Source: Gillisia sp.
Lineage (GTDB): Bacteria > Bacteroidota > Bacteroidia > Flavobacteriales > Flavobacteriaceae
Length of the DNA stretch: 38,861 nt
Assembly: GCA_024635655.1 (NCBI GenBank)
Contig: JAGXIL010000082.1
Coordinates: forward strand, 1-38,861
Direction: 5' to 3'
Numbering within the stretch: the stretch's first letter is position 1; each line of letters starts with the position of its first letter. The notes beneath the pieces are model-generated. The model was given only the letters and a program-made list of their open reading frames with translations, had not been told where the DNA came from and made no database searches. Shown one piece after another: positions 1 to 38,861 of this stretch. Made by a program: the position numbers and the translations under genes.

Positions 1-12
1 GCAGGGATGTGC

Positions 13-485
13 TCAATCAAATTCAGATTCATAATATCCAAACCTTATCGTCGCCCGATGAAATATGAAATGTGTTTCAGTTTCCTCAAATTCAATGTTA
101 TCAAAGAAAATGGTATAGTCTACATTATTGCTTCCCGTATGAACCCTTCCGGAAAAGGAGGTTCCTTCTAATTCATGATCTTCATAAACCATCCCGGTAG
201 TAAATTCCCAGGAAATATTACCTTCTTCCAGTCTGGCACTTATTCCCACGTGCGGGGTAAAATGCGGGGATTTCGTAAAAGGTTCGAATCCAAGAAATGT
301 AAAAGTCATTTCAGGATTATCATTGAAATTGATACAGTCCATAGGTTCAATGATAAAAGATTCCTGAAAATCTTTACTGAAGCAGGTAGCACTTTCTTCA
401 TTGTTGTCATCGCCAGGTGAGCAACCTGAGAAAAATAATAATAAGATCAGGTAATATATATATTTTGTATAGTAGTTTTTCCCAT
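13..485 (-). CDS. Lipoprotein of unknown function, start region out of frame
   Basis: The main reading frame ends at the TGA at 13-15 and stays open upstream past the first in-frame ATG (342) into a clear lipoprotein signal, LILLLFFSGC followed by SPGDDNNEE, with Cys as the predicted lipidated residue. This frame has no ATG ahead of the signal. An ATG at 485-483 begins MGKTTIQN in another frame and stops at 449-447. The two frames meet at an (AT)5 tract (454-463). Removing one AT unit would give an uninterrupted protein of about 157 residues starting MGKTTIQNIYYLILLLFFSGC. The mature part (about 135 residues) matches no family I recognise. I see the frame break directly; whether it is phase variation, a mutation or a sequence error is open. 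If only the ATG at 342 is used, the product would be a cytoplasmic 109-residue fragment, which seems unlikely. Confidence 0.6.
454..463. repeat. (AT)5 dinucleotide tract at the lipoprotein start
   Basis: Five AT units lie between the only good ATG (485-483) and the lipoprotein signal on the minus strand. As read, the ATG is out of frame with the lipobox; four units (or seven) would place it in frame. Short dinucleotide tracts can vary by strand slippage, but five units is short for high mutability. Confidence 0.5.
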
Positions 486-701
486 TCCTGCCAGGGGTAA
501 ACCGAATAGATGGCCGGGTTCAGGTGATCCTTGCTGTGTAAGATCTGTACTACAGGCCGGCATAAAGAGGATTAATTATAATAATGCAGTTTTGTATCAT
601 GTATTTGTAAAAAAGGTTGCTAAATGTAAATGAAAAATCCATTCAAAATTTAATTATTAAATCAAATTATTTTTTCGGACAAGAAATATGTAGAACCTGG
701 T

Positions 702-779
702 CCGCTGCGCAAATTCTTCAGACTTTGAGCTCCCACCAACATCTTGAAAACTATCACCGTCTTAACGTCTCCAGACGTT
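702..779. repeat. REP-like hairpin pair (A and B types) downstream of the RAYT gene
   Basis: An A-type hairpin lies at 702-730 (CCGCTGCGCAAATTC-TTCA-GACTTTGAGC, one stem mismatch compared with the other copies). A B-type palindrome follows at 764-779 (AACGTC-TCCA-GACGTT). The A and B order, orientation and spacer resemble the copies at 1533-1610, 2686-2763 and 3749-3826. The pair sits 28 bp past the stop codon of the transposase gene, so the gene has family hairpins on both sides. Confidence 0.8.
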
Positions 780-807
780 TCCAAAAATCCCACCTGTAAT
801 CAAGGGC

Positions 808-1410
808 TTAATATTGATTATAGCTCACCATCGTCCAACCCTTTAAGACATCAGCTATGGGATTATCAGCTAAAGTCACCCCATCCAGCACAGCATTATC
901 CTGAACATAATTTGATGCACTGGAATAACGATAATCTGAGGCTCTGGTCACAATGCCCGCACGCACCGGGTTTAAATGAATATAGTCCAGTTTTGACCAT
1001 AAAAAATTTTCACTATATATTTCCTCTGCATGATTCCCATACTGCCACACCTGATAGTTCTTGTTTCTGTTATGAGTAAAGGTTGCCTTATGAAGACGCT
1101 CAAGGATCCATTCCCTCCTGCTTTCAGGGCTATTATGAAGCAAATCAAGGATTTTAGTGGCGGTAAACTTTTTAAAATCCCTCAGCAGGTTTGAAAGTTC
1201 TCCATGTTCAGACTGGACGATCAAATGAATGTGGTTGGTCATGATTACATATCCATACAGGATCATTCCCTTATTTTTAATGCAATAGGAAAGGCTGTTT
1301 ATTATACAATCCCTGTAATTTTGCCTGCTGAAAATATCTATCCAATCCACAATTGTGGCCGTAATAAAATGAGCCCTCGTTTGATCTTTTATAGTGTAAC
1401 CTTCTTTCAA
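808..1410 (-). CDS. REP-associated tyrosine transposase (RAYT, IS200-like Y1 family)
   Basis: This 200-residue protein belongs to the Y1/HUH single-strand transposase superfamily. The HUH metal-binding motif is visible as H60-I-H62 in TNHIHLIV. The nucleophilic tyrosine is probably Y143 in KLDYIHLNPVRAG, a hallmark string of RAYT proteins. The length is within the usual range for RAYTs. Known RAYTs nick and join single-stranded DNA at palindromic REP hairpins and are usually single-copy domesticated genes flanked by REPs. Here A and B hairpins lie 28 bp downstream (702-779) and an array begins 80 bp upstream (1491). No IS-type second gene (TnpB) is present. I infer that this enzyme recognises the GTC-N4-GAC hairpins around it; that is not shown by sequence alone. 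The frame is intact. Confidence 0.88.
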   Translation of the reverse strand: MKEGYTIKDQTRAHFITATIVDWIDIFSRQNYRDCIINSLSYCIKNKGMILYGYVIMTNHIHLIVQSEHGELSNLLRDFKKFTATKILDLLHNSPESRREWILERLHKATFTHNRNKNYQVWQYGNHAEEIYSENFLWSKLDYIHLNPVRAGIVTRASDYRYSSASNYVQDNAVLDGVTLADNPIADVLKGWTMVSYNQY

Positions 1411-1490
1411 ATTATTTTACTTTCTTTAAAAATAAGGAAAAATGTTTCATCAACCAATCTGCACATAGCCGGCGAATTTAAAACGATGCT

Positions 1491-1909
1491 CCGCTGCGCA
1501 AAGTCTTCAGACTTTGAGCTTTCACTCACGCCCCGCTGCTCAAAGTCTTCAGACTTTGAGCTTCCACCAACATCTTAAAAACTATCCCCGCGCCAATGTC
1601 TCCAGACGTTAACTCGAATTTTGATACAACGGGAAATCCTCACTGCGCATTTGAATCCGGGGCAGGTTCTAACACAATTGTATCGTGAAGTCGGGAGACT
1701 TCAAGACGATTTTCGATTCTCTCACGACTGCAGGAGGCTCAAAGTCGTGAGACTTTGCGCAGCGGGGATACAACGGGAAATCCTCGCTGCGCAATTTAAT
1801 TCGGGGCAGGTTCTAACACACTTGTAACATGAAGTCGGGAGACTTCAAGACGATTTCCGTTTCTCTCACAAATGCAGCAAACTCAAAGTCATGAGACTTT
1901 GCGCAGCGG
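1491..1909. repeat. REP-like composite array 1 (A-A-B-C-A'-C-A')
   Basis: Hairpins in order: A 1491-1519 and A 1533-1561 (CAAAGTC-TTCA-GACTTTG core); B 1595-1610 (one mismatch); C 1687-1702 (GAAGTC-GGGA-GACTTC); inverted A' 1736-1765 (loop GTGA on this strand); C 1831-1846; A' 1882-1909 (loop ATGA). The outer arms CCGCTGCGCAAAGTC and GACTTTGCGCAGCGG make A and A' terminal inverted repeats of a module of about 233 bp (1533-1765). Spacers between hairpins are also conserved among arrays, for example CGGGGCAGGTTCTAACAC before C. No protein-coding gene is supported in this stretch. Confidence 0.9.
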
Positions 1910-2054
1910 GGATTACAAGTGGACAGAGAAACAAATGATAGATTATTATGCTTCTTCAAAATTGTCAGGACATTGCAAGCATAGCCTCAGATGATCTCTG
2001 CTTTGCAACATAAATTCAGATATGATTTTCGGCTCTCTCGCGATTGCAGGAAGC

Positions 2055-2072
2055 ACAAAGTCATGCGACTTT
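2055..2072. repeat. Degenerate isolated A'-type hairpin
   Basis: CAAAGTC-ATGC-GACTTTG keeps the stem of the A' hairpin, but the flanking arm is eroded (TTTGCCCAGGGG instead of TTTGCGCAGCGG). The upstream DNA (about 2025-2054) retains a weak match to the spacer that precedes A' in the arrays. It looks like an old copy at the edge of array 1. Confidence 0.65.
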
Positions 2073-2202
2073 GCCCAGGGGGGTTATATAAAAGTGTAAT
2101 TGCTTACAATATTTATCAGCCCTGTTACATAATCATTGTCTTGCAATGCATCAAAAGTAGTAAAAGCTAATTAATACCGAATTTTACAAAAAAAACATTT
2201 TA

Positions 2203-2601
2203 ATGAAGATATTTTTATTCATAATGATCAGCATTTGTACGATCTCCTCATTTTCGCAGGAAAATGAAGTTAAGTTTGCCTTACACGATGGTGTTGTCAT
2301 AGGTGGCTATGTAGATCATGGCGGATTTTTAAATTTTACAGTTCCCAATATTAATATCGGGGATGGTAATTCAAAATTTATGTTAGGTATGCTTCCCTCA
2401 CTTCGAATTAAGAAAGACAACGGAACTCCCAGAAATGCTTATATAACTCCCAATCTGGGAGCTGGTTTTACATACATTCATAAATTTTTGGCCATTCAGT
2501 TGCCCCTGTATTACAACGCAAAAACAGCATCAGAAAATGGAAGGTGGCATTTGGGATTAGGTGTGGGGATAAGAATTAATGGGTTTACCAAAACTAATTA
2601 A
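2203..2601 (+). CDS. Small secreted or outer-membrane protein, hypothetical
   Basis: A 132-residue protein with an N-terminal signal peptide (MKIFLFIMISICTISSFSQ, likely cut near the SFSQ). The mature part has alternating polar and hydrophobic segments rich in Gly and aromatic residues (ITPNLGAGFTYIHKF, WHLGLGVGIRIN), which suggests beta strands of a small outer-membrane or periplasmic beta-barrel-like protein. That is an inference from composition. I do not recognise the family. The gene stands alone between hairpin arrays 1 and 2, with no partner on either side, and its AT-rich 5' flank contains no recognisable Shine-Dalgarno sequence. Confidence 0.7.
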   Translation: MKIFLFIMISICTISSFSQENEVKFALHDGVVIGGYVDHGGFLNFTVPNINIGDGNSKFMLGMLPSLRIKKDNGTPRNAYITPNLGAGFTYIHKFLAIQLPLYYNAKTASENGRWHLGLGVGIRINGFTKTN

Positions 2602-2685
2602 GCAATGACTAAAATTATCCATGAGCTGCTGCTGTATCCATAACCTCCATTGCCCTTATTTTCAAGATACCTTATTTTATACTCC

Positions 2686-3152
2686 CCGCTGCGCAAAGTC
2701 TTCAGACTTTGAGCCTCCACTCACGTATTAAAAGCTCGCACCGCCCAAACGTCTCCAGACGTTAACACGAATTTTGATACAACGGGAAATCCTAGCTGCG
2801 CAATTGAATTCGGGGCAGGTTCTAACACACTTGTAACATGAAGTCGGGAGACTTCAAGACGATTTTCGATTCTCTCGAGATTGCAGGAGACTCAAAATCA
2901 TGAGACTATGCGCAGCGGGGGAAATTTTCGCGGCGCATTTGAATCCGGGGCAGGTTCTAACATACATGTAACATGAAGTCATGAGACTTCAGGACGATTT
3001 TCCCTTCTCTGACAATTGCAGGAAGCTCAAAGTCATGAGACTTTGCGCAGCGGATTCTAACACACTTGTAACATGAAGTCGGGAGACTTCAAAACGATTT
3101 TGTTTCTGTCGAGATTGCAGGAGGCTCAAAGTCGTGAGACTTTGCGCAGCGG
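2686..3152. repeat. REP-like composite array 2 (A-B-C-A'-C-A'-C-A')
   Basis: Hairpins: A 2686-2715, B 2748-2763, C 2841-2856, A' 2891-2918 (two stem changes), C 2975-2990 (loop ATGA), A' 3025-3053, C 3075-3090, A' 3123-3152. The first four form a full module of 233 bp, the same length as the module in array 1. The rest are shorter C-A' units that resemble tandem amplification of the right half. The array ends about 48 bp from the stop codon of the gene at 3200-3667. Confidence 0.9.
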
Positions 3153-3199
3153 AGTAAAAAATGCCCCAATTGGGGGCTGGGGGGCCTCGCTGTTTATTT

Positions 3200-3667
3200 T
3201 TAGATCTCTAAGATTTTAGAGATCAAAATTTTATAATCCCGGACATTCCTGTTGAAATTTTTCTGTAAGTGAAGCCCCAAGAAAATTCCTAATACCAGTA
3301 GTGCTCCTCCAAATAATAACATATAGGAATTGCTACCTGCTTTCAATATTATCGCAGCTATAAAACCCAATCCCAGGATGATATGTACAAATATTAATAG
3401 TTTCGAAAATGGGTGGTGAGTAAAAGAAATTTCTACGTCGGTTTTATGTTCAGGCTCAGCTTTATGTATTTTACCATTTACAATTATAATATTTTGGGTA
3501 AGTAATTCAAATGCAAGCAGAGCCCTTTTGCGAATTTCAAATTTCACCAAATTTGCAGTATCATCATTCCTTTTAAAGACAAAATTGTTAGCGCCTTCAA
3601 GTGAGGATTCTAATTTTTTGCTAATCTCTTTCGGACTGCTTTTTAATTGAAAATTCCATTTTTTCAT
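3200..3667 (-). CDS. Membrane protein with two helices, hypothetical
   Basis: A 155-residue protein. The N-terminal half (about 1-85) is soluble and charged, beginning MKKWNFQLKSSPKEISKKLE. Two hydrophobic helices follow (about 88-108 and 113-133) and then a basic tail. The soluble part recalls small proteins that place a folded N-terminal domain in front of a two-helix anchor, but I cannot assign a family or function. It lies between hairpin arrays 2 and 3 and has no operon partner. The start ATG at 3667 is preceded by an A/T-rich leader, as is usual in this phylum. Confidence 0.65.
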   Translation of the reverse strand: MKKWNFQLKSSPKEISKKLESSLEGANNFVFKRNDDTANLVKFEIRKRALLAFELLTQNIIIVNGKIHKAEPEHKTDVEISFTHHPFSKLLIFVHIILGLGFIAAIILKAGSNSYMLLFGGALLVLGIFLGLHLQKNFNRNVRDYKILISKILEI

Positions 3668-3748
3668 AGTATATTTTTAAGGGTTTGGTGACGTCTCCAA
3701 TAAATCGTTGCTGGTTCCAACATACCTGGAACATAAAGTCTGGGACTC

Positions 3749-3961
3749 CCGCTGCGCAAAGTCTTCAAACTTTGAGCCCCCACTCATGTGTTGATAACTA
3801 TCAGCGCCATAACGTCTCTTTACGTTAACACGAATCTCGAAATAGCACAAAACTGGTTGCTGGTTCTAACAAACATGGACATGAAGTCCTGAGACTTCAA
3901 GACGATTTCCGTTTCTCTCACAAATGCAGCAAACTCTAAGTCATGAGACTTTGCGCAGCGG
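3749..3961. repeat. REP-like composite array 3 (A-B-C-A') with a degenerate left flank
   Basis: Hairpins: A 3749-3778, B 3811-3826 (degenerate loop side), C 3883-3898 (loop CTGA), inverted A' 3934-3961. The module is 213 bp, 20 bp shorter than those in arrays 1 and 2; the missing DNA is in the B-C spacer. At about 3692-3746, directly before A, there is an eroded half of B and C (GACGTCTCCA, then AAAGTCTGGGACT). This suggests a former unit abutted this one. Confidence 0.85.
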
Positions 3962-4434
3962 GCTGAACTCTGGAATAATGCCATCGAGGGGTTTAAATGG
4001 TAATTTAAACGCTTTTCCTAAGAACCGGCGGGTAGGGCAGTGCCGGAAAAAGTAAGGAATAGTAAATCTAAATAATTTCTTAAAATAATAAAGAGGAAAG
4101 CTGAGAAGTTTTCAACGAAAAGATTAACAAAAAGAGTAATGAGGGGCGCGAGAAGGGATTTAATGTAAGAACACTGTGGTGAAACTGTATAATAAATATT
4201 GAAATATTTTTTTATTTACCATTTTTAATTTATGACATGTTTAAGCTGCAATTTTTTAACAATATATGTTTCCAAAACAGCGCTTCTATTTAAATAAATC
4301 CTCTTTAATTAAAACGGCTAAATCATTGAGCAGCAGTCACTTGTTGACAAAAAAGTCTTTGATCAAATTATTAATTTAAAACAAAATGGCTTATCTTATA
4401 GGATGCCCTGCCAATATATAAATATGCTATAGAT
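3962..4434. other. Intergenic region upstream of the sensor kinase gene
   Basis: AT-rich DNA without a supported gene. A GC-rich imperfect inverted repeat lies near 4024-4047 (CCGG...CCGG). A short string (GGGGTTTAAATGG near 3988) recurs near 8576, upstream of the secreted-protein gene at 8634. I find no convincing TTTG/TAnnTTTG promoter pair. Confidence 0.4.
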
Positions 4435-7400
4435 ATGGTCAGGTTCCTACTCATATTTCTTTTGCTGTTCAATAATTCTGCTATTTCTCAGAACCAGAAA
4501 TACGTCTTTAAAACTATTGATATTAATGACGGACTGTCTCAAAATTCTGTAGTTGACATTGTTGAAGATCCAACAGGGTTCCTTTGGTTTGCCACACAGG
4601 ATGGACTAAACCGGTTTGATGGCCATAATTTCCTTGTTTTCCCAATAGCCTTTGACGATATCACAACTCCGGATAATGCCCAGTTGGGCAAACTCCAGGT
4701 TCACGATAATAAAATTTGGATGATCAAAAAAGGCGGTAAAATAGATGTTCTCGACCTATTTACGCAGGAAATTAATGAATTTAGGACAGCAGGCCGTAAT
4801 AACAGACCTTTACCGCCTGTTAGTGATCTGCTTATAGACAGCAGAGAAGGCTTATGGATGGGAACTCTGGATCAGGGTTTATATTATCAGGACAAAAATA
4901 AATTACTTCACAACTATCGAAAAGGATCAAATTCCGGTAAAAACATCATTAATAACAGGGTGCGTTCTGTTTTTGAAGACAGCCGTGAAAATATCTGGGT
5001 TTTGACCCATGGAGGTGTTACGAAAATTTCGGGAAATATTTCAGAAGATCATTTGGACGGTGTCAATACGAATGTGTTTACAGAAGCTCCGGATCGTAAA
5101 CTTTGGATTGGAAGCCTGGGCAGCGGCGTTTTTTACACAGAGCCGGAATCAGAGCAGTTTAGGCCTTTCCGGGGATATGGGAATAAGAAGCTTCCGGAAG
5201 ACCTGGTGGTGGAAGCGATCTATGCAGATACCCGGAACAGGATTTGGGTTGGCACCTACGGAAACGGACTTTATATCATCGATACCAGGCTTCAGGATAT
5301 TACTCACCTGTTGCCGGACCGGGATAATTCTTCAGCATTAAATTTTCAGGATATACTTTCTGTAATTGAAGACCGGAATGGGGGAATATGGTTAGGATCA
5401 GACGGAGGCGGGATAAATTATTATAACAGGCAGTTCAATAACTTCAAAAAAACAGGAATTGAACATGTAGATAATGATATTTCTATTGAACAGATACGGG
5501 CAATTACCACAGATGACGATGGGCTGATCTGGCTGGGCACTTCAGGCCAGGGACTAACTTCTTTTGACCCCGTCCTGAACAAATATAAAACTTTTCACCT
5601 TGAACCTTTTAAAAAGGGAATAGCAAATTATGACAGAATAGTTTCATTGCAGGTAAAGGACAGCGGTGACCTATGGCTGGGAACCCAGGGAAACGGGCTC
5701 CTTATCATGGACATGAAAACAGGTGACATTAAAAAGTGGTTCACCACTGAAGCAGCTGAGAAAAGCAGCAGGATACCAGATAATACGATCTGGTCTATAT
5801 TGCCGGCGCAGGGAGATCGAATGTGGGCAGCTACCAGAGATGCGGGTTTACTGCTTTTAGACGAAGAACAGGGACTCATCAAGGAATATAAGCTCCCTTT
5901 TGAAGAAGGAAAAGAAGACCGGAATGTTCAGTGTATTATAAGATTAGATCCATACCGGCTGGCACTGGGGTATGAGGAAAAGGGAGTTCATATTCTGGAT
6001 CTTTCTACGGGAAATTTCAAACCTGTAACCAATCCTGTTATAGAAAATACTTTGGAAGGAGCAACAGGAATTAAATCCCTATTTTATGAAGATAACTGGC
6101 TGTGGATAGGAACAGCCGGAAGAGGGGTCATAATTACTAATTTAATTTCCGGAAAAACCCGGGTGCTGAATGATAAGGAATGGCTGCCAAACAACATGAT
6201 ATACGGGATGTTGCCCGAAAAAAAAGGTGCCATCTGGATGAGCAGTAATAAAGGAATTTTTCGCCTCGTTTACCGCTACAGCTCCAATGCTGTGGAAATT
6301 CAGCAAATATTTCCGTATAACGTAGATCACGGCCTGCAGAGCAACGAGTTTAATACAGGGGCTTATCACAGATCTGAGGACGGCCACTTATATTTTGGTG
6401 GAATTAGCGGATTGAATTTTTTTCACCCCAAAGATATCAGGCAAAACCAAAAACATGAGGATGTTGTTTTAACAGGAGCCATGATAGGGAATAAGCCTAT
6501 GGAAAGTGATACCGTGATCACTCATCTAAAGCAGCTAAACCTGTCTCACCAGGAAAATTCCCTGTCATTCAACTACACGCTTCTCGATTATATTTCTCCG
6601 GATAATCTTCATTACCAGTACAAACTGGAAGGCTACGACCAGAACTGGCAGGATGCCGGGAACAGGAACTATACAGCCTACACCAATCTACCTCCCAATG
6701 ATTATACTTTTAAAGTAAAGGTTTCAGATAAAATATCTGAGGCAGCACCCATCACTTCCCTGGATATTTCTATAGCTGCTCCTTTCTACTTGCAGTGGTG
6801 GTTCCTGATGCTTTTGACAATGGTCACTGCTACTTTTATCTATGGACTTCACCGGTATAGGGTCTATCAATTACTGCAGGTACAAAAAGTAAAGAACAAT
6901 ATTGCTGCAGATCTCCATGATGACCTGGGTGCCCGGCTTACCAACATTCACTTTTTGACCGCTATCTCCAGGAAAACGGGAGATTCGGGAGGAGAAAACT
7001 TTAAATATCTAAAGGAGATAGAGGAAGAAGTAGAGGCATCTTCCAAATCGCTGGACGAGATCGTATGGAATATCAATATGGATGATGAGAGCCTACAGGA
7101 AATTATCGCAAAAATGAGAAAATATGCCGGGGAAGCACTTGAACGCGAGCTTGAATATCACATTGATATAAAAGGAAAATTTCGGAAAAAAAAGATGTCG
7201 ATGCAAAAACGAAGAGAGCTGTTCCTGGTATACAAGGAGCTGCTGAATAATATAAGAAAGCACGCAAGAGCAACAAAAGTTAAAATAAATATTTTAGCAC
7301 GGGATGAAATTTTCTTTATGGAAATAGAAGATAACGGACGTGGTTTCAATCCTCGAAAAAAATATAAGAGGAATGGATTACGCAATATAAAAGAAAGGGT

Positions 7401-7503
7401 TAAAAAATGGAACGGAACCTTAACTATTAAGTCTGAAAAGAACAGAGGAACCCTGGTAAATATTCAAATACCATTTGACAATTGGTGGAGTAGCGTTTGG
7501 TAG
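4435..7503 (+). CDS. Two-component sensor histidine kinase with periplasmic propeller (Reg_prop, Y_Y_Y, HisKA_3)
   Basis: A 1,022-residue membrane sensor. After a signal sequence (LLIFLLLFNNSAIS) come about a dozen Reg_prop-type repeats (about 25-620; recurring units such as NIWVLTHGG, RIWVGTYGNGLY, GLIWLGTSGQGL), predicted to form two beta-propellers in the periplasm. A Y_Y_Y domain (about 705-770) and a single transmembrane helix (about 786-808) follow. The kinase core has the HisKA_3 H-box DLHDDLGARLTN, phospho-acceptor probably His828, then an HATPase domain (ELLNNIRKHA; DNGRGFNP; NGLRNIKERV). There is no receiver or AraC domain, so it is not a one-piece hybrid regulator; the partner is the NarL-type regulator 60 bp downstream. 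In this phylum such sensors often detect carbohydrates or cell-surface signals. The ligand here is unknown and no polysaccharide-use genes are nearby. Confidence 0.93.
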   Translation: MVRFLLIFLLLFNNSAISQNQKYVFKTIDINDGLSQNSVVDIVEDPTGFLWFATQDGLNRFDGHNFLVFPIAFDDITTPDNAQLGKLQVHDNKIWMIKKGGKIDVLDLFTQEINEFRTAGRNNRPLPPVSDLLIDSREGLWMGTLDQGLYYQDKNKLLHNYRKGSNSGKNIINNRVRSVFEDSRENIWVLTHGGVTKISGNISEDHLDGVNTNVFTEAPDRKLWIGSLGSGVFYTEPESEQFRPFRGYGNKKLPEDLVVEAIYADTRNRIWVGTYGNGLYIIDTRLQDITHLLPDRDNSSALNFQDILSVIEDRNGGIWLGSDGGGINYYNRQFNNFKKTGIEHVDNDISIEQIRAITTDDDGLIWLGTSGQGLTSFDPVLNKYKTFHLEPFKKGIANYDRIVSLQVKDSGDLWLGTQGNGLLIMDMKTGDIKKWFTTEAAEKSSRIPDNTIWSILPAQGDRMWAATRDAGLLLLDEEQGLIKEYKLPFEEGKEDRNVQCIIRLDPYRLALGYEEKGVHILDLSTGNFKPVTNPVIENTLEGATGIKSLFYEDNWLWIGTAGRGVIITNLISGKTRVLNDKEWLPNNMIYGMLPEKKGAIWMSSNKGIFRLVYRYSSNAVEIQQIFPYNVDHGLQSNEFNTGAYHRSEDGHLYFGGISGLNFFHPKDIRQNQKHEDVVLTGAMIGNKPMESDTVITHLKQLNLSHQENSLSFNYTLLDYISPDNLHYQYKLEGYDQNWQDAGNRNYTAYTNLPPNDYTFKVKVSDKISEAAPITSLDISIAAPFYLQWWFLMLLTMVTATFIYGLHRYRVYQLLQVQKVKNNIAADLHDDLGARLTNIHFLTAISRKTGDSGGENFKYLKEIEEEVEASSKSLDEIVWNINMDDESLQEIIAKMRKYAGEALERELEYHIDIKGKFRKKKMSMQKRRELFLVYKELLNNIRKHARATKVKINILARDEIFFMEIEDNGRGFNPRKKYKRNGLRNIKERVKKWNGTLTIKSEKNRGTLVNIQIPFDNWWSSVW

Positions 7504-7563
7504 GAGATATATAACTTTTTTTGAACCTCATTTAATTTCAATTAATTTTCAAACTATACAAAG

Positions 7564-8196
7564 ATGATAAAATTGGTACTATTTGAAGATAACAGCAAAT
7601 TGCGCAGATCAATAAGCTTTTTATTTCAGTACAGCGAAGATTATAAACTGGTTGGAGCTTATGAAAATGTACTAAATGCAAAAGAAGTATTACAAAAGGA
7701 TCTTCCTGATGTGGTCCTGCTGGACATCGACATGCCGGAAATGGATGGTATATCAGCAATTCCTATAATCAAAGAAACCAATCCGCTGATATCCGTGATC
7801 ATGTACACGCAATTTGAACATGATGAAAAATTGTTCAACAGTTTTTGTGCCGGTGCTGACGGATATATTTTAAAGAATACTTCCCCTCTTAAACTTTTTG
7901 AAGCTATTGATGAAGTGCGGCAGGGGGGAGTACCATTATCTCCGGCTGTGGCCAGGAAAATGCTGAATTTTTTCCAGGAGAAAAAAACACCTAAAAATAA
8001 ATACGGACTCACAGATAGGGAAAGAGAGGTCCTGCAATTACTGGTAAAAGGATACAGCGTTAAATTGATTGCCTCAGAATTACATATAGCTTATGACACC
8101 AGCCGCTCCCATCTCCGGAATATTTATCATAAATTACACGTACAATGTGGTAAGGAGGCCATCGCAAAAGTACTGGCAGAACGTATTAGATTTTAA
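7564..8196 (+). CDS. Response regulator, NarL/LuxR type
   Basis: A 210-residue DNA-binding regulator. The receiver domain (1-120) has acidic residues E8 and D9, the phospho-acceptor Asp54 in VLLDIDMPEMDG, Thr97 and the conserved Lys in GADGYILKN. A LuxR-type helix-turn-helix follows (about 146-208; LTDREREVLQLL...DTSRSHLRNIYHKL). It begins 60 bp after the kinase gene on the same strand and is almost certainly co-transcribed as its cognate partner (HisKA_3 kinases typically pair with NarL-type regulators). Target genes are not evident; the secreted-protein gene at 8634 is the nearest candidate. Confidence 0.93.
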   Translation: MIKLVLFEDNSKLRRSISFLFQYSEDYKLVGAYENVLNAKEVLQKDLPDVVLLDIDMPEMDGISAIPIIKETNPLISVIMYTQFEHDEKLFNSFCAGADGYILKNTSPLKLFEAIDEVRQGGVPLSPAVARKMLNFFQEKKTPKNKYGLTDREREVLQLLVKGYSVKLIASELHIAYDTSRSHLRNIYHKLHVQCGKEAIAKVLAERIRF

Positions 8197-8633
8197 TTTA
8201 ATGATCTGAAATGCTAACAAAAGGAAAAATTTTATCATATTAAGGAAAATTATATCATCTTATTTCCCGATTGGGTGATAACGGCGGGATCTATATCTTT
8301 CTCATCTCCTAAGACGTTTCCACTGCATATTTGTTATCTATATTATTTTTCCAAACAATAGCACTGTTAGTGATCGTTTAACTTTCATTTCATCCTGATT
8401 TTAGTGCAGAAACTTCGTATTCAAAGAAAATAATTATTATAGGGATCTAACTTTTTTAAAGGTTTGGCGGGCATTAATTACCAAAGATTCTGATCATCTC
8501 ACCCATAAGGACCACAGAATCAACGTGTAAGTAATTGAAAGCCAATTAATTCACCCTAAAAGGCGATTGCGGGCAGGGGTTTAAATGGGTAATTTTATAT
8601 CAAATAAATTACTAACCTTTAAAAACTTATATT
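8197..8633. other. Intergenic region between the response regulator and secreted-protein genes
   Basis: AT-rich, without a supported gene. A short GGGGTTTAAATGGGTAATTT string near 8576-8595 resembles one near 3988-4006. The 437-bp length leaves room for regulatory sites for the 8634 gene, but I see no defined operator. Confidence 0.35.
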
Positions 8634-9200
8634 ATGAAAACGATGATGATTTTTTTGCTCATGGTATTTAGCATGAGTAATGTACAGGCTCAAAAAGAGC
8701 TGAATAAAGAGAACTACGTCAATGTACTGGATGAAGTAAACGTTAAATATGAAAACAGTATAAAAGGTGTAACTAATGTGGAAGGCTACGATCTTGTGGT
8801 GAAAGAAAACTACAGAGGCCAATTTGAAGAAAACCCTATTAAATTTTGCGATGAGAATGTTGATATAAAGTCTTTGATCGATCATGTAGAACCAGGGGAA
8901 TATGACAACTATGAAATAGTGTTAATGACTAAAAAAGGTTTTATAAAGGCTGTTTATGATGTTGAAGGAGATCTTCAGAAAACAAATCAGAAATTCAAAA
9001 ATATCCTTTTGCCGAGAGACATTCTTCATAATCTAGTACGGGATCACAACGGGTGGTCTATGACTGAAAACAAATATGTGGCCAGTGGAAAAGAAAATAA
9101 AGTCCACAAAGAGAAGTACATTATCTATATGGAAAATGGGGATAAATCAAAAAAGTTAAGGATAAAACCTACTATAGCTTCCCAAGGAAGAGGTTATTAA
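8634..9200 (+). CDS. Secreted hypothetical protein, PepSY-like flavobacterial family
   Basis: A 188-residue protein with a signal peptide (MKTMMIFLLMVFSMSNVQAQ). The mature part is polar and rich in charged residues. It contains segments such as DNYEIVLMTKKGFIKAVYD and NKYVASGKENK that suggest a small alpha/beta periplasmic fold. It resembles the small periplasmic PepSY-like proteins common in Flavobacteriaceae and often mis-annotated as enzymes, but the match is by impression only. The gene is followed by a strong terminator at 9250-9279, so it ends a transcription unit; it may be expressed alone or as a target of the upstream two-component pair. Confidence 0.7.
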   Translation: MKTMMIFLLMVFSMSNVQAQKELNKENYVNVLDEVNVKYENSIKGVTNVEGYDLVVKENYRGQFEENPIKFCDENVDIKSLIDHVEPGEYDNYEIVLMTKKGFIKAVYDVEGDLQKTNQKFKNILLPRDILHNLVRDHNGWSMTENKYVASGKENKVHKEKYIIYMENGDKSKKLRIKPTIASQGRGY

Positions 9201-9249
9201 TATGAAGGGCCTCAAAAGAGCATTTTTGAAATAAAATTTTAAGGTATTT

Positions 9250-9279
9250 AATTCCTCCGGGGCTATTCCCGGGGGAATT
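9250..9279 (+). terminator. Rho-independent terminator after the 8634-9200 gene
   Basis: A 12-bp GC-rich stem (AATTCCTCCGGG paired with CCCGGGGGAATT, one T-G wobble) with a 6-nt loop, followed by ATTATTTTAAAA. It lies 49 bp after the stop codon. Confidence 0.75.
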
Positions 9280-9456
9280 ATTATTTTAAAAAATTAAATG
9301 CAAAAAGATTTAGGAGATAAATTTGAAGATTTTTCGTCTCTTAGTTTAAACTGCAGCTAGTAAAAAAATGAGAATTTCTGGATGTTGTCCAGGAAATATT
9401 AAAATTTGTTTTAAAGGTTTTTAATGTGACGAAAAATAAATCTTAATACTAAAGAA

Positions 9457-11778
9457 TTAAAATTCCCTCTCATCCTGTATACCCCGAATAGCAGGTTCTT
9501 TTTCATCAAAAAGATCGCAATCTATTTGTATGGAAAGATTATCAGGCCGCGGAAAAGCTTCTGAAGATACTTCCAGTTCCTTATTGGCATATACTTTCTT
9601 CATGTAAATTCCCCAGATGGGAAGGGCCATTGTAGCTCCCGCTCCATATTGAATTCCCTGGAAATGTACTGCACGGTCTTCTCCACCCACCCAAACTCCG
9701 GTAACTAGATTAGGAACCATTCCCATAAACCAGCCGTCACTTTGATTTTGCGTGGTTCCGGTTTTTCCGGCAATGGGATTCTTGAAATCATAAGGATACC
9801 CGGTAACCGCACGTTTATAAACCTCCTGATTACCGGCAGAATTACCTCTTAATCTTACCCCGGAACCGTTTTGGGTTACTCCTTCCAGTAAATTGACGGT
9901 GACATAAGCCGCCTCGGCACTTAGTACATCCCTGGTTTCGGGAATATGCCGGTAGAGCACGGTTCCGTTCCTGTCTTCGATCCTGGTGACCATTACCGGT
10001 TTTACATATACTCCCTCATTCACAAAAGTGCTGTAGGCATTGACCATTTCAAACACACTCAAATCTGCAGTTCCAAGCGCAATGGCAGGGCCTTCAGGAA
10101 TATTCCGGGTATCAATACCCAGATTACCCAGCATTTCGATAACAGGCCCGGGCCCGGTCCTGTCAATAAGCCTGGCAGTGATTGTATTAACCGATTGTGC
10201 CAGGGATTTTTTAAGGCTGAGCATTCCCCCGTATTCCCCATTACTATTCCGTGGAGACCAGTCCCCGGAATTGTTGTGTTTTCCGGCTTCTATAGTGTAT
10301 CTGCTCATGGGTAAGGTATCACAGGGAGATAATTTAAGCTGATCTATTGCGGTGGCATAAACAAAGGGCTTAAAGGTTGAGCCTACCTGACGTTTTCCCT
10401 GCTTTACATGTTCGTACTTAAAATGCTTGAAATCGATCCCGCCAACCCAGGCTTTTACTTCCCCGGTTTGAGGCGTCATCGACATCATCCCGGTTTGCAA
10501 AATAGATTTATAATACAGGATGGAATCCCGTGGGGTCATTACCGTGTCTTTGGCCCCCTTCCAGCTAAAGATCTGCATTTGGCGTTTCTCATGAAAAGAT
10601 CTTGTGATCTCTTCTTTTGATCTTCCCTGGGCTGCCATGGTTTTCCAACGTTCAGAAGAACGCATGGCACTATTTACGATGGAGGAAACCTCAATTTCAT
10701 TAATGCCCCTGAATGGAGCGGTTTTATTGTTCCGGTTCTGGTGATCAAATTCTTTCTGGAGGTTAGACAAGTGCATTTCTACAGCCTCTTCAGCATATTG
10801 TTGCATCCGGGAATCTATACTGGTGTATATCTTTAATCCGTCGCGGTAAATACTGTAATTATCACCTTCAGGTTTAGGGTTTTTCGCGATCCAGTCTCTC
10901 ATAAACCCCTGTAGATAAACCCTGAAATAGGTGGCGATCCCTTCATCATGACCCTGGGGGGTGAATACAATCTGCATGGGAAGTGCCTGCAAAGAATCTT
11001 TTTCTTCACCGGTAAGGAATCCGTTCTTTTCCATTTGTTTGAGAACCTGGTTTCTTCTTTGTTCTACCAGTTCCGGTCTCCTCACCGGGTTGAACAGGGA
11101 AGAGTTTTTCAGCATTCCTACAAGCACAGCAGATTCTTCAGGATTTAGATCTTTTGCCTCTTTCCCGAAGTAAATATTAGAAGCAGAACGTATTCCAATG
11201 CCCTGGTATCCAAATCCATATTTGTTGAGATACATGGTCATGATCTCTTCTTTGGTGTACTGTCTCTCAAGACGGATAGCGATCACCCATTCCTTTGTCT
11301 TTTGAAATACTATTCTTTCAAAAGCGTTGGAAGCCACGTTTTCAGTAAATAACTGTTTGGCCAACTGCTGGGTAATCGTACTTGCACCACCACGGGTTCC
11401 CAAAAACAAAACAGCTCGTAAAGTTCCTAAAGCATCAATACCGGAATGTTGGTAATACCTTTGATCTTCGGTTGCAACCAAAGCCTGCACCAAATGTTTG
11501 GGAAGATCTTCATATATCACCGGGGTTCGGTTTTCGTAGTAAAATTTTCCCAGCGTTTTCCCGTCAGAGGAAATGACCTCCGTGGCCAGATTGGTCTCAG
11601 GGTTTTCCAGTTCCTCAAATGTTGGCATAGGCCCAAGAAGGCCCTGGCCTGCAAGCACGAAAAGCAGTACCGCTGCAAGAATTCCAAGTGCAAAGACAGC
11701 CCAGAACCAGGCTATATAGGAGGTGTATCTGGTTCTTTTTGCACCTTCTTTTTTTGCTCTTCCGGATGTTTTAGTCAT
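9457..11778 (-). CDS. mrcA: Penicillin-binding protein 1A, class A (transglycosylase and transpeptidase)
   Basis: A 773-residue bifunctional peptidoglycan synthase anchored in the inner membrane by one helix (about 22-44). The GT51 glycosyltransferase domain carries the catalytic Glu104 motif (ATEDQRYYQHSGID) and GGASTITQQLAKQLF. The transpeptidase domain shows all three active-site motifs: S467-T-F-K (VGSTFKPF), SVN in AQSVNTITARL, and K672-T-G-T (AGKTGTTQ). It polymerises lipid II glycan strands and cross-links stem peptides on the periplasmic face. Length and motif order are normal for Bacteroidota PBP1A. It is a single gene on the minus strand; the downstream side faces the terminator of the convergent gene at 8634. 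The assignment is firm; the symbol is by family analogy. Confidence 0.95.
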   Translation of the reverse strand: MTKTSGRAKKEGAKRTRYTSYIAWFWAVFALGILAAVLLFVLAGQGLLGPMPTFEELENPETNLATEVISSDGKTLGKFYYENRTPVIYEDLPKHLVQALVATEDQRYYQHSGIDALGTLRAVLFLGTRGGASTITQQLAKQLFTENVASNAFERIVFQKTKEWVIAIRLERQYTKEEIMTMYLNKYGFGYQGIGIRSASNIYFGKEAKDLNPEESAVLVGMLKNSSLFNPVRRPELVEQRRNQVLKQMEKNGFLTGEEKDSLQALPMQIVFTPQGHDEGIATYFRVYLQGFMRDWIAKNPKPEGDNYSIYRDGLKIYTSIDSRMQQYAEEAVEMHLSNLQKEFDHQNRNNKTAPFRGINEIEVSSIVNSAMRSSERWKTMAAQGRSKEEITRSFHEKRQMQIFSWKGAKDTVMTPRDSILYYKSILQTGMMSMTPQTGEVKAWVGGIDFKHFKYEHVKQGKRQVGSTFKPFVYATAIDQLKLSPCDTLPMSRYTIEAGKHNNSGDWSPRNSNGEYGGMLSLKKSLAQSVNTITARLIDRTGPGPVIEMLGNLGIDTRNIPEGPAIALGTADLSVFEMVNAYSTFVNEGVYVKPVMVTRIEDRNGTVLYRHIPETRDVLSAEAAYVTVNLLEGVTQNGSGVRLRGNSAGNQEVYKRAVTGYPYDFKNPIAGKTGTTQNQSDGWFMGMVPNLVTGVWVGGEDRAVHFQGIQYGAGATMALPIWGIYMKKVYANKELEVSSEAFPRPDNLSIQIDCDLFDEKEPAIRGIQDEREF

Positions 11779-11981
11779 TCTTTTTTATCTAAACTTTTAA
11801 GTCATTTATTCCAGATCCTTTCTGTATGCGTTAACCATTACAGACGAGGACAAGATTTTTTCTGATGATCGAATAAAGGGAAAGCGTAGCATGATCAGGC
11901 TTATCAAATGGGCAGATCCAATAGCTTTGGGGTTTTGATATGAAACTGTCTTAAGCATAGATTTCGAGCTGTTGTGCCTGG

Positions 11982-12506
11982 TTAATTCGCAATAATTTCG
12001 TTTAAAGGGGCATCAAAGAAATCGGTTAGGATCTCCATCTCTCCTGTCTCTTTATTTTTTGTAAAGGGAATTCCTCCGTTCACATACTGAATAACCCCGT
12101 CCCTGTCAATAATCAAATTGAGCGGATAGCTTTTGTTTTGTAAAGTATTATTCAGAAAAGAGTCAGCACCCACAATATGATCAAAATTAAAATCTCTTTT
12201 CTCAAGAAACCTCTTCACCCTTTCGGCATCATCAAAGGTGATCGCATAGAACTCCACCTTATCTTCGTATTTCTCTTTCAATTTGTTCAGTTCCGGCATT
12301 TCCTCAATACAGGGAACGCAGGCGGTAAACCAAAGATTGATGAATAACACCTTTCCTTTCAAAGCTTCTGAACTGATTGCTTCCCCACTTAAGGTGGAAA
12401 GTTCAAACCCCGGAAAATCTTTTCCGACCGCGCTACCAGGTAAAGAACTTTGGGAGAAAGAATTGATGCTGAGAAAAAACGCCAAGATCGTTACTAAATT
12501 TTTCAT
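11982..12506 (-). CDS. TlpA-like thioredoxin-fold protein
   Basis: I prefer the start at 12506 (174 residues) because it begins a clean signal peptide (MKNLVTILAFFLSINSFSQ). An ATG at 12551 would add 15 polar residues before the signal. The mature domain is TlpA/ResA-like (AhpC/TSA-thioredoxin): LFINLWFTACVPCIEEMPEL holds the active-site pair C63-x-x-C66, preceded by the usual GKDFPGFELSTLSG lead-in. Such periplasmic proteins reduce disulfides or assist cytochrome c or copper-protein maturation. Nothing adjacent indicates the substrate. The later conserved segment with cis-Pro (KSYPLNLIIDRDGVIQ) is present. Confidence 0.88.
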   Translation of the reverse strand: MKNLVTILAFFLSINSFSQSSLPGSAVGKDFPGFELSTLSGEAISSEALKGKVLFINLWFTACVPCIEEMPELNKLKEKYEDKVEFYAITFDDAERVKRFLEKRDFNFDHIVGADSFLNNTLQNKSYPLNLIIDRDGVIQYVNGGIPFTKNKETGEMEILTDFFDAPLNEIIAN

Positions 12507-12652
12507 TCGTTTTTTGTTATTGATTGATATTAACGCCAAGGGCTTTGTCATGGATTATTAATTGCACTATAGTGTTTATAAGCATAAGGTACTTAAAATT
12601 CGAATTCGTGCGGGAACAAGCAAGTACTTATAGCCAATATAGTAAGTAATTC

Positions 12653-13225
12653 CTATTTCGCAATTTCCTTTATAATTCTACCTAAAGCTCCTTTTGTTCC
12701 GTCCATTACAGTTTTATCAGCAGATGGGAAATTCAAATATGAGTTCCCTAAATGAGTATTGTGTTTTGTATGTAATAATAAATTTCCATTTGCATCGTAA
12801 TATTGCATTTCCACCTCTGTATCTTCACTTACTCCAATGGGAATGAACATACTGCTATATTTTACATTCAAAAATATGAATTGAGTCAAAATTATTCCGT
12901 CCAAATGATTTTTGGCACAGATGTTCTTAATGTCGGTCTCTGTCACGCTTTCAAATTCTTCAAATTTTTCGACCATTATTTTGTTAGATTGTATGTTATG
13001 CATTGTGAGATGGTTGATCATAGTGCTGTCGTAGATCTTCGTACTTCCTTTGACTATTTTTTCCATAATATCTTCGTTTGCAACTTGACTAAATCCAATT
13101 TTGGTGGGTTTATTCAAATGAGATTTCGTTCTATAAAGTGTTTTTGTTCCCATTGCCCCACAGCTTGTTAGTGCCATTATTAAAATCAGCAGAATGATAT
13201 TTGATATATTTTTCATAGGTTTCAT
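12653..13225 (-). CDS. Lipoprotein, hypothetical
   Basis: A 190-residue predicted lipoprotein with lipobox ALTSC (Cys22) after a hydrophobic signal; an alternative start three codons in (13216) fits the signal equally well. The mature protein has mixed alpha/beta character. The conserved-looking segment KNHLDGIILTQFIFLNVKYS resembles proteins of the CsgG/DUF799-like type that bind other envelope factors, but the similarity is too weak to name. It lies 146 bp upstream of the TlpA-like gene on the same strand and could share its transcript. Confidence 0.68.
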   Translation of the reverse strand: MKPMKNISNIILLILIMALTSCGAMGTKTLYRTKSHLNKPTKIGFSQVANEDIMEKIVKGSTKIYDSTMINHLTMHNIQSNKIMVEKFEEFESVTETDIKNICAKNHLDGIILTQFIFLNVKYSSMFIPIGVSEDTEVEMQYYDANGNLLLHTKHNTHLGNSYLNFPSADKTVMDGTKGALGRIIKEIAK

Positions 13226-13394
13226 TAAAATGCTAATAACTTGTAAATAAAGTACTGGCCAGGAATAAATGTCATATTAGAAGATCAGACTGAGCAAATA
13301 AGCACCTTGACTCAGAAGAGAGGCCCAGCCCTTCAAGAAGTACCGTGAGTTTTTTATTTATATTTTTCCGCATTGTGAACGTAATTTTGTTTTG

Positions 13395-15764
13395 TCAATT
13401 TACTTTTCCTCTTTCAAAGGAATTCCAAAAAGTTTCATCATATTCAACTCTATTCAGAAGGGAATTGTCCAGTCTGTTCTCCCATGTAATTACATGTAGA
13501 TCTTCATCTGTGAAATTTGAGAGATAAGAATGGCCTTCAAAAGTATGATTGACAAAATCCCCCTCCATATTTGTCTTCTCACTGTAGCTTCGGATAAAAT
13601 ATTCTGAAGGATAGTATTTCCCATCCTGATGTTTTTCATATAAACTGCTGGTCTCAGATTTTCCCCTGTATACATCTTTAAATTCTCCCAACCAATATTT
13701 TACCTTTTCCACGTCTTCTTCCGGGATCTGAACATCCCAGTTCTGAACAACCTTAACTATTGCACGATCCTTCTTGTTGATATATACAATTCCTGAATAG
13801 GATGTAGGAAACCAGCGATTTGTATAGCCAAAGCGGGTCTTATTTGTGCTGTACCTGATAATGTACAGCTCCTGATCTTCAGGTTTACCGGATTGAACGA
13901 ATTCCAGGTTAAATTTTTTATATTTTCTTTTATGAAGGACACTTGCAAATTTTATAGGATCCTCTCTAAATCCCGGAAGGCGTAAAGCATTCTCATAATT
14001 TTTTTCCGGTTGCACCTTATTCCATTTCACCTGCTCCACTTTTTGATAAACCGGATGTGTTTCACGGGCCCCTCCTGAATAATCGGTGGTGATGATTTCA
14101 AGGTCCTGCAGTTTCTCATCATCTCTGTTTAGAATAAAATGCCCGTACCGGCTAAAGTTATAAGGGTTCATAAAATAATTTTCCTCTATATTCTGGATCG
14201 CTTTCTTCAGGATCTTTTTTGGCGAGCTTTTATGGCCGGTAAGTATCACTTCCTGAAGCTGTTCCAACTGAGGATGTAAAAGAATATTTTGGCCGAGTTC
14301 AGAAAGAGAGACCTCTTTGATTTCATAGCCAATAGAAGAGATCTGGAGTACCCCATCTGCCGGAAGGTTCCCTGCAGGAAGTTCAAAATTCCCCTCTTCA
14401 TCTGAGATGCGGTACACTTCTCCATTAAGCAAAATAACCGTAGCATAGGGCACAGGAGCCTTTGATACCGCATCCAGGAGCGTGGTCTCTAATCTCCGGG
14501 TTTCAAATTTCGCTGTCACAGGTTGCGAAGGAGCTACATCTTTATTTGGTGCCTGCTCCTCTGTTTGCTTTATTTCTTTATGTTTGGGTAAGGTGGCTTC
14601 CCTTATAAATATATAACCATCGTGCAGTTGATCCAGCCGTGCTTCTGAAAAATTAATGAAATTCAGGAGGCGTTGCTGCCGGGGCTTTCGCATGGCATCC
14701 TGAGAAGAGCTTACAAATAAAATCGGCTCATGTAAAGAAGCTAATTCTCCTTCAAATGAAGATTCAAGAACCGGGGTATGGTGCCAGGTTTTCATTTCGA
14801 GCAGGGAATCATTGGCATGTACAGTCGCCAGGCTGTAGGCTTTATCCCCAAGGGCCTTTTTAACGGGAGTTCCCATAGAGATGAAATCTTGAAGAACAGG
14901 ATCTTTAATGCTGGAGATATCGTTGATGATATGTATGTTATCTGCCCAGGCAATGATCTTCTCTTCCGGATGCCTGCGCATATAGGAAAGCAGGTTATCT
15001 GCCATTTGTGCATCCCTGTGATTAGAGTTTTTGTCGGCACGATCAGACTTATAGGCTACTTCCTCCTCGTAAAAAGCACTTCTCGATGAGGCAAGCAGGC
15101 TTTTAGAAAATTGCAGCCAATGAAAATTTTCATCGGAGGCGGGTAATTTTTCAATACTGCCAATGATCCGGCGGACCTCCTTCTCAAAACTTTTGAACTT
15201 GATGTCATCTTCCATGTATACAACTTCATCAAGCACCTCTTCCATAGCAATCCCCATGTCGTCCTTATCCAGACTTATCTTTATTCCATGCTTTTGGCAA
15301 AATTCAAAGAACCCATCTACAAAGTCAGAGATATTATTGTTTATCTGGGAATCAAAACCCATCACCTTCAGGTTATTTTTTTCAATGTATTGTACCATCC
15401 TCTGAAATTCTTCGGTTTGCGACCATACTCCGAAAACTGCATTATTGAATTCCGATGGTTCAAAATTTGAGTGCTCAGAGTTCATCAGCCATAGATCGTA
15501 CATTGAAGTTTCCATGGCTATTGTAGTAAAGCCTAATTCCTGGTGGAGATATTCAACTATCCGCGCCTTCATTTCGAAGATATTCCCATACATATGGGTC
15601 ATTTCACCAAGCATTACCAGCTGCTTTCCTTCCAGTTCCCTTTCCAAAATTTTGAGATCGGAATTGTCCTTTGAATCTGGTGGGAAAAGTTTGTGAGTGA
15701 TAATTTCCTGAGCTTGCAGGAGAGGAGCTAAAAACAGAAAGCAGAAGAGGGGGAGAATTTTCAT
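13395..15764 (-). CDS. Erythromycin-esterase-like protein fused to CarboxypepD_reg-like and C-terminal conserved domains
   Basis: A 789-residue secreted protein (signal MKILPLFCFLFLAPLLQAQ). Residues about 35-385 form an Ere/ChaN-superfamily domain: LGEMTHMYGNIFEMKARI gives E54, H57 and E64, the catalytic-type cluster of erythromycin esterases, with a later WADNIHI. Residues about 420-495 form a CarboxypepD_reg-like beta-sandwich (LLDAVSKAPVPYATVILLNG...SDEEGNFELP). The rest (about 500-789) resembles the DUF5686-type region that often follows such sandwiches in Bacteroidota surface proteins (SPKKILKKAIQNI). The combination suggests a periplasmic or outer-membrane enzyme rather than a resistance esterase. 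The substrate is unknown and macrolide hydrolysis should not be assumed. No partner gene is adjacent. Confidence 0.8.
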   Translation of the reverse strand: MKILPLFCFLFLAPLLQAQEIITHKLFPPDSKDNSDLKILERELEGKQLVMLGEMTHMYGNIFEMKARIVEYLHQELGFTTIAMETSMYDLWLMNSEHSNFEPSEFNNAVFGVWSQTEEFQRMVQYIEKNNLKVMGFDSQINNNISDFVDGFFEFCQKHGIKISLDKDDMGIAMEEVLDEVVYMEDDIKFKSFEKEVRRIIGSIEKLPASDENFHWLQFSKSLLASSRSAFYEEEVAYKSDRADKNSNHRDAQMADNLLSYMRRHPEEKIIAWADNIHIINDISSIKDPVLQDFISMGTPVKKALGDKAYSLATVHANDSLLEMKTWHHTPVLESSFEGELASLHEPILFVSSSQDAMRKPRQQRLLNFINFSEARLDQLHDGYIFIREATLPKHKEIKQTEEQAPNKDVAPSQPVTAKFETRRLETTLLDAVSKAPVPYATVILLNGEVYRISDEEGNFELPAGNLPADGVLQISSIGYEIKEVSLSELGQNILLHPQLEQLQEVILTGHKSSPKKILKKAIQNIEENYFMNPYNFSRYGHFILNRDDEKLQDLEIITTDYSGGARETHPVYQKVEQVKWNKVQPEKNYENALRLPGFREDPIKFASVLHKRKYKKFNLEFVQSGKPEDQELYIIRYSTNKTRFGYTNRWFPTSYSGIVYINKKDRAIVKVVQNWDVQIPEEDVEKVKYWLGEFKDVYRGKSETSSLYEKHQDGKYYPSEYFIRSYSEKTNMEGDFVNHTFEGHSYLSNFTDEDLHVITWENRLDNSLLNRVEYDETFWNSFERGKVN

Positions 15765-15965
15765 GAATATTAATTTCTTTGACTCGATTTATAAAAATTT
15801 ATGTGGCAGACGTTCATTTAATAAATAAAAAAATAGATGATGTCAAATTATCATGATATAGCCAAAAATTCCTGGAATTAAACTCAGATATGGAGCGAAT
15901 ACTGTGACAACTTTTCCAAAACCTTTTTTTGATAATTTTAATGGTAACCATTGCTATAGCCGGAG

Positions 15966-16217
15966 TTAGTGAGCATCTTTTTTCTTTACTTTTTCCAATG
16001 TCAACACCTTGTAATCGATATTCATACTCTTAGCACTCTCTTCAATGACAGGAGGAAAAAGCGTAGGATTTAAAAGCAGCTTGAAACAGAGCAAATAAGC
16101 ATAGATCCAGGATAAACCAAAGCAGTAGGGATGCGATAAGTTGTCCTTTGTTAATGAAGTTTTAAAAATAGGTAAATTTTTGAGTACGGCTAATAATTTT
16201 GCAGTATTTAAACAAAA
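15966..16217 (-). pseudogene. Possible 3' remnant of a decayed gene
   Basis: An open stretch of 83 codons without an ATG, bounded upstream by TAG (16220-16218) and ending in TAA (15968-15966). The last part reads like real protein (LLLNPTLFPPVIEESAKSMN, then a Lys-rich tail KVKKKDAH). I do not recognise the family. It lies about 200 bp upstream of the esterase-like gene on the same strand and may be the C-terminal end of a lost membrane or redox protein. Confidence is low because no start or homologue can be shown here. Confidence 0.3.
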
Positions 16218-16308
16218 CTAGTATAATAGGAATTCAGCCCTTAAAAAAGAGGTAAAGTGTATAAGCCTGTTCTGTTAGTTTTCCCTCTCACGCAAGTGAC
16301 TTCAGAAA

Positions 16309-16572
16309 ATGGAAGAACGGGTTTGGTCATAGCTAAATGTATTTGATGTTGTAAAATACCATACGATTAAAAAGTCTCTCCGGGCAGGCGGTAGGGGAGA
16401 CCTTCCTGATGAGGAAAAGTATATATCAGTAATCCATAAAGTCAAACTCCGATCTGGATCTTCAGGTAAAATTGTCATCTCAAAAGCATCTGAAGCATAT
16501 GTTTTGACCCCTTCACTTCATTCCTCAATACTTTCAATGCATTTTACGGCCTATCCACATCATTTTCCATAA
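16309..16572 (+). pseudogene. Possible short decayed reading frame with an internal TAG
   Basis: From ATG 16309 the frame runs 88 codons to TAA 16572, with a single TAG as codon 8 (16330-16332), where a Lys codon would need one change. Beyond the TAG the translation is continuous (for example GRGDLPDEEKYISVIHKVK and SGKIVISKASEAYVLTPS). A strong terminator begins about 70 bp after its end on the same strand, which supports a former gene here. The family is not recognised. Confidence 0.25.
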
Positions 16573-16640
16573 TCCTTCTTCATTCTTACTATACTTTTAT
16601 AATTAATCCATTAATCTTTTTTATTAATCGGAATTAGCCA

Positions 16641-16675
16641 AAAAAGAGGCTGCCTGCAAAGGCAGTCTTTTTTTT
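16641..16675. terminator. Strong bidirectional intrinsic terminator
   Basis: A 15-bp stem (AAAAAGAGGCTGCCT with AGGCAGTCTTTTTTT, including G-T wobbles) closed by a GCAA tetraloop and followed by a run of eight T. The A-run on the left makes it work in both directions. No intact gene ends nearby; the closest upstream frame is the decayed one ending at 16572. Confidence 0.75.
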
Positions 16676-16966
16676 ATTCTTTAAAGGTAAAATCAGCCGG
16701 CTTGCTTCATAGGTAAATGATAATTCTTTCGGAAAACAGCGGTGGCAAGTTTTTCGAAAATTAATGGATTTGAATAAAAAGTGTTTAAGTATTAAAAAGA
16801 ATTAATCGAATAAACTTTATACGAACCTTCTTCTTCTAAAAATTTCACTCCTGTCCTGATAATTATCATAGTTTTAATTCTTCTTCTTTCTTAATTTTCT
16901 TAGATGGTATTGGTAAAACAGCGGCTGCCATATTAATTCTTTTTCTTACAGGAAAACTTTCGAGTT

Positions 16967-17353
16967 ATGGACACTAAATATTTTTTACTTTGGCTTCCTA
17001 TGATCTTTATTGCATTTGCTAATGCAACTATACGGGAGTTGCTATTCATTAAACACTTTAGCGAGTTTCGGGCACATCAATTTTCAACAATTACCCTTAT
17101 AATTCTTTGTGCCGTATATATTTGGATCGTGCTTCCTGAATTGCACATCCAAAATAACCGACAGGCGTTTACAATTGGTTTGATCTGGGTGCTTTTGACA
17201 GTTGCTTTTGAATTTACTTTGGGACGTTTAGCAAATAAACCCTGGTCTGATCTTTTGCAAGACTATAATATTTTTGCCGGACGTCTTTGGGGTCTTTTTC
17301 TCTTGTTACTTTTTATTTTACCATACCTGGTTTATACCATAAGATTTAAGTGA
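16967..17353 (+). CDS. Four-helix inner-membrane protein, hypothetical
   Basis: A 128-residue very hydrophobic protein with about four predicted membrane helices (about 5-22, 40-58, 66-86, 104-124). Between helices three and four is a conserved-looking polar loop (LGRLANKPWSDLLQDYNIFAGRLWG), which suggests a defined family although I cannot name it. It is flanked by long gene-poor stretches on both sides and is probably transcribed alone. The ATG lies after an AT-rich leader containing ATTAATTCTTTTTCTT. Confidence 0.7.
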   Translation: MDTKYFLLWLPMIFIAFANATIRELLFIKHFSEFRAHQFSTITLIILCAVYIWIVLPELHIQNNRQAFTIGLIWVLLTVAFEFTLGRLANKPWSDLLQDYNIFAGRLWGLFLLLLFILPYLVYTIRFK

Positions 17354-17995
17354 AGTGAGAAGAGAGGAAGTAAAAAAATAGATTTCTGAATTTATATGCC
17401 TGCAGTCATTGTCCGGCTTTAATGGTATAAACTCAAGTGAGAAATAAAAAAATATTCTTCCAGTTATAGCCAATATTTACAACCCAATGCATGTGCTAAG
17501 ATTAAAGAACTATAAAATATTATTGCTACTTATAATTTTTTGACCAGGAATCCCTCTTCGGTTAAATTTGTGTTAATCAAAATTAATCTAAGTTTCTACT
17601 TTAAAATGAATTTTAAGTTTGATTATGAATTTATTGCCAAATTGAAATTTCGTGATTTTAGTTTGCGGTTATAAGATAAAAAACAAGCATGCAGATGGTT
17701 ATTAGGGGTACTAACCAGTTTGCTAAATCAATCCCGGGTACACTACCCGGGGTTTATTTTAAAAAATCCGCTTTTTGGGAATATTATCTTAGAAAGCTCA
17801 AGTTACAAGAACTCGTTTAAAGGGTTTAAGAAGTTGAAAAAACCGTTACAAAACATCTTAACTTTTAAGTTTTTGAGAAACTTCCTCTAAAGCAGAACAT
17901 TAAATATAAAAAAATCCCGGATTGACTGGAATTAATATTTAATGGGTTATTTGCTCGGCAATTGTTAGGATCCTTGACCCTTAATTAAAAACCAC
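17354..17995. other. Gene-poor region with one strong hairpin
   Basis: AT-rich, no supported gene. Its main structure is the perfect hairpin at 17733-17751. Small open frames exist (for example 17606 and 17689) but lack any family signal. Confidence 0.4.
17733..17751. terminator. GC-rich hairpin, possible terminator
   Basis: Perfect 8-bp stem CCCGGGTA-cac-TACCCGGG followed on the plus strand by GTTTATTTT. It is 380 bp past the end of the 16967 gene, so it would be a distant terminator for that gene; it could also end the minus-strand phosphorelay operon if that transcript extends past 17996. Confidence 0.5.
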
Positions 17996-18262
17996 CTAAA
18001 GCTTCAAATTTACGGTAGTTAAAAATACCTGGTTGAAAAAATCATGATAACCTTCAGGTTCTGTAGCCCAAACCAATTGTGGCATGAAGTCAATTAAAAA
18101 ATTAAAATCCCAAGCGATTTGTTCAGGCGAATTTGTAATTATGGTATTTCCGTAAGCGCTATGATTAATTGACATATTCTTAGAATGATGGGCATATAAT
18201 CTGTGTAAAGGTTTAATTGTAATAGAAAATGATCTATACCTTGAAGGAAATAATTTCAACAT
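17996..18262 (-). pseudogene. Truncated PAS-domain fragment
   Basis: An 88-codon frame starting 5 nt after the stop of the CheY-like gene. Residues about 45-78 match the start of a PAS domain as found in multi-PAS kinases (FLIDFMPQLVWATEPEGYHD, then FFNQ). The match then stops and the frame ends about ten codons later, so more than half of the domain and any kinase are missing. It is probably the 5' remnant of another PAS kinase gene that once extended this operon. It could be translated by coupling to the upstream gene, but a half PAS domain should not fold normally. Confidence 0.5.
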
Positions 18263-18267
18263 ATTAT

Positions 18268-18678
18268 TTAATAAATCGGTAATTCCTGCAGCTCCTTTAT
18301 TTTTTGCAAATTAGTTAATTTTAAAGGTTTGGATAGAAATCCCTTGATGAAAGGGTAAATCTTCGTTTCCTTCTTAAAATCTTCAATGGAGGAAGACAAT
18401 ATATAAATTGTGAATTGGTCTTTCACCCTTTCCTCAAATTGCAGAAAAACATCTAAAAACTCCCACCCTGTCATAGAGGGCATATTTACATCCAAAAAAA
18501 GAAGAGTAGACAATGCTTCACTGGTACTGTTGTATTCCTCTTTTATATAAGCAAGCGCTTCATCTGGAATAACAAACATTTTTATTTCTGCCTCTTTGTC
18601 AAAGCGGTTAATAGTAAATTCACATATCATATTATTAGTAAGGTCATCATCGACCACTAAATAGCGTTGCTTCTTCAT
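18268..18678 (-). CDS. CheY-like single-domain response regulator
   Basis: A 136-residue receiver domain alone. The start MKKQRYLVVDDD (18678) puts the acidic pocket (D10-D12) at the usual distance; an upstream ATG would add 25 residues that overlap the kinase gene and fit no receiver. The phospho-acceptor is Asp63 in LLFLDVNMPSMTG, and a conserved Lys lies in GFLSKPL. Its first 32 bp overlap the 3' end of the PAS kinase gene (stop at 18647), which suggests translational coupling. With no output domain it probably relays phosphate from, or modulates, the PAS kinase. Confidence 0.9.
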   Translation of the reverse strand: MKKQRYLVVDDDLTNNMICEFTINRFDKEAEIKMFVIPDEALAYIKEEYNSTSEALSTLLFLDVNMPSMTGWEFLDVFLQFEERVKDQFTIYILSSSIEDFKKETKIYPFIKGFLSKPLKLTNLQKIKELQELPIY

Positions 18679-21250
18679 ATTCAGAATTATAATTAAATGT
18701 TTTCTCATTGAAGGTAATGGTGAATTTCGTGCCTTCATTAACTTCACTTTCAATTGAAATTTTACCTCCCAGCAATTCCACCTGGGTTTTTACCAGGAAC
18801 AATCCCATCCCTTTACCTTCAATATGGTGATGAAATCTCCTGTAAAGACCGAAAACTTGTTCCCCTTTTTTATCCAAATCAATTCCCAGGCCATTATCTT
18901 CAAAAGTGATAATAATAGCTCCCTCTTTTGTTTCAGATCTTATCTGTATTTGAGGATAAACTCCAGGTCTGCTATATTTTATACTATTCGCTATAAGGTT
19001 GTAAAAGATACTGTGAAGGTAACTTTGTACGGAATGGATAGCTGGTACAGGAAAATGTGTTGTGATCTGTACTTTTTCCTTTTCAATTAAATTTTGAATA
19101 CTGCTCTTTATAGCGTCTACCAAACTATTCAATACCACTGTTTCTTTCTTCGCATCCATTTCAACTTTTACCTGTAAAATTGCATTTAGATCAGAAATGA
19201 CAATATCCAGGCGTTTTACATTTTCAAAAAGTGCCATTAAAAATTTGTTTCTCACCTCCTCAGGATACCCTTCATTACTAATCAGATCTGCCAGCCCAAG
19301 AATATTGGCAACAGGTGACCGCAGGTTATGGGACACTATAAAAGAAAACTGCTCCAGTCCTTTATTAGCCTCCACCAGCTCCTCTGTATGTGCCTTCAGG
19401 TTGTTATTGAGCCCAATAATTTGCAGCTCCGATTCTTTTCTTTCGGTAATATCTTTAAAATAAACTGAAAGTCCATTATTTGAAGGATAGGCAGTAACCT
19501 CAATCCATTTTTGCGCCCTTTCAAAATATTCTTCAAAATTTTCTATCGACTTTTCCCTAACAGCCTTATGATAACTTCTATAAAATTGGGTGTCAACAGC
19601 ATCAGTAAGAACACCCCAAAGATTTTTATCTATAATTTTGTCTTTAGGACAATCCAACAATTCTGCAGAATGTCGGTTCCAGTAGGTTACTGTCCAATCT
19701 TTATCAACCATGAAGAAGGCGTCTCCTATACTTTCAAGTATAATTTCTTTTTCTTCTGAGGCCTTTAAAGCTTTCAGTTCTGAATTTTTAATATTGGTAA
19801 TATCCTGAAAGCTTCCGTTAATTCGCACACATTTGCCATCTACAAAAGTTGGGCGGCCAATCTTTCTCACCCAGCGTTCTTTTCCTTTTGCAGTAATCAT
19901 CTGGAATTCTAAATCGTAAGGAATATTTTCTTCAAGAGCTTTTACATATGCACTTGACATGGTATTCCTGCTTTGTCCTTCTTTATAAAAAAGAATTCCT
20001 TCTTCCAGAGTGGGATCGAAATCCATATCTACCTCATGAATTTCCTTAGTGACAGGGGACCAGTACAGGGTGTTTTTTTCACAATCTATTTCAAAACTTC
20101 CTATCCGCGCAAAACTGGAGGCCTCATCTAAAAGTTGTTCCAGTTTCTTTTTCTCTGTAATATCCTGAATTGCACCAACCATACGATAGGCCTTCCCTTT
20201 TTCGTCCCGAAGAATAAAGCCTTTTTCTATGACAGAAGCATATTTTCCGTTTGCTTTTTTGAATCTATACGCTGCTATTCTGTGGCTCTCTATTCCTTCA
20301 AGGTCGCTATTTAGACTTTCAGCTACACGATGCCTTTCTTCAGGATGAATTTTTTCAAGATAAGCCTCTATTGTTGGAGAAATTTCTTTTTGTGAATAAC
20401 CAAACATAGCGTAAAATGCTTCCCCAAAAAGCAAAAGGCTTGATTTAAGATCCCAATCAAAAATGGCATCTGAAGTCGCTTTTGAAACCAGTTCATAGCG
20501 AATATTGCTTTCTTTCAATGCCGTTTCTGCCTTAACCCTATCGGTAATATCAATACCTACGCATTGGATTTCGCCGGGCTCCATTGCTGTTCCTTTTAGA
20601 TATACAAAATCCCAGAGGGTGGTTTTTATTATTCCCCTCCTGGCTGGCTTATCTATTTCTACCTGAAAAACCTGATTTGGATTTGTCAGGCATTTTTCTA
20701 CCGTTTCCTGAACACGAGCGTGATGATAATCCTTTACGGAGACCATGGAATTCTGGCCCACGATTTCTTTCTGTTCATGAATCCAACCAAATTCATCGCT
20801 GAATTTCTTGTTGCCATAGGTATATTTGCCCTGGAGGTCTATTCGGATCACATAATTGGTTTGAGACTGGATCAAACCTTTAAATCTCGCTTCACTTTTT
20901 ACAAGTTTTTCAAGGCTGTTCCTTCGCTCAGTAATATCCTGTACTGTACCTTCAAAGCGTAGCGGTTTACCTTCTTTATCCTTAATTATTTTTCCTTTTT
21001 CATGTACCCACTTTATTTCTTCATTTGGTAAAATAATGCGATGCTCATTGTCCATTTCTTTTGTTCCGTCCATGGCCATTAGCTGGTCTAATCCAAATTT
21101 TTCGAGATCCCCGGGATGAATGGTTTTTTCAAATTCCTCCAGACTCACCTGAAATTCTTCTTTTTTTCTTCCCCATATTCTATAAACTTCGTCACTCCAA
21201 AACAAATATTCCTCCTGAAGTCCTACTTCCCAATATCCTAATTTTGCCAA
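18647..21250 (-). CDS. Multi-PAS histidine kinase, C-terminal part of a gene split by TAA
   Basis: From the TTG at 21250 the frame encodes 867 residues: PAS domains at about 1-115, 118-240, 241-365, 368-490 and 490-605 (each ending in a D-I-T or D-I-T-E-R/K type string), a coiled linker, HisKA with phospho-acceptor His641 (FSFIVSHNLRSPVANI), and an HATPase domain (NLIANSIKYS; DNGLGID; GKGMGLFLVK). The frame stays open for another 80 codons upstream to the TAA at 21493-21491 and is the same frame as the 21491-22825 gene, so this is one broken gene of about 1,391 codons. There is no ATG start in the open 5' part. Independent translation would need TTG initiation or read-through. Cytosolic; signal unknown. 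Confidence 0.85.
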   Translation of the reverse strand: MAKLGYWEVGLQEEYLFWSDEVYRIWGRKKEEFQVSLEEFEKTIHPGDLEKFGLDQLMAMDGTKEMDNEHRIILPNEEIKWVHEKGKIIKDKEGKPLRFEGTVQDITERRNSLEKLVKSEARFKGLIQSQTNYVIRIDLQGKYTYGNKKFSDEFGWIHEQKEIVGQNSMVSVKDYHHARVQETVEKCLTNPNQVFQVEIDKPARRGIIKTTLWDFVYLKGTAMEPGEIQCVGIDITDRVKAETALKESNIRYELVSKATSDAIFDWDLKSSLLLFGEAFYAMFGYSQKEISPTIEAYLEKIHPEERHRVAESLNSDLEGIESHRIAAYRFKKANGKYASVIEKGFILRDEKGKAYRMVGAIQDITEKKKLEQLLDEASSFARIGSFEIDCEKNTLYWSPVTKEIHEVDMDFDPTLEEGILFYKEGQSRNTMSSAYVKALEENIPYDLEFQMITAKGKERWVRKIGRPTFVDGKCVRINGSFQDITNIKNSELKALKASEEKEIILESIGDAFFMVDKDWTVTYWNRHSAELLDCPKDKIIDKNLWGVLTDAVDTQFYRSYHKAVREKSIENFEEYFERAQKWIEVTAYPSNNGLSVYFKDITERKESELQIIGLNNNLKAHTEELVEANKGLEQFSFIVSHNLRSPVANILGLADLISNEGYPEEVRNKFLMALFENVKRLDIVISDLNAILQVKVEMDAKKETVVLNSLVDAIKSSIQNLIEKEKVQITTHFPVPAIHSVQSYLHSIFYNLIANSIKYSRPGVYPQIQIRSETKEGAIIITFEDNGLGIDLDKKGEQVFGLYRRFHHHIEGKGMGLFLVKTQVELLGGKISIESEVNEGTKFTITFNEKTFNYNSEYEEATLFSGR

Positions 21251-21490
21251 TTTCTCGGCAGTTAGGAGTTTTTCTGTCTTTTCTTTTATTTTTTGTAAAG
21301 CCGCTTCTTTTTCTGTAATATCCAGGCAGATTACGAGTCTGCAGTTTCTTTGTTTATACTGCAGGCCATAACCAAAAGTTTCTACCTGAATGCGTTCCCC
21401 ACCCTTTTTAAGATTGATTAGGCTGTTGTGGCTTACCTCTCCTTCCTCGTTAGACAGATTTGGAAGGGCCTCTTTGACTCTAAGAATTTC

Positions 21491-22825
21491 TTATTCTGGA
21501 AGGAAATCAAGAATAGTGACTTGCATCAAATCTTTACAGGTAAAACTATAGAGGTCTAAAGCAGCCTTGTTTGCATCAAGGATTTCAAAGGTTTCTTTAT
21601 CATAAATGATATTTGGAAGCGGGTTGTTCTCAAATAATTTTCGGTATTTCTTCTCTGATGTTTTTAATTCCTTTTCTGCTCGTTTTGCTTCTGAGATGTC
21701 CCTTATAATCATTGAGGTCAACTTCTCGCCCTTAGCATCCTCAAAAATTGCCGATGAAAGTGAGGCAGGGAAAATATTTCCATCTTTTCGTACCAAGTTG
21801 ACCTCAAACATTACTTTTCCGTTAATACTTCTCTCCTTAACAGCCTGTGCCACTCGGGTATCGCTTTTATCAACAAGACCAGCCCGTCCCACCTTACAAA
21901 TATCCTTTTCTGTCCTCTGGAACATTTTGCACGCTGCAGCATTGGCAGCAAAGACTCTTCCATCAGGTGCTGTAAGGAGAATTCCGTCCAGGCTGTTCTC
22001 GAAAAAAGAACGGTATTTTTCTTCGCTTTCTTTTATAGCTTTTTCTGCAAGTTTCCTTTCGGTTACATCCCTGAAATCGGCTACAATTCCTACAATTGCA
22101 GAATCTTCCATAAAACAGGTAAGGGTAACTTCCAGCCAGCGCCAGGTACCATCTTTGTGCCTTGCTCTCACTGGATTTCCTTCAAAAGGTTTTTGAGGTT
22201 TTGCCAGACAATCTTTTAATTTTTCCTGAACACACTCCCGGTGGCATTCGTGGATAATTTCATAAATATTTAAGTCGAGTGCTTCTTTTTCAGTATATCC
22301 CAAAACTCCTTTCACAGATGGGGTAACATAACTTAGAGTACCATCAGGATCCAATATGACCAAGGCATCTGCACCATTTTCGATCAGCCTTCTAAATTTA
22401 AGCTCATTCCGATGGAGCCGGATAAGATAACCTTCCTTTTCCTTTTCAAATTGTTGTGTCTGCAGTACGTTCTTAATTGCTGAAGGCAACCTCCCCAATC
22501 GATCCTTTAAAATATAATCACTGGCTCCTCTTTTTAATGCGCTCACGGCAAATTCATCTGTCATTGCTGCGGTTACGAGGATGACCGGGATCTTATTTTT
22601 CATTTTCCCCAGTAGCTCCAATGCCTCAAAAGAATTGAAAGATGGAAGGGAATGATCTGCCAGGATCAAATCAGGGTCAAAATCAACTAAGGCCGAAAGA
22701 AATTTTTCTTTCGAATCCACTAACAGGCATTGAAACCGAAAGCCCGCTTTTTTTAAAGTGTTTGAGACCAATAGCGCATCACTTTGCTCATCTTCCAGGT
22801 GTAGTATTCTTATAGGCTTCTGCAT
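21491..22825 (-). CDS. Receiver-PAS protein, N-terminal part of a split hybrid kinase
   Basis: A 444-residue product: an N-terminal receiver domain (about 1-125; D11-E12 region, phospho-acceptor Asp57 in LILADHSLPSF, Lys in DYILKDRLG), a PAS domain (about 143-262), a second (about 266-385) and the first half of a third that stops at DFLPE. The TAA (21493-21491) is followed in the same frame by EILRVKEALPNLSNEEGE and the rest of the PAS domain, ending CLDITEKEAAL. The stop therefore cuts a PAS fold in the middle, where GAA or GAG would be expected. Alone, the protein is a phosphate-accepting PAS adaptor without a kinase. It starts 67 bp after the CheY-like gene at 22893 and belongs to the same operon. 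Confidence 0.85.
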   Translation of the reverse strand: MQKPIRILHLEDEQSDALLVSNTLKKAGFRFQCLLVDSKEKFLSALVDFDPDLILADHSLPSFNSFEALELLGKMKNKIPVILVTAAMTDEFAVSALKRGASDYILKDRLGRLPSAIKNVLQTQQFEKEKEGYLIRLHRNELKFRRLIENGADALVILDPDGTLSYVTPSVKGVLGYTEKEALDLNIYEIIHECHRECVQEKLKDCLAKPQKPFEGNPVRARHKDGTWRWLEVTLTCFMEDSAIVGIVADFRDVTERKLAEKAIKESEEKYRSFFENSLDGILLTAPDGRVFAANAAACKMFQRTEKDICKVGRAGLVDKSDTRVAQAVKERSINGKVMFEVNLVRKDGNIFPASLSSAIFEDAKGEKLTSMIIRDISEAKRAEKELKTSEKKYRKLFENNPLPNIIYDKETFEILDANKAALDLYSFTCKDLMQVTILDFLPE

Positions 22826-22892
22826 AGCATTCTCTTAGGGGGTAAAAAGATTCTGAAAGTGGTAATTTTCTCCGGAAATTATTTTTCCCTTA

Positions 22893-23336
22893 TTATTCCC
22901 GGGGTGTTTGATTGGCTAATAACCAGTAAAGTCCAAGGTCAACGACTGTTTTGGAAAAATTTTCAAACCCCACCGGTTTCACGATATAACTATTTACTCC
23001 CAGTCGGTGGCTCTCGACGATATCTTTTTCTTCCTTGGAAGAAGTCATCATTACCACAGGAATGAACTTGGTTCGGTCATCTGCTTTGAGCTTTCGCAGC
23101 ACTTCGAGACCATCAACCTTCGGCATTTTCAGGTCTAAAAAAATCACTTTTGGCTTCTCGGCTAAATTCCGACCTTCATATTCCCCTTTTCCGAAGAGGA
23201 AATCTAATGCCTGAGCGCCATCGTATAAATGCACGAGGTTACTGGCCAGGTTATGTTTTTTTAGGGCACGTATCGTAAGCATGGCATCAGACATATTATC
23301 TTCCACCAGCAAAATCTGTAATTCATTATTCACCAT
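22893..23336 (-). CDS. CheY-like response regulator, Rcp1 type
   Basis: A 147-residue single receiver domain. Acidic residues E12 and D13 (LLVEDN), phospho-acceptor Asp68 in VIFLDLKMPKVDG and the Lys in YIVKPVGF are present. The inserted FGKGEYEGRNLAEKPK loop is typical of the Rcp1-like regulators that follow phytochrome-type or PAS kinases. It begins 10 bp after the kinase gene at 23347-24279 and is its likely partner; no DNA-binding domain, so it acts by protein contact or as a relay. Confidence 0.93.
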   Translation of the reverse strand: MVNNELQILLVEDNMSDAMLTIRALKKHNLASNLVHLYDGAQALDFLFGKGEYEGRNLAEKPKVIFLDLKMPKVDGLEVLRKLKADDRTKFIPVVMMTSSKEEKDIVESHRLGVNSYIVKPVGFENFSKTVVDLGLYWLLANQTPRE

Positions 23337-23346
23337 CGTTCATTTT

Positions 23347-24279
23347 TTAAATTTTCACAGGCAGTGAAACATAAAAGCAGGCACCTTCCCCTACTTTTCC
23401 CTCTGCCCAAACCTCTCCACCATGTTTACTTGCTATTTTTTGCACAATGGCCAATCCAACTCCTGTACCCTCAAATTCCATACTGCTATGCAGCCGTTGG
23501 AATACTCCAAACAGTTTGTTATAATAACAGGGATCAAAACCGGCGCCGTTGTCTTTTACATAAAACACCTGCTCTATGCCGCGGGGGAAACTTCCTATTT
23601 CAATAGTAGCGTTTACTTTCCTGCCGGTATATTTGAATCCATTGGAAACAAGATTAAAGAACAGTTGCTTTATCATATTTTTATCACCTTCTACTTCGGG
23701 TAATTCCTGTATGTTTAGATCAATTTTTCTTAGGGGCTCAAGTTTCGTTAATTCTGTAACTACGTTCCCTATAATTTCATTCATATCAATGGTCCCTCGA
23801 AAAATATCCTGCTTTGAAAGGCGAGAAAATTCCAGTAAATTGTCAATTAATTCTCCCATTTTTCTTGCATTACGAATAATCTCTGAAAAAAGGATCATTG
23901 CTTCTTCGTCCAACTGATCTACATAATCTTCTGACAATACTTCCGAAAATCCGGAAATTGCCCTTAATGGCGCCCTTAAATCATGGGAAACAGAGTAGGA
24001 AAAAGACTCCAGTTCCTTATTGACCTCCTCAAGTTCTACTGTCCTTTTTTCCTTTTCCCGGATTTGATAGGCGAGTTCCTCATTGACTTTTATAAGTTCA
24101 TCGGCTCTTTTTTCTTTTTCTTCAATTTGAAATGAAAGTTCCTTTATAGCCTTTGCAAGTTTAACGGCAATTTCATTTTTCTCTTCATCTATGGATTCTA
24201 ATGCTTCTCGAGAAAGTTTCAGGGCTGTTATTACCTCTCCATTTTCGGAAATTGGATTCCTTTCATAAACTTTTTTCAT
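23347..24279 (-). CDS. Cytosolic histidine kinase without a sensor domain
   Basis: A 310-residue kinase. Residues 1-90 form a charged coiled coil with an internal duplication of about 20 residues (QIEEKEKRADELIKVNEEL and QIREKEKRTVELEEVNKEL). This is the signalling helix found between PAS or GAF domains and kinases in this phylum. HisKA follows with phospho-acceptor His99 (SYSVSHDLRAPLRAI), then HATPase (NLVSNGFKYT; DNGAGFDP; GTGVGLAIVQKI). No PAS, GAF, phytochrome or membrane segment is present, so either the N-terminal sensor was lost or the signal comes from a partner protein. It is the first gene of the minus-strand operon running to about 17996. Confidence 0.92.
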   Translation of the reverse strand: MKKVYERNPISENGEVITALKLSREALESIDEEKNEIAVKLAKAIKELSFQIEEKEKRADELIKVNEELAYQIREKEKRTVELEEVNKELESFSYSVSHDLRAPLRAISGFSEVLSEDYVDQLDEEAMILFSEIIRNARKMGELIDNLLEFSRLSKQDIFRGTIDMNEIIGNVVTELTKLEPLRKIDLNIQELPEVEGDKNMIKQLFFNLVSNGFKYTGRKVNATIEIGSFPRGIEQVFYVKDNGAGFDPCYYNKLFGVFQRLHSSMEFEGTGVGLAIVQKIASKHGGEVWAEGKVGEGACFYVSLPVKI

Positions 24280-24913
24280 TATAATTTTTTAATCACATTC
24301 CTGTGATGATTTGCGGAAAAGTCTAGAGCAGCATCGCTATGGATAAGGAAAATTAAAATTGGCAAGATCTACCAGCACATTGAATTTGCAAAAACATTTT
24401 TTAAGTATTTTATCGATAAAACCTGACCGATTATCGGTTAAATGATCCAACGAATATATGTTATTTAATTGCGCCTTAACTATTTTTTAACATTTGTTTT
24501 ATGATTCTTAATTATAAATTATTTCTCAAGATTAAGGTCTTGAAAATCGGTTCAGGTAGAAAATTTGGGCCTGGTTAAATTATCAATTAACCCTTGAATC
24601 ACAATATAATGGGTCCCTATTGCCAATGTTCAATAAGCCTTCCTATAAAAAAAGCTACAGAAGCGGCAGATCCTCCTATGAGCAACATCTCAATACCTGC
24701 TCTTAAAGAATTTTTAACATCACTAATTTTAATATAGGTAAGACTTATAAAAACGGAGCGCAGGGACCTTTCATGGTTTTGTTATTTAAGTGTCAATATA
24801 TTCCGGACATCACCGTCCAACAGTCTTTTTTATTGATTCATCTGCGATTCATAGCTTAAAATCGAAATCCACGACTCTGGCAGGACTTTCCTTCTCCCGG
24901 ACTGAAGAGTCGC
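24280..24913. other. Intergenic region between the kinase operon and the oxidase operon
   Basis: AT-rich. It should contain the promoter of the kinase operon (upstream of 24279) and the end of the oxidase operon transcript (downstream of 24914). It also holds a membrane-protein remnant at 24617-24772. No clear terminator or operator is visible. Confidence 0.4.
24617..24772 (-). pseudogene. C-terminal remnant of a VIT1/CCC1-like membrane transporter
   Basis: An open stretch of about 51 codons ending in TAG (24619-24617). It reads VFISLTYIKISDVKNSLRAG, then IEMLLIGGSAASVAFFIGRL and IEHWQ. The pattern of a Gly/Ala-rich last helix after a 'R-x-G-x-E-M-L-x-x-G' start is typical of the C-terminus of VIT1/CCC1 iron-manganese transporters, including rubrerythrin-VIT fusions. 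No start or upstream helices remain. Assignment is by pattern only. Confidence 0.45.
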
Positions 24914-26383
24914 TTATTTAACTTCCAATACCCCCATCATTCCCTGATCCTCATGATCCAGAATGTGACAATGATACATCCATTTTCCTTTGTAATTATC
25001 ATAACGCACAATAAAGCGGGCCTTTTCAAAACCGGGAACATTTACTACATCCTCCCATTTCCGTTGAGATACCGGAACATTGTTACGATCGATAACCTGG
25101 AACTGAAAACCATGCAGATGAAATGGATGATCCATTCCTACAAGATTCCTTATTTCCCATATTTCGGTCGCTCCCAGTTCTGCGGTTTCATCTATACGTT
25201 TCATGTCCATGATCTTACTGTTGATCTTTCCATTGCTCATACGCATTATTCTGGTCTCTGTCGCATCTTCAATCTTTAATGTTGGAATTTTACGCAAGGT
25301 TTCCGGCACTACAAATTGTTTTTCAACCGATGGTTCAGAAGTGTAAGTGAGTTTCAAAAGTTCCCGCCTTTTGTCCCAGTCCTCAGGTCGCCACATTGCC
25401 ATATAACGATCGTAGGGAAGTGCCTGCAGCGTAACTTTACTTCCGGGATCAGCTGTTCCATGCACAAGAACTTCGGCCCGTTCTCCATTGGCAAGTACAA
25501 TTTCATCTATTACCTCCGGGTGTTCAAAAAGTCCACCATCACTTCCAACATGTGTGAATTTGTGGCCTTCAATGCCAAGTCGAAAGGTTCGGGCACCCGA
25601 AGCGTTCACAATTCGCCAACGCTGAACCTCGCCGCTACGGATAGACAGCTCCGGCATAATCTCGTCATTGACAAACAAAACATCCCCTTCCCGTCCGTTC
25701 ATGTCATCCACCTGCTTCTGACGAGTATTGGCCTTCGCAAAATCTAATTCTCCATTTTCATCAAATCGGTTATCGGATAGAATAAGCAGCTTATCTTCCA
25801 AAGTATTAGGCAGTGGATTGTTCGGATCACGAACAATAATACCGCCGTAGAGTCCCATTCCCACCTGCCAGGCGGTGCGGTGATGCGGGTGAGGATGATA
25901 CCAGTAAGTACCCGCTGTACCTTCATGCAATCTAAATCGGTAGGTGAAGGATTCACCGGCTGCGATTGGGTGAAATGGACTGCCGTCCATGATAAAAGGT
26001 AAATGCAGCCCGTGCCAGTGTACAGTAGTCATCTCAGAAAGATTGTTTGTGAAATGCACAATAATACTATCGCCTTCAAATGCCTCCAGCATAGGTCCGG
26101 GAACAGTTCCATTATAGGCATAAACGTTGGATTCGCTTCCGGGTTTCAGGGAAAGACGCTCCGGAGATGCAGTAAGTTCCACTTCCACAATTCCCGGTTC
26201 AGAAGAAATGTTTTTTAACACCGGATGTCCGGCTACTTTCTTCTCACTTTTTATCATTTTGGAAGAGTTTTCAATTTCTTTTTCCTGAGCATAAAAGGGC
26301 AACTCAGCACCTCCCGCTGTACTATAAACAATTGTGAACAATAATGCTACTACTGAAATTACTAAAAATACTTTCTGCTTCAT
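24914..26383 (-). CDS. Multicopper oxidase, periplasmic
   Basis: A 489-residue three-cupredoxin-domain oxidase (laccase/CueO/FtsP-like superfamily) with a signal peptide. All copper motifs are present: HWHGLHLP (H122, H124), YWYHPHPHHRTAW (H163, H165), HPFHLHG (H419, H422, H424) and HCHILDHEDQGM (H471, C472, H473, H477 with axial M482). It should therefore hold one type 1 copper and a trinuclear type 2/3 centre and reduce oxygen to water while oxidising a substrate. There is no Met-rich insert like that of CueO, so cuprous oxidation is possible but not indicated. It is the last gene after four copper-site paralogues (14 bp from the nearest), which suggests they deliver electrons or copper to it. 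Confidence 0.93.
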   Translation of the reverse strand: MKQKVFLVISVVALLFTIVYSTAGGAELPFYAQEKEIENSSKMIKSEKKVAGHPVLKNISSEPGIVEVELTASPERLSLKPGSESNVYAYNGTVPGPMLEAFEGDSIIVHFTNNLSEMTTVHWHGLHLPFIMDGSPFHPIAAGESFTYRFRLHEGTAGTYWYHPHPHHRTAWQVGMGLYGGIIVRDPNNPLPNTLEDKLLILSDNRFDENGELDFAKANTRQKQVDDMNGREGDVLFVNDEIMPELSIRSGEVQRWRIVNASGARTFRLGIEGHKFTHVGSDGGLFEHPEVIDEIVLANGERAEVLVHGTADPGSKVTLQALPYDRYMAMWRPEDWDKRRELLKLTYTSEPSVEKQFVVPETLRKIPTLKIEDATETRIMRMSNGKINSKIMDMKRIDETAELGATEIWEIRNLVGMDHPFHLHGFQFQVIDRNNVPVSQRKWEDVVNVPGFEKARFIVRYDNYKGKWMYHCHILDHEDQGMMGVLEVK

Positions 26384-26397
26384 ATAATTGTTTTTGA

Positions 26398-27315
26398 CTA
26401 TTTCACTGTTACTTCTTTTAAGACACCCAGGGAACCGGTTGCCTCGGATACAAAGAGATATCGCCCCGGATCCAGATCCACCGTGAAATAACCTGTTTCA
26501 CCCTGCTGCAGGATATGCATGCCTCCATGAAAACTGGCGGGTGCGGGTGGCCACAGGCCGCTAATGTTTAGCCAGTCCATCCAATCAACTACCTTGTGAA
26601 TACTAGATTCTGGCTCAAGCCGGACAACATTTACATTGTGCATAAGTCCCTCTGCATGATGAACAGCTATTGTATGTTTTCCGGGTGTTAAATCGCCATC
26701 AATAGACATCTTGTTGTTCGTCAGTGTTATTCTGATGTTAGCTTCAGGTGGTTTTGTATCAGATCGATGATTGGTGACTTTAAGTTCTCGTATCATGCCT
26801 TCCATAGCATGAAGTTCACCATCTACAGTTTTTACATAGCACTCCATAGCGTAAGTACCCGGCTCCAGGTTTAACGTTATTATGGAGGTAAATCCCGGCG
26901 CGATGATTCCGCCGCCGCCCCTCCATTGTTTAGCAGCATTGAACCATTCGGGCAATTCGAATTTTTGTCGTGCTTCTGGCAGACTCAGGCCTTCATCCCT
27001 TACTCCCAGCCACAAGTCATTTACCTGCGGATATACTTCACTGGTGAAGTCTTCGAAAGTTTTGTCGTTAGGAAGCCGATGGAAAAGAAGCATATGAGGT
27101 TCTTGGCCATTGTTGGTGTACTCAATGGCCGTCCAGCCCGAGGGAATCTCATCTGGTGCTTCGAAAGCGTAATCAATGGCTGTTATATTGATCATGTCAT
27201 CATTATGCACATCGTGTGGAGGGGATGCTTCCTGAGCATGGCTGGGTGTGAAGATCAATAAACAACAAGTGGCAAATGCCGGAAGTGTAAATGTAATAAA
27301 ACTTTTGAATTTCAT
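26398..27315 (-). CDS. Two-domain cupredoxin-like secreted protein, paralogue 1
   Basis: A 305-residue exported protein (signal to about residue 28, TPSHAQ). Domain 1 (about 40-182) has a full type 1 copper ligand set: H74 in QEPHMLLF, C159, H169 and M174 in MECYVKTVDGELHAMEGM (Cys-x9-His-x4-Met), close to the Cys-x8-His-x4-Met spacing of copper nitrite reductase. A helical insert of about 60 residues separates the His loop from the Cys loop. Domain 2 (about 192-305) repeats the beta-sandwich pattern but has no Cys (DPGRYLFVSEATGSLGVL). It starts the final pair of the operon, 14 bp before the oxidase gene, and is followed by it directly. Function as a copper electron carrier is inferred. Confidence 0.85.
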   Translation of the reverse strand: MKFKSFITFTLPAFATCCLLIFTPSHAQEASPPHDVHNDDMINITAIDYAFEAPDEIPSGWTAIEYTNNGQEPHMLLFHRLPNDKTFEDFTSEVYPQVNDLWLGVRDEGLSLPEARQKFELPEWFNAAKQWRGGGGIIAPGFTSIITLNLEPGTYAMECYVKTVDGELHAMEGMIRELKVTNHRSDTKPPEANIRITLTNNKMSIDGDLTPGKHTIAVHHAEGLMHNVNVVRLEPESSIHKVVDWMDWLNISGLWPPAPASFHGGMHILQQGETGYFTVDLDPGRYLFVSEATGSLGVLKEVTVK

Positions 27316-27408
27316 TTTTGTTGAATTAGGTGTTGATCAATTCCATTGCAGGTTCTTACTACCGGAAGAGCGATCACAGTCACTGCATCCAATTTGATAT
27401 GACAGTCT

Positions 27409-28335
27409 TTACTCTACAGTAAATATTTTATACAAACCCTTGCCTTGGGACACAAAAACAACCCATGCATAATCCCCGGGTTCCTTAATATTCACAGAAA
27501 AATATGCAGTGTCTGCTACTCTCTCGACAATACCTCCAAGAAATTCTACAGGCGAGGGAGATCTCAATCCGCCAACTTTGTACCAATCCAGCCATTCATT
27601 TACTTCTTCCAGGTCTGTTCCTGCTTCAAGGCGCACCAGGTGCAGATTGTTATGATAGGATCCTCCATTGGAATTCTTGTTTAATCCAACCTCAAAGGCA
27701 TGTTTTCCTTTTATCGGTTCCCAATCCACTTCGATTTCATTTTCGTACAGGGTAATTCTTGATTCCGGATTTGGCAAGGGATTGTCTTCAGCACCTCCAC
27801 TAACGTTGAACTCCCAATGCATTCCCCGCATAATATGTATAATTCCGTCCTCCGTTTTCAGCCAACAGATCAACAGATACTCCCCCGGTTCCAGGTAAAC
27901 CGTCCTTTCAGCAGTTCTTCCGGGAGATGCCAGTCCACGTTCGGTGACATAACGAAGACCACCTGACCATTCGGGCAGTAGTTCATTCGTTCTATCGCTG
28001 ATTTCGGAGCGCTCTATAACACCTTCCTGATATTCACGTAAAACGGTTTCCCAGCCGATCATATAATCTGTAAGATAATCTTCATGGGTCACCCCCTCGG
28101 GCAGCTCTACTAAACTTATCTCGTGCATTTCACCGGCCATCTGATTACTCAAAACAAATGTGATCCATCCGGAGGGAAGTTCCTTGGGTGCATCAACATC
28201 AAAAGCGTGATCCATAGCTTCCACATGAACAGTAACTTCCTGTGATTGTCCATATACCAGGCCGGACATTAAAAAAATTAAACTCGTAATAATGGTTGTT
28301 ATGATAAACAGTAAACCTTTAAATAAATTCAACAT
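27409..28335 (-). CDS. Two-domain cupredoxin-like secreted protein, paralogue 2 (divergent)
   Basis: A 308-residue exported protein (signal to about residue 30). The type 1 copper set is kept: H71 in GEMHEISL, C157, H167 and M172 in LLICWLKTEDGIIHIMRGM. It is the most divergent of the four: the usual MECY becomes LICW, the His loop lacks the E-P-H triplet, and domain 2 changes GHNVHVARL to NNLHLVRL and the end to EPGDYAWVVFVSQGKGLY. A cluster of aromatic residues near the copper ligands may tune potential or partner choice. It follows 99 bp after paralogue 3, and the gap contains an oxidase-start remnant. Confidence 0.83.
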   Translation of the reverse strand: MLNLFKGLLFIITTIITSLIFLMSGLVYGQSQEVTVHVEAMDHAFDVDAPKELPSGWITFVLSNQMAGEMHEISLVELPEGVTHEDYLTDYMIGWETVLREYQEGVIERSEISDRTNELLPEWSGGLRYVTERGLASPGRTAERTVYLEPGEYLLICWLKTEDGIIHIMRGMHWEFNVSGGAEDNPLPNPESRITLYENEIEVDWEPIKGKHAFEVGLNKNSNGGSYHNNLHLVRLEAGTDLEEVNEWLDWYKVGGLRSPSPVEFLGGIVERVADTAYFSVNIKEPGDYAWVVFVSQGKGLYKIFTVE

Positions 28336-28377
28336 CTTTTCTCCTTTTTTTAACTGTTAGTGCTGTTTTTGTAATTC

Positions 28378-28434
28378 TTATTGCTACTCCTGAGATTAAC
28401 AAAAATAATATCTGCTTCCTATAATCCATTTTGA
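28378..28434 (-). pseudogene. 5' stub of a lost second multicopper oxidase gene
   Basis: The DNA directly after the stop of paralogue 3 aligns with the DNA directly after the stop of paralogue 1, which is the oxidase start. By hand I count 53 identities in 64 positions without gaps (28378-28441 against 26341-26404). The oxidase ATG is AGG here, followed by codons KQILFLLISGVAI against KQKVFLVISVVAL in the intact gene. The similarity fades after about 16 codons, before the start of paralogue 2. It marks a deleted oxidase copy. Confidence 0.7.
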
Positions 28435-29373
28435 CTATTTCACCTTAATTTCCTGAAATACGCCTTTATTCGCCGTAGCCCCCGATACGAACAGATACCG
28501 ACCCGGCGAAAGATCTATTGTAAAATATCCCGGTCTGTTTAATGGCAGGAAGTGCATCCCGCCAATAAAAGTTGTGTGATCGGGAGTGGGCTCGCGCATG
28601 CCGTTCGGAGAATACCAGTTCATCCATTGCACCACTTCCTGCAGGTTCGCGCCGGCACCTAATCGTGCTACATGAACATCATGACCTAAACCCTTATCAG
28701 GTTTTTCGGTTATCTGCACCTCCACTACTCGTTTTCCGGCAGAAAGATCTCCATGGACTTTCAGCTCATTATTGGAGACTTTGACCAGAATGTCAGCCTC
28801 TGGTGCGGTTCCACCAAAATTTTTATCGAGTACGCGAATCGGTCTGGCCATTCCTTCCATAAAGTGGATCTCCCCATCTTCCGTTTTAATATAACATTCC
28901 ATAGCATAATTCCCCGGAGGCAGATTGATGGTAGTCTCTGCTACTCCACCCGGCATTACAAGACCTGCTCCACCCATTCTTTCTACGCCCCAAAACCATT
29001 CAGGAACAGTCTTACCTAATATTTCAGTTATCTCCTGCGGAGTTTTTTTTCCATCCCTAAGTTGATACCACGCCTTGTTGAATGGGGGACCGGCCTCAGT
29101 TAAGTAATCATCTACTGTTTTGCCCTCAGGTAAGCGGCTAAAAAGAATAAGATGGGGATCCTCACCTTCATTGCTGAATCGGATATTCCTCCAGCCGGAT
29201 TCTATTTCCTCAGGTGCTTCAAATGCATAATCTGACGCAATAATCTCAACTACTTCAATTTTACCATTTGCCCTATCTGTTGTTGAATTCTGGGCTTGTA
29301 AGGGTGAGTAACAAAATATTAGAAGACCTGTAACCATCTGAATTATATCTCTTATCGAATTTATTCTCTTCAT
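28435..29373 (-). CDS. Two-domain cupredoxin-like secreted protein, paralogue 3
   Basis: A 312-residue exported protein (signal to about residue 28, PLQAQ). Domain 1 ligands: H74 in EDPHLILF, C160, H170 and M175 in MECYIKTEDGEIHFMEGM. The insert region carries the W-Y-x-L-R-D-G and PEWFWG motifs shared with paralogue 4. Domain 2 (about 190-312) keeps GHDVHVARL and GGMHFLP, ending with the Cys-less PGRYLFVSGATANKGVF. An oxidase-start remnant lies immediately downstream, so this gene once headed a cupredoxin-oxidase pair like paralogue 1. Confidence 0.85.
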   Translation of the reverse strand: MKRINSIRDIIQMVTGLLIFCYSPLQAQNSTTDRANGKIEVVEIIASDYAFEAPEEIESGWRNIRFSNEGEDPHLILFSRLPEGKTVDDYLTEAGPPFNKAWYQLRDGKKTPQEITEILGKTVPEWFWGVERMGGAGLVMPGGVAETTINLPPGNYAMECYIKTEDGEIHFMEGMARPIRVLDKNFGGTAPEADILVKVSNNELKVHGDLSAGKRVVEVQITEKPDKGLGHDVHVARLGAGANLQEVVQWMNWYSPNGMREPTPDHTTFIGGMHFLPLNRPGYFTIDLSPGRYLFVSGATANKGVFQEIKVK

Positions 29374-29531
29374 AAACTCTTAATTTAGTTATTTAATTAT
29401 CTCCTTATAAAACAATAACTTATTTTCAGGTCACTATTAAAAAGACGTTGCATCAATGACTTCTGTCACAGCTCAAAATCCATTTAAAACAGACCCATAG
29501 CTGAATGATGTCAAGCCTTCTAAACGACCTT

Positions 29532-30461
29532 CTATTCCACAGTTACTTCCTGGAACACACCTAAATGGCCGGTGTACTCGGAATAGAAAAGATATCGGCC
29601 GGGTTCCATATCCAGACTAAAGTAGCCGGTACCACCTTCAGGAAGCAGTTGCATACCTCCGGCAAAAATGACCGGACTCGGGTTTTGCAGGCCATTAACA
29701 TCAAACCAGTTCATCCATTCAGCCACCTCTTGTGCGTCAGTGTCTTCTGTTAGGCGGGCGACATGTACGTTATGGCCGTATCCTTCTTCCGGGTTTTCTG
29801 CCACATGAACGGAGACGGTATGATTACCGGGAGAGAGATTGCCATCGATAGCCATTTCAAAATTTGAAAGCGTGATGGCGATGTCGGCCTCTGGCGCAGC
29901 TGCCTCTGATGGCGTATCAGATACAACCAGCTCTCGCAGCATACCTTCCATTGAGTGTAATTCTCCATCTTCGGTTTTCATATAACACTCCATAGCGTAT
30001 ATACCGGGTTCCAGGTTGAGGGTCACATCTGTGGTCCTGCCGGCAGAAATAAGACCGGCTCCTCCTGTAAACTCGAGGGTCCAGAACCAGTCGGGCATTT
30101 GTGCTCCCAATCTCTCATAAACTTCCTCAGTGTTTATTCCTTCATCCCTTAAAGCATACCAGACTGCGTTAAATGGCACAAGTGCATCACCGGCATATTC
30201 ATCAAAAGTTACATCTTCCGGCATCCTGGTCAAGAACAGAAAATGTGGTTCATTCCCTTCATTTTTGTACTCGAAAGTTGTCCACCCGGATGCTACTTCC
30301 TTAGGTGCATCAAAGGCATAATCTGATGCTGTTATTAATACTATATCAGATTGTGAATTCGGTTCAGGTACTGCTGATTGGGCCCGGGATTGAATACCGA
30401 TTAGCATCATAGAGATAAAAAGAAAAGCAGGTAACGGTAAAACAAATTTAGAAATCATCAT
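29532..30461 (-). CDS. Two-domain cupredoxin-like secreted protein, paralogue 4 (first in operon)
   Basis: A 309-residue exported protein (signal to about residue 28, QSRAQ). Domain 1 ligands: H73 in NEPHFLFL, C159, H169 and M174 in MECYMKTEDGELHSMEGM. The insert resembles paralogue 3 (WYALRDEG; PDWFWTLEFTGGAG). Domain 2 has GHNVHVARL and ends LEPGRY-like (MEPGRYLFYSEYTGHLGVF) with no Cys. It is the first gene of the minus-strand run that ends with the oxidase, and a 408-bp divergent region separates it from the peptidase-like gene at 30870. The gap to paralogue 3 is 158 bp, the largest in the run, so internal promoters are possible. Confidence 0.85.
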   Translation of the reverse strand: MMISKFVLPLPAFLFISMMLIGIQSRAQSAVPEPNSQSDIVLITASDYAFDAPKEVASGWTTFEYKNEGNEPHFLFLTRMPEDVTFDEYAGDALVPFNAVWYALRDEGINTEEVYERLGAQMPDWFWTLEFTGGAGLISAGRTTDVTLNLEPGIYAMECYMKTEDGELHSMEGMLRELVVSDTPSEAAAPEADIAITLSNFEMAIDGNLSPGNHTVSVHVAENPEEGYGHNVHVARLTEDTDAQEVAEWMNWFDVNGLQNPSPVIFAGGMQLLPEGGTGYFSLDMEPGRYLFYSEYTGHLGVFQEVTVE

Positions 30462-30702
30462 AATATATACTTTTTAAGATGTTAATTGATTAATAGAAAC
30501 TGACAAGTCCTGCCGTTTTAGGGAATGATCAGGTACAGATTCCGCCGGTTTTGTGCTGTAGGGAAGAGGAATTCCGGAGAAATAAGACAGCTTTTTATAT
30601 GGGGTTTTTAACAGTAATTTCTTTAATATATGAAAACAACTGTTAAGCTGCAAATCATAATTAGCTGACGGACAATAATAAAGGGGAATAATTCCGCATT
30701 GA

Positions 30703-30775
30703 ACAGCAGCTGCTTTTGACTCCATTTAGATTGCAAAAGGACTTCCCTATTTAGGTTGTCGATTTTTTACTATGT
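30703..30775 (+). repeat. Stub of the AraC-type gene 3' end (copy of 34617-34689)
   Basis: The 73 bp match the last 53 bp of the AraC-type gene plus 20 bp beyond it. A 36-bp run covering the stop codon, from AGGTTGTCGATTTTTTACTA and its left flank, is almost unchanged, with scattered mismatches before it. The coding part is not open to a start on the plus strand here. It precedes the intact peptidase-like gene just as the intact AraC gene precedes the decayed one at 34801. Confidence 0.8.
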
Positions 30776-30794
30776 TAAAGGAATGTGTCCAATG

Positions 30795-30802
30795 TACCTT
30801 TG
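30795..30802 (+). promoter_or_regulatory. Possible -7 promoter box for the peptidase-like gene
   Basis: TACCTTTG matches the Bacteroidota -7 consensus TAnnTTTG and lies 67 bp before the ATG at 30870. A matching -33 TTTG is not seen at the right distance, so support is partial. Confidence 0.3.
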
Positions 30803-30869
30803 TTTATTATGGTCAAGAATCAATTGCGGTTCATAATTACAGAAGTCAAAATCCTTTAAAATCGGAAAA

Positions 30870-31805
30870 ATGCAAAAATCTATTTCCTTTATAAAATTAT
30901 TATTAGCGGTAACAGTATTTTCATTTTTATTTCCAGTAAATATTTTTGCGCAGACAAATTATCACAATTCACTCGAAAAGGTTCGCACGCTTCCTTTGGA
31001 TTCAGCCAGTCATGGTATTATTGTCCATTTCCCTGAAGGTGGGGAGGAAAGAGCCCGGGAATTAGGCCCTATGCTGGGAGAAGCTCTGGAGTTCTTTTCT
31101 GATTCCCTGAAAGTGGATCTTGATTTTCGTTTGGCACTGCTTAGGGAAGAACATTGGAAAGAAATTACCAATTATCCCTATGCCATTCCTCACGTAAGTT
31201 CCGAAAATTCCCGGGCCATTGCCTTCCTGCCATTGGATCAGGATGGAGTTGTATATGATATGATGATATCTTTTAAAGACAGGATTTCCTCAGACCTCAG
31301 TGAAGAAGTGACCGAAACCGGTTTTTCCTATGAGGGGTTTTCAAATAAAATGGTTGACCTCATTGGATTTCATGAAATTGGGCATCCTTATGCAAATGTT
31401 TACGGAATTGGCCAACCCGCACGCTGGTTCAACGAATTTGTCGCTAATTATTTTCTATATGCTTTCCTGCGCACCAACTATCCCAAAGATGCTCAAATCT
31501 GGGATCTCTCCACAAAAATTATTTTGGATGACTATGAACCAAATTACAGAACCCTGGAAGACTTTGAAGAACACTATGTGGGGGTTGGAGCGGATAATTA
31601 TGGTTGGTATCAAGCAAATTTTGAAAGCAAAGCCAATGATCTTTATGAAGAGCGGGGTTTCTCCTTCATAAGGGAATTGAAAGAAAACTTCCCGGAAGGA
31701 GAGGGTAAACTTCCCAATGAGGTTATTTTGGCAAGACTTGAAAAGATGGAACGCGGTTTTAAGGAGTGGGCTACGACATTTGAAGAAAAGTCAAAGGATA
31801 ACTAA
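30870..31805 (+). CDS. Secreted zinc-peptidase-like protein (HExxH)
   Basis: A 311-residue exported protein (signal to about residue 28, NIFAQ). The zinc site H168-E-I-G-H172 in LIGFHEIGHPYANVYG is followed 17 residues later by E189 in WFNEFVANYFLYAFL, the arrangement of a gluzincin (peptidase MA-like) fold with Glu as third ligand. A region before it (HFPEGGEERARELGPML...LALLREEHWKEI) is shared with a decayed paralogue at 34801-35117. It may be an active periplasmic peptidase or a non-proteolytic relative; substrate unknown. An AraC-gene stub lies just upstream, suggesting it was once paired with such a regulator. Confidence 0.8.
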   Translation: MQKSISFIKLLLAVTVFSFLFPVNIFAQTNYHNSLEKVRTLPLDSASHGIIVHFPEGGEERARELGPMLGEALEFFSDSLKVDLDFRLALLREEHWKEITNYPYAIPHVSSENSRAIAFLPLDQDGVVYDMMISFKDRISSDLSEEVTETGFSYEGFSNKMVDLIGFHEIGHPYANVYGIGQPARWFNEFVANYFLYAFLRTNYPKDAQIWDLSTKIILDDYEPNYRTLEDFEEHYVGVGADNYGWYQANFESKANDLYEERGFSFIRELKENFPEGEGKLPNEVILARLEKMERGFKEWATTFEEKSKDN

Positions 31806-32105
31806 GTGAAAATCAGCTTCAGAAAGAACGGCTTTAGGCGATTCTGGATGCAAAATGTGGTGCATCAGTCTACGGTGGAAGAAAGGTAGGTTTTTCGAAA
31901 CGGAGAACCAAAGATGATTAAGGTCAACCTTTTATCGAGGATCTATTTTAGTCCCCCTCGCTCAGAAGCAACTGTCGTCTCCATTGAAGGTGGTTAAGAT
32001 TTGGCAGATAACTGGTCTTCCTTATCAATGGAACGTTGAGGTCAGGAAAATGAGGATACATCACGACTGCACAAATATTTTTGTCAAATTTAAAATTATC
32101 AAAAA
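31806..32105. other. Intergenic region before the SDR gene
   Basis: Three hundred bases with no supported gene. Short open frames exist on both strands (for example ending LLLSEGD on the minus strand) but none is recognisable. No clear terminator or promoter is seen. Confidence 0.35.
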
Positions 32106-33044
32106 ATGAGAAAAGTAGGCATTATAGGAGCTTCAGGCTTTATTGGAAGCTATAACACGAAAAAGTTCCTGGAGGAAGGATATAAAGTAAAAGCATCCAC
32201 TACGGATCTTTCCAGGGAAGAAAAATATGAACATTTAGAATCTCTACCTAAAGCGGACAATTTGGAAATTGTAGAAATGAATGTTGCAAACAAAGATGAA
32301 CTGAAAAGCTTTCTTGAAGGATGTAATATCGTCATACACGGTGGTACTCCATTCCAACTTGACGTTAAAGATCCTAAAGCTGAATTGCTGGATCCAACAA
32401 TAGAGGGTACTAAAAACTTTCTTGAGATTGTTCAAAGATTACCAGGTATTGAAAAAGTTGTTTTCATTGCATCTGTTGCAGCATATAATACAAATTTCCC
32501 ACTACTTCCCTCTAATATTGGCCAGGATGAGTCAATTACTGAGAATAGCACCCCTTTTAGAAGTGATGACAGCCATCCTTATGCTCAGGCAAAATTTATT
32601 GCTAATCAAACAGTTGAAAAATTTATAGACGAACATCTTTATCTAAATTTTGAAATAACCAGCGTTTCTCCCGTGGGGGTAATGGGTAAGGCCATGTCTC
32701 AGCGGGAGGATTCGACTTCTATGGGACTACAATTTTTGTTCAAAAACAGAATCGCCCCTAATCCTTTTATTCAAATGTTTTATGATAAAAATATATACTT
32801 TGCCGTCGTGGATGTGGAAGATATTGCTGATGCTGTATATAAGGCTGCAACAACAAAAGGAACTCATGGTAAGAATTACTTACTGTCAAGTGAAAGCTAT
32901 AGAGTGTCCGACATTTCCCTAATGCTAAATGATCGGGAACCAGAAGGCAAAGCAAAGATCATTTATCGATGTGACCTGGCGAAAAAAGAATTAGGAATCA
33001 ACTTCAAACCTGCAAAAATGCCCTTAAATAAATTCTCTGCTTAA
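32106..33044 (+). CDS. NAD(P)-dependent epimerase/reductase, extended SDR family
   Basis: A 312-residue cytosolic oxidoreductase. The Rossmann glycine motif is G8-A-S-G11-F-I-G14 at the N-terminus. Catalytic Ser123 lies in VFIASVAAYN, and the Y159-x3-K163 pair in HPYAQAKF. The sequence (EGTKNFLEIVQ, SVSPVGVMGKA, VDVEDIADAVYKA) is most like dihydroflavonol-4-reductase-type extended SDRs, which reduce ketones or aldehydes with NAD(P)H. The natural substrate cannot be inferred. It is followed by a small DUF6616-like gene 112 bp downstream and may share its transcript. Confidence 0.9.
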   Translation: MRKVGIIGASGFIGSYNTKKFLEEGYKVKASTTDLSREEKYEHLESLPKADNLEIVEMNVANKDELKSFLEGCNIVIHGGTPFQLDVKDPKAELLDPTIEGTKNFLEIVQRLPGIEKVVFIASVAAYNTNFPLLPSNIGQDESITENSTPFRSDDSHPYAQAKFIANQTVEKFIDEHLYLNFEITSVSPVGVMGKAMSQREDSTSMGLQFLFKNRIAPNPFIQMFYDKNIYFAVVDVEDIADAVYKAATTKGTHGKNYLLSSESYRVSDISLMLNDREPEGKAKIIYRCDLAKKELGINFKPAKMPLNKFSA

Positions 33045-33155
33045 GATCACAGGGAGGACACCATGTTTATGGAACTGGATGAGGCGAAGATCGGCACCAT
33101 CTGGAAGCAACTGAGGCTTAAACACAAATTACAAACTGAAAAAAAACCATTTATT

Positions 33156-33518
33156 ATGAGTAATTCAAATGAGAAAAAACAGCAGCTTTATGTAGAACTA
33201 TGGAATGCCAAACCTGCCTGGCTGGCTCTGAGCGAAAAGGAGCGCAGCGAGTATTTTGAAAAAGTCGGAAGCGAGATTGAAAAGCTTATGAAGGAAGGAA
33301 TAGAATTGGTGGGTTTTGCCCTGAATGATCAGGAAACTCCGCACCGAAGCGATTACAGATATATTGCTGCCTGGACACTGCCTTCGAAAGACCATGTTGA
33401 CATGCTTGAGGAGAGTGTATATGAAGCAGGATGGTACCGATATTTTGACCAGGTAAATGCCAGGGGAGAACTCGTCCCACCTCCTGTTGCTCTGGGAGAT
33501 ATGATCAAACTTAGCTAG
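33156..33518 (+). CDS. Small conserved protein, DUF6616-like
   Basis: A 120-residue soluble protein from MSNSNEKKQQLYVELWNAK. The segment WLALSEKERSEYFEKVGSEI with a later GWYRYFDQVNARGEL matches my memory of the DUF6616 family (dimeric alpha/beta-barrel-like small proteins); this is tentative. An upstream in-frame ATG at 33063 would add 31 residues and is preceded by a purine-rich AGGGAGGA, but the extra part is not conserved in style with the domain and I prefer 33156. Function unknown; likely co-expressed with the SDR gene. Confidence 0.72.
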   Translation: MSNSNEKKQQLYVELWNAKPAWLALSEKERSEYFEKVGSEIEKLMKEGIELVGFALNDQETPHRSDYRYIAAWTLPSKDHVDMLEESVYEAGWYRYFDQVNARGELVPPPVALGDMIKLS

Positions 33519-33841
33519 CTGATCCTTGCTTATTTTTAAATCCTGATTTATTTGCGGAATTTATATCAAGAGCAGCCAGCTCATTCAATTGTTTACTCAC
33601 TAAACCAATCCCAAGTTTGGTAGAGGGGGACCTTCATGATGCGGAAACGATCGAAATTATAGAGGAATGGCTTTAAAACTTGTTCAGGAAAAGTTCAACT
33701 GCTGCATTCTAACGGGTTTTAGTTAAGCTCTTGTTTTTGTACGTTTTTCTTCACAGACTTTCGTCCGGAGAAGAGCAAATGGAAACTCCTGCTTTTTCAC
33801 TATCTTTAAGAAAGAAGAACTTAAAAAGGCAATGCATTTCA
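33519..33841. other. Intergenic region before the AraC-type gene
   Basis: No supported gene. A short open tail on the plus strand (GDLHDAETIEIIEEWL before TAA at about 33674-33676) may be a remnant of a lost gene. An ATG at 33731 is in frame with the AraC gene but the conserved protein starts at 33842. Confidence 0.35.
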
Positions 33842-34669
33842 ATGGAGGTTAAAAATTACATCCCACATCCGGCTCTACAGGAATATGTTTTTAGGATATC
33901 TACTGTAGATGTCCTACTTCCGGAGGGCATGAAAGATGTGGTAACCCCTTTCCCCACAACTCCCTTTCAATCCCTCCTGTTCTACTGCAATAATCCAATA
34001 TCTATGAACAGAACAGGCGAAGGGGATTTTGAGAAACAACCTCTTTCCGTAGTACTGGGTCCGCAATTCACGCGTGTAAATCTAAAAGTTTACAATCGAC
34101 TCAGATGCATTTCGGTGGATCTACTTCCGGGAGGGATGTATAGAATTTTGGGCATTCCCATGCAGGAAATGTTTGATGGAGGATTTAATGCCCTTGATTT
34201 TTTCGGTGTAGAAATGAGAATTATCAAAGAAAAACTTCAGCATATACCAGATTTGGCGGAAGGTAAAAAAATTGTAGAAAAATTTCTGCTGAAGAAAGTT
34301 GTCGACCTCAAGGAAATATTACCTCTTGATTCGGCTTTGCAGACCCTCTTTAAATACCATGGTAATTTGTCTATGGATAAAACAGCATCTCTTTCCTGCC
34401 TTAGTCTTAGACAATTCGAAAGGAAGTGTAAGAAAAGATTAGGAATGAACCCTAAAACCTTTGCTCGAATCTTAAGATTTTCAAAGGCCTACAGGCTGCA
34501 CGAAGCTTTCCCCCACCTCAATTGGACAGAAATTGCATACAAAGCAGGATATTATGACCAGATGCATATGATCAGGGATTTTAAGACATTTGCCGGGGTA
34601 AATCCTTCAGTTATCAAACAGCAGCTGCTTACAACTCCATTGAGAATGCAAAAGGACCTCCCTATTTAG
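33842..34669 (+). CDS. AraC-family transcriptional regulator
   Basis: A 275-residue regulator starting MEVKNYIPHPALQEYVFRIS, the usual beginning of the DUF6597-type N-terminal sensing domain (HP-x-L-x-x-Y-V); an upstream ATG at 33731 would add 37 residues of no recognisable domain. The C-terminal part is an AraC/HTH_18 double helix-turn-helix (LSCLSLRQFERKCKKRLGM; ILRFSKAYRLHE; IAYKAGYYDQMHMIRDFKTF; AGVNPS). Effector unknown. It lies just upstream of a decayed peptidase gene (34801), and its 3' end is duplicated at 30703 upstream of the intact peptidase-like gene, so the pair was once a unit. Confidence 0.9.
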   Translation: MEVKNYIPHPALQEYVFRISTVDVLLPEGMKDVVTPFPTTPFQSLLFYCNNPISMNRTGEGDFEKQPLSVVLGPQFTRVNLKVYNRLRCISVDLLPGGMYRILGIPMQEMFDGGFNALDFFGVEMRIIKEKLQHIPDLAEGKKIVEKFLLKKVVDLKEILPLDSALQTLFKYHGNLSMDKTASLSCLSLRQFERKCKKRLGMNPKTFARILRFSKAYRLHEAFPHLNWTEIAYKAGYYDQMHMIRDFKTFAGVNPSVIKQQLLTTPLRMQKDLPI

Positions 34670-34689
34670 GTTGTCGATTTTTTACTATG
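34617..34689 (+). repeat. 73-bp repeat at the AraC-gene 3' end (copy of 30703-30775)
   Basis: The source copy of the stub described at 30703. It starts in the last 17 codons of the AraC-type gene, includes the stop codon and runs 20 bp past it to TTTACTATG. After this point the two copies diverge. Confidence 0.8.
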
Positions 34690-34800
34690 TATAAGGTTTA
34701 CTTACAATAAACCTTTATAAAAAAATATTTATGACAACTCATTATCATCTACTATCTTATTTAATAACTGAAAAGAGAATCTATTTCAGTTTATTATAAA

Positions 34801-35117
34801 TACTGTTTTACAATTTTTCCTTTGCACAGGAAACAGCAAAGAATACCGAGCCCTCACTGCTGGAAGAATTGAATCTATTCACCCAAACCTATCAATATAG
34901 CCCGGGCCACAAAGAAAGAGCAAAAGACATTTCATAATTTCTGGAGGACGCCACCGACTATTTTGAGAAGGAGGTTCATTTTACTCCAGAGTTGGAACTT
35001 TATGTTCTTGCTCCACAACACTGGAAAGATGTTGCTGTAAAACTCTTGCATGATGTCTATCTGAAGGAGTTTCAATTCCAGCACCACAAAGAATGCCTGA
35101 ACTTGAAGCCATTGTGA
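34801..35117 (+). pseudogene. Decayed paralogue of the zinc-peptidase-like gene
   Basis: The frame reads a signal-peptide end (FSFAQ), then YSPGHKERAKDIS, a TAA (34936-34938), then FLEDATDYFEKEVHFTPELE, LYVLAPQHWKDVAVK, LLHDVY, a frame change and TGA. It parallels GGEERARELGPMLGEALEFF, LALLREEHWKEI and NYPYAIPH of the intact protein at 30870. The zinc-motif half is missing. It therefore carries at least a nonsense codon, a frame break and a large 3' deletion. Confidence 0.65.
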
Positions 35118-35412
35118 TAATAAAAGCTTGGTTTTAAATAGGCCTAATTGTAATATTTTTACACATATATATATTGGTTAAACTTTGAAAAACCTTCCAT
35201 CGTTTTTATATGTTTTGTTTGAATAGATTTATTGAGAAATGCCAGCAGCAAAAAATAAAATAAAATAATCCATTTTTTCTGCAAAAATGCACCTGCTTTT
35301 TAATTTCTGATTAATGTCGCAGTTAAGTATATATTATGAAATCTGACGTCGGAAAATTGGAAGTGCCTCTGGGAAAATTTTCACAAAGGATTACTAATTC
35401 TTTTCTATTTTT
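35118..35412. other. AT-rich intergenic region between the decayed peptidase and lipoprotein genes
   Basis: No coding signal, hairpin or repeat of note. The two flanking frames converge here, so transcription from both sides probably ends in this stretch, but no intrinsic terminator is evident. Confidence 0.35.
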
Positions 35413-35943
35413 TTACCTGTCAATTTCAAATAAAAATTTGCCATCTGAAATGGATCGTAGAGTTTCTCCGTTAACATCTTCCGCATCGAAAGAAAATGTA
35501 CCACTTAAATAGTTGCCGTTATCATTTGTTATTTCGAAATGAGCCCTATTATTTAAATGTATATTTTTATTTGTAATCCAAATACCCAGCTGGGGGTAAG
35601 TCTCGGAATATTTCATCCAGTTTCCATCTACACCAGAGCCTCCCAAAAAATAAGTTTTTTCTCCTATAGGATACACATTTGCACCACTGTAATTCAAAAT
35701 GAGAAATTCCATAATATTTCCTTCCTCATTCTCAACTTTTACAGTTAAACTCATAGACCCGTAATTAGTAAGAATTTTTTTACATTCAATAATATCAGAA
35801 CTTTTTACTAAATAATCCGCACCATTTACTTTTGCTTTTACAAACTCTTCCTGGGCACTGACGACATTGTTATCATTACTGCATCCTTGAAATATAAACG
35901 CCCCCATTAGAAAAAGTAAATAGCTGATTTTTAAATTTTTCAT
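35413..35943 (-). CDS. Lipoprotein, DUF6252-like, hypothetical
   Basis: A 176-residue predicted lipoprotein (lipobox IFQGC, Cys21, then SNDNN). The mature part starts FVKAKVNGADYLVKSSDI and is a beta-rich domain with YPIGEKTYFLGG and a final SGTFSFDAEDVNGETLRSISDGKFLF. This order (a 'K-V-N-G-x-x-Y' start and 'G-T-F-S-F-x-A' end) is that of the DUF6252-like small surface lipoproteins common in Flavobacteriaceae. Function unknown. It stands alone on the minus strand. Confidence 0.75.
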   Translation of the reverse strand: MKNLKISYLLFLMGAFIFQGCSNDNNVVSAQEEFVKAKVNGADYLVKSSDIIECKKILTNYGSMSLTVKVENEEGNIMEFLILNYSGANVYPIGEKTYFLGGSGVDGNWMKYSETYPQLGIWITNKNIHLNNRAHFEITNDNGNYLSGTFSFDAEDVNGETLRSISDGKFLFEIDR

Positions 35944-36626
35944 TTATAACATGTTAGTAATCAGTATCTAATATAAAATAAAAAGCATAGGGATATAAGG
36001 GGATTTTCCCCCTTATTTTTTAATGGCGGCCAAAATACAGAGAAAAACAAATTTAGGACCTGTACGAAATATGCGGGGCTAAATTAAAAGTAAGGGATTA
36101 TAATAACAAAATATGAGAGGGTTTATATTACAAAAATGCCATTCCAATTTCTATATAAGAAATTATATGATATTAACTTAAATTTCTGCGATTCATGTTA
36201 ACAGTATTTTCTTTTTTGTCTAGTATACCAGCCAAATTCTCCATATCAGAATTTGATTTTTGATATAAAACCCTTGCATAAATTTTGCATATTTCCACGA
36301 ACTCTACCTTTAGAAGTATCTCATTGATTCATCAGAATAGACCCTTTAAACTAATTTCTGGTCGCTTTCCGTTTACTGTTATTCTTACGTAGATAGACTT
36401 CTTTTCAGAAGATTGACGTCCGTTCCTTATGAAAAACAACACCGAAAAAGTACTGTAAGTAAGCATATTACATTTGTTTTAATTGAATGAAATAATTTAT
36501 AAGAAGACAAAAATCAAATTAACTAAAACTTATTTATAATAAGGAAGAATTCTCTAATAATAACTCACCGAATCGTTCACCAGAGTTTAGATATCAAATG
36601 ATATTATATGATATTCTAAAAAATGA

Positions 36627-36660
36627 AAAACACTGAAAATCAATAGATTAACAGTGTTTT
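36627..36660 (+). terminator. Hairpin, possible terminator or border of the structured element
   Basis: A 9-bp stem AAAACACTG/CAGTGTTTT with a 16-nt loop, followed by ATATTCG. It lies 23 bp left of the five-hairpin element. The long loop and lack of a T-run beyond the stem make terminator function uncertain. Confidence 0.4.
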
Positions 36661-36683
36661 ATATTCGCTTATAATGCGTTTTT

Positions 36684-36890
36684 TCGGATGACAGGATTTA
36701 GATAATCCTAATTACATCCGACGCTGGAAATACAAAAAGTTCTGCAGGCTTTGGCCTGCAACTTTTCTCGTTTCACTTACCACTTGCAAAAATTCCTTTT
36801 GCGTGGCCGTGAAACAAGAAAAGTGATGCTCTCGCATCACTTTTTGTGCTTGTCGGGATGACAGGACGCTTGACAGTCACTTGTCCCGGC
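36684..36890. repeat. Five-hairpin structured element, function unknown
   Basis: Five consecutive inverted repeats. (1) 36684-36721: TCGGATG/CATCCGA with an inner AGGATT/AATCCT. (2) 36735-36766: AAAAGT-TGCAGGC/GCCTGCA-ACTTTT with a 2-nt bulge. (3) 36771-36814: TTTCAC, CCAC, GCAAAA pairing with TTTTGC, GTGG, GTGAAA. (4) 36819-36844: perfect 11-bp AAAAGTGATGC/GCATCACTTTT with a TCTC loop. (5) 36852-36890: GTCGGGA/TCCCGGC. A near-direct repeat TCGG(G)ATGACAGGA opens hairpins 1 and 5. No coding frame explains it. It could be a small non-autonomous mobile element or a non-coding RNA locus. Confidence 0.7.
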
Positions 36891-37512
36891 AGTATTGATA
36901 AGGGTTTACGTAGATTCACTTTTTCGGAACTCACGATTAACTCACATTAAAATTAGAACGTATTGTCTCAGTTTGATATCTGTACAAGTCAAATATACAA
37001 TAATTAGTGTACAAAATTTTCAGTGAAACAGATTTTTAAAGCACTATAAATTATCTACTTTAATTCAATAACATATTCTAATAAAATAATGTTAAGCAGG
37101 TTATGACATCGCAAGAGATTTTTAAGTGGAATAAAGAATACAAGCTTTTCTTAAACAAAATTCACCTATTTGAGAACAGGGAAAGCTTTTATATTGACGT
37201 ATAAATAAACTTATTTTTTGGAAGACCCTTATTTTGGGCATCTTTTTAAAATTTTGCGCTTTCAAAATTTCTCTTTTTGGATACTAAATTTATTTAAAAC
37301 ATATAAATTAATTTCTTAAATTTCTACTAGCCAGCGTATTGTGTAGATAAAGAAAAAGTCCTGAGCTTAATAGATCTTACAGTAGGCCACATTAAGGAAA
37401 AGATATTCCCCTTATTCTGTTCCATTAGAACGTGATTTATAAATCAGCGATTATTTGAAATGGAACCTATTCAATTCCAAATTAAATTTAATTGTAATTA
37501 GTTTCATTTGTT

Positions 37513-38861
37513 ATGTTTAGGACTATCGATTTTCCCGTGCATCGTCAACTGGATCAAATGGACTGTGGGCCTTCTTGTTTAAAGATGCTCACAGAGTTCT
37601 TCGGAAAAAAATATGATCTGGAATATTTAAGACAAATCTCTTTTCTACAAAGGGATGGAGCTTCTTTGGAAGGGCTTTCCAATGCATTGAACAAATTGGG
37701 AATAGAATCTGTCGGGATCAAGGTAAGTTTTGAGGAATTAATTTCAGAAATACCTCTTCCTGTAATTGCACATTGGGAGGGGAATCATTTTATAATAATT
37801 TATAAAGTTAATCACAAGTTCATTTATGTATCCGATCCTGCTTATGGCAGATTGAAATACCGCCACAGTGAATTTATTAGAAAATGGGCAGAGGCAGAGA
37901 ATGAACAAGGTGTTCTTCTTCTTGTAGAGCACACTGATCATTTTCTGGATGAGGAACCCCCGAAAGAAGGAAAGCGAAATGGGCTGGGATTTCTTTATGA
38001 TTATCTCAAACCTTATAAGGCATATATAAACCAGTTATTTCTGGGTTTAATAATTGCGGCCACTATTCAATTGATGCTTCCTTTCCTTACACAGAGTCTG
38101 GTGGACTATGGAATAAATTATGAAGATTTTGGGTTCATCAATCTTATATTATTATCACAATTCTTTTTGTTTTTTACGCGATCTGCATCCGAGGTGATCA
38201 GAGATTGGATTCTTTTGTATATAAGTACTCGTGTGAATATTCAAATGCTTTCAGATTTTTTAGGAAAACTGCTGAGTCTTCCTTTAGAATATTTTGAAAC
38301 AAAAAATACAGGCGATTTTATGCAAAGAATTTATGATCATCAGCGGATAGACGAGTTTTTAACCGGCCGTGGTTTAAACATCCCTTTTGATATCTTTTCT
38401 ATTGTAGTATTCGGAATTGTTTTGTCCTACTTTCATCCACAAATTGCACTTATCTTCTTAACCGGAACTTCCCTCTTTTTTGCGTGGTCACTATTATTTA
38501 TGAAGAAAAAAGAACTTCTGGATAACCAGCTTTTCGATCTTAACAGGAAAGATCAGTCCTTATTTCTGCAGATCATTCTGGCTGTCTCAGAAATTAAATT
38601 GAACAATTCAGAGAACCGCAGAAGAGGGGAGTGGGAAATTAATCAAAACATCCTTTTCAGGATAAAGTCAAAGATTTTAGGTGTAGGCCAGGCTCAAATA
38701 AAAGGCGGTCTATTTTTAAATGAATTAACGAATATTTTAATAATTTTCTGGTCTGCAAAAGCCGTAATTACTGGGGAAATTACTTTAGGGGCCATGTTAG
38801 CTATTCAATTTATTATTGGTAATTTATCCTTACCTATTTCGAATATCATCAATTTTCTTAC
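37513..38861 (+). CDS. C39-peptidase ABC exporter, partial (runs off the window)
   Basis: 449 codons are visible. The N-terminal C39 peptidase domain has catalytic C18 in QLDQMDCGPSCLKML, H92 in HWEGNHFIIIYKV and D108 in VSDPAYGRLKY. These proteases cut double-glycine leaders from bacteriocin-like peptides. An ABC transmembrane domain follows from about residue 170 (FLYDYLKPYKAYINQLFLGL; LPFLTQSLVDYGI; EYFETKNTGDFMQRI), typical of peptidase-containing bacteriocin/lantibiotic exporters. The ATP-binding domain lies beyond the window. It should export and mature peptides across the inner membrane, with a HlyD-like adaptor and TolC-type partner expected downstream. No leader peptide gene is visible on its upstream side. 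Confidence 0.93.
   Translation, partial: MFRTIDFPVHRQLDQMDCGPSCLKMLTEFFGKKYDLEYLRQISFLQRDGASLEGLSNALNKLGIESVGIKVSFEELISEIPLPVIAHWEGNHFIIIYKVNHKFIYVSDPAYGRLKYRHSEFIRKWAEAENEQGVLLLVEHTDHFLDEEPPKEGKRNGLGFLYDYLKPYKAYINQLFLGLIIAATIQLMLPFLTQSLVDYGINYEDFGFINLILLSQFFLFFTRSASEVIRDWILLYISTRVNIQMLSDFLGKLLSLPLEYFETKNTGDFMQRIYDHQRIDEFLTGRGLNIPFDIFSIVVFGIVLSYFHPQIALIFLTGTSLFFAWSLLFMKKKELLDNQLFDLNRKDQSLFLQIILAVSEIKLNNSENRRRGEWEINQNILFRIKSKILGVGQAQIKGGLFLNELTNILIIFWSAKAVITGEITLGAMLAIQFIIGNLSLPISNIINFL

Follow-up and report, generated by a model that had tools for sequence, protein, structure and literature searches.

Predicted tandem-domain cupredoxins encoded beside a multicopper oxidase in Gillisia sp., a candidate copper-based electron chain of the periplasm

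In NirK, the type 1 copper sits in domain 1, and a His of the type 2 copper site precedes the ligand Cys. The ncgABC-nirK operon of Nitrosomonas encodes a blue copper oxidase together with its own small electron carriers. The spacer between the ligand Cys and the next ligand His ranges from 2 to 8 residues among cupredoxins in one 2014 paper, with 2–4 in blue and red members and a long loop of 7–8 in NirK (PMC4059628). The same paper describes AcoP as a green cupredoxin of a single domain with Cys-x6-His, whose homologues are annotated as hypothetical proteins or multicopper oxidases (MCOs) (PMC4059628). A green His-Cys-His-Met copper site is also reported for CopI, described as a periplasmic cupredoxin-like protein involved in copper tolerance (PMC13308877).

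The window analyzed here is the whole stretch of 38,861 nucleotides from Gillisia sp. (contig JAGXIL010000082.1), and five genes lie in a row on its minus strand. Paralogue A (29532-30461, 309 aa), a two-domain cupredoxin, is the first gene of the row and is followed by B (28435-29373, 312 aa), which aligns with the same two-domain architecture, C (27409-28335, 308 aa), which belongs to a separate lineage of the carrier family, D (26398-27315, 305 aa), and a multicopper oxidase (24914-26383, 489 aa). The intergenic gaps are 158, 99, 93, and, between D and the oxidase, 14 bp; the common strand and this spacing indicate that the five genes probably form one operon. A promoter-like scan returned 27 sites against 15.3 expected, the best site near A overlapping the A start codon, while a Bacteroidota-type promoter pattern occurred at chance level with zero sites upstream of A, and a terminator scan gave a count under chance level.

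The original prediction of four tandem two-domain proteins, each with a His and Cys-x9-His-x4-Met, is confirmed. H73, C159, H169, and M174 (A numbering) are present in A-D with the spacing C-x9-H-x4-M, and C, with the ligand loop CWLKTEDGIIHIMRGM, has the same ligands as A, B, and D. Sequence identity to A is 47% for B, 36% for C, and 48% for D. The quartet is complete in 94 of 97 distinct homologues, counted as distinct copies spanning at least 230 profile positions, with shorter and broken copies excluded; the carrier alignment omits L011:7879-8778, a non-member, and two C88 copies from the window's own genome, and includes the added loci L016 and L026. This conservation, together with the dN/dS values against Salegentibacter tibetensis (A 0.30, B 0.21, C 0.20, oxidase 0.09), argues that the ligand set is not a product of chance. 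The Cys-His spacer is 9 in A-D and in 89 of the 97 aligned homologues, 8 in six, and 16 in two. A spacer of 9 falls outside the published range of 2–8, which is that of one paper, so it marks a variant rather than an exclusion from the group; on this ground a green site is predicted for A-D.

The ligand Cys is the sole Cys in each mature paralogue once signal peptides are removed by eye (in A, a putative one at approximately residues 1–27). Copper storage, which had been offered as a possible role, is a poor fit, since a mature protein has a single Cys and a single set of four ligands. Mature A-D contain 6–10 Met and 7–13 His per ~280 residues (7 His in A, 7 in B, 9 in C) and have no His/Met-rich tails. 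The residue preceding the ligand Cys is E, E, I, and E in A, B, C, and D, and across the 97 rows it is E in 73, D in 7, V in 6, I in 4, L in 3, S in 2, and H and F in 1 each. The pI values of 4.1–5.2 and the divergence of C are consistent with paralogues tuned to different donors.

Domain 1 of A (residues 38–186; 29904-30350, minus strand) contains the type 1 ligands and, at approximately residues 86–128, an insert that is helical. Its structure prediction, proposed originally as a comparison with known folds, returned a cupredoxin (AlphaFold2 pLDDT 91.4 for the domain alone, 88.3 for whole A). In the model His73 starts a strand, Cys159 lies just past a strand, and Met174 just ahead of the last one, which is the usual type 1 order. 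The best solved match in Foldseek is auracyanin (E 2.8e-7), azurin ranks third, and plastocyanin is also matched, with TM-scores that are moderate for the top four matches (0.52–0.56, normalized to query length). Whole A matches two-domain laccases and nitrite reductases, but its two-domain arrangement is unlike known ones (TM ~0.24).

Domain 2 of A (residues 188–309; 29535-29900, minus strand) retains the first His region (GHNVH) and lacks the Cys-His loop. Judged from the model, it is a second cupredoxin, the fold of which has been kept and the copper loop lost in A-D. Homologues in Deinococcus and Gemmatirosa have the full ligand set in domain 2 as well, and the one in D. ficus has it in domain 2 only, so that across Deinococcus, Gemmatirosa, and Bacteroidota-type homologues the copper motif is lost or kept reciprocally between the domains. 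All of A-D score under the Pfam and NCBIfam cut-offs (at best 24.7 against 27), as do the D. ficus and Gemmatirosa homologues for Cupredoxin_1 and Copper-bind, and two Deinococcus homologues each exceed one of the cut-offs (Cupredoxin_1, 31.5 against 27; Copper-bind, 21.4 against 21.2). A phmmer search of A against the PDB gave a single match at chance level. By predicted fold and by their His, Cys, His, and Met ligands, A-D are members of the cupredoxin superfamily.

Three other assignments were rejected. A-D have no His ahead of the ligand Cys (it occurs in 1 of 97 homologues), hence no NirK-type type 2 site; they have no HWHG, HPH, HPFH, HCH, or HxHG and few His, which argues against a two-domain multicopper oxidase; and against the NCBIfam EfeO cut-off of 270 bits, D scores 14.5 and C 11.5, with A and B unmatched.

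The terminal oxidase had been credited with all its copper motifs, and this is borne out: it retains each of the 12 residues that bind type 1, 2, and 3 copper in E. coli CueO, all in invariant alignment columns, and exceeds the Pfam cut-offs for Cu-oxidase_3, Cu-oxidase_2, and Cu-oxidase. One Cys lies past the putative signal peptide (cut by eye). Its NCBIfam CueO score is 256 bits against a cut-off of 525, and its closest solved structure is 3zx1 (E 3e-87), presumably Campylobacter McoC.

Records assigned to seven phyla by their NCBI names, metagenome bins among them, contain the carrier family. Of 58 family loci, 14 have a multicopper oxidase no more than 2.5 kb from a carrier; four duplicate loci were removed before this count, some loci stop at contig ends, and the oxidase label denotes a hit to a profile of the window-type oxidase (E 1e-8), so that distant oxidases may escape it. 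As none was found in the other 44, the carriers constitute a wider family, most members of which probably work with something other than the oxidase. The genome-neighborhood survey suggested originally nevertheless favors pairing: in 8 of 8 loci, the window's oxidase subfamily and a carrier are at most 0.9 kb apart, directly adjacent in six and separated by one SnoaL-like gene in two, and this subfamily was seen near the carrier family only. A further count found it near a carrier in 3 of 3 loci, two of which are already among the eight, and it is present in all six fetched loci with at least three carrier copies. Because one Balneolaceae-type family, together with the window's genome and S. 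tibetensis, supplies most of the linked loci, these are not independent events. In Deinococcus, two of three plasmid homologues sit next to an oxidase that differs in architecture, having a plastocyanin-like domain at its C-terminus.

In a quick tree, a 19-row clade (SH-aLRT 97) contains oxidase-linked carriers only, including A, B, and D, while C falls in a separate clade of five, all oxidase-linked (SH-aLRT 100). D clusters with copies from L009 and L011 and not with A or B; with C of another lineage, recent tandem duplication of all four is unsupported. Sets of at least three carriers were absent from the 15 same-genus genomes searched, four of which are <85% complete, and the GC content is 0.439 in the cluster but 0.376 elsewhere in the window. 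These observations are only a hint of horizontal arrival, because one other gene in the window also has a GC content of 0.45. The S. tibetensis cluster has one carrier reduced to a remnant and a broken reading frame for the oxidase, so either this species can do without the system or its contig contains errors.

We favor, at a probability of roughly 0.58, the reading that A-D are green-type periplasmic carriers feeding a dedicated, co-encoded oxidase that reduces O2. The following account of copper binding, site color, electron flow, and electron donor is what we infer for this system. A-D would be secreted, with domain 1 holding one type 1 copper, predicted to be green, and would act as periplasmic one-electron carriers for the oxidase, which would accept electrons through a type 1 copper of its own and reduce O2 to water at the trinuclear center. 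Differences among the paralogues in charge and in the residues around the copper could let them draw on several donors, or directly on Cu(I) or some other reduced metal, for one and the same oxidase. Scanning the ORFs of the 14 linked loci for CxxCH yielded only an 81-aa antisense ORF within a carrier gene (L009) and a UvrA gene (L088), and hence no candidate electron donor. The electron-delivery role first proposed is partly supported, in that type 1-like, exported two-cupredoxin proteins recur beside an oxidase with all its copper ligands, but it is an incomplete account, given the 44 loci in which no oxidase was found.

It is unlikely, though worth weighing, that the cluster answers copper stress, with the carriers as green cupredoxins that bind and oxidize periplasmic Cu(I), as is reported for CopI, the oxidase as a cuprous oxidase or laccase, and the relay as only part of detoxification. 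The resemblance of the oxidase to 3zx1 speaks for this role. Against it, the motifs DKTGT (P-type ATPase) and GMxCxxC (heavy-metal domain) have zero occurrences in ORFs of at least 80 aa from the 14 linked loci, a crude motif test, and neither His/Met-rich tails in mature A-D nor a CueO-like Met-rich insert in the oxidase were found. The green site of CopI is described as serving copper tolerance, and a 2024 title among the references of PMC13308877 has CopI oxidizing Cu(I).

Cys-His2-Met sites are expected to bind copper tightly, which counts against the improbable alternative that the carriers supply the oxidase with copper or act as a copper buffer in the periplasm. Co-encoding would suit such a role, and MCO maturation factors exist, CutO requiring the cutF product according to the title of PMC8456105, but a single enzyme would hardly seem to need four diverged loaders, and in 44 of 58 loci no oxidase was found nearby. 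We also give little credence to a different redox process, in which the carrier family would act with BTAD regulators, NAD(P)-dependent epimerase-type proteins, SnoaL-like lipoproteins, and beta-lactamase-family hydrolases, the oxidase being one optional partner of the family; such neighbors do occur within 2.5 kb among the 58 loci (BTAD 10, SDR 5, SnoaL-like 5, beta-lactamase-family 5), and the D. aetherius homologue has BTAD and NmrA-family neighbors and no oxidase within the 12.7 kb examined, but this leaves unexplained why the oxidase subfamily is found only near the carrier family.

For carriers that feed a dedicated oxidase, the recurrence of similar groupings in distant bacteria suggests an electron chain, based on copper, outside the inner membrane. 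A broader, tentative and somewhat doubtful form of this proposal is a copper-only periplasmic chain in which tandem-domain, long-loop (green) cupredoxins, derived from an ancestor with one copper per domain, occur in sets of three to six paralogues and connect several electron donors with a dedicated, soluble multicopper oxidase that serves as the O2-reducing sink. If true, cupredoxins would feed a laccase-type oxidase in a self-contained periplasmic electron sink. The family is an unnamed one with a ligand loop longer than the range given in the one paper used for comparison; as a chain has either one or two type 1-like sites depending on lineage, the family is a natural setting for testing how copper sites are tuned by the length of the loop and the pairing of domains, and the dedicated oxidase is a direct, assayable partner. 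Among the papers listed in a search that covered few subscription journals or preprints, titles and abstract openings contained no description of the family or its gene order.

The oxidase shares its Pfam domains and all 12 CueO copper ligands with CueO, 3zx1, and Thermus laccase, but differs in being co-encoded with cupredoxins and, in alignment with CueO, in having no Met-rich insert. The carriers of ncgABC-nirK are cytochromes c, and nitrite reductase is co-encoded there, unlike in the Gillisia cluster. Auracyanin, azurin, and plastocyanin have the fold and ligand order of domain 1 and are not known to have a paired oxidase. They have one domain and, by the spacers given in PMC4059628, a shorter Cys-His spacer than A-D. 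NirK resembles A-D in its two cupredoxin domains and, by the same paper, in its long Cys-His loop. CopI, as described in PMC13308877, is of a single domain with His/Met-rich segments, which A-D do not have. AcoP, as described in PMC4059628, comes close in its unusually long Cys-to-Met loop, its extra region, and its electron-transfer setting, but A-D differ from it in having two domains and Cys-x9-His and in forming a paralogue set beside an oxidase.

Four paralogous secreted two-domain cupredoxin-type proteins, here called carriers, precede a multicopper oxidase on the minus strand of the window: A (29532–30461), B (28435–29373), C (27409–28335), D (26398–27315), and the oxidase (24914–26383), each an open reading frame with an apparent signal peptide, as judged by eye. 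The gaps A-B, B-C, C-D, and D-oxidase are 158, 99, 93, and 14 bp, respectively, and A is 36–48% identical to the other three. As the original prediction stated, each carrier keeps the ligand pattern H...C-x9-H-x4-M (His73, Cys159, His169, and Met174 in A). Once the signals are cut by eye, a single Cys is left in every mature carrier and in the mature oxidase, and the pIs of A, B, C, and D are 4.1, 5.2, 4.6, and 4.9. We propose that the main role of this system is electron flow from the carriers through the oxidase to O2 (probability roughly 0.58).

The carriers very probably bind type 1 copper. All four ligands are kept in 94 of the 97 distinct proteins aligned, the exceptions being the L016 protein (Cys to Arg), one copy at the L108 locus (Met to Val), and D. 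ficus, in which domain 1 lacks all four. The Cys-His spacer is 9 residues in 89 rows of this alignment, 8 in 6, and 16 in 2; from Cys to Met, 89 of the 97 rows have 16 residues and the others 12–28. A–D fall under all Pfam cut-offs (highest, Cupredoxin_1 for D, 24.7 vs 27 bits), and an NCBIfam search gave no match above cut-off for them. One genome_contigs scan recovered 21 family loci, from records whose names include Bacteroidota, Balneolota, Rhodothermota, Gemmatimonadota, Acidobacteriota, and Pseudomonadota; plasmid records hold further homologues in Deinococcus (three) and Gemmatirosa (two), and the three annotated plasmid copies are labeled 'hypothetical protein'.

The whole-protein model of A, built from 32 sequences, consists of two beta domains (mean pLDDT 88.3) with a helical insert at about residues 86–128 that is mostly absent from the Deinococcus homologues; domain 1 modeled alone reaches a pLDDT of 91.4. 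In Foldseek searches, whole A matched nitrite reductases and two- and three-domain oxidases (best E 2.1e-9, TM about 0.24), the low TM indicating that its domains are arranged differently from those of the matched proteins, and domain 1 matched auracyanin 6kol first (E 2.8e-7; TM 0.55 by query, 0.65 by target) and azurin 4ko7 third (E 9.3e-6). Domain 1 as modeled has the first His at the start of a strand, the Cys after a strand, and the Met ahead of the last strand, which is the usual type 1 order. PMC4059628 gives Cys-His gaps of two to four residues for blue and red cupredoxins, six for AcoP, and seven to eight for green nitrite reductases. The carrier spacer of 9 is longer than in all classes given there, so a green or perturbed copper site is predicted, on the basis of this one paper.

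No Cys loop was found in domain 2 of A–D, where the first-His region reads GHNVH (A), GHDVH (B), HNNLH (C), and MHNVN (D). In the Deinococcus sp. D7000, D. aetherius, and Gemmatirosa homologues, domain 2 has its own His and C-xn-H-x4-M alongside the domain 1 set, while D. ficus retains the domain 2 set and has lost the other. This reciprocal loss and retention is good evidence that the motif behaves as a metal-site unit, of which the ancestor would have had one per domain. The two-site forms lie on Deinococcus and Gemmatirosa plasmids (L088:6001–6867, L089:5896–6768, and L133:5788–6759). At L108 (6796–14289), five family genes surround an oxidase 61% identical to that of the window; three family proteins of this locus are 404–415 aa long and apparently contain a third domain, with an extra Cys-x9-His loop near the end in two.

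Functional coupling of the carriers with the oxidase is likely. In the Balneolaceae-type family of genome G267, carriers occur in 31 of 92 genomes. Seven of the 92 contain the window oxidase subfamily (E up to 1e-70), which is present there at 8 loci, one being split over two frames. All 8 loci have a carrier within 0.9 kb, adjoining the oxidase in 6 and separated from it by one SnoaL-like gene in 2; the chance that all 7 oxidase genomes would have carriers if placed randomly among the 92 is 0.0003, kinship ignored. A ninth stretch, in G486, holds a carrier and an oxidase fragment interrupted by the contig end. An even phylum sample of 395 genomes contains the oxidase (E up to 1e-100) in 2 (own genome included), at 3 loci, all carrier-adjacent, two of which also belong to the 8 above. 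Carriers are found in 29 genomes of this sample (own included; six via weak partial matches only); among the 60 nearest genomes, counting its own, 9 have them. Of the three homologues on Deinococcus plasmids, two lie next to an oxidase.

Across the carrier loci surveyed, an oxidase lies within 2.5 kb at 6/6 loci with three or more carriers, 3/7 with two, and 5/45 with one, or 14 of 58 loci after removal of four duplicates, several being short or limited by contig ends. This layout is not described in the titles and abstract openings of the papers listed by the literature searches.

A quick tree of the 97 rows places A, B, and D in a 19-row clade of oxidase-linked carriers only (SH-aLRT 97), within which D clusters with copies from L009 and L011 (SH-aLRT 99); C falls in another clade of five rows, all linked, that neighbors unlinked carriers (SH-aLRT 100). 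Given these separate clades, the paralogues are old and the window set draws on older lineages. L009 (NCBI name Chitinophagaceae T5-Br10_B2g13) shares carrier genes with G461:C163, which is placed in the G267 family, so the NCBI name may be outdated. The Salegentibacter tibetensis (L007) counterparts of A, B, C, and the oxidase share 80–89% identity with those of the window (dN/dS 0.30, 0.21, 0.20, and 0.09, respectively). D survives there only as a remnant, and in the deposited contig the oxidase frame is disrupted at its start, reflecting either decay or assembly error.

Genes recurring within 2.5 kb at the 58 loci encode BTAD regulators (10), NAD-dependent epimerases, SnoaL-like lipoproteins, and beta-lactamase-family hydrolases (5 each). 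The SnoaL-like gene is beside carriers in L010, L011, L020, L068, and L069, four of which also have the oxidase. Elsewhere in the Gillisia genome (contig C88, L028:8029–10146), two further family members adjoin a divergent BTAD/TPR regulator and a beta-lactamase-family gene; no oxidase was found within 2.5 kb of this pair. On the plus strand of the window, 30870–31805 encodes a divergent secreted protein that carries HEIGH followed downstream by an NE motif and, judging by eye, may be a metallopeptidase; Pfam gave no family above cut-off for it. It is followed by an NAD-dependent epimerase, a DUF6616 protein, and an AraC-type regulator (32106–34669, plus); related epimerases adjoin family genes at other loci. 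The window also encodes an erythromycin-esterase-type domain protein (PF05139; 13395–15764, minus) and a C39 peptidase with an ABC transporter that extends past the window edge (37513–38859, plus).

The main rival reading is that the system serves copper tolerance. Scanned for motifs, the 14 oxidase-linked loci yielded neither P-type ATPase nor heavy-metal-domain motifs, and no credible c-type cytochrome. The window oxidase matches three Pfam oxidase domains, and its closest solved sequences include 3zx1 and Thermus laccases. The prediction that it keeps all copper motifs was borne out, with 12/12 CueO copper ligands present. Electron flow from the carriers to O2 remains our preferred reading. 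CueO contains a Met-rich insert, whereas the window oxidase does not, and the two carrier-adjacent Deinococcus oxidases possess a C-terminal plastocyanin-like domain that the window oxidase lacks.
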